Below are positions 1-37,275 of a stretch of 37,275 nt of DNA, one piece after another (position 1 is the stretch's first letter; each line of letters begins with the position of its first letter). The position numbers and the translations under genes are program-made. The notes beneath the pieces were generated by a model that worked only from the letters and a program-made list of their open reading frames with translations, was not told the origin of the DNA and searched no databases. The stretch lies in assembly GCA_009927815.1 (NCBI GenBank), contig RFMI01000068.1, forward strand, positions 1 through 37,275, written 5' to 3'. This stretch comes from Betaproteobacteria bacterium. GTDB taxonomy: Bacteria; Pseudomonadota; Gammaproteobacteria; Burkholderiales; UBA3065.

Positions 1-1483
1 TCCCGCAGAACGTGCGGTACGGCGCGACGTCGTTCGGCGCCGGCCGCGCGAGGTCGTCCATCCCCGGCTGCTCGTCATACGGCGTCGCGAGCACACGTTG
101 AAGCCGCTCAAAAGGCGCGAAGTCGCCCTCGATTGCGGCGGCGATCATCGCCTCCACCGCCTGATTGCGCGGGATATAGGCCGGGTTGAGGCGGCGCATG
201 GCTGCGGCGATGGCAAGGCCGCTGCCTTCGACGGGCCGCACCCGCCCCCGCCACCGCGCCAGCCACGCTGACGGCGCCTCGCGGTCGACGAACACATCAC
301 GCAACGGCACCTCGTCACCCTCAGCTGCCGCACACAGGCTGCGATGCGCCTGCGTCCAGTCAATGCGGTGGGTTTGCAGCAGCCCCAGCCAGTCGACCAT
401 CAGGCCGGCATCGGCCTCATCGGCCGCGCTCGCTGGGGGCGCGTCCAGCGTCCACAATCCGAGCTTGGCCCCCAACCGCATCTGCCACTCCCGGCCAAAT
501 GCACCTTGAAACTGGTTGACCACCGCCGTGGCTTGCTCGACCGCACGTGGCTGGTCCGCGCCAATCAGCGGCAGTAGCGCCTCAGCCAGCCGCGCCAGGT
601 TCCACTGCGCAATCGGTGCCTGGTTGGCGTAGGCGTAACGGCCCCGTCGGTCGATGCTGCTGAACACGGTGGCCGGGTCGTAGCCCTCCATGAAGGCGCA
701 AGGACCGTAGTCGATGGTCTCGCCGGCGATGCTGCAGTTGTCGGTGTTCATCACGCCGTGCACAAAGCCGACCGCCATCCACTGCGCCACCAGCGCCGCC
801 TGCCGCTCGCCGACCGCCTGCAGTAGCGCCAGCGCCGGCGTGTCGGACTCGGCCAGATGTGGGTAGTGACGCTCGATGACGTACGCCAGCAGTGTGCGCA
901 GCGACGCCTCGTCCTCGCGCGCGGCAAAGAACTCGAAGGTGCCGACGCGGATGTGGCTGCTCGCCACCCGCGTGATCACCGCGCCGGGCAGCACCTCCTC
1001 GCGGAACACCGGCTCGCCGGTGAGCACCGCCGCCAGCGCGCGGGTGGTCGGGATGCCGAGCGTGTGCATCGCCTCGCTGACCAGATACTCGCGCAGCACC
1101 GGCCCGAGCGCGGCGCGGCCGTCGCCGCCGCGCGAGAACGGCGTGCGCCCGGCGCCCTTGAGCTGCACGTCACGCCGCTCGCCGTCGCTGCCGATCACCT
1201 CACCAAGCAGCACCGCGCGGCCATCGCCCAGCTGCGGCACGAAGTTGCCGAACTGGTGGCCGGCGTAAGCAGTCGCCACCGGCAAGGCTCCGGGGATGCT
1301 GCGGTTGCCACTGAACCAGTCGGCGGCATGGGCGCGCAACAGGGGCGGGTCGCCGCCGAGCAGCACTGCGAGGTCGTCATTGAACGCCAGCAGGCGCGGT
1401 TCGCGAACCGGTGTCGGGTGCTGGCGCGCAACAAAGGGCTCGCCGAGCGAAGCGTAGCTGTTGTCGAAACGCAGACCGCTCAA
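1..1483 (-). CDS. selO: Protein adenylyltransferase SelO (YdiU family), 3' end cut by window edge
   Basis: SelO is a pseudokinase-fold enzyme that transfers AMP from ATP to Ser/Thr/Tyr of target proteins and is linked to redox stress in the characterised family. I translated the minus strand through the whole stretch and found no stop or frameshift: 494 codons, against about 480 for E. coli SelO. Family blocks are clear: an LKGAGRTPFSRGGDGR block near residue 110, LGIPTTRA, then the catalytic/metal region HGVMNTDNCS and DYGPCAFMEGYDP near residues 245-275. The last readable residues, YRTFCG followed by a codon starting with A, match the usual FCGT-type C-terminus, so only about one codon and the stop are missing. 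The start is TTG at 1483: the codon before it is an in-frame TGA, and it overlaps the PII-like stop as TTGA, which implies translational coupling. Identity is near certain; the start is well constrained. Confidence 0.95.
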   Translation of the reverse strand, partial: MSGLRFDNSYASLGEPFVARQHPTPVREPRLLAFNDDLAVLLGGDPPLLRAHAADWFSGNRSIPGALPVATAYAGHQFGNFVPQLGDGRAVLLGEVIGSDGERRDVQLKGAGRTPFSRGGDGRAALGPVLREYLVSEAMHTLGIPTTRALAAVLTGEPVFREEVLPGAVITRVASSHIRVGTFEFFAAREDEASLRTLLAYVIERHYPHLAESDTPALALLQAVGERQAALVAQWMAVGFVHGVMNTDNCSIAGETIDYGPCAFMEGYDPATVFSSIDRRGRYAYANQAPIAQWNLARLAEALLPLIGADQPRAVEQATAVVNQFQGAFGREWQMRLGAKLGLWTLDAPPASAADEADAGLMVDWLGLLQTHRIDWTQAHRSLCAAAEGDEVPLRDVFVDREAPSAWLARWRGRVRPVEGSGLAIAAAMRRLNPAYIPRNQAVEAMIAAAIEGDFAPFERLQRVLATPYDEQPGMDDLARPAPNDVAPYRTFCG

Positions 1484-1821
1484 TCAGCCCGGCCGACGGT
1501 CTTGTTGAAGAACACCGCCCGCTCGACCGCCGTCACCCAGACCATGCCCAGCCCCGGAGAGCCAGACGTCGCCTCGGCGACGATGCGGTCGACGATGGCG
1601 TCGGCGAGATCGTCATCGCAGACAATCTGAATCAGCACCTTATCGCTGTAGTCCTTGAGCACCTGACGGATGCTACCGGAGCCGCCCGGGCCATAGCGCT
1701 CCACCTTCGATACGACCATTCCGGGGAAGTCAGGTATCTCACGCAAGGCTTCGTTGATGCGGTCAAGCTTGTTGGGCCGCACCACGGCCTTGATCTCTTT
1801 TAGGGCTTTCATCTCGTGCAT
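1480..1821 (-). CDS. PII-like signalling protein with shortened T-loop (PII-NG type)
   Basis: A 113-residue protein with the PII fold: KEIKAVVRPNKLDRINEAL at the N-terminus, GMVVSKVERYG leading into the T-loop, and a C-terminal strand near WVTAVERAVFF. PII proteins are trimeric sensors of ATP/ADP and usually 2-oxoglutarate. Here the T-loop is shortened to about PGGSGSIRQVLKDYSD. It lacks the YRGAEY signature with the uridylylated Tyr51, and the RIRTGE tail with two nucleotide-binding arginines is replaced by FFNKTVG, so it is not ordinary GlnB/GlnK. A divergent group called PII-NG is known to sit beside CusA/CzcA heavy-metal pumps in proteobacteria, and that is its position here, 103 bases after czcA. 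The ATG at 1821 follows a GGGAG ribosome site; an ATG three codons in is the alternative. Its stop overlaps the selO start. The ligand and partner are unknown. Confidence 0.9.
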   Translation of the reverse strand: MHEMKALKEIKAVVRPNKLDRINEALREIPDFPGMVVSKVERYGPGGSGSIRQVLKDYSDKVLIQIVCDDDLADAIVDRIVAEATSGSPGLGMVWVTAVERAVFFNKTVGRAD

Positions 1822-1924
1822 TGCAAACTCCCGTTCGGCCAGAACGCAGTCCTGCAGATGTGGGGATTGACCTCGGCCCAGCGGACCACGGTTTTGCCTC
1901 GCTCACTCGCTCGCCTCGTACGCA

Positions 1925-4900
1925 TCAGGCCCTCGACTCGGACTCATCGAACCAGCGGTAAATTGCCGGCACCACCACGAGCGTTAGCAAGGTGGAGGTG
2001 ATCAGCCCGCCAATCACCACGACCGCCAAGGGCCGCTGGACCTCAGAGCCGGGACCCGTAGCGAAGAGGAACGGCAAAAGGCCCAACAAGGCGACAGTGG
2101 CGGTCATCATCACCGGGCGGAAGCGCATCTTGGCGCCCTCCACCACCGCCTGCTCGACCGGCATGCCATCTTGACGCAAACCGCGAATGTAGCTCACCAG
2201 CACCACGCCATTGAGCACGGCGATGCCCCACAGCGCAATGAATCCGACCGACGCCGGCACCGAAAGATACTCGCCGGACAGCGCCAATCCCAGCACTCCG
2301 CCAATCGAAGCGAATGGCAGCACCAGAATGATCAACGTGGCGTAGCGTACTGAGCCGAATAGCAGGAACAGCAGGAAGAAGATTGCGGCGATGGTGATCG
2401 GCACGATGACCGCCAAATGGCCCAGAGCGCGCTGCATATTCTGGAACTGGCCGCCCCATTCGAGGTAAGAACCCTCGGGCAGGATCACCTCGGCATCCAC
2501 CTTGCGCTGCAGCTCTGCAACAAAGCCACCAAGGTCGCGGCCGGAAACATTCACCCCGACAACCACACGGCGCTTCGCCAGTTCGCGACTGATTTGCGCT
2601 GGACCTTCACGCACCTCGATCTTGGCCACCGAGCCCAAAGGCACCAGGGCACCGCCCGGGGTGTTGATCAATATGTCGCCGATGACATTAGCGTCGTCGC
2701 GAAACGCCTCGGGGAGACGAACCGTCGCGTCAAAGCGGCGCTGGCCTTCGTAGACCTGCGTCGCGACTTTGCCACCCAGCGCGATTTCGACCAGCTGATT
2801 GACATCCGCCACATTCAAGCCGTACCGAGCGATTGCAGCACGGTCAATCTCGATGTTGAGGTACTGCTGGCCACTCACGCGCTCGATGCGCAAATCCCGG
2901 GCACCGGCAGTGCCCGCGGCGATCCTGCCGATCTCGTTGGCCGTGTGCAAAAGCTTGTCCAGGTCGTCCCCGAACACTTTGATCGCAACGTCAGAACGCA
3001 CACCGGTCACCAGTTCGGCCACGCGCGCGGCGATTGGCTGCGCCATGGCGATACCCACACCCGGCAGTTGCGCAAGCTTGTCGCGAATCGCATTCGAGAT
3101 GGTCTCCTGTGTCCAGCCGTCCGGCCACTGGTCGCGCGGCAGCAGGCTGACAATGGGCGCCCCCTCATTTTGCGACTGCGGATCCGCCGGCGACTCGCCG
3201 CGGCCAACGGCCGAAACGACGCCTTTAACGCCCGGCACTTCGCGCACCAGTTTGAGCGCCTCTCGCTCCATTTTCATCGATTCGTCCAAAGAGATATTGG
3301 GGACGCGGGTCACCCCTGGGACAATCGACCCCTCCTTCATCTCTGGAATGAACGCGGTACCCAGCAGTGGCAGTATCGCCAGTGAGGTGGCAAACGCCAG
3401 CAAGGCCATGAGAAATGTCTTGCGGCTGTTGAGACGGCCCAATTCAACATCGGCAGCCAGGGCGTCTTGAGCCATCGGATCAGACGGGTGTCTTCCTCGC
3501 TGCCGCCTTTGAGCAAGTAGGACGACAACACCGGCGTCAGCGTCAGCGACAACAGCAGCGAAACGCCTAGCGCTATGGCAATCGTGTAGGCCAGCGGGGC
3601 AAACATCTTGCCTTCCATGCCGTGCAGAGTCATCAGCGGCAGAAACACCAGAATGATGATGCCGACGCCGAAAATGACAGGCGTAGCAACCTCCTTGACC
3701 GCATCAAAGATCACCCGGATTTTTCGTTCGCCCTCTACGGCATGGTGCGAGAGCCGGGCGAACGCGTTCTCCACCACCACCACCGAGCCATCCACCATCA
3801 GGCCGATTGCGATGGCCAGCCCACCAAGACTCATCAGATTCGCCGAAATGCCCAGTTGATTCATCGCCATAAAGGTCAGCAGCGGCGTCAACACCAGGGT
3901 AGCGATCACCACCAGACTGGAGCGCACATCACCCAGGAACAGAAACAGCACCACCACCACGAACAACACGCCCTCAGCCAGCACCTTGACGACCGTCGCC
4001 AAGGCGGCGTCGACCAATTCCGAGCGGTCGTAATAGGGCACGATTTGGAGACCACCGGGCAGCATGCCCTTGGCGTTGATCTCGTCGACCCGCGCCTTGA
4101 TGCGCCCCACAATCTGCTTGGCATTGCCACCCGCCAACATCATCACCACGCCACCCACCGATTCGGTGACGCCGTCTTTCAGGAGCCCGCCAACACGCAC
4201 GGCAGCGCCCTCTTCCACCACCGCAACGTCGCGTAAGTAAACCGGCGTGCCGCCTTCGGTCTTGACCACGATGTTGCGGAAATCGTCGATGGAGCGCACC
4301 AGGCCGATGCTGCGGATGAGGTATTGCTCTGCGTGCTGGTTAAGCACCCCGCCACCAGCGTTGGCGTTGTTATCGGCGACTGACTGAAATACCTGGTTCA
4401 GGCTGAGGTTGTAGTGACGCAAGCGGTCGGGATTGACCCGGACCTGGTATTGCTTAACGAAGCCACCCTGCGAGTTGATCTCGGCCACGCCAGGGATCGA
4501 ACGCAACAAGGGGCGCACCACCCAATCCTGCGCGATCCGCCGCTGCACCAGCTCCTCACGGGTCAACTCGCGGGTGCCATCGCCGGGTTTGTCGAGCGTG
4601 TACTGAAAGACCTCGCCCAAGCCCGTCGACACCGGCCCCAACACAGGGACTACGCCCTCGGGCATGCGACCGCGCACCTCGATCAGACGTTCCATCACCA
4701 GCTGGCGGGCAAAGTACACGTCTGTGGCGTCGCTAAAAACCAAGGTAATCAGCGACAGGCCCGGCTTATTGAGCGAACGCATCTCGGTCATCGCCGGCAG
4801 GCCCGTCATCGCGATCTCGAGCGGAACCGTGATCAGGCGTTCGATTTCTTCAGGCGAGCGCCCGGGTGCCTCGGTCGCAATCTGCACCTGCACATTGGTG

Positions 4901-5025
4901 ACGTCGGGAAAGGCATCGACCGACAATTTGCGCGCGGCATCTACGCCGAACGCGAGCAGGATCACGCTGATAACCACCAAGACCAAGCGCTGTTCCAGCG
5001 CCGCACGGATCAGGGATTGGATCAT
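1925..5025 (-). pseudogene. czcA: CzcA-type heavy-metal RND efflux pump, split by one frameshift
   Basis: This is the inner-membrane proton/metal antiporter of a tripartite efflux pump. The first frame (5025 to about 3434) carries the N-terminal half: TM1, the porter domain, and the TM4 motif GLMVDGSVVVVEN, whose Asp carries protons. The second frame (about 3470 to 1925) resumes with NSRKTFLMALLAFA and runs through the second porter domain to TM12. Joined, they give about 1,033 residues, the normal length for the family. One base is missing near 3425-3435; restoring an A in TCAACAG would read WAVSNSRKTF. DGSVVVVEN differs from the CusA form DAAIVMIEN, so a divalent-metal (Czc/Cnr-like) substrate is more likely than Cu/Ag. 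Four bases separate czcB from this start. See the findings on whether the break is real. Family assignment is certain; metal specificity is inferred. Confidence 0.9.
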
Positions 5026-5029
5026 GCTG

Positions 5030-6229
5030 CTATTGCGCCACGCGCTTGCGTTCGTTGTTCAGATGAAACGCGCCATCCATGACCACGCGGGCCCCTGCCT
5101 CCAAGCCCTCCACCACCGGGCGCAACTCATCGCCGCGCGCGGTACGCCCCGGGTGCCCCAGCACCACCGGAGTCAGCCTGTAGGTCCCCGCGGTGGTCTC
5201 GACAAACACGTGATCAAGGTTGTTTTCACGCACCACGGCAGAAGCCGGCAGTGCCAGGCGTGGGATGGCCTCGCCAGCAATTTCCACCGTCGCCAACATC
5301 GCGGGTTTCAGCAGACGCTTCGCGTTCTCCAATTCAGTCCGCACCAAGATGGTCCGTGTCTCGGGGTTCACCGTCGGCGACACATAGGTGATGCGGGCGT
5401 CGCGCCGTTCACCCAATGCCGGGATATCGATGTTGATCTGCTGACCGAGGGCTAGGCCTCGGGCCTCCTGCTCTGGCACCTCAGCCACCACCCGCACCTG
5501 CGACAGGTCGGCAATCACGTACAGAATGTCGGCCGGCTGAACCACTTGGCCCACCGAGACTTTGCGCTCAACCACCGTTCCGTTCTGGGTGGACAGAAGC
5601 GGCTTTACCGAACTGATCGCACCAGACGACTCGATCTTGCTCAGCGACGCATCAGCCATGCCGAGCATCCGCAACTGGTCGGCAGCGGCGCGTTTCTCGG
5701 CCTCAGCAACCTCCAACTCGTTCTGACGCCGCTGCAGTTCTGCGCTGCCAATCACGTCGGCAGCCAGTAGTGCGCGTGCACGCTCGACGCTGCGGGTAAG
5801 CAACTGCGTCTGCGCATGGGCTTTCAGATAGGTCAGCTGGACGGCGCTGAGGTCGGCGCTGCTGAGGCTCGCCAATTTCGCCCCTGTCTTGACGTCTTGG
5901 CCAAGCCAGGCGTTGAGCTCGGTGACGCGGCCGGGCACTGTGGTGCCAATCCGACTGACCCGCTTCTCGTCAAAATCGACGCGCCCAGCGACGCGGAACA
6001 CCTGCTGAACCGGTTCCGGCTTCACCACCTGGACGCTTAGCAAACCCGACACCGCCGAGCTGGCCGTGACCATCATCGGGTCGGGCTTGGCTGCAACCGG
6101 CGGCGCGGTTTCCGGCGATGGTCCGCAGGCGGCCAGTGCCGCAGCAAAGCCGATCGCGACAACACGAAGGCCGGCCCACCTCAACACAACAGACGAAATC
6201 ATGGGCATGTGAACAATCCGAACAGACAA
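5030..6229 (-). CDS. czcB: CzcB/CusB-type periplasmic adaptor (membrane fusion lipoprotein)
   Basis: A 399-residue adaptor that joins the CzcA pump to the CzcC channel in the periplasm. The N-terminus has a signal with lipobox LAAC (lipid-attached Cys about residue 35), followed by a Pro/Ala-rich linker. Next come a split lipoyl domain (RVAGRVDFDEKRVSRIGTTV and later NGTVVERKVSVGQVVQP), a helical hairpin between them (about residues 120-200), a beta-barrel domain (VRVVAEVPEQEARGL, ARITYVSPTVNPETRT) and a membrane-proximal domain. The RVDFDEKR stretch is characteristic of heavy-metal (Czc/Cus) adaptors. The ATG at 6229 is the longest start; ATGs at residues 8 and 10 also precede the hydrophobic core and could be used. 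It lies 14 bases after czcC and 4 before czcA, clearly one operon. No His/Met-rich metal-binding extension is seen. Confidence 0.92.
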   Translation of the reverse strand: MSVRIVHMPMISSVVLRWAGLRVVAIGFAAALAACGPSPETAPPVAAKPDPMMVTASSAVSGLLSVQVVKPEPVQQVFRVAGRVDFDEKRVSRIGTTVPGRVTELNAWLGQDVKTGAKLASLSSADLSAVQLTYLKAHAQTQLLTRSVERARALLAADVIGSAELQRRQNELEVAEAEKRAAADQLRMLGMADASLSKIESSGAISSVKPLLSTQNGTVVERKVSVGQVVQPADILYVIADLSQVRVVAEVPEQEARGLALGQQINIDIPALGERRDARITYVSPTVNPETRTILVRTELENAKRLLKPAMLATVEIAGEAIPRLALPASAVVRENNLDHVFVETTAGTYRLTPVVLGHPGRTARGDELRPVVEGLEAGARVVMDGAFHLNNERKRVAQ

Positions 6230-6243
6230 GGGCTGAAAAGCAT

Positions 6244-7497
6244 TTAGGGCGCGTCCGAGCGCAGCAAATCGCCCTGCAAGCGCTCAACCTCAATGCGCGC
6301 CGCTTCGAGCTCGAAGCGGGCCGCGATGAGGTCGTTTCGCGCCGCGCGGAACACCCGTCGCGCATCGAGAAAATCGAGGATGCCGCGTTCGCCGAAGCGG
6401 TAGGCGGCTTCAGCCACTTTCAGCGCGGCCTCCGCTTCACGCAGAATGCCGTTTTCAAGCGAAGCCACCAGATTTCGCGCAATGCCATACTGGCCCCACG
6501 CTGACTCGATGGATTGCGCCAGAACGAACTGGCTGTGCTCCAATTGGCTGCGGCCGCGGGTCACTTGCGCTTCAGCTTCCGCGACGGGCCCCGCGCGACG
6601 GTCCCAGAGCGGGATTGTCAGCACCACCCCAACACGATTGTTTTCGAGATCGGGGTCGCGCTCCTGAACAGCGCGTACCGCCACCTCCGGCATCCGCCGC
6701 GCCTTTTCCAGCTCCACCAAACGTTGGGCGCGCGCGACGTCCGCACGCAGAACCGCCAACTCGCTACTGCGATCGAGCAAGCGCTGGCGCAGGCTCTCAA
6801 CCGGCGGCAAAGCCACCGGTTCCGACCAGTCGCCGACCACCTCGAACTGGGCTGGCAGCTCTGCGGAGACCAGCGAGCGTATCGCCACCTTGGCCTGCTC
6901 GACCCGCAATTCGGCGCTGCGAGCGGCCGTCTGCGCCGACAGCCGTTCAGCCTCAGCCTTGATCAGCTCATAGCGCGGTGCCTCGCCAACCTCGACCCGC
7001 ACCCGAACCTTGTCACCGATCGACTCGGCCAGAGCGAGATCTTCGCGGGCAGCTGCCACTTCTTCCTGACGCCGCAAGAGGTCGTAGAACGCGGTCGCCA
7101 AGCGCGCCAGCACAGTGTTCTGCGACACCCGCAGCCCAGACTCGGCGCTGCTCACGGCCGATTGCGCGGCGGCGATGCGAGCCTCGCGTTGCCAAGGGTT
7201 GTCGATGCGCTGGGTGAGCGTATAGGTGTGAGACGCGCCGGCGGCGCCCCCAGCGAGCCTGGGTGCCGCATGACCGAAACCGAACTCGGTTTCGGGGTTT
7301 GGGTACGCGCTGGCCGTCAACACACCCGCACGGGAGGCATCGACACCGCTCAGGGCCGCCGTCAACGAGCGATTGGAGGCCAAGGCCAGGCGCTTGAGTT
7401 CATCAAGCGAAAACTTATCTTGCGCAGACCACCCGATAGCTGACCAAAGCGCCAGAACAAAGCCTAGTCCAACGCTCACCTGCGCGGCTCTGCGCAT
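6244..7497 (-). CDS. czcC: CzcC/TolC-family outer-membrane efflux channel
   Basis: A 417-residue outer-membrane factor with two OEP (TolC-like) repeats. It forms the trimeric exit duct for the CzcCBA metal pump. It starts with a Sec signal (hydrophobic run VGLGFVLALWSAIGWSA) and then shows the typical long amphipathic coiled coils: ASRAGVLTASAYPNPETEFG near residue 60, AARSAELRVEQAKVAIRSL near 195, and the second repeat with GVVLTIPLWDRRAGPVAEAEAQ and ILDFLDARRVFRAARNDL near 385. It lacks a lipobox, unlike the NodT-type channel later in the window. ATG 7497 is preceded by GAGG at 7 bases and is the first gene of the operon. The 73 bases upstream (7498-7570) separate it from the CorA-type gene on the same strand; they are AT-rich but I saw no convincing promoter or metal-regulator operator there, and no metal sensor gene lies nearby. 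Confidence 0.92.
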   Translation of the reverse strand: MRRAAQVSVGLGFVLALWSAIGWSAQDKFSLDELKRLALASNRSLTAALSGVDASRAGVLTASAYPNPETEFGFGHAAPRLAGGAAGASHTYTLTQRIDNPWQREARIAAAQSAVSSAESGLRVSQNTVLARLATAFYDLLRRQEEVAAAREDLALAESIGDKVRVRVEVGEAPRYELIKAEAERLSAQTAARSAELRVEQAKVAIRSLVSAELPAQFEVVGDWSEPVALPPVESLRQRLLDRSSELAVLRADVARAQRLVELEKARRMPEVAVRAVQERDPDLENNRVGVVLTIPLWDRRAGPVAEAEAQVTRGRSQLEHSQFVLAQSIESAWGQYGIARNLVASLENGILREAEAALKVAEAAYRFGERGILDFLDARRVFRAARNDLIAARFELEAARIEVERLQGDLLRSDAP

Positions 7498-7570
7498 CGG
7501 AATACCTCAAGTAACTATCTGTGTTTGTTTGGTCGGCCGGAAGTCAGACAAGTTCCAAACCGAGACTTAT

Positions 7571-8920
7571 TTAATTGCTAGGCTGACGCCGCACCGGTCG
7601 CTGGCGGCGGGCCTCAAAGTACTTAAGCGCGACAAATGTGCCCCAGCCGATAGCACCTGTGGCCAAGAAAAATGCTCCGTAAGACACCGGCCAGGGAATG
7701 CCTTCGGTCATCATCGAATACTCGGACATGCCGCCGATGCCAGCGAGCATATTGAGCGGCATAAACACCACGCTAAACACGGTGAGCTGGTTGACTCGCT
7801 TATTCTGGTTGATGTTGATGAAACCGATGGTCGCATCCATCAGGAAGTTGATCTTGTCGAACAAAAACGCGGTGTGACTGTTGAGAGACTCGATGTTGCG
7901 CACCGTCTGGTTGCACGACTGCACCTGATCGGTCTTGAGCAGGCGAGCGCGCATCAGGAAGTTCAGCGCCCGCTGGGTGTCGAGGATGTTGCCGCGGATG
8001 CGGCCGTTCTGGTCTTCCTCCTCGGCGATGCTGGCGAGAATACTGGCCGCTTGGCTGTCAGTCATCGCCTCGCTCAGCACAGTATGGCCGACATCGCCCA
8101 GCGTCGTGTAGATGCCCTCCAGCGAATCGGCCGAATACTCCACGTCCGCCGCGTACAGGTCGAGCAACACGTCGATGCTGTCCGTCACATACCCCGGCTG
8201 CGTCAACGCGCGCCGGCGCTGCAAACGGAACACCGGCAGCTCTTCGTCACGCACTGAGAACAGGATGCCACCATGCAGAATGAATGACACCGGCACGCTG
8301 CGCGAGTCACCTGCGCGCTCACGCAGGAAATTCGAGTGCAGGTGGATGTCTTCGTTGTCGCCGATGTAAAACCGCGAACTCAGCTCGAGATCAGTGGCCT
8401 CCAGAGGATCGGGCAGCTCGACGTCGAAGTGCGAGCCAATGAATGCGCGCTCTGAACGACTGGTGTTGATCAAGTCGACCCACACCGGTTTGACGCCGTC
8501 GAGGTCCTTGCGACCCGTCACCGGGACCTGCCGCAAACGCCCACCATCCACCAATTCGAACACGCTGACCTTGGCGCCCTCGAATTGCGGCTCGCGGCCG
8601 GCTGCCAAGGCCTCGCGGCGCTCGCCCGAGATCTCCCACAACACGTCGTTCTCGCGTTCACGCGGAATGGTCCGCCACAGCTGCATCGCCTGCTCCAGCG
8701 GCAACTCGTCCAGCACCTCGCCCAGATCGGCCGCGCTGTGGCGCGCGATGAGGTTGGCCAGCTCCGCCGCGTGCTGTTTTTGCAACAGAATCTCCACCAC
8801 CTCGCGACGGCTCATCTGCTGGTTGTGCACGACACCGTCCTGCAATTTGTGCTTTTCGAGGATGTCCATGAATTGCTCGGTCGACATTGGAGGCTGTGTG
8901 CGTGTGGAGGCCAGCACCAC
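7571..8920 (-). CDS. CorA-type Mg/Co transporter with MgtE_N-like N-terminal domain
   Basis: A 449-residue two-TM channel of the CorA superfamily. Residues about 50-107 (AAELANLIARHSAADLGEVL onward) resemble the MgtE N-terminal helical domain, followed by a CorA-like cytoplasmic domain. A long stalk helix leads to TM1 (VFSVVFMPLNMLAGI, about 380-395) and TM2 (about 412-434), ending in a basic tail. The loop after TM1 reads GIGGMSEYSMM instead of the GMN tripeptide that forms the selectivity filter of standard CorA, so G397-M398-S399 replaces GMN. Uptake of Mg, Co or another divalent ion is therefore inferred. The longest start is GTG at 8920; ATG at 8887 (MSTEQF) and ATG at 8869, preceded by GAG, are also possible, and I could not decide from ribosome sites. 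It is divergent from siaB across 178 bases and upstream of czcCBA on the same strand. Confidence 0.85.
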   Translation of the reverse strand: MVLASTRTQPPMSTEQFMDILEKHKLQDGVVHNQQMSRREVVEILLQKQHAAELANLIARHSAADLGEVLDELPLEQAMQLWRTIPRERENDVLWEISGERREALAAGREPQFEGAKVSVFELVDGGRLRQVPVTGRKDLDGVKPVWVDLINTSRSERAFIGSHFDVELPDPLEATDLELSSRFYIGDNEDIHLHSNFLRERAGDSRSVPVSFILHGGILFSVRDEELPVFRLQRRRALTQPGYVTDSIDVLLDLYAADVEYSADSLEGIYTTLGDVGHTVLSEAMTDSQAASILASIAEEEDQNGRIRGNILDTQRALNFLMRARLLKTDQVQSCNQTVRNIESLNSHTAFLFDKINFLMDATIGFININQNKRVNQLTVFSVVFMPLNMLAGIGGMSEYSMMTEGIPWPVSYGAFFLATGAIGWGTFVALKYFEARRQRPVRRQPSN

Positions 8921-9098
8921 CGGGAGCGGCAGCTGAGTTTAAAACATGTAGCGGGCCAAAGGCGGGAGCCGGACCGCCTGCGCCCGCGTCATGAGGCCGT
9001 CATGTTTCAGTCATTAAGATGCGATGTGCAGTGCTTAGTGTGTTTCGGCTAATCACGTGCACACACCGCCCCGCCCATATTTCAAGGGAAATTGAAGC

Positions 9099-9707
9099 AT
9101 GAATCTTCCTGTGCCAACCCTCAACATCGCCGAGGACGCTTATCGCTTCCGCGGCGAACTCGACCGACGCGACATCATCTCGTCGTACAGCGGTCCGCTG
9201 ACTGACGACATTCTGTCGAGTCTTGGCAATTCGCTGCGCACCAAGATGGAATTCGACGAGACCGACCGCAAGATCAGCCGCGGTGTTTTCTCGGCACTGG
9301 TCGAGCAAGCGCAAAACATCATGCGCTACTCGGCCGAAACTCAGGCCCCGCCGTCCGGCCGCGACCTCGAAGGCAAATCGCTTGAAGACGCCTCGCTGCG
9401 CTTCGGCATGGTCCTGATCGGTCGCACGGAAAACGGCACCTGGTACGTCAGCTGCTCCAACGTCATCAACAACGACGTCGTAGCTAGGCTTAGCCAGTCG
9501 ATCTCATCGCTGCAGGGTCTGGACCGCAAGGAACTCGGCGCGATGATGAAAGAACAGCTGCGTGACGGCCCGCCGGAAGGCTCAAAAGGCGCCGGCGTCG
9601 GCTGGATCACAATTGCCCGCGAGGCAACAGGCGGTTTCGAGTTCGACTTCTTCCCGATTATGGGAACGGACAAAAGCTACTTCACGTTCAAAGCCTATTT
9701 CGAGTGA
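9099..9707 (+). CDS. siaB: SiaB-family protein kinase
   Basis: A 202-residue protein of the SiaB family. In Pseudomonas aeruginosa, SiaB phosphorylates SiaC, and this controls a diguanylate cyclase and cell aggregation. The fold is a degenerate GHKL-like ATPase. An N-box-like helix is visible at ALVEQAQNIMRYS (about 66-78; E69 and N73) and a glycine-rich lid at SKGAGVGWITIA (about 162-173). ATG 9099 has a good ribosome site (AAGGGAAATTGAAGC). No membrane segment or signal is present, so it is cytoplasmic. The 178-base region upstream is shared with the divergent CorA-type gene and holds the promoter, which I could not place. siaC follows at once, and a PP2C phosphatase follows that, so kinase, substrate and phosphatase are co-transcribed. 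Confidence 0.88.
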   Translation: MNLPVPTLNIAEDAYRFRGELDRRDIISSYSGPLTDDILSSLGNSLRTKMEFDETDRKISRGVFSALVEQAQNIMRYSAETQAPPSGRDLEGKSLEDASLRFGMVLIGRTENGTWYVSCSNVINNDVVARLSQSISSLQGLDRKELGAMMKEQLRDGPPEGSKGAGVGWITIAREATGGFEFDFFPIMGTDKSYFTFKAYFE

Positions 9708-9712
9708 CGACC

Positions 9713-10093
9713 ATGAGCAAACTTTTCATTGGCGCCGGCGTGCGCACCCCGCAGATCACCTTCTCGTTCGAAGACGGCGTGTTCTCGCTCGAAGGCGAGT
9801 CCTACCCGGAAGATGTTCGTGCCTTTTATGACGATCCCATGGCGCAGTTCTACACTTGGCTCGAAAGCACCTCGGCACCGCTCCGGTTCGAGTTCAAGCT
9901 GGTGTATTTCAACAGCTCGACCGCCAAGGTCATCATGGACTTGATGGAGCGTCTTGAAGAAGCCGCTGGCAATGGCCGTGAGTGTCTGATCCAGTGGCAC
10001 TACGCCGAGGACGACGACAACATCAAGGAACTCGGCGAAGAATTTGCTGAAGACCTGGTCTCGGCGAAGTTCGAACTGGTCGAAGTGAACTAA
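9713..10093 (+). CDS. siaC: SiaC-family regulatory phosphoprotein
   Basis: A 126-residue member of the SiaC family (formerly DUF1987), the anti-sigma-antagonist-like switch protein phosphorylated by SiaB. Visible family blocks are TPQITFSFEDGVFSLEGESYPED (start) and the phospho-site region VYFNSSTAK, where T70 aligns with the threonine phosphorylated in P. aeruginosa SiaC (Thr68). The C-terminus is acidic. Unphosphorylated SiaC activates the diguanylate cyclase SiaD in Pseudomonas; no siaD lies next to it here, so the output partner is unknown. I chose ATG 9713, but an in-frame GTG at 9704 overlaps the siaB stop as GTGA and would add three residues. Four bases separate its stop from the phosphatase gene. 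Confidence 0.88.
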   Translation: MSKLFIGAGVRTPQITFSFEDGVFSLEGESYPEDVRAFYDDPMAQFYTWLESTSAPLRFEFKLVYFNSSTAKVIMDLMERLEEAAGNGRECLIQWHYAEDDDNIKELGEEFAEDLVSAKFELVEVN

Positions 10094-10097
10094 GACC

Positions 10098-11309
10098 ATG
10101 AGCCTTCATATCCCTGCTCGCTCGTTGATGTCGCCGACCGAAACCGTCAAGGTCACCGCTCGTTGCGACACCATCATCCCTCGCATCCGTGAAGACAGCA
10201 GCCTCAAGCTGGTCGTAGTGGTCGACGAAAACAACCTGCCGGTAGGGATTCTTGAGCGCATCGAGATCCTGACGGCGATGGCCAACCCGCTGGCTTACGC
10301 GGTGTTCCAGAACCGGCCGGTCTCGAGCCTGATGGACGAGGAATTCTTCACCTTCCCGGCCGACGGCGACATGGCCGACCTCAGCGCTGTTATCAACGAG
10401 AGTGCCGAGAGTATCCACACCGGCGGTCTGGTGTTGCTGGACGACAACCGCTGTGCAGGCGTGCTGCTTTACTCCGACTTCCTCGGCTACATGGTGCGCC
10501 AAGATGCCGAACGCGCCGCGGAACTCGCCGAGGCGCACGAGGTGGTGATGGATTCGGTGAATTACGCCAGCCGCATCCAACAAGGCTTGCTGGGTAATCG
10601 CGATAAGATGCGTGCCTCGTTCACCGACGTCGGCATCGTCTGGGAACCGCGAGATGTGGTGGGCGGCGACATCTTCTGGCAGTCGCCCAAGCGCGCCGAC
10701 GGGATGTTCTGGGTGGCGTTGGTCGACTGCACCGGCCACGGCGTGCCCGGCGCGATGGTGTCGATGCTGGTCGCATCTGCACTCAATCGCTTGTGGGAGA
10801 CCCACAACGACCTGAATCCGGGCGAGGTGCTGGGCAAGTTGGGCGACTTGGTGCGCCAAGCCCTCAACCAAGACTCGGAAGACGCAAAATCGAATGACGG
10901 CTTCGATTCGGCGATCGTGCGCATCGAACCGGCGTCCGGAGTGGTCAACTACGCCGGCGCGCGCATCGGCTTGTTCGTGGTCCCGCGTGAACATGAACCG
11001 GTGCTCCGCATCAACGGCTTCAAGATGGCGCTGGGTTACAAGGGCACTGAGCCGCACGCCCCGCTGCCCAACACCGAACTGAAGATTCACGACGTGGCCG
11101 CCATGGTCATGGCCACTGATGGGGTGTTCGACCAACCGGGCGGTGCCAACGGTCGGGCCTTCGGACCGACTCGACTGGCCGATTTCTTGGCCGCGCATCG
11201 GAATGACTCGGCCAGCGAACTGGCTCGCAAGCTGCAATCGGAAATGACCCATTGGCGTGGCGATCAATCCCGCCGCGACGACCTGAGCGCCCTGGTGCTC
11301 GGCTTCTGA
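10098..11309 (+). CDS. CBS-domain PP2C (SpoIIE-type) phosphatase, SiaA-like role
   Basis: A 403-residue serine/threonine phosphatase, by position the one that removes phosphate from SiaC. Residues about 5-135 look like a CBS-domain pair (LMSPTETVKV, LKLVVVVDENNLPVGIL, GGLVLLDDNRCAGVLLYSDF), a module that often binds adenine nucleotides. A helical linker (VNYASRIQQGLLG) leads into a SpoIIE/PP2C domain. Metal and catalytic motifs are intact: VGGD at 188-191, DCTGHG at 210-215, DGFD near 267, ATDGVFD near 339, RRDD near 392. P. aeruginosa SiaA instead has membrane and HAMP segments, so the input here is likely cytoplasmic and nucleotide-like. ATG 10098 lies 4 bases after siaC. Enzyme class is certain; substrate and ligand are inferred from gene order. 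Confidence 0.87.
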   Translation: MSLHIPARSLMSPTETVKVTARCDTIIPRIREDSSLKLVVVVDENNLPVGILERIEILTAMANPLAYAVFQNRPVSSLMDEEFFTFPADGDMADLSAVINESAESIHTGGLVLLDDNRCAGVLLYSDFLGYMVRQDAERAAELAEAHEVVMDSVNYASRIQQGLLGNRDKMRASFTDVGIVWEPRDVVGGDIFWQSPKRADGMFWVALVDCTGHGVPGAMVSMLVASALNRLWETHNDLNPGEVLGKLGDLVRQALNQDSEDAKSNDGFDSAIVRIEPASGVVNYAGARIGLFVVPREHEPVLRINGFKMALGYKGTEPHAPLPNTELKIHDVAAMVMATDGVFDQPGGANGRAFGPTRLADFLAAHRNDSASELARKLQSEMTHWRGDQSRRDDLSALVLGF

Positions 11310-11311
11310 AC

Positions 11312-11489
11312 TCGGAGGACACTCGCTGGTAAGGCTTATCGGCGAGACTGATACGGCAATCCGAAAATCCAATCGCTGCGGAGCGCTTGCAAACCTTCTC
11401 CCAGTAGCTCGATTGAACTAATTTGGAACCGTTGCTTGATTCCTCCTCCTTCAGCAACTTTGCGCGGCCCCTCGGGGCCGCTTTTTTTT
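11312..11489 (+). ncRNA. Possible structured 3' UTR or small RNA after the sia operon
   Basis: The 155 bases between the phosphatase stop and the terminator have no gene on the plus strand but contain pairing elements. A 12-bp hairpin with two G-U pairs lies at 11322-11346 (CTCGCTGGTAAG with CTTATCGGCGAG, one shared apex base). GGAGGA near 11314 can pair with TCCTCC near 11438, closing the region just before the terminator. No T-run follows the first hairpin, so it is not itself a terminator. This could be a stabilised mRNA 3' end or a 3'-derived small RNA. I found no match to a known RNA family and no tRNA pattern on either strand. Confidence 0.2.
11464..11489 (+). terminator. Intrinsic terminator of the sia operon
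   Basis: GCGGCCCC (11464-11471) pairs with GGGGCCGC (11474-11481), effectively a 7-bp GC stem with a CTCG tetraloop, followed directly by eight Ts (11482-11489). It sits 155 bases after the phosphatase stop and 18 bases before the end of the convergent cfa gene. Read on the minus strand, the stem is followed by GCAAAGTTG rather than a T-run, so it acts only for plus-strand transcripts. Confidence 0.85.
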
Positions 11490-11506
11490 GCACTCTCACC
11501 CAGCGC

Positions 11507-12679
11507 TCACATGAGCGGCCGCCGATAACCGCCACCCACTCCAACGGGCGACAGCACCACTTGCCACAACTGGTTGCTGCGGGCGCGAAAACTACCGGCA
11601 CAGGCCAGCAGGTAATAGCGCCAAATGCGATGGAAGCGGTCGCCGTAGCGCTCGCGAAACTGCGGCCAGGTGGCCTCGAACCGCTGGTGCCAGGCCATCA
11701 GCGTGCGGTCGTAATCGGCGCCAAAGTTGTGCACATCCTCGACCACGAACAGGCCCTCGCAGGCATCGGTGATCTCGCTGAGCGCCGGCAACTCGCCGTT
11801 CGGGAAAATGTTGCGTTCCATCCAAGGGTCGATGCTGCGGCCACGATCGTTTTTCCCGATGGTGTGCAACAGCAATAGACCGTCGTCGTGCAGCAGCGCC
11901 CGCATGGTCTCGAAAAAACGTCGGTAATTGGCGTGCCCGACGTGCTCAAACATCCCGACCGAGGCGATGCGGTCGAACCGACGCTCAGGCTGGTCTTCGA
12001 AGCAGCGATAGTCGGACAGCACGAACTCCACCGGCAGGCCCTTGCACCGCTGCTCCCCCCACGCCGCTTGTTGCCGCGAATTGGTGAGCCCAGTGCACTC
12101 GACACCATGGTGCTCGGCGGCCCAGCGCATCAGCCCGCCCCAGCCGCACCCAACGTCGAGCAGACGCATGCCGGGCTTGAGACCGAGCTTGGCGCAGACC
12201 AACTCGAGCTTGGCCTCTTGCGCAGCCTCAAGAGTGCTGGCTTGCGCCCAGTACCCGCAGCTGTAGACCATATAGGGATCAAGCATCGCGGAAAAGAACT
12301 CGTTGCCAAGATCGTAGTGTTGACGAGCCACCGTCCACGCGCGCGCCAAAGACTGGCGGTTGAACAGACGCGACTCGATGGCCAGCAGCAAGGCTTCCGG
12401 GTTCTTGACCTGGCGCTGCAGATCGGCGCGCAAGACGCGGTCGACGAACGCGTCCACCGCTGCGCAGTCCCACCAGCCATCGGCATAGGACTCGCCCAGA
12501 CCCAAGCTGCCATGCCCGAGAATCCGCTGAGCGGTTTCCGGATCGTGGATCTGGATGTCCCACGGTCGATTCCCACCGACCTCAACATCGGCCGCAGCCA
12601 ACAACTGGCGCAGGCGCTCAAGGCGGCTGTCGCCGCCATTGACCGGTTTTAGCGTTTCGGGTCTGACACGAACTTCCAT
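11507..12679 (-). CDS. cfa: Cyclopropane-fatty-acyl-phospholipid synthase
   Basis: A 390-residue SAM-dependent methyltransferase that adds a methylene bridge to unsaturated acyl chains of membrane phospholipids, usually in stationary phase or under acid stress. It is close to the E. coli Cfa length (382). The SAM site is LDVGCGWGG (about 174-182). Family signatures are ARQHYDLGNEFF (about 118), YSCGYW with the conserved Cys at 141, MFEHVGHANY, and a C-terminal RIWRYYLLACAGSFRAR region. The N-terminal Cfa domain is present (about 1-110). ATG 12679 follows the ribosome site GGAGAGG, which is buried in a hairpin (separate entry). It ends 18 bases from the sia terminator, convergent with that operon. 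The macABC-like operon lies upstream on the same strand, with 85 bases between. Confidence 0.95.
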   Translation of the reverse strand: MEVRVRPETLKPVNGGDSRLERLRQLLAAADVEVGGNRPWDIQIHDPETAQRILGHGSLGLGESYADGWWDCAAVDAFVDRVLRADLQRQVKNPEALLLAIESRLFNRQSLARAWTVARQHYDLGNEFFSAMLDPYMVYSCGYWAQASTLEAAQEAKLELVCAKLGLKPGMRLLDVGCGWGGLMRWAAEHHGVECTGLTNSRQQAAWGEQRCKGLPVEFVLSDYRCFEDQPERRFDRIASVGMFEHVGHANYRRFFETMRALLHDDGLLLLHTIGKNDRGRSIDPWMERNIFPNGELPALSEITDACEGLFVVEDVHNFGADYDRTLMAWHQRFEATWPQFRERYGDRFHRIWRYYLLACAGSFRARSNQLWQVVLSPVGVGGGYRRPLM

Positions 12680-12720
12680 GATCCTCTCCGTCGAAGCGGG
12701 CCATCGGCCCGGAGAGAATC
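12680..12720 (-). promoter_or_regulatory. Hairpin that sequesters the cfa Shine-Dalgarno sequence
   Basis: On the minus strand, GATTCTCTCCG (12720-12710) is complementary over 11 positions, with one G-U pair, to CGGAGAGGATC (12690-12680), which contains the entire ribosome-binding site and ends one base before the cfa ATG. The 19-base loop holds a second short stem (GGCC with GGCC around GAT). There is no T-run after the stem, so it is not an intrinsic terminator for the upstream operon. As folded, it would block ribosome binding, suggesting translational control by a small RNA, protein or temperature. The pairing is read directly from the sequence; the function is inferred. A further dyad, CGGCGTC-AAAGCG-GACGCCG, lies just upstream (about 12737-12756). 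Confidence 0.6.
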
Positions 12721-12764
12721 ACTCTACTCAGCGCGGCGGCGTCCGCTTTGACGCCGGACAAGGG

Positions 12765-14126
12765 CTACTCGATGCGCACAGCAAGCGCACGGCTCAAGGC
12801 CACCAGCGCCGAGAAGCGCCCGAGACGCGCGATGTCGATGGCAGTTTCGGCGGTGTAGACGGTGCGTTGGGCATCCAGCACCGTCGAATAGTCCTCAGCG
12901 CCGGCCGCGAAGCGCAACTCGGCAAGTGCAAGGGCCTCGGCGGCTGCGGCGGCGGCTTCGCGCTGCGCCTGCTCCTGCTGGCTGGCGCTGTCGAGGTTGG
13001 CCAGCGCATCAGCGACCTCCTTCTGCGCTTGCAGCACAACCTGCAGATAGCGCACCAAGCGCTCACGCTGAATGCCCGCGCTCAATTGGGCCTGTCCCTC
13101 CAGACGCCCGCCGTCGAACACAGTTTGGGTCAGGCTCGCAGCCAAGGCATAGAGACCGCTGGACGCCTGCAGCAAATCGCCAGCCACCGCCGACTGCAGG
13201 GCGCCACGCACGCTCAGGTCGAGTCGCGGCAAGATTGCTGCGCGGGCAGCGGCCAGATTGGCCTTGGCCGCCACCAGGTCCAGCTCGGCTTGACGGATGT
13301 CGGGCCGACGCGCCAAGAGTTCGGCTGGCTCACCCGTGGTCGGCTGTGGCACGTTCAGTTGGCGCAGTCCGCCATCCTGATCCGGCGCGGCATCCGGCGG
13401 CTGCCCGGTCAGGATCGCCAGCGCGTTGCGAACCAGCGGACGCTGGCCGACCAGCGCCGCCAGCGCCGCACGGTTGACCGCCACCTGATTGCGCTGGCGC
13501 GCCACCTCGAGGGCCGACACCCGGCCAGCAGTCTTTTGCGCAACGATCAAGCCCAGCAAGCGCTCGCTGGTGGCGACATTGCGCTGCGCGGTGGCGATGC
13601 GATCGTTGATCGACAACAGCTGGAACCACGCCGTCGCCGTGTCCCCCTGCACCGAGAGGCGCACCGCATCGCGAAACGCCTCGCTCGACGCTAGAGCCGC
13701 ACGCCCACCCTCGGCCAGCGAGCGGTTGCGGCCCCACAGATCGACCTCGTAAGCCAAGGTGCCGCCCGCGCCAAACAGGTCGGAGGGGTCGGCGCCGGGT
13801 TGCCGGTTGCGCTGCGTCGAAGCATTGCCGGTGAGACTGGGGAACACACCCGCCGCACTCACGCGGGCAGTCGCTCGCGCTTGCTCGATGCGCGCCAGCG
13901 CCGTACGCATGTCGAGGTTCTCAGCCTGTGCGCGTGTGAGCACGGCGTCGAGTTCGGGCAGGCCGAAGCCAATCGCAGCCGCACTGCCCTCGCCGTAGAC
14001 CGCAGGCCAGCGCGCCGCAAGGCGAGGCGCCTCGTCGGCGACCAGGGGCACCTGACTGGCGCACGCCGTCAGCGTCAAGGCGATTGCGGGGAGCCAGCGG
14101 CGGACATGGAATTTAACAAGAATCAT
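12765..14126 (-). CDS. NodT-family outer-membrane efflux lipoprotein
   Basis: A 453-residue outer-membrane channel of the RND/MacB-linked lipoprotein (NodT) family. The signal ends in lipobox LTAC (Cys about residue 22). Two OEP repeats follow, with typical blocks: YEVDLWGRNRSLAEGGRAAL, LARRPDIRQAELDLVAAKAN, AARAAILPRLDLSVRGALQS, VFDGGRLEGQAQLSAGIQ, and the C-terminal YSTVLDAQRTVYTAE. The frame is open further upstream, but ATG 14126 is clearly the start: it overlaps the macB stop as ATGA and is followed at once by a signal peptide. It supplies the outer-membrane exit for the MacA-MacB pair, taking the place that TolC has in E. coli. Confidence 0.93.
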   Translation of the reverse strand: MILVKFHVRRWLPAIALTLTACASQVPLVADEAPRLAARWPAVYGEGSAAAIGFGLPELDAVLTRAQAENLDMRTALARIEQARATARVSAAGVFPSLTGNASTQRNRQPGADPSDLFGAGGTLAYEVDLWGRNRSLAEGGRAALASSEAFRDAVRLSVQGDTATAWFQLLSINDRIATAQRNVATSERLLGLIVAQKTAGRVSALEVARQRNQVAVNRAALAALVGQRPLVRNALAILTGQPPDAAPDQDGGLRQLNVPQPTTGEPAELLARRPDIRQAELDLVAAKANLAAARAAILPRLDLSVRGALQSAVAGDLLQASSGLYALAASLTQTVFDGGRLEGQAQLSAGIQRERLVRYLQVVLQAQKEVADALANLDSASQQEQAQREAAAAAAEALALAELRFAAGAEDYSTVLDAQRTVYTAETAIDIARLGRFSALVALSRALAVRIE

Positions 14127-16069
14127 TCGGACGCCAATGCCATCACCGGGTCGAGTCGCGCCGCCCGTCGCGCCGGCAGGTAGCCAAACACCATGCCGAT
14201 GATAAAGGCGCTGCCGAAGGCCATAAGCACTGGCGGCGCCGAAAAAATCACCGGCGAACCGAAGGCTCGCGCGGCGTACCCAGCGGCAAAACCCAAGCCA
14301 ACGCCAATCAGGCCGCCAATCGCACACACGAGCAAGGCCTCAATCGAGAACTGCAACTGGATCTGCGCCCGCCGCGCTCCACAGGCCATGCGGATGCCAA
14401 TCTCGCGGATGCGTTCGGTGACCGACACCAGCATGATGTTCATCACACCGATGCCCCCCACCAAGAGAGAGATTGCGGCAATAGAGCCCAACAAGAGGGC
14501 CAGGGTGTCCTGCGTCTCGGTGGCAGTCTCAATCAGTGAGGCCATGTTGCGCACCTTGAAGTCGACGGTCTGATGACGCCGTTTGAGAATCGCCTCGACC
14601 GCCTCCACCGTAGCCTCCGACTGGTTCATATCAGCCAGCTGCAGGGCAATCGCCTTAACGTGACTCTGACCGAACAAGCGCATTCGACCGGTGGTCAAGG
14701 GCACGAATAGGTTGTCGTCAAGGTCGCTGCCGAAGGCCGATTCGCCCTTGCTCGACATCACACCGACCACCTCGAAGGGAACGTTCTCAATGAGGATGCT
14801 CTGGCCGATCGGGTTTTCACCCTCGGTGAACAAAGCGTCGCGCACCGTTGTGCCAATCACGGCAACCGGTGAATAACTGCTGACATCGGCGTCCGAGAAA
14901 AAATCGCCCTGCAGCAAATCCCAGCTTCGCGAGGCCGGGTAATTGGCGGTGGTGCCAGTGCCGTTGGTGGCGTAATCGTTGCGGCCGAAGCGCACCGTAA
15001 TGCCACCGCCATTCTCCGGAACCACACGCTTGACGTTAGGCAGACCGTCCAGCGCCTTGGCGTCGTCGGCCGTGAGCGTCTTGATGCCGCCCGAGCCGCG
15101 CACATTGCGGGCACCGGGGCGCACCACCAGGAGGTCGGGCCCCATCGCCTCGATGCGCTCCAGCACCTGCCGCTTGCTGCCGTCACCCAGCGCCAGCATG
15201 GCGATCACCGCCGCCACCCCGATGATGATGCCGAGCAGGGTCAGCACCGTGCGAAACAGGTTGTTGCGCAGGGAGCGCAAAGCCATACCGATGGCAGCGG
15301 CCAGATCGCCGACAGGATGCGCGTCGGGTGGCGTCTGATCCAGCTCCAAGGACGACGCCGCGGCAAGAGCCGGCACCGCATCGTCGCGACGCGTGTCCGA
15401 CACCACGCGCCCGTCGACCAGCTCGATCACGCGCTGCGCCTGCGCGGCCACTGCAGCGTCGTGGGTGATGAGGATGATGGTGTGGCCCTCGGCGTGGAGC
15501 TCGTGCAGCAGCGCCAGCACCTCGCCGCCCGAACCGGTGTCGAGAGCGCCGGTAGGCTCGTCGGCCAAGATGACGCTGCCGCCATTCATCAGCGCACGCG
15601 CAATCGACACGCGCTGCTGCTGCCCCCCGGAGAGCTCATTGGGCCGATGGTGGCCGCGGTCGGCCAGGCCCAATCGGCTGAGCAGACGCGCTGCCCGCTG
15701 ATGACGGTCGCCACTGCCGATTCCGCGGTAGATGGCTGGCATTGCCACATTCTGCAGCGCAGTCTCGGTGCCAATCAGGTGATAGCGCTGGAACACGAAT
15801 CCGAACACTTCGCTGCGCAGAGCCGCCAATTCGTCCGGCGTACAGTGCGCCACATCGCGGCCGTCGAACAGGTATTGACCGGTGCTGGGCGTATCCAGAC
15901 AGCCCAGCAGATTCATCAGGGTGGTCTTGCCTGAACCCGACTGGCCGCGAATCGCAACGAACTCGCCGCGACCGATGGCGAGATCGATGCCATGCAGCAC
16001 CCGCACCGCCAACTCGCCCTGGCCGTACGTCTTGCTGATGCCGCGCAGTTCGATCAAAGGCTGCGTCAT
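14123..16069 (-). CDS. macB: MacB-type ABC transporter (fused ATPase and permease)
   Basis: A 648-residue protein, the same length as E. coli MacB. The N-terminal ATPase has Walker A GQSGSGKTT (42-50), Q-loop FQRYHLIGTETALQNV, signature LSGGQQQR, Walker B VILADEP and H-loop THD. After a linker come TM1 (about 265-290), a large periplasmic MacB domain (about 295-520) and three C-terminal TMs including AAISLLVGGIGVMNIMLVSV and ERIREIGIRMACGARR. MacB uses ATP-driven periplasmic motion to push macrolides, toxins, lipopeptides or heme precursors through the outer-membrane channel. ATG 16069 lies 14 bases after macA; its stop overlaps the next gene by 4 bases. Substrate cannot be inferred: no biosynthetic genes adjoin. 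Confidence 0.94.
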   Translation of the reverse strand: MTQPLIELRGISKTYGQGELAVRVLHGIDLAIGRGEFVAIRGQSGSGKTTLMNLLGCLDTPSTGQYLFDGRDVAHCTPDELAALRSEVFGFVFQRYHLIGTETALQNVAMPAIYRGIGSGDRHQRAARLLSRLGLADRGHHRPNELSGGQQQRVSIARALMNGGSVILADEPTGALDTGSGGEVLALLHELHAEGHTIILITHDAAVAAQAQRVIELVDGRVVSDTRRDDAVPALAAASSLELDQTPPDAHPVGDLAAAIGMALRSLRNNLFRTVLTLLGIIIGVAAVIAMLALGDGSKRQVLERIEAMGPDLLVVRPGARNVRGSGGIKTLTADDAKALDGLPNVKRVVPENGGGITVRFGRNDYATNGTGTTANYPASRSWDLLQGDFFSDADVSSYSPVAVIGTTVRDALFTEGENPIGQSILIENVPFEVVGVMSSKGESAFGSDLDDNLFVPLTTGRMRLFGQSHVKAIALQLADMNQSEATVEAVEAILKRRHQTVDFKVRNMASLIETATETQDTLALLLGSIAAISLLVGGIGVMNIMLVSVTERIREIGIRMACGARRAQIQLQFSIEALLVCAIGGLIGVGLGFAAGYAARAFGSPVIFSAPPVLMAFGSAFIIGMVFGYLPARRAARLDPVMALASE

Positions 16070-16083
16070 GGTCAGTGGTGGGA

Positions 16084-17415
16084 TCAGTACATCGGCAGCT
16101 TAGGCTTGCCGCCCGAACCACCGCCCTTGTCACCCTTGCCACGCCCCTTGTCCGCGCCGTCGCCCGACTTCGGGCGTGGCAGTACGACCTCCTCGCCCTC
16201 GGCCAGCCCCGCGATGACTTGCACCTGATTGCGGGACTCCAGCCCCAGCGTCACCTCGCGCTCACTGATCACGCCGTCCTTGACCACTTTCACTTTGCCG
16301 GGACGCGGCGCGCCATCCGCACCAGCCCGCTTGGCATCGCCGCCCCCCCCTTGCTTGCCCTTACCGTTGCCGTTGCCCTTGCCCTTGCCCGAACGCTCCG
16401 GCTTGATCACGGCACGTGCCGGGATGGTCAACGCATCGTCCACCTGCTTGAGCTTGAAGGTCACTTGCGCGCTCATCTGTGGCAACAAGACGCCATCCGG
16501 GTTCTCAACGTCGAACAACACGTTGTACAGGACGACGTTGTTGACCACCTCGGGCGTCGGCAGGATCTGCCTAACCTTCCCGGTCCAGCGCCGGTCGGGC
16601 AGTCCCAGGGTGTTGAAGAACGCCGACGTGCCGACGCGAATCTTGCTGATGTCGGCCTCTGACACCTGCGCCTGCACCGACATCACCGACAAATCGGCCA
16701 CCCGCAGGATCACAGGCGCTTGCTGAGCAGCCACCAGCGTCTGGCCCTGCCGCGCGGTGACCGACACCACGGTGCCGGTCATCGGCGCAAAGATCTGCGT
16801 GTAGCGCAAATTGGCGCGATCGGCGACCAGCAGCGAGCTCTGCTGACGGATTTGCGCCTCAATCGAAGCAACGCCGGCTTCGGCTTGCTGCAAGGTGGCT
16901 TCGGAGGCCTCTAGATCCTCGCGACTGACGGCGTCGCTGCGCATCAAGCTGCGGTTGCGCTCAACCCGCTGCCGGGCCAAGGTCAGCTGGGCGGTGCGGT
17001 CAGACGATTGCGCTCGCAGGTTGTTGATCGCGGCACTGGTCTGGTTGACGCGGGATTCAAACAGCGTGGGGTCGATCTCGGCAATCAACTGACCCTTTTT
17101 GACGGTTTGGCCGATCTCGACACCCAGTCGGCGCAACTGCCCGGTGACTTGCGTGCCGACGTCAACGAACTGCAACGGCAGGAGGGTTCCCAGCGCGTTG
17201 ACGGTCAGCTGCACAGTGCCGCGCTCGACACGAGCGGTCTCGTAGGCTGGCGCCTCGTCGGCACGCCACGGCTGCCACCACGCCAAACCACCGGCCAAAG
17301 CCAACGCACCCACCACCAACAACAGTTTTCCGCGCTTCAAACCTGTCTCCACTGTCTTCCGACCGGCGGGCGAAGCCAGCCGCGACAGAAACCTTGATAC
17401 AACGCAAACCCTCAC
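16084..17415 (-). CDS. macA: MacA-type periplasmic adaptor with Gly/Lys-rich inserts
   Basis: A 443-residue membrane fusion protein. It has one N-terminal TM (LLLVVGALALAGGLAWW), a lipoyl domain in two halves (GTLLPLQFVDVGTQVTGQL and GTVVSVTARQGQTLVAAQQ), a coiled-coil hairpin (about 95-200) and a beta-barrel domain (VSEADISKIRVGTSAFF). Unusually, a low-complexity run of Gly, Lys and Asn sits near residue 340 inside the membrane-proximal region, and a second Gly/Lys/Asp-rich tail precedes the C-terminal KLPMY. The longest start is GTG 17415. The region before the TM does not look conserved, and TTG at 17340, preceded by GGAGACAG, gives a cleaner N-terminus (MKRGKLLLVV), so the true protein may be 25 residues shorter. 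First gene of a macA-macB-channel operon, divergent from a diguanylate cyclase gene. Confidence 0.92.
   Translation of the reverse strand: MRVCVVSRFLSRLASPAGRKTVETGLKRGKLLLVVGALALAGGLAWWQPWRADEAPAYETARVERGTVQLTVNALGTLLPLQFVDVGTQVTGQLRRLGVEIGQTVKKGQLIAEIDPTLFESRVNQTSAAINNLRAQSSDRTAQLTLARQRVERNRSLMRSDAVSREDLEASEATLQQAEAGVASIEAQIRQQSSLLVADRANLRYTQIFAPMTGTVVSVTARQGQTLVAAQQAPVILRVADLSVMSVQAQVSEADISKIRVGTSAFFNTLGLPDRRWTGKVRQILPTPEVVNNVVLYNVLFDVENPDGVLLPQMSAQVTFKLKQVDDALTIPARAVIKPERSGKGKGNGNGKGKQGGGGDAKRAGADGAPRPGKVKVVKDGVISEREVTLGLESRNQVQVIAGLAEGEEVVLPRPKSGDGADKGRGKGDKGGGSGGKPKLPMY
16343..16390 (-). repeat. Low-complexity tract inside macA
   Basis: An intragenic run built from C8 (16343-16350) followed by degenerate TTGCCC/TTACCG/TTGCCG hexamers. 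It encodes GKGKGNGNGKGKQGGGG in MacA. Hexamer gain or loss would keep the frame; slippage in the C8 run would not. The frame is intact here. Confidence 0.7.
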
Positions 17416-17581
17416 AAGCGATTACCGGCGATGGTTGACGCCATTAGCCCATGCGAAGCCGGCCTTGGTTCAGTCGCCACAACCGCTCCCGCTCGAGCGC
17501 GGAGAATCATGTCACAGGAAGCTCGCCAACTGCTGCAGCCCCGCGACCTGCATTCAGAGTCCATAGGCCGGGAATCGTTCG

Positions 17582-18808
17582 ATGCTCGATGAGGTTCGTA
17601 CTCAGCGCTCCTTTTGGATCGCATTGACCGCTGGCGCGGCGGGAATGCTCGTCGTGATCCTGCTGAGCCAGTCGTGGCGCGCGCATCTCGATGCGACCCG
17701 GCGTGATTTGCAATTGCAATCGGCGTTCGTGCTGAACGTGGTCGAGGCCGTGATCCTTGAGGAGCAGCAATCAGAGCGTCCGGAGCCAGCGGCTCCGGTG
17801 TTCAGCTTTAAGCCGGCAACCCGCGTCGATGAAGTGATCTTTGAGGTGAGCCGGCAGCCGGGCATCGCCGGCCCTGCCTTGACCACCCGCAAGACCCTCT
17901 CAATCCCACGCTTGCAGCAGGCCATCCGCATGCGTGTGCCAGATTTGATCGGTACCAGCGAGGTTCACTTGCCCAGCGGGAAGATCCTGTTCGCGCTGGA
18001 CCAGCATCAGTGGTCGCTCAGCTGGTCAGCGGAGGCCGAAGACCTGTCGATCCTCCCCGTCACGCTGCGAGCCTTGGTCGAAACGCGAAGCAACTCCCCG
18101 ATTACAGGACTGAGCGTGGTCAGCACGGTCAGCGCCCCGACCGTGATCACCACGTTCGCGCGTCACACAGCTGCGCCAGCCGGACTGGCCTTGGCGATCG
18201 CTGGACTGCTGGTGCTGCTCTTACACCGCCTCAACATCATCACTATCGAACTACGCCGAGCAAATCGCCACGCACTCGAGGACACCCTGTCCGGCCTGCC
18301 AAACCGAAGGGCCTTTGAGGACGCCTTCAAGACCGCTTGCCGCAGTTGCCAGCGTGACAGGCGGCCGCTCAGCATGTTGTTCATCGACATCGACCGTTTC
18401 AAGACCTTCAACGACGAGCATGGCCACGACACCGGCGACCGCGCCCTGCATGCGGTGGCGCAAGCGATCCGCCACAGCGTGTTGCGCCCGGCCGACTTCT
18501 GTTGCCGCTGGGGCGGTGAGGAGTTTGTTGTGTTGCTCCCCGACACCGACCCTGTTGGCGCACTCGAGACCGCCGAACGACTGATCGAGCGCGTGCGCGG
18601 CTTGCGGCTACGCCTAGAAGGCGGCGGCGAGGTGAACATCACGGTAAGCGTCGGCATCGCCACAGCGAGTCCGGAACGAGCGGTCAACCGCAAAGAACTG
18701 CTGGCGAGAGCTGATGCAGCCATGCTGGACGCGAAACGCAGTGGCCGCAACCGCTGGTCAGTGTGCCCCGCCGACGATGCGATTACGCCGACGGGTGCGA
18801 CGCCGTGA
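17582..18808 (+). CDS. Membrane diguanylate cyclase (GGEEF) with periplasmic sensor region
   Basis: A 408-residue protein that makes c-di-GMP from two GTP. TM1 is at about 11-29 and TM2 at about 199-219; between them is a roughly 165-residue periplasmic region with no family I recognise. The C-terminal GGDEF domain starts at DTLSGLPNRRAF (about 234) and has the Mg-binding FIDIDRFKTFND and the active site GGEEF at 311-315. The inhibitory I-site RPAD (302-305) is intact five residues upstream, so product feedback is likely. ATG 17582 follows GGGAA at 7 bases. It is divergent from macA across 166 bases, where I saw no clear promoter. Its last 26 bases overlap the end of the opposing second cyclase gene. 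Confidence 0.9.
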   Translation: MLDEVRTQRSFWIALTAGAAGMLVVILLSQSWRAHLDATRRDLQLQSAFVLNVVEAVILEEQQSERPEPAAPVFSFKPATRVDEVIFEVSRQPGIAGPALTTRKTLSIPRLQQAIRMRVPDLIGTSEVHLPSGKILFALDQHQWSLSWSAEAEDLSILPVTLRALVETRSNSPITGLSVVSTVSAPTVITTFARHTAAPAGLALAIAGLLVLLLHRLNIITIELRRANRHALEDTLSGLPNRRAFEDAFKTACRSCQRDRRPLSMLFIDIDRFKTFNDEHGHDTGDRALHAVAQAIRHSVLRPADFCCRWGGEEFVVLLPDTDPVGALETAERLIERVRGLRLRLEGGGEVNITVSVGIATASPERAVNRKELLARADAAMLDAKRSGRNRWSVCPADDAITPTGATP

Positions 18809-20009
18809 GCGCCTGAGCCTCGACGGGCGGATAGATGATCCAACGGTTCCGGCCGAGGGTCTTGGCCTGGTACATCGCCTCGTCGGCGTGCGCCAGCAAA
18901 TCCCTTGGCAAACCGGGATCGAGCGGATACACGGTGCAACCGACGCTCACGCCCACTCGCACCTCGCTCTCGCCGATCATCACCGGATGCCCGACCGCAT
19001 GGATCAACCCAGTTAGCAATTCGCGGCAGTCGTCCAAACTGCGGATGCCGCCTGCCAGCAGCACGAACTCGTCGCCCCCCAGACGCGCCACCGTGTCCGA
19101 GCCGCGCACGTGGTGCACCAGACGGTGCGCCACCACCCGCAGCAATTCGTCACCCACGGCGTGGCCGTACCGGTCGTTGACCGGCTTGAAACCGTCCAGG
19201 TCGAGGAAACACACCAACAACCAGTCTCCGTCGCGCTGGCTTGCCGTGACCGACGCATCAAGCTGCGTCATCAGGGACTTGCGATTGGCAAGCCCGGTGA
19301 GCGGGTCGCGGCCAGCCTGCGCCTCGGTCGTGATCGACGACACCAGCAGCGACCACTCGCGCTGCTCCATCTCGTTCTGCAGGTTGCGCATCAGCGCGCC
19401 GAGCACTCCTAGAAGCGTCACCAAGCCGAGGACCACGGTCAGGATTAAATCGTGCCGAAACTCGTCGAGAATCGCTGAGTCGGTGTCCGCCCCATACACG
19501 GTGAATCGCAACCAACCCAGCTTCAGGTCGGCGTCGACGCTGTTCCAGACCACCAGTTCGTCGCCGATCCATTCGATGCTGTCCGCCCGAGCTGGCGGAT
19601 TCACCCGCGAGGGTTCAAAGCGCTCCCCTACCGGTCCCCGCGGGCGAGTCCGCTCGAGGTGCGCCAGAATCTCGCCAGTGGCATCGACCAGCAAAATGTC
19701 GCGGATCTGCGAATTGGCCATGATGCCTCGCAGCGTGACGTTGAGCCCGGCGTAGTCGGTGGTGATCACTTGCGAGGCCACCGCGTGGGCGACGCCCGCA
19801 GCAAGCTCCCGGGCGTTCTCCTTCAAACTGTCACGGCTTAGCTTGCGAGCCTCGACGTCAAAACGCACCGTGGCATACACGATGAGCGCGCCCACCCCGA
19901 CGGCGGCCCAGACCAGCATCCACAGAAACTTGAGGCGGCGGCGACGAACCGACGCAAGGTGGTCACTCGCCGTTGATGGCGTAGAAGCGTTCAAGTCCCA
20001 TCCGTTCAA
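18783..20009 (-). CDS. Membrane diguanylate cyclase (GGDEF) paired with PhnD-like protein
   Basis: A 408-residue protein with TM1 at about 28-48, a periplasmic sensor (about 50-185; HAVASQVITTDYAGLNVTLRG and RDILLVDATGEILAHLERT resemble a CHASE8/dCACHE-like sensor), TM2 at about 187-207, then a GGDEF domain from RDPLTGLANRKSL. The active site GGDEF is at 311-315 and the I-site RGSD at 302-305; both are intact. The start is uncertain: TTG 20009 is the only usual start codon before TM1 that I found, and it places the first 47 bases inside the upstream PhnD-like gene, so the two are probably translated together. An output enzyme directly downstream of a binding-protein gene suggests that the binding protein feeds this sensor. 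Confidence 0.88.
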   Translation of the reverse strand: MNGWDLNASTPSTASDHLASVRRRRLKFLWMLVWAAVGVGALIVYATVRFDVEARKLSRDSLKENARELAAGVAHAVASQVITTDYAGLNVTLRGIMANSQIRDILLVDATGEILAHLERTRPRGPVGERFEPSRVNPPARADSIEWIGDELVVWNSVDADLKLGWLRFTVYGADTDSAILDEFRHDLILTVVLGLVTLLGVLGALMRNLQNEMEQREWSLLVSSITTEAQAGRDPLTGLANRKSLMTQLDASVTASQRDGDWLLVCFLDLDGFKPVNDRYGHAVGDELLRVVAHRLVHHVRGSDTVARLGGDEFVLLAGGIRSLDDCRELLTGLIHAVGHPVMIGESEVRVGVSVGCTVYPLDPGLPRDLLAHADEAMYQAKTLGRNRWIIYPPVEAQALTASHPSA

Positions 20010-20871
20010 GCGGCGCGTATTGCCGTTCGTAGTCGACTCTGACCGGCCGCGCCAATTGCACCCCTTGGATCAGTCTCTGGTCGAGAGGGTCGTCCGCCAT
20101 TTTGATGAGTTCGGCGAGGATGCGCTCGCGATCCTCCCTCTGCACCCGCGGGTGGACGATCAAGGGATGCGGTGGGTAGCCGCGCGTCTCGTAGAGCACC
20201 CGCAAGCGCTGCCGCACTTCGGGCGTCTCCTGCTGCAATGAAAGGTTGATACCGCCACCGGCATCAGCCCGCCCGAGGGCGACGCTGCGATAGACGTTGT
20301 CGTGATTGCCCATGTACACCGGCGTGAACTGGACCCCACGGGCATCCAGTTCGGCCCTGAGCAACAGCGACGCGGCAAACGCGTTGGGTGCCGGGAAGGC
20401 GATGGTTCGCCCGTTCAGCGCTTTGATCGAATCCACACCGGAGTCGGCCCTGACCACCAAAACCCCGGACAGGGTGCGCGAACTGTCTGTAGCCAAAAAC
20501 CAATAACCCACCTTTTTTCGGGCTTTTACGGCGACATAGGGATTCGCCGAAGCCATGTCGGGTTCGCCACGGTAAAGATGCCGCTCAAACTCGGGGATCG
20601 AGCCGACCACGCGCAGGTTGAAGCAATTGCCAGTGCGCTCGCCCAAGCGCTCGAGAAATGGCGCCCATCGCTCATAGAGCACCTCGGCTGTGTTCTGGGG
20701 CACAACCTGGACCTTCAACTCGCGGGGCGCAGACGTGTCACCGAGGCACTGTGCCGCGGCCAGAGTCGGCGTCAGAAGCAGCCACGCCAGCACTAGCAGG
20801 CACGAATCCAGCAGCGGTGCCCGACGCTTTGGCGCACCGTGTCGATTCGATCCGCGCAAGCAAACAACCAT
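19963..20871 (-). CDS. PhnD-like periplasmic substrate-binding protein
   Basis: A 302-residue protein of the phosphate/phosphite/phosphonate (PhnD-type) binding family. A Sec signal (LLVLAWLLLTPTLAAAQ) follows a basic N-terminus. Two-lobe features are LKVQVVPQNTAEVLYERWAPF at the start, EPDMASANPYVAVKA, GVLVVRADSGVDSIKALNGR, TIAFPAPNAFAASLL and YMGNHDNVYRSVALGRADAG. No ABC permease or ATPase gene is adjacent, so import is not its evident role. Instead its 3' end overlaps a diguanylate cyclase by 47 bases, which points to ligand sensing. ATG 20871 follows GAGG, with six bases between, and that site touches a (CGATGT)7 tract. Other signal-transduction systems also use PhnD-like sensors. The ligand is unknown. 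Confidence 0.87.
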   Translation of the reverse strand: MVVCLRGSNRHGAPKRRAPLLDSCLLVLAWLLLTPTLAAAQCLGDTSAPRELKVQVVPQNTAEVLYERWAPFLERLGERTGNCFNLRVVGSIPEFERHLYRGEPDMASANPYVAVKARKKVGYWFLATDSSRTLSGVLVVRADSGVDSIKALNGRTIAFPAPNAFAASLLLRAELDARGVQFTPVYMGNHDNVYRSVALGRADAGGGINLSLQQETPEVRQRLRVLYETRGYPPHPLIVHPRVQREDRERILAELIKMADDPLDQRLIQGVQLARPVRVDYERQYAPLERMGLERFYAINGE

Positions 20872-20880
20872 AAGGGGCCT

Positions 20881-20922
20881 CGATGTCGATGTCGATGTCG
20901 ATGTCGATGTCGATGTCGATGT
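20881..20922. repeat. Hexamer tandem repeat (CGATGT)7
   Basis: Seven perfect copies of CGATGT followed by a partial CGAT. The tract starts within a base of the GAGG ribosome site of the PhnD-like gene, whose ATG lies 10 bases away. Copy-number change would alter leader or promoter spacing by multiples of six. Just outside the tract on the minus strand is CATAAT, a possible -10 element that would place the transcript start inside the repeat. It is not a CRISPR array: it has no spacers. Confidence 0.95.
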
Positions 20923-21049
20923 CGATTATGAGTATCACACGGTTTCCAGCTGGACCCGGTCTTAATGCTGGGCGAGTTCGGCCGCCGCAAGACGCCCCAC
21001 AACCCAATGGGACGTCACCTGCGCGGGGGACGTCGATGGCGCGCTCGCC

Positions 21050-21055
21050 TATAAT
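21050..21055 (+). promoter_or_regulatory. Consensus -10 box for the cytochrome c5 gene
   Basis: A perfect TATAAT lies 34 bases before the cytochrome ATG. I found no good -35 hexamer 16-18 bases upstream, so an activator may be needed or the match may be chance. Confidence 0.4.
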
Positions 21056-21088
21056 CCGGCCTGATCCCGGTCCCTATGGAACAGCGCC

Positions 21089-21559
21089 ATGTCCAACACC
21101 CAGACGCCCGTCGTTAACCGCACCCTGCTGATCATCGCTACGGTTGTCGGCGCGCCCTTGTGCGCCGCCTTGCTTGGCGGCTTCTCCACCATCGATCGCG
21201 TCGCCAAGCCCAACGCGGCAACCGAAGCCCCTGATGCCGTGATCGCGCGCCTGAAGCCGGTCGGCGAGTACGTACTGGCGGCAGCCGACGCCAACGCCGG
21301 CGGCGCTGTCGATGGCGCCAAGGTCTACAACGGCTTGTGCGCCGGTTGCCACGCAATCGGCGCGGCCAATGCGCCGAAGGCTGGTGACAAATCGGCGTGG
21401 GGCCCGCGCATCGCCAAAGGCAAGGACACGCTCTACAGCCATGCGCTCAACGGCTTTCAGGGCACTGCCGGGGTGATGCCGGCGCGTGGCGGCAATCCCA
21501 AGTTGACCGACGACGAGGTCAAGGCGGCCGTCGACCACTTGGTCAAACTGGCCGGCTAA
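21089..21559 (+). CDS. Cytochrome c5-family monoheme cytochrome
   Basis: A 156-residue membrane-anchored class I c-type cytochrome. A single TM (about 12-31) anchors it, followed by an Ala-rich linker. The heme is attached at CAGCH (84-88); the likely distal ligand is Met130 in GVMPARGG, as in the cytochrome c5/c555 group. It would shuttle electrons in the periplasm, for example to a terminal oxidase. ATG 21089 has only a weak ribosome site (GGAAC). It is convergent with rep, and the two genes share 4 bases at their ends. Confidence 0.92.
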   Translation: MSNTQTPVVNRTLLIIATVVGAPLCAALLGGFSTIDRVAKPNAATEAPDAVIARLKPVGEYVLAAADANAGGAVDGAKVYNGLCAGCHAIGAANAPKAGDKSAWGPRIAKGKDTLYSHALNGFQGTAGVMPARGGNPKLTDDEVKAAVDHLVKLAG

Positions 21560-23537
21560 GCGCCGTTCCCGGCTAGACGCGCACGCATCGCGGCTAGGCG
21601 CGCGCTGCCCTCGGCGCGCGTGACCGGACCCTGCTCTGACGGTCGACGCACCTCACCGCCCATTTCCGCAACAAAGCGCGACGGCTCGCATCCGCTCCAT
21701 TCCCCGGCGCGTTTGCGCCGCTCGCAGTAGCTCACCCACAAGCTGCGGCGGGCACGGGTGATGCCCACGTACATCAAGCGCCGCTCTTCCTCGAGGCGGC
21801 CGTCGTCGACAGCGTCGCGATGCGGCAGGATGCCCTCCTCCACGCCCGCCAAAAACACATGGTCGAATTCCAGCCCCTTGGCGGCGTGCAAAGTGGACAA
21901 GCGCACCACATCCGGCGTCTCGTTCTCGCGCCCCTCCAGCAGGGTGATCAGCGCGATGGTCTGGGCCAGATCGATCAGGCTACGGCCATCCGCCTCGCCC
22001 TTGCGAGCGATCCAGTCGATGAGATCACACACATTGCCCCAGCGCCGCTCGCCAGGTTTGCCGGGATCGGTCTCCTGCAAATACAGCTCGTAGTCGATGG
22101 CGCGAACCAGGTCACGCATCACCTCACCTGCGGGTTCGCGCTCAGCGCGGTCGGTGATGCGGTTGACGAAATCGCGAAACTCCAACAACAAGTCGAGCTG
22201 CCGCGCCGGAATAATGTCGTGGCAGTCGGGACGGTCGAGCGCCATGAACAGGCTGCAGCGGCCGCGCGCTGACAAGCCACCCAGTTTCTCCAGGGTGGCC
22301 GCACCGACGCCGCGTTTTGGCGTGGTCACCGCACGGATAAAGGCCGGGTCGTCGTCGACATTGCACAGCAGTCGCAAGTACGCGGTCAGATCCTTGATCT
22401 CGGTGCGGTCAAAGAAGGACTGCCCCCCCGACACTTGGTACGGGATCTTCTGTTCGCGCAGGGCTTCCTCCAGCACGCGTGCCTGATAGTTGCCGCGGTA
22501 GAGGATGGCGTAGTCCGACCAGCGCCCGCCGCTGCGCAGCCGATGCGCCTGCAGCTTCATCACCAGCGCTTCAGCCTCGGCCGCATCGTCCTTGTGGGCC
22601 AGAACCTCGACGGGGTCGCCCGGCCCGTATTCCGACCACAGGGCTTTCTCGAACAGCTTGGGATTGTTGCCGATCAGGGCGTTAGCGGCGGCCAGGATGC
22701 GCCCCGACGACCGGTAGTTCTGCTCGAGCTTAATGACCCTGAGTTGCGGGTAGTCCCGCGCCAGCTGCGCCAGATTGTCGGCCGAAGCGCCCCGCCAACC
22801 GTAGATCGCCTGATCATCGTCGCCCACCGCGGTGAACGACTGGCGCAGACCGGTAAGCGCCTGCAACAGTCGGTATTGCGCGGGGTTGGTGTCCTGGTAT
22901 TCGTCGATCAGCACGTGGCGCAGCCGCGCCTGCCAACGCGCTGCCAAATCAGGGTCGCGCTCGAGCAGGCGCAGCGGCATGGCGATGAGGTCGTCGAAGT
23001 CGACCGCCTGCCACGCGAACAAGGTCTGCTGATACCGGGCGTAAAGCTCGACGTCGCGCGCTTCGCTGGGGTCCTCGCTGGCAGCCGCCGCCTGCTCAGG
23101 CGTCAGCGCCGCATTCTTCCAGCGACCGATTGCGGCTGCCGTGTGCCGGACCAGGCTTTTGTCTGTGGTGCCTAGCAGCTCGGCGATCAGGCCGTGCGCG
23201 TCGGCCGCGTCGAGAATCGAGAACCGCGGCTTGAGCGACGCCGCCGCGTGTTCCTCGCGCAACAGGCGCAGGCCCAGCGAGTGGAAGGTGCTGACCCAAG
23301 GCCCTTGGCGCGTCCGGCCATCGCCTCGTCGACCCGCTCGCGCATCTCGCGCGCGGCCTTGTTGGTGAAGGTGATGGCGGCGATGCTGTCGGGCCGGTAG
23401 TCACAGCCGTCGATCAGGTGGACGATCTTCTGCGTGATGACGCGGGTCTTGCCCGAACCCGCGCCAGCCAGCACCAACAGGGGCGTTCCAAGATGCCGAA
23501 CGGCGTCGGATTGTGCTGGATTGAGCTTGATCACCAC
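21556..23537 (-). pseudogene. rep: ATP-dependent DNA helicase Rep, split by one frameshift
   Basis: A superfamily 1A 3'-5' helicase that helps replication forks pass obstacles. The first frame has [13 protein letters not shown], Walker A GAGSGKTR and [13 protein letters not shown]. It slips after AKGL, where one base is missing near 23295-23303 (CCTTGGGTCAGC); one more G would read [10 protein letters not shown]. The second frame continues with [16 protein letters not shown] and holds all later motifs: VLIDEYQDTN, GDDDQAIYGWRG, LEQNYRSSGRIL, LSTLHAAKGLEFDHVF and VGITRARRSL. Joined length is about 660 residues, normal for Rep (E. coli 673). Starts at GTG 23537 or GTG 23534 are equally plausible, giving VVIKLNPAQ. 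It is probably intact in the organism (see findings). Confidence 0.9.
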
Positions 23538-23584
23538 GTTGGGAACTTGCCGACACCTGCAGCAGCGAGCGGGTGCGGAGCGGC

Positions 23585-23590
23585 TAAAAT
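23585..23590 (+). promoter_or_regulatory. Possible -10 box for apaH
   Basis: TAAAAT lies 47 bases before the apaH ATG, in the 100-base gap between the divergent rep and apaH genes. The -35 region is weak. Confidence 0.3.
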
Positions 23591-23637
23591 GAGGCTTGAA
23601 TCTACCATGCGGGTGTAACCGCCCGCGCAGCGCAACC

Positions 23638-24465
23638 ATGGCCACTTACGCGATCGGCGACCTGCAAGGCTGTCTCGATCCGCTGCACCAGCTGCTCGAC
23701 CGCGTCGGCTTCGCACCCGGCCGCGACGAGCTGTGGCTGGCCGGCGACTTGGTCAACCGGGGCGCGCAGTCCCTGGAGACGCTGCGCTTCATCCGCAGTC
23801 TCGGCGACTCGGCGCGTTGTGTACTCGGCAATCACGACATCCATCTGCTGATGCTGGCTGGCCAGCACACCCGACCGCACCGCAGCGACACCCTCGATGC
23901 CATTCTCGCCGCGCCCGATCGCGATGAGCTGCTCGACTGGCTGCTGTCGATACCGCTGCTGCAACGGCGTGGGCGGCACGTGATGGTCCACGCCGGCCTG
24001 CTGCCCGAGTGGACGTTGGCGCAGGCCGAGGCCTTGGCCGCCGAGGCTCACGATGTTCTTCGCCGTGAGTTCAACAACCTGGCGAGCTCGCTCTACGGCA
24101 ACCTCCCCGATCGCTGGAACGATGGCTTGCGCGGCCGGGATCGTCTGCGTGTCATCGTCAACGCGTTCACTCGCATGCGCGTGTGCGATGCCGACGGCCG
24201 CATGGACCTCACCCATAAGGGACTGGTCGAGCGCCGACCAGCCGGCACCGTGCCTTGGTTCGATCTGCCGCACCGGCATGGCGCCGACACCGTGGTGGTG
24301 TGCGGTCATTGGTCAGCGGTGGGGCTGATGCTGCGCCCAGGTCTGGCGGCCCTGGACACCGGATGCCTCTGGGGCGGTTGGCTCACCGCGCTGCGATTAG
24401 AGGACAGCGCGGTGTTTCAGGTGCGTGGCGATCCGTCGCGCAGTCTCGTGCCCGACATGGGCTAG
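23638..24465 (+). CDS. apaH: Symmetrical bis(5'-nucleosyl)-tetraphosphatase ApaH
   Basis: A 275-residue calcineurin-like metallophosphoesterase that splits Ap4A into two ADP and can also decap Np4-capped RNA. The metal-binding motifs are present in order: GDLQG (7-11), GDLVNRG (about 38-44) and GNHD (about 65-68), then the later histidines in VMVHAGLLP and VVCGHWSA. Length matches E. coli ApaH (280). The frame is open to 23596, but ATG 23638 gives the conserved start [12 protein letters not shown]. It stands alone and divergent from rep, not in the ksgA-apaG-apaH arrangement of enterobacteria. Confidence 0.95.
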
Positions 24466-24486
24466 GCGCAAGGGCCCGCAGGCTGC

Positions 24487-25251
24487 TCAAGCGGCGATGC
24501 GCGCTGCCACGGCTTGAGCGACCACGGCTTCGCTGAGCGCTGCAAGCTCATTGCGCTCCATGCCCACCGAGTCGATGGGTGGGTGGAAACACACCTCGGC
24601 TGTCAGTCCACGCACCGCGACAATGTTGCGCAGAGTGTCCACGAAGGTCATTTCGCCGATAAACGCGGTGGCTGTGGTCACCGCGGCAGTATGGTCGCTG
24701 TAGTGCAAGCTCAAGGGCACCACGCAGCCGCCGGCGTCGATCACCGACTGCAGAAGCATCGGCTTGAACGGCAACACGTTGCGGCCATCGGTGGTGGTGC
24801 CTTCGGGGAAGATGACGATGCGGTCACCGCCACGCAACACCTCACCGAGCGTTGCCGCCATGCGATGCGCCGCCCGGCCATTGCTACGATTCAAAAACAG
24901 GGTGCCGACTCGGGCGGCCAACCAGCCCATCACCGGCCAGTCCCGCACATCGTCTTTGGAGACGAAACGCATCGGCCGCACCGAAGCGATCACCGGAATA
25001 TCGAGCCACGAAATGTGATTGCAGACGAACAGCACCGGACGGTCCGGCAGATTGGTCTGCCCGCTAACCGCCAATCGCACGCCGAGGCCGCGGACCACCA
25101 GACGATTCCAGCGCATCGATACCGCCGAACGAGCACCTTGCGACAGCCAGCCAAGCAAGGACACCGCGATCAGCAGGCCGACCAGCAGCATCACCACCAC
25201 AACGAGGTTGCGCCATACCTTAAGCAGGTATGGCGCGGGGGACTCAGGCAT
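24487..25251 (-). CDS. olsA: 1-acyl-glycerol-3-phosphate/lyso-ornithine-lipid acyltransferase (OlsA-like)
   Basis: A 254-residue PlsC-family acyltransferase. One N-terminal TM (LVVVVMLLVGLLIAVSLLGWL) anchors it at the inner membrane. The catalytic HX4D motif is NHISWLD (about 77-83), and the substrate motif FPEGTTTDG comes later. Its ATG overlaps the end of olsB by 8 bases. That pairing marks it as OlsA, which adds the second acyl chain to lyso-ornithine lipid; PlsC-like activity in phospholipid synthesis is the alternative. It is convergent with apaH across 21 bases, with no terminator seen. Confidence 0.88.
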   Translation of the reverse strand: MPESPAPYLLKVWRNLVVVVMLLVGLLIAVSLLGWLSQGARSAVSMRWNRLVVRGLGVRLAVSGQTNLPDRPVLFVCNHISWLDIPVIASVRPMRFVSKDDVRDWPVMGWLAARVGTLFLNRSNGRAAHRMAATLGEVLRGGDRIVIFPEGTTTDGRNVLPFKPMLLQSVIDAGGCVVPLSLHYSDHTAAVTTATAFIGEMTFVDTLRNIVAVRGLTAEVCFHPPIDSVGMERNELAALSEAVVAQAVAARIAA

Positions 25252-25999
25252 TCGATAGCAGTCGACGGGCGTAACGTTGTGACATGCGCGCCATCGGCAT
25301 CAACACCAGTACGTCGGCGGTGTTGAAGTCGGGATCCCAAGCCGGCTCGCCACAGATATAGGCGCCCAAACGGATGTAGCCCTTGAGCAGCGGCGGGATT
25401 TCTGCCTCGAGGTTCCAGTCGAGGTGTTCCATCGGCAGGCCAAAGCGCGGAAACACGCGGTATTCCAGCGGCGACAGATGTTTTTCGCGCAGTGTGCGAT
25501 AGATGCTGGCAGCCACGTGGCCGCCATCGGCCATGCTGATGCTGGCGCAGCCCATGGCGTAGTCATAGCCATTATTGGCAGCGAACCGGGCCAGCCCACC
25601 CCACAACATGGCGATGGTGCCGCCATGGCGGTAGTCGGGGTGCACGCACGAACGACCCACTTCAACCAAGCGGTCACGCAGGTTGTCGAGGCGCGAGATG
25701 TCGAACTCGGACTCGGAGTAGAAGCCGCCGACGCGCTTGGCCACGTCGGGCGTGATCACGCGATAGGTGCCGACCACTTCGCCGGTGTTGTCATCACGCA
25801 CCAGCAAGTGCTGGCAATGCTCGTCGAAGCGGTCCTCGTCGATACCGGGCTCAGAGCCTTCGAGGCGGGCACCCATTTCTTCGGCAAACACACGATAACG
25901 AAGACGCTGCGCCTCACGCACTTCCGACTGGTGCTGCGCAAAACTCACGGTCAAACTGGGCTGGCTGCCGACGTCGGCTTGCTGCCTAAGATTCAGCAT
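25244..25999 (-). CDS. olsB: L-ornithine N(alpha)-acyltransferase OlsB (GNAT fold)
   Basis: A 251-residue GNAT-fold enzyme that transfers a 3-hydroxyacyl group from acyl carrier protein to ornithine, the first step of phosphorus-free ornithine lipid synthesis. Family blocks are EAQRLRYRVFAEEMGA, DEHCQHLLVRD, TGEVVGTYRV, VEVGRSCVHPDYRHGGTI and MGCASISMADGG. ATG 25999 (MLNLRQQ) follows a strong GGGGAG site; the frame extends 14 codons further, but that part has no family likeness. It forms an overlapping operon with olsA. Upstream is a near-perfect dyad (separate entry) that could bind a regulator. Ornithine lipids are often induced by phosphate limitation; I saw no clear Pho box. Confidence 0.92.
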   Translation of the reverse strand: MLNLRQQADVGSQPSLTVSFAQHQSEVREAQRLRYRVFAEEMGARLEGSEPGIDEDRFDEHCQHLLVRDDNTGEVVGTYRVITPDVAKRVGGFYSESEFDISRLDNLRDRLVEVGRSCVHPDYRHGGTIAMLWGGLARFAANNGYDYAMGCASISMADGGHVAASIYRTLREKHLSPLEYRVFPRFGLPMEHLDWNLEAEIPPLLKGYIRLGAYICGEPAWDPDFNTADVLVLMPMARMSQRYARRLLSNA

Positions 26000-26063
26000 G
26001 GGACTCCCCAAAACTCGCACTAGCTGGACAGTACCGAGCAAGCGTGACTGTCATGTTACACAA

Positions 26064-26085
26064 TCAAGTCATCCAGATGATTTGA
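26064..26085. promoter_or_regulatory. Inverted repeat upstream of olsB
   Basis: TCAAGTCATC-CA-GATGATTTGA is a dyad with 10-base arms and one mismatch, about 65 bases before the olsB start, in an AT-rich gap between olsB and slyB. The spacing suits an operator for a dimeric regulator. No T-run follows, so it is a poor terminator for slyB. Confidence 0.4.
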
Positions 26086-26130
26086 AATTGTTGCGCTGAC
26101 GCATTTCAGTCACAGGGCTGTCAAACGGCG

Positions 26131-26613
26131 TCAGTGCGTGACCCGGGTCACCCCACCGCTGGACAAGAGTCGAACAGGGTCGCCGGCCCGAAACACCTCG
26201 CGCGGGTCCGCGGCTTGGGTGACCGCAACCAAGTCACCGTTGCGCAACTTGACCGTAATCTCAACGCCACGCGTGCCGCGCAGATTCTTCTCGGCGAGAT
26301 TGCCGGCCACCCCGCCTGCCACCGCGCCGATGACCCCAGTGATCAGCGATCCACGCCCCTGCCCGACCGCACTGCCAGCGGCGCCGCCGATCACTGCACC
26401 CGCAACCGTGCCGACCCCAGCCTCGCCGGCCTCGATCTCGACTTCACGCACGCTCTCGACCGTGCCCAGACGCACCGTCTGCTCGCTGCGCACCTGGCGT
26501 CGCTCGTAGCTGGAGCCCGACAGGCTGCTGGTGGTGTCACAGGCCGTCAGACCGACGGACAGGGCAACAGCGCCCACAATGGCGGCTGTGGCAGAACGTT
26601 GGGGGTGGCGCAT
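26131..26613 (-). CDS. SlyB-like outer-membrane lipoprotein (glycine-zipper 2TM)
   Basis: A 160-residue lipoprotein. The signal ends in lipobox LTAC (Cys about 25). A Gly/Ala-rich glycine-zipper pair follows (GTVAGAVIGGAAGSAVGQG and ITGVIGAVAGGVAGNLAEKN), then a small C-terminal beta domain (VEITVKLRNGDLVAVTQ). It is close to SlyB/17-kDa antigen proteins, which stabilise the outer membrane under stress. The start is set by a near-ideal AAGGAGATCACC before ATG 26613; the frame runs 40 codons further upstream but overlaps the pfkB-like gene and lacks a signal there. It lies 28 bases after the PfkB-family kinase and may be its last operon partner. Confidence 0.9.
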   Translation of the reverse strand: MRHPQRSATAAIVGAVALSVGLTACDTTSSLSGSSYERRQVRSEQTVRLGTVESVREVEIEAGEAGVGTVAGAVIGGAAGSAVGQGRGSLITGVIGAVAGGVAGNLAEKNLRGTRGVEITVKLRNGDLVAVTQAADPREVFRAGDPVRLLSSGGVTRVTH

Positions 26614-26641
26614 GGTGATCTCCTTGAAGAGTGAAGCGTGC

Positions 26642-27579
26642 TTATCCGGCGAGCGAGCGGCCGAACGCGGCCGCAAACCGGTCCTCGATGTCTGAACGCA
26701 CGACCGGGTGATTCTGTGCACCGCGTTCGGCAATTTTTAGTGCGCCAAGCAGCGACGCCAAGCGACCCGTGGTGTCCCAGTCGAGGCCGTTGACCATGCC
26801 GTACAACAGGCCAGCGCGGTAGGCATCGCCACAGCCCGTTGGGTCAACCACTGCCGTCGGTGCCACCGCCGGAATCTCGTACACCCGACCCTCAGCCCAG
26901 ATCTGCGAACCGCTGCCGCCACGCGTCACCACCAGGGCCGCACTTCACGCGCCAGACTGTCGATGCTCTGACCGGTTTTCTGCTGCAGGAGTTGCGCCTC
27001 GTAGTCATTCACAGCCAGGTAATGCGCGTCACGAATGAACTGCATCAACTCGTCGCCATTGAACATCGGCAAGCCCTGACCCGGATCGAACAAGAACGGA
27101 ATGCCACGCTCTGCAAACTCGCGCGCATGCCGAAACATGCCGTCGCGGCCGTCGGGCGCAATCACGCCCAACTTGAGGTCGCCGGCGTCGAACACGCTGT
27201 TGTCATGCGAGAAGTTCATCGCGCCAGGGTGGAATGCGGTGATCTGGTTGTCGTCCAGGTCGGTGGTGATAAACGCTTGTGCGGTGTAGCTCCCCGGCAC
27301 GTGGCGCACATGGTCGGTGCGCAGGCCGAGAGTCTGCAGGCGCTCGCGGTAAGGGCCGAAGTCGTCACCGACGGTGGCCATGATGCGAGCGTCTCCGCCC
27401 AAGCCATGGAGGTTGTAGGCGATGTTGCCGGCGGTGCCACCGTACTCCCGACGCATCTCAGGTACCAGAAACGCCACGTTGAGCATGTGCAGCTTGTCGG
27501 GAAGGATGTGTTCACGGAAGCGGTCAGGGAAAACCATGATGGTGTCGAAGGCGAGCGAACCACAAATCAGAACGGACAT
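26642..27579 (-). pseudogene. PfkB-family sugar/nucleoside kinase, split by one frameshift
   Basis: A ribokinase/adenosine-kinase-type enzyme of about 312 residues once joined. The first frame starts MSVLICGSLAFDT and carries the glycine-rich substrate motif EYGGTAGNIAYNL and the FDPGQGLP region. It stops after SLAREVRPWW. The second frame resumes at LVVTRGGSGSQIWAEGR and carries the catalytic motif DPTGCGDAYRAGLL, with the base Asp of the GAGD anion hole (here GCGD). One base is missing near 26935-26941: CGGCCCTGG restored to CGGGCCCTGG reads RALVVTRGG. ATG 27579 follows GGGAG; a GGGCAT-CC-ATGCCC dyad (27590-27603) lies just upstream. The phosphoryl acceptor cannot be told from the sequence; adenosine or a sugar are both possible. 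Confidence 0.85.
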
Positions 27580-27686
27580 TGCAACTCCCGGGCATCCATG
27601 CCCTGTAGACAGTTTCGGGGACAGTGCGTGCGGCCGGCTTGACCGGCGTCAGGCGAACTGCGGATGGCGAAGGATACCGGAGGCGC

Positions 27687-28433
27687 TCAGGACGAGCCGT
27701 CGACCACGGCGCTGAGATCAGGGCGCAGAGCTTGGCGATCGTCGAAGACCACGCAATCGCCGCGCCAATGAGCGCCGCCACACACCTCGAAGTAGCGCAG
27801 GATGCCGCCTTCGAGCTGGTAGACGGTGTCGAATCCGGCTGCCTTCATCAGGGGCGCGGCTTTTTCGCAGCGGATACCACCCGTGCAAAACGTCACGACC
27901 GTGCGGTCGCGCAGGTCGGCGTAGTCGTCGAGCCGGCTGGCGAACTGGCTGAAGCGGCTGATGCCCGGGTCGATGGCGCCGGCGAAGCTGCCGACTGCCA
28001 CCTCCCAGGCGTTGCGCGTGTCGAGCAGCACCACCTCGCGGCCGTCGTCGTCGTGACCAGCGTCCAACCAGCGGCGCAAGGTTTCGGGCGGCAGCTGCGG
28101 CGCCGGCGAAGCGCGGCGGTCGAAGCCAGGTCGGCGCAGGGTGACAATCTCGGGCTTGACGCGCACCCACAGCCGCTTGAACGGCAGCGTCGCCGACCAG
28201 CTCCACTTGGCCTTCAGCGCCGTCAGTCGCGGGTCGCTGCGCAACTGCTCGAGCACCGTGGCGACAGCGCTTTCGGGCCCAGCGAGAAACGCGTTGATAC
28301 CCTCGTGCGCGAGCAACACCGTGCCTTTGAGCCCAGCCGCCGCGCACCATCCGCGCACCTGCTCGCGCAAGGCATCCGGATCGTCGATGTCGACAAAATG
28401 GTAGGCAGCGATATTCGCTATGGGCAGCGTCAT
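27687..28433 (-). CDS. trhO: tRNA uridine(34) hydroxylase TrhO (rhodanese family, YceA)
   Basis: A 248-residue rhodanese-related protein. TrhO hydroxylates U34 of certain tRNAs on the way to 5-(carboxy)methoxyuridine. The N-terminal acylphosphatase-like domain (NIAAYHFVDIDDPDAL, LKGTVLLAHEGINAFLAG) precedes a rhodanese domain with LLDTRNAWEVAVGSF and the catalytic loop FCTGGIRCEKA (Cys183). It is shorter than E. coli YceA (350) because the C-terminal extension is missing, which is common in the family. ATG 28433 overlaps the stop of the upstream unknown gene by 4 bases (ATGA), so the two are coupled. Confidence 0.92.
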   Translation of the reverse strand: MTLPIANIAAYHFVDIDDPDALREQVRGWCAAAGLKGTVLLAHEGINAFLAGPESAVATVLEQLRSDPRLTALKAKWSWSATLPFKRLWVRVKPEIVTLRRPGFDRRASPAPQLPPETLRRWLDAGHDDDGREVVLLDTRNAWEVAVGSFAGAIDPGISRFSQFASRLDDYADLRDRTVVTFCTGGIRCEKAAPLMKAAGFDTVYQLEGGILRYFEVCGGAHWRGDCVVFDDRQALRPDLSAVVDGSS

Positions 28434-28996
28434 GGCGGCGGATTGTCCGCAGATGCGGTCGGCTCGGCAAGCCGCTGACGCCGCGCCACATCGCTGAATA
28501 GGGGCAGGCTACCCAGCACCAGCCCTCGCGCCCGGAAAGTCTCGAGCAGCTGCAGCAGCCCGCGCTGCAGACCCTGCTCGTTGCTGGAGATCATGGCATC
28601 TGAGACTGAGCGGGAGTCGTGCAGGCTGCAGGCGAGTTCGGCCACCTGGCGCCGTCCGCACACCCGCCGTCGGGCGAGACTGTCGACCAGTGCCACGCTG
28701 GCGTCGCATCCCGGCAGGGTGTCAACACCGCCAACTACGGTGCGGAACACGAGCAATCGAACCGGCAGTCCGTCGGGTTGCTTACGCCGGAACCGCGGAC
28801 CGATGCGCTGCACTGGCCATTCGAACTCGGCGATGACGTGTCGCGGGTTCAGCCACGGGCGCCCGCTCAGCAGACAGCCCCCGGTCTCCAGTGCCGCCGG
28901 CGGCCGGGGAGCCGGCCCCGCCTGCAAGTGCTCGCAGATCGTCCGGTAGCGGTCGAGGTCGGCCTGCCAAAGCGGCGGCGTTCGCGGTGCGGCCAT
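28430..28996 (-). CDS. Uncharacterised protein between cbbR-like gene and trhO
   Basis: I do not recognise this 188-residue protein. It starts MAAPRTPPLWQADLDRYRT directly after the stop of the LysR gene (no gap) and ends by overlapping trhO as ATGA, so it sits in a tight operon. Codons are GC-rich at third positions, like its neighbours, supporting a real gene. It has no signal or TM. Residues about 40-105 (CLLSGRPWLNPRHVIAEFEW, GLPVRLLVFRTVVGGVDTLP) look like a compact domain; after that come an Arg-rich part and a helical C-terminus (NEQGLQRGLLQLLETFRARG). Confidence 0.65.
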   Translation of the reverse strand: MAAPRTPPLWQADLDRYRTICEHLQAGPAPRPPAALETGGCLLSGRPWLNPRHVIAEFEWPVQRIGPRFRRKQPDGLPVRLLVFRTVVGGVDTLPGCDASVALVDSLARRRVCGRRQVAELACSLHDSRSVSDAMISSNEQGLQRGLLQLLETFRARGLVLGSLPLFSDVARRQRLAEPTASADNPPP

Positions 28997-29938
28997 CTAC
29001 TCCAGCAGGCCGCCCAGCACATCACGCTGCCGCGGCAACGGCACCAGTCGGCTCGCCTCCTGCAGCACGAATGCGCGAAATTTTTCGGCAACAACGGGCA
29101 AGCGCTTACCCGTGCGGTGGGCGATGTGCCACTGCCGCACCACTGGGAACCCTTCGACCGGCAGCACCTCAAGCCGGCGAGTCTCCAGTTCCAGCGCGAT
29201 GGTGTGCAGGGCGATGATGCCGAGGCCCATGCCCGCCTGCACCGATTGCTTGATCGACTCGTTGGAACTCATCTCCATGCCGCTGGCGAAACTCATGCCG
29301 TGGCTGACAAAGATGTCTTCCATGGCGGCACGACTGCTCGATCCCGGCTCGCGAATCAGAAACACCTCCTGTTTCAGGCGCTCCAGCGGGATGCGCCCGC
29401 GTCCGGCCAAACCGTGGTGCGGCGGCGCGATCACCACCAGGTGGTTCTCCATGAACGGCTGCGCCTCCAAGTCCGCACCCGTGGGCAGGTCGCCGACGAT
29501 CGCAAGATCCCGTTCGTTGAAAGCTAGGGTATTGACCACCGACGCTCGGTTGTTGACTGTCAGGCTCACCGTCACGTCCGGATTGGCCTCGCGAAACGCG
29601 GCGACCAGTTGCGGCACGAAATAGTTGGCTGTACCAACCACCGCCAGCCGCAAGCGGCCACCCGTGTCGCCACGCAGTTGCAGCAGGGCCTCCTCAGTTT
29701 GTTCGATCTGGTCGGACACGCGCCGAGCCAGATCGTAGACCTGGCGCCCGGCTTCGGTCAGCGAGAAACGCTTGCCAAGTTGCTCAAGCAACGGCATGCC
29801 GACATTCTCTTCAAGCTGTTTGACTTGCATCGACACCGCGGGCTGGCTCAGATGCAACTCTTCGGCCGCGCGCGAAAAAGACGCGTGGCGGGCGACGGCT
29901 TCAAAGACTTTGAGTTGTCGGAGAGTGAGGTGGAGCAC
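28997..29938 (-). CDS. LysR-family regulator, CbbR-like
   Basis: A 313-residue LysR-type regulator. The N-terminal winged helix (LRQLKVFEAVARHASFSRAA, LHLSQPAVSMQVKQLEE) binds DNA. The effector domain starts near 92 (GRLRLAVVGTANYFVPQLV). Sequence blocks are close to CbbR, the activator of Calvin-cycle genes, and to the wider CysB/CbbR branch, but no cbb gene is in this window, so the target is unknown. The start is GTG 29938; no strong ribosome site is visible. A TATACT box lies 34 bases upstream. It reads into the unknown gene and trhO on the same strand. Confidence 0.85.
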   Translation of the reverse strand: MLHLTLRQLKVFEAVARHASFSRAAEELHLSQPAVSMQVKQLEENVGMPLLEQLGKRFSLTEAGRQVYDLARRVSDQIEQTEEALLQLRGDTGGRLRLAVVGTANYFVPQLVAAFREANPDVTVSLTVNNRASVVNTLAFNERDLAIVGDLPTGADLEAQPFMENHLVVIAPPHHGLAGRGRIPLERLKQEVFLIREPGSSSRAAMEDIFVSHGMSFASGMEMSSNESIKQSVQAGMGLGIIALHTIALELETRRLEVLPVEGFPVVRQWHIAHRTGKRLPVVAEKFRAFVLQEASRLVPLPRQRDVLGGLLE

Positions 29939-29971
29939 GCAGCAAGCTTATGACAGAACCATCAGCGGTAC

Positions 29972-29977
29972 AGTATA
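29972..29977 (-). promoter_or_regulatory. Likely -10 box for the CbbR-like gene
   Basis: TATACT on the minus strand, in an AT-rich 65-base gap before the regulator. The -35 match (around TTTCGC) is poor, as in many regulated or autoregulated promoters. Confidence 0.4.
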
Positions 29978-30003
29978 AGCAAAACTGATAGAAGCGAAAG
30001 ACT

Positions 30004-30600
30004 TTACCGCGCGTTGCGACGTTCGATCTCGACCACCACCGCCCGCAGCTGACCCTCGATCTGTCGGCGCGCCAAAAATCCGCCAAATACCGGCACCACG
30101 AACTCCGGCTCGATCTCAGCCTGGTAATCGATTCTGCAGCCCTCACCCGTCTCGGTCAGCAGCCAATGGCCCTGCATGCGCCGCAGATTGCCGCCGAATT
30201 GGCCGAAATCGATGCGCGCCGACGAGCCGCCCTGAGGCGGGCTCAGGGTCAGTCCGAGCGTAGTGTCGACGGTCACGCCGAGCAGGCCGAATCCGGCGCG
30301 ACTGAGCTGTCGAACGCGCAGGGACTCACCCGGCTCGCTCACCACCGCACTGGAACGCATGCCGGGTATGAAATCAGCCAGATGATCAAAGTCGGTGAGC
30401 ACGGCGTAACACTGGTCCAGCGGCGCCAGCGCCGACAGCGTCGCATTCACTTGCAAGGTCTGCACTTCGCGCTCGACGCTGACCCGGACAGTGCCAGCTT
30501 CAGCCAGCGCAAAGGGCCACGACACCAACAGCGCTAAAAGCCCCGACCGGCACCAGCCCAAGGCGCGGCGACAGACCACGCTGGCCGGCACCGCGACCAC
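30004..30600 (-). CDS. Exported SRPBCC (START-like) family protein
   Basis: A 198-residue protein with a Sec signal (SGLLALLVSWPFALAEA) and an SRPBCC/polyketide-cyclase-like fold: VNATLSALAPLDQCYAVLTDFDHLADFIPGM, then a strand-rich centre and a C-terminal helix (RRQIEGQLRAVVVEIERR). Such folds bind hydrophobic ligands; the role of periplasmic members is unknown. GTG 30600 starts 2 bases after the nadA stop, so the two are co-transcribed. Earlier residues (MVAVPASVVCRRALGW) make a long signal; a later start within it is possible. Confidence 0.8.
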   Translation of the reverse strand: MVAVPASVVCRRALGWCRSGLLALLVSWPFALAEAGTVRVSVEREVQTLQVNATLSALAPLDQCYAVLTDFDHLADFIPGMRSSAVVSEPGESLRVRQLSRAGFGLLGVTVDTTLGLTLSPPQGGSSARIDFGQFGGNLRRMQGHWLLTETGEGCRIDYQAEIEPEFVVPVFGGFLARRQIEGQLRAVVVEIERRNAR

Positions 30601-30602
30601 GC

Positions 30603-31706
30603 TCAGGACACCGCCAGCATGCGGTCCAGCGCCAGACGTGCCAGCTTGGCCTCAGACTCTGGCACAACAATCTGGTTGACGATGTGGCCATCAGCCAGCT
30701 GCTCCAGACACCAGGCGAGGTGCTGCGGGTCAATGCGCGCCATCGTCGAGCACATGCAGACCATCGGTGACATGAACTGCACGGTCACCCCTTGGGGCTT
30801 CATCTCCTCGGCCAGGCGGTTGACCAGATTCAGCTCGGTGCCGACCAGCCAGTGCGACCCGGGTTCGGCAGCGTGGATGGCGTTGAGGATGAATTCGGTC
30901 GAGCCGACCAGGTCGGAGGCTGCGCACACTTCGAAACTGCACTCCGGGTGCGAGATGACAGTGCCACCGGGATGCTTAGCGCGAAACTGCTCGATGTGGC
31001 TGCCCTGGAACATCTGGTGCACCGAACAGTGCCCCTTCCACAGCAGCACGCGGGCCTTGCGGATCTGCTCAGGGCTCAGGCCACCCATCGGCTCGTCGAA
31101 ATCCCACACCGCACACGCCTCGGCCGGCACACCCATCTGGTGCGCAGTCCAACGGCCAAGGTGCTGGTCCGGGAAGAACAGCACTTTCTCGCGGCGACCG
31201 AAGGCCCACTGCAAGATGTTGGTGGCATTGCTACTGGTGCACACGATGCCGCCGTGTTCGCCGCAAAAGGCTTTCAGGTCAGCTGCAGAGTTGATGTAGG
31301 TGACGGGCGTGATGGTCTCGTCGGGGTCGAGCACTTCAGCCAGTTCGCGCCAAGCCCGCTCGACCGCGCGCAGATTGGCCATGTCGGCCATCGAGCAGCC
31401 GGCCGACAAGTCCGGCAGGATCGCTTTCTGATGCGGCTTGCTGAGGACATCGGCCACCTCGGCCATGAAATGCACGCCGCAGAACACGATGAACTCAGCC
31501 TCGGTCTGCGCCGCCAGCCGAGAGAGCTTGAGCGAGTCGCCAGTCAGCTCCGCATGTTTGTAGACCTCGGCGCGCTGGTAGTGATGACCGAGGATGACCG
31601 CGCGATCACCCAAGCGCTTGCGGGCGGCGACGATGCGCGCCTCGCACTCGGCATCGCTGCCGGCGCGGGCGGAGTCGAATCGGATGGGCGTGGCGACGGC
31701 TGTCAT
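30603..31706 (-). CDS. nadA: Quinolinate synthase NadA
   Basis: A 367-residue [4Fe-4S] enzyme that condenses iminoaspartate with dihydroxyacetone phosphate to quinolinate for NAD synthesis. Conserved blocks are VILGHHYQRAEVYKHAELTGDS, FCGVHFMAEVADVLS, LPDLSAGCSMAD, CTSSNATNILQW, LFFPDQHLGRWTA and VGTELNLVNRL. Likely cluster cysteines are Cys104, the one in KGHCSVH (227) and one in the CMC motif (317/319); that assignment is from family memory. ATG 31706 lies 14 bases after nudB. nadB and nadC are not in the window. Confidence 0.95.
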   Translation of the reverse strand: MTAVATPIRFDSARAGSDAECEARIVAARKRLGDRAVILGHHYQRAEVYKHAELTGDSLKLSRLAAQTEAEFIVFCGVHFMAEVADVLSKPHQKAILPDLSAGCSMADMANLRAVERAWRELAEVLDPDETITPVTYINSAADLKAFCGEHGGIVCTSSNATNILQWAFGRREKVLFFPDQHLGRWTAHQMGVPAEACAVWDFDEPMGGLSPEQIRKARVLLWKGHCSVHQMFQGSHIEQFRAKHPGGTVISHPECSFEVCAASDLVGSTEFILNAIHAAEPGSHWLVGTELNLVNRLAEEMKPQGVTVQFMSPMVCMCSTMARIDPQHLAWCLEQLADGHIVNQIVVPESEAKLARLALDRMLAVS

Positions 31707-31720
31707 GGCGGCGGCTCAGA

Positions 31721-32203
31721 TCAAGACGGCAGGATCATCATTGCGGGGAGGCGAAGAATAGCCTCGCGATTGCTCGGGGAAAAGCATTTTTCGGCGGCCT
31801 CAGCATATGGGAGCCACAGATGCGCCAGATGTTCCCGCGCGGCAAGGATCGGAGCCATGCCAGCCGGCACGCTCAGGCTAAAGGTGTGCTCGGTGTTGTG
31901 CGTCACGCCGGGGCCGTAGCGGTGCCGCCAGTGCGCAAAGATCTCGTAGACGGTGTGGTGACGCCAGTCACGCAATGCCTCGGGCGCCGCCACAATGCCG
32001 GTCTCCTCGGCGACCTCGCGCAGCGCTGCCGCGCGCAGGTCCTCGTCGGGGGCGTCCAAGCTGCCCGTCACCGACTGCCAGAAGCCCGGCCGATCGGCGC
32101 GTTCAAGCAGCAACACGTTCAGCGCCTGATCGTGGATCACAACCAGCACCGAGACCGGGATCTTGTACTGCGGCTGTGTCGGCAATCGATCCCCCGATGT
32201 CAC
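31721..32203 (-). CDS. nudB: Dihydroneopterin triphosphate diphosphatase NudB
   Basis: A 160-residue Nudix hydrolase, likely the folate-pathway enzyme that removes pyrophosphate from dihydroneopterin triphosphate. The Nudix box is GSLDAPDEDLRAAALREVAEETGI (split: GSLDAPDE then REVAEETGI), with one residue more than the GX5E consensus; as I recall, this variant is usual in beta NudB proteins. The N-terminus YKIPVSVLVVIHD and the ERADRPGFWQSVTGS stretch match NudB. It lies 100 bases after aspS, its usual neighbour, and 14 before nadA. Confidence 0.9.
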   Translation of the reverse strand: MTSGDRLPTQPQYKIPVSVLVVIHDQALNVLLLERADRPGFWQSVTGSLDAPDEDLRAAALREVAEETGIVAAPEALRDWRHHTVYEIFAHWRHRYGPGVTHNTEHTFSLSVPAGMAPILAAREHLAHLWLPYAEAAEKCFSPSNREAILRLPAMMILPS

Positions 32204-32303
32204 GGGTCCGACCTGCAGACCCCTTATCTTGCTCTATGCGCTCCGCTCACCAGGTTGCTGCGACCAGGGTCCTACCGGCCGGCCCCTGGAGGGTCGGTGC
32301 GAA

Positions 32304-34090
32304 TCAGCCGGCTGCGACGCCCGGATTCCTGAGTTTGATGTGCAATTCCCGCAGCTGCCGCTCGTCGACCGGGCTCGGTGCCTGCGTCAACAGGCACTGC
32401 GCGCGCTGCGTCTTGGGGAAGGCGATGACGTCGCGGATCGACTCTGTGCCGGCCAGCAGCATGACGATGCGATCCAGACCGAAGGCCAGACCGCCGTGCG
32501 GCGGCGCACCGTACTTGAGCGCGTCGAGCAGGAAGCCGAACTTGAGCTGCTGCTCATCGGGGCCGATCGCGAGCGCCTCGAACACGGTGGCCTGCACGTC
32601 GGCGCGGTGGATCCGCACCGAGCCGCCGCCGACCTCGTAACCGTTAACAGCGAGGTCATACGCCTTGGCCAGACACTTGCCGGGGTCGCTCTGCAGCAAC
32701 GCCGCGTGCTCGTCCTTGGGCGCGGTGAACGGATGATGGCAGGCGTTCCAGCGCTTCTCATCTTCGTCGTACTCGAACATCGGGAAGTCGACGATCCAGC
32801 AAGGCGCCCAGGCGCGGCCGTCCAGATGGCCCTTCTCGTGGCCGACCTTGCTGCGCAGCGCGCCGAGCGCATCGTTGACCACCTTGGCCGAGTCAGCACC
32901 GAAAAAGATCAGATCGCCATTCTGCGCGCCAGTGCGGCGCATGATCTCGCCCAGCGAGGCGGCGTCGAGATTCTTGACGATGGGCGACTGCAAGCCGGTC
33001 TCGTTGAGTTGCGTGACGTCGTTGACCTTGATGTACGCGAGACCCTTGGCGCCATAGATCTTGACGAACTCGGTGTAGCCATCGATCTCGCCGCGCGAGA
33101 ACGCCGCGCCGCCAGGCACGCGGATCGCCGCGACACGGCCCTTGGGGTCGTTCGCCGGGCCGCTGAAGACCTTGAAGGCGACGTCCTTAACCGCATCCGT
33201 GATCTCGGTGAGCTCGAGCGTCACGCGCAGGTCCGGCTTGTCCGAGCCGAAGCGCGACATCGCCTCGGCGTAGCTCATCTTCGGGAAGGGATTGGGCAGA
33301 TCGATGCCGGCCGCGTCCTTGAACACGTAGCGGAACAGGTCTTCCATGATCTGAACAATTTCATGTTCATTGAGGAAGCTGGTCTCGATATCAACCTGGG
33401 TGAATTCGGGCTGGCGATCGGCGCGCAGGTCCTCGTCGCGGAAGCATTTGGTGAGCTGGTAGTAGCGGTCGTAGCCGGCGACCATGAGCATCTGTTTGAA
33501 GAGCTGCGGCGACTGCGGCAGCGCAAAGAACTGGCCATCATGGACCCGGCTGGGCACCAGATAATCCCGGGCGCCCTCAGGCGTCGATTTGGTCAGCATC
33601 GGCGTCTCGACGTCGATGAAGCCGGCGTCGTCGAGGAAGCGGCGGAAGGCCCGCGCGGTCTTGTAGCGCAGCTGCATGATGCGCTGCATGTAGGGGCGGC
33701 GCAGGTCGATGACGCGGTGGGTGAGTCGCACCGTCTCGCTCAAATTGTCGTCATCGATCTGGAACGGCGGCGTGGCGGAGGGGTTGAGCACTTCCAGCTC
33801 GTGCGCCAGCACTTCGATCTCGCCGGAGACGAGGTTGGCGTTCTCGGTGCCGGCCGGACGGCGGCGCACCTTGCCGGTGATGCGCAGGCAGAACTCGTTG
33901 CGCACGCTCTCGGCGGTGGCAAAGGTCTCGGCGCGGTCGGGATCGCAGACCACCTGCACCAGCCTTCCCTGTCGCGCAGGTCGATGAAGATAACCCCGCC
34001 GTGATCGCGGCGGCGGTGGGCCCAGCCGAACAGGGTCACGGTCTGGTCAAGATGGGCGGCGTCGATCCGCCCGCAATAATCGGTGCGCAT
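32304..34090 (-). pseudogene. aspS: Aspartyl-tRNA synthetase AspS, split by one frameshift
   Basis: A class II synthetase of about 595 residues once joined, the bacterial length with the GAD insertion. The first frame begins [20 protein letters not shown] (OB-fold anticodon domain) and reads [12 protein letters not shown]. One base is then missing near 33961-33964 (GAAGGCTGG); restored to GGCCTGG it reads EGLVQVV, and the next frame continues [20 protein letters not shown]. Motif 2 is [21 protein letters not shown], cut here as [10 protein letters not shown]; motif 3 is [13 protein letters not shown]. Because the enzyme is essential, the break is almost certainly a sequencing error. ATG 34090 lies 11 bases after the DUF502 gene. 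Confidence 0.92.
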
Positions 34091-34101
34091 GGAAAAGGTC
34101 T

Positions 34102-34710
34102 TTACAGCGGGTTGGCGGGTTTTTCAGCAGGCGTGACGACGCCCATCGAAATGACGTAGGTGAGCGCCTCATCGACACTCATCTCGAGTTCAATAGTGTC
34201 TTTTTTCGGCAACATCAAAAAGAAGCCCGAGGTGGGGTTGGGCGTGGTCGGCACGTAGACGCTGACGTGCTCCTCCGCCAGATGTTTCGCAACGGCAGGC
34301 CCTGGCGCGCCAGTCAGAAAAGCGATGGTCCAGCAGTCCTGGTGCGGGTAACGGACCAGCAGCGGCTTGCGAAACGCCTGTCCACCCGGCGCCAGCAGCG
34401 TGTCCGACACCTGCTTGACGCTGGAGTAGATGTTTTTGACCACCGGGATGCGCGCCAGCACGCTTTCTGCCCAACGCACCAGTTTTTGCCCGAGCAGGTT
34501 GGCCGCCAGAGCCCCCGTCGACAGCACCACCACCACCGTCAGAATCACGCCGAGACCGGGAATGTGGACGCCGAACAGGTTGACCGGCTGCCATTCCGGC
34601 GGCAACAGCGTCAACGTGCGGTCCATGGTGGTGATCAGAGCGTTCAGCACCCAGGCGGTGATGCCCACCGGCACCCAGACCAAGAGACCCGCCAAAAGGT
34701 AACGTTTCAT
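34102..34710 (-). CDS. DUF502 family inner-membrane protein
   Basis: A 202-residue integral membrane protein of unknown function, typical of fmdB-DUF502-aspS clusters in proteobacteria. TM1 is at about 5-28 and TM2 at about 52-76; the conserved block [17 protein letters not shown] follows TM2. The rest is a cytoplasmic beta-rich domain with [22 protein letters not shown] 34710 shares its A with the fmdB stop (TGATG), so the two are translationally coupled. The open frame extends 24 codons upstream inside fmdB, but that part is not family-like. Confidence 0.9.
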
Positions 34711-35009
34711 CAGGCTGCGCTCGATTCGCTGGAGGACGTGGCGCAAGCGGGTGCGCCACACGATGCAGTGCCGCCCGCGCAAGCCGGGGCGTCGGCTGCG
34801 GGAGTTTCGGGCTTAGCCGCTGCCGGGCTGCTTTTGAAGTCAGTGGCGTACCAGCCGCTGCCTTTGAGCTGGAAGCCAGCAGCGGTTAGCACTTTGCTCA
34901 GCGCAACCTCGCCGCACGCCGGACAGTCCGTGAGCGGAGCGTCGCTAATCTTTTGCAGGGCGTCGTGACGCTGACCACATGCGGTGCATTGGTATTCGTA
35001 GATGGGCAT
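34710..35009 (-). CDS. FmdB-family zinc-ribbon protein
   Basis: A 99-residue small protein with an N-terminal zinc ribbon, MPIYEYQCTACGQRHDAL, then CPACG: two CXXC pairs that bind zinc. The tail is Ala/Pro/Ser-rich with three further cysteines and looks disordered. FmdB proteins are thought to be regulators, but no role is firmly shown. ATG 35009 gives the invariant MPIYEY start; the frame is open 22 codons further without likeness. First gene of the fmdB-DUF502-aspS unit. Confidence 0.92.
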   Translation of the reverse strand: MPIYEYQCTACGQRHDALQKISDAPLTDCPACGEVALSKVLTAAGFQLKGSGWYATDFKSSPAAAKPETPAADAPACAGGTASCGAPACATSSSESSAA

Positions 35010-35052
35010 GAAACCTCCGAACAGAACCGCGAAGTATAACGGCGCGCCTGTC

Positions 35053-35481
35053 TCAGGCGTCTTGCTCGTCGCCAAGTTCCATCCGCAAACCCTCGATCAG
35101 GGCCGCGCGGTCGAACGCGACCGGCGCCGGGTCACGGCGCGGAGCAGCCCAGACTGGATCCGGATAGTGGCGGTCGTCGAGGAAGCGCGGGATGACGTGC
35201 CAATGCACATGCGGCACCACATTGCCCAAGCTGGCCAGATTGACTTTGTGCGGCATCAAGCACCGCCGGACCGCCCGTTCGACCGCCAGCACCGTCGTCA
35301 TAAGGCGCAGGGCGTCGTCAGCGGACAGGTCGCTCATCTCACGCACGTGTGCGTCCCAAATCACCCGGCAGAAGCCCGGGTAATCAGGCTCGTCGGCCAA
35401 AATTACACGGTGATCGGGGCCCTGCCACACCAATTCGCCCGCCACCGACTCGCACAGCGGGCAGCCCGCCTCGCGGCTCAC
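35053..35481 (-). CDS. HIT-family nucleotide hydrolase/transferase
   Basis: A 142-residue histidine-triad protein. The catalytic motif is HVHWHVI (91-97), where the last His attacks the nucleotide phosphate. CPLC (7-10) near the start may bind zinc, as in some HIT members. Substrates are likely nucleoside phosphoramidates or dinucleotides; specificity is unknown. GTG 35481 overlaps the amiC stop as GTGA, so it is the last gene of a tsaE-amiC-HIT unit. In many relatives mutL follows amiC instead. Confidence 0.9.
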   Translation of the reverse strand: MSREAGCPLCESVAGELVWQGPDHRVILADEPDYPGFCRVIWDAHVREMSDLSADDALRLMTTVLAVERAVRRCLMPHKVNLASLGNVVPHVHWHVIPRFLDDRHYPDPVWAAPRRDPAPVAFDRAALIEGLRMELGDEQDA

Positions 35482-36776
35482 AAGGACCCGACGGAGCGCA
35501 CGGCCGGTGTTGCGCTGACCACCTTGGCCGGCCGCGCCAGCGCCGGATTTTCGGACAGATAGCGCTTGAGCCCTGCCAGGATCGCGCGCGCGACTTGCTC
35601 CTGATGGGCCGGGTCGGCGAGCTTGCGCTCTTCCACAGGATTTGTAATGAACGCGGTCTCGACCAGAATCGACGGAATATCCGGTGACTTCAGCACAGCA
35701 AAGCCGGCCTGTTCAACGGCTGGCTTGTGCAGCCGGTTGAGTTGCGACAGTTCACCCAGAACATGGCCCGCCAGCTTCACGCTGTCGTTGATGGTGGCCG
35801 TCTGCGAGAGGTCAAGCAGCGTGCGCGCCAAGTGCGCGTCGCGGTTGTCAATCCGCACTCCGCCGACCAAGTCAGCGTCGTTTTCACGCTTGGCCAGCCA
35901 GCGCGCCGCCGCGGACGAAGCACCGTTCTCCGACAGCACAAACACGGAGGAGCCCGCCGCATCCGGCTTGATGAACGCGTCGGCATGAATCGACACGAAC
36001 AGATCGGCGCGCGCACGGCGGGCCTTGGCAGTGCGTTCCTGAAGCGGAATGAAGTAATCATCGTCGCGCACCAGATAGGCACGGACTCCCGGCTCCGACT
36101 CGATCAAAGCCTTCAAGCGGCGGGCGATGGCAAGGGTCACATCCTTTTCGATCAGCCCGCTTGGACCGCGTGCGCCGGGGTCTTCCCCGCCATGACCCGC
36201 GTCGATGGCGATAGTCACGAGGCGATCGAAGCCGCCGTCGTTCCGAGCCGGGTTGCGGGCAGGCGACCGCGGCGGCGGCGTTGCTGGCGTCTCCATCAGC
36301 GCTTGCGAATCTCCCGCAGGGGCGGCTTCGGCGGCAGATTCTGGCATCAGGTCGAGCACCATGCGGTGACCGTACTCACCCGCCGGCGGCACCACAAAGA
36401 GCTTGCTCGCGACGGGCTGCCGCAAATCAAGCACGACCCGCGCAACATCGGGCTTGAACTGGGCCACACGCACCCGGCTGATCAGCGGGTTGTCCGCACC
36501 GACGCGGGCTGCCAGTTGGTCCAAAGCGCCACCAGTGGCGAAACCCTGCAGATCGATGACCAGGCGCATCGGGTCTTTGAGCGTCATCGATTGGAAGGTC
36601 ACCGGGATGTCGGTCTCGAGGGTGAGACGCGTGCTTTCGGCCGCTGGCCAGAAACGCACTGCCTTGACTTGCCCGAGCGCCAACGCCAGTGGAGAGACCA
36701 GCAACAAGGCGCAAGCCAACAGCGCGCTCAACCAGCGCGAGCTTGAAACTCCAAGTTTTGTTCGACTGTCCGCCAT
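35478..36776 (-). CDS. amiC: N-acetylmuramoyl-L-alanine amidase with AMIN domain (AmiC-type)
   Basis: A 432-residue periplasmic amidase that cuts peptide stems from glycan strands during septum splitting. It has a signal peptide (WLSALLACALLLVSPLALA) and an AMIN domain (about 36-125; VRFWPAAESTRLTLETDIP) that targets it to the septum, then a Pro/Ala linker and an Amidase_3 domain from about 190. Zinc ligands are in DAGHGG, GLIEKD and SIHAD; the catalytic Glu is in VETAFITNP. ATG 36776 (MADSRTKLG) is the start: the open frame beyond it runs within tsaE and has no signal. It overlaps the tsaE end by 49 bases. No EnvC/NlpD activator is in the window. Confidence 0.93.
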   Translation of the reverse strand: MADSRTKLGVSSSRWLSALLACALLLVSPLALALGQVKAVRFWPAAESTRLTLETDIPVTFQSMTLKDPMRLVIDLQGFATGGALDQLAARVGADNPLISRVRVAQFKPDVARVVLDLRQPVASKLFVVPPAGEYGHRMVLDLMPESAAEAAPAGDSQALMETPATPPPRSPARNPARNDGGFDRLVTIAIDAGHGGEDPGARGPSGLIEKDVTLAIARRLKALIESEPGVRAYLVRDDDYFIPLQERTAKARRARADLFVSIHADAFIKPDAAGSSVFVLSENGASSAAARWLAKRENDADLVGGVRIDNRDAHLARTLLDLSQTATINDSVKLAGHVLGELSQLNRLHKPAVEQAGFAVLKSPDIPSILVETAFITNPVEERKLADPAHQEQVARAILAGLKRYLSENPALARPAKVVSATPAVRSVGSL

Positions 36777-37275
36777 GCTGACTCCCCTTCTGCCGTGCAG
36801 GTCTCGACGCTGGCCTCCCGCCCCTCCCCAACCGTCACCAGCCTGAGCCGCCAATCCGGGCGGGTGCAGGCGCCCGCGGCACGCTCCGGCCACTCGATCA
36901 ACCGCAGCGCTGGCGAGGGAAGGTCATCGAAACCCGCGTCAACCCATTCCTCAGGGCTAATCATACGATACAAATCAAAATGATAGACACACAAACTCGG
37001 CGCTGACTCAAGTTTTTTTTCTGGCTCAAGTTGTGTCGACGAACTGCCGTTATTGCGGTTGATATGGGTTGACCCCAAGCCGGGGGTTAACAAGGTGTAG
37101 GGCTCCAGCAGCGTGTATGTCGGGCTTTTGACCGAACCCTGCCAGCCCAGCGCCCGCAAGAAGCCCCTGGCGAACGTGGTTTTTCCGGCACCGAGTTCAC
37201 CCTCGAGCCAGATGCAGAAGTTTTGAGGCAGCGCAGATGCACACGCGGCGGCCAAGCGTTCGGTCGCAGCGGTAT
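36728..37275 (-). CDS. tsaE: tRNA threonylcarbamoyladenosine ATPase TsaE, 5' end cut by window edge
   Basis: The ATPase subunit of the t6A tRNA-modification complex (with TsaB and TsaD). The frame runs off the window upstream (readable start TAATERLAAAC), so the true start is missing. Walker A is GELGAGKTT, followed by ARGFLRALGWQGSVKSPTYT. Then comes an unusual 36-codon stretch (37096-36989) between LLEPY and VYHFDLYR, where most homologues have only a few residues. It is AT-rich, with an A8 run and a short direct repeat. Normal TsaE sequence then resumes: VYHFDLYRM, EEWVDAGFDD, LIEWPERA. Frame is kept throughout. The gene overlaps amiC by 49 bases. Confidence 0.9.
   Translation of the reverse strand, partial: TAATERLAAACASALPQNFCIWLEGELGAGKTTFARGFLRALGWQGSVKSPTYTLLEPYTLLTPGLGSTHINRNNGSSSTQLEPEKKLESAPSLCVYHFDLYRMISPEEWVDAGFDDLPSPALRLIEWPERAAGACTRPDWRLRLVTVGEGREASVETCTAEGESAWRTVEQNLEFQARAG

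Follow-up and report, generated by a model that had tools for sequence, protein, structure and literature searches.

The ribosome-binding site (RBS) of the cfa-like gene in the window (the whole stretch of DNA analysed, 37,275 nt) lies within a hairpin that is real, conserved and specific to this gene. The explanation that we favour, tentatively and at somewhat short of an even chance, is that the hairpin silences cfa on transcripts reading through from the upstream macA-macB-OMF genes, while mRNA from the gene's own promoter is translatable.

The hairpin at the cfa start codon

Folding of the minus strand predicts a two-part structure (Table 1). The outer helix joins 12722–12711 to 12689–12678 in 12 continuous pairs, two of them G-U, and its 3' arm reads GGAGAGGAUCAU. 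Within it, 12710–12706 and 12702–12698 form a 5 bp stem closed by a GAT loop, and 8 nt (12697–12690) between the inner stem and the outer helix are unpaired, on the 3' side only. An inverted-repeat search found arms of 12 nt at 12679–12690 and 12710–12721, 92 % complementary and 19 nt apart. A preliminary description of this region had reported an 11 bp helix with one G-U pair and the ATG one base outside. The inverted repeat is present, but the helix is longer, as given above, and takes in the A and U of the start codon. The whole of GGAGAGG is also paired inside the predicted outer helix, so the proposed sequestration of the ribosome site is upheld.

Table 1. Features at and upstream of the cfa start (window coordinates)
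Feature	Position	Strand	Basis
cfa-like cyclopropane fatty acid synthase gene (CMAS)	11507–12679	minus	Pfam PF02353, E 1.7e-85; start codon conserved in orthologues
Outer helix, 3' arm: SD GGAGAGG (12689–12683), AUC, AU of AUG	12678–12689	minus	Folding
Inner stem-loop GGGCC-GAU-GGCCC	12698–12710	minus	Folding, alignment, arm-swap test
Outer helix, 5' arm (anti-SD, GUGAUUCUCUCC)	12711–12722	minus	Folding, inverted-repeat search, arm-swap test
Putative -10 box of cfa, TAGAGT (TAGATT in four relatives)	12721–12726	minus	Alignment; role inferred
Further conserved block CTTGTCCGGCGTCAAAGCGGACGCCG, either a small hairpin or an activator site	12737–12762	minus	Alignment
Outer membrane efflux protein gene (OMF), upstream of cfa; start approximate	12765–14270	minus	Pfam PF02321; synteny
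macB-like ABC efflux gene	14123–16069	minus	ORF, conserved order; named by sequence resemblance
macA-like adaptor gene, head of probable operon	16084–17415	minus	ORF, conserved order; named by sequence resemblance

The predicted energy of the local hairpin is -25.3 kcal/mol, with z = -3.3 relative to shuffled versions of itself; the 121 nt leader as a whole is unremarkable when folded against shuffles (z = -0.75). With the SD region fixed and the upstream bases shuffled, an equally good SD helix arose in about 1 in 1000 shuffles, and none of 90 sampled gene starts had a better helix than that of the window, in agreement with the earlier view that the pairing is not due to chance. The hairpin lacks a T-run and a terminator search found no match there, which confirms that it is not an intrinsic terminator. 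An Rfam search of the window gave no match at gathering score to a known riboswitch or leader family.

Conservation and compensating changes

The comparison covered five species of the family, all of one genus (the window, L005, L031, L032 and L033). Alignment of cfa leaders from relatives had been proposed as a check on the helix. Upstream of cfa, each of the five leaders runs through TAGA(T/G)T, an arm rich in C/U, an inner stem-loop rich in G/C, the SD and then the ATG. The two-part hairpin is kept at the same place in each genome, with compensating changes detected by the arm-swap test described below. The local hairpins have z-scores of -3.3, -2.0, -2.9, -3.2 and -2.8; in L031 the most favourable fold draws on other partners, with the SD still paired. 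Counted without interruption, the SD helix has 13 pairs in the window, where one pair also belongs to the inner stem, and 5–7 in the relatives, in none of which is the outer arm alone significant against shuffles (p 0.12–0.42).

The 5' arm of the window is offset by 2 nt in register relative to the other species. This makes column-by-column covariation weak, and an arm-swap test was therefore used instead, in which the pairing of arms within species was compared with that of arms permuted across the five species (120 permutations). For the outer arms, the summed energy of own pairings is -65.6 kcal/mol, the permuted mean is -49.8, and four permutations did as well. For the inner arms the sum is -48.7 kcal/mol, against -39.8, and two permutations were as good. 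The test is modest (p about 0.02–0.03) because only five genomes are included. Most of this gain is due to the two most diverged species, the window and L032, a pattern expected of compensating change.

These results bear on a very improbable alternative, that the dyad has no function in RNA and is either a DNA operator or a chance pairing between a pyrimidine-rich promoter and a purine-rich SD. The lack of significance of the relatives' outer arm, taken alone, would agree with this. Operators, however, conserve sequence, whereas the arms here differ between species and yet pair within each; moreover, the inner stem also covaries, and the window helix by itself has p about 0.001.

The hairpin motif is single-copy and, in the genus, is found only at cfa. 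A model built from three relatives found L032 at E 1.6e-4 and the window, with its 5' arm out of register, only at E = 1. When 300 genomes of the order were scanned with a model, no convincing copy emerged beyond the genus, with one weak match. Homologues of cfa at 50–66 % identity have other leaders when folded. In three other genomes of the order (L115, L117 and L118), an unrelated cfa leader has a UUUUCUUU...AAAGGAAAG hairpin over the SD, which was not above shuffles in one imperfect test. A conserved upstream open reading frame running through the hairpin was considered and rejected, as the frame is not conserved. The L033 sequence (CAMDGF010000019.1) belongs to a record titled as a Klebsiella pneumoniae MAG. 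It carries this betaproteobacterial locus, with a cfa 74 % identical and OMF adjacent, and the title is therefore almost certainly a mislabel.

Accessibility of the ribosome-binding site

The predicted cost of opening the SD was ranked within a set of 66 starts, each of which has an ATG, an SD and a stop close upstream. With 1 as the costliest, L005 ranks 1, L033 2, the window 5 and L031 6. L032 falls outside this group, its GAGG being placed in a bulge, although its whole site is still costly to open. The opening cost of the site in the window, calculated on a 150 nt leader, is 12.0 kcal/mol. In temperature folding of the window, pairing of the SD is predicted to stay at about 97 % between 10 and 60 °C. 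Heat had been suggested as an opener of the hairpin, but no melting is predicted at temperatures up to 60 °C. This makes heat opening unlikely, and an RNA thermometer was rejected on the same ground.

An unlikely alternative is a regulated switch acting on the full leader, where the opener of the hairpin would be an RNA-binding protein or a small RNA acting with Hfq; a small RNA or protein opener had been suggested in the preliminary description. Hfq is encoded in all five genomes, and several small RNAs act on E. coli cfa (PMC6755755, PMC12691595). In the present leaders, though, the arm sequences vary among species and hence give no sign of a conserved pairing partner or protein motif. The small RNA sites of E. 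coli lie in a 212 nt leader, far from the SD (PMC6755755), and the parallel with E. coli small RNA control is therefore weak.

Gene order and conserved boxes upstream of cfa

Two features of the leader had been overlooked in the preliminary description, namely its position in an 85 nt gap (minus strand) behind an efflux operon and the presence of a -10-like box before the 5' arm. The order macA-macB-OMF-cfa is found in G000, G001 and G003, and OMF adjoins cfa in G002 and G004, where the stretch read ends. Neither a terminator nor a standard sigma-70 promoter was found in the gap between OMF and cfa.

Between cfa and a corA-like gene, the window carries a plus-strand cassette of three genes at 9099–11309 (9099–9707, 9704–10093 and 10098–11309), the last of which is CBS/PP2C-phosphatase-like. 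The cassette is present in G001 and partly in G004. In the stretches of G002 and G003 that were read it has no match, and corA lies close to cfa there. Within the macA-like gene, an imperfect CTTGCC repeat (16354–16390) encodes a Gly/Lys/Asn-rich stretch, and a perfect 6 bp tandem repeat, TCGATG, is present in 7.8 copies at 20880–20926.

The TAGA(T/G)T box is invariant at five of its six positions and stands directly before the 5' arm, 9–10 nt before the inner stem. A hairpin alone would have no need of TAGA(T/G)T as a second conserved block. In the leaders compared, a TANANT element just before the point at which a 35 nt leader would begin looks like a -10 box; the putative -10 matches the consensus at four of six positions, a recognisable -35 is absent, and the bases at the predicted start are, unusually, pyrimidines. 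Transcription is predicted to start near C12714, inside the 5' arm, giving a leader of about 35 nt. Should the box act as a -10, the mRNA made from cfa's own promoter would begin within the 5' arm and lose most of it. The conserved box thus points to a 5' end that falls within the helix. Such an end had earlier been named as evidence against the hairpin. For the short mRNA that objection would then apply, but the effect would be to confine the hairpin to RNAs that read through from upstream. The sigma factor gene rpoS is present in all five genomes. Further upstream, the block CTTG-CG-TCAA-GCG lies at a conserved spacing of 26–28 nt before the box, and a regulon search with it gave exact matches at cfa only.

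In E. coli pyrC, nucleotide pools reportedly pick alternative start sites. Comparable switching at cfa, with starts in the C/U tract or at the following G set by nucleotide pools, would give RNAs with or without the anti-SD arm, and seems highly improbable. All five leaders do have a C/U tract and then a G run, 7–11 nt from the box, but cfa has no known link to pyrimidine metabolism and a G start would be at an unusual distance from the box.

Intercistronic processing, which is improbable, would give the box another role: RNase E would cut the operon RNA at AG^AUU, and of the two fragments the upstream one would be shielded by the small hairpin and the one carrying cfa by the main hairpin. Hairpins flank the box on both sides, and TAGATT, as found in four relatives, agrees with RN^WUU, a consensus given in PMC6755755. 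The TAGAGT of the window, however, loses the critical U and yet retains the -10 positions.

Proposed silencing of read-through transcripts

Read from the sequences, the hairpin and its compensating changes, the predicted burial of the SD, the gene order, the lack of a terminator and the invariant TAGA(T/G)T are consistent with silencing of read-through transcripts. Polymerase reading from macA-macB-OMF into cfa would produce RNA with both arms, on which the SD and AUG would be buried and from which, we propose, cfa would not be translated. The gene's own promoter, as we infer it, would have the TAGATT-type -10 just before the 5' arm and may be of the sigma-S type, as in E. coli. A start within the 5' arm would give a translatable short mRNA whose leader, some 35 nt in length, lacks most of the anti-SD arm. 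Cfa output would then be tied to its own promoter and not to efflux-pump expression. If transcription starts near C12714, only longer transcripts would account for the compensating changes seen in the upstream half of the arm.

Starting the RNA at the predicted site cuts the predicted opening cost from 12.0 to 5.6 kcal/mol in the window, from 13.4 to 6.9 in L032 and from 16.0 to 9.6 in L033. In the short transcripts of L005 and L031 the drop is small, the SD still being hidden by pairing with the inner 3' arm. That the cost is, by prediction, barely lowered in two of the five short forms is the main weakness of read-through silencing. The nearest rival is a constitutive damper, in which the hairpin is in every cfa transcript and holds the translation rate low, with no switch and no second isoform. 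The predicted pairing of the SD in short and long forms alike in L005 and L031 would suit a damper, and a 5 bp RBS hairpin in Bacillus subtilis sigG lowers translation 2–4-fold (PMC5942855). We consider it rather unlikely; it leaves the invariant TAGATT box and the fixed spacing of the upstream block without a reason, and a weak SD would be a simpler route to low expression.

Read-through silencing may also be framed more specifically, in a form that we regard as possible rather than probable. A covarying hairpin with its 5' strand at cfa's own stress promoter would insulate cfa from the drug-efflux operon, and the choice of promoter would set whether the RNA can be read. Such an isoform-coded switch of membrane cyclopropanation was not found described for cfa in the literature searched; the kind of control is known, and the instance at cfa is new. 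If true, a chromosomal metabolic gene would join the short list of those with hairpins that silence read-through transcripts, and there would be a second, unrelated route to long and short cfa isoforms with different fates.

Comparison with known systems

RNA thermometers likewise pair over the SD, but the cfa hairpin is predicted to be too stable and has no Rfam match. Closer in layout is B. subtilis sigG, which, besides its 5 bp hairpin, has a large RBS hairpin that forms on read-through from the spoIIG operon and cannot form on own-promoter transcripts (PMC5942855). The cfa hairpin also covers the RBS in a layout that fits read-through silencing. The gene and phylum differ, the sequences are unrelated, and an own promoter and read-through are proposed here for cfa. 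In the leaders of phage T4 gene e and I-TevI, the SD and AUG lie in a helix on long transcripts and the promoter is in the 5' strand of the helix (PMC3014915). cfa resembles these in its predicted SD/AUG helix on the long RNA, and its candidate promoter would lie at the 5' strand. The phage genes serve lysis and homing, their late promoters have been mapped and a 100-fold effect was measured (PMC3014915), whereas the cfa hairpin is a predicted structure. As in systems of the sigG and T4 e type, the genes upstream of cfa are co-directional with no intervening terminator, and the SD of the long transcript is predicted to lie inside a stable helix.

In E. coli and Salmonella, cfa is controlled by small RNAs of the RydC, ArrS and CpxQ type, RNase E and Rho acting in the 212 nt leader and not by a hairpin that buries the SD (PMC6755755, PMC12691595). 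E. coli cfa has a sigma-S proximal promoter, which gives a short isoform with a 34 nt leader beside the long isoform (PMC6755755). The gene is the same, and the 34 nt leader of the short isoform there (PMC6755755, PMC12691595) compares with the 35 nt or so predicted here.
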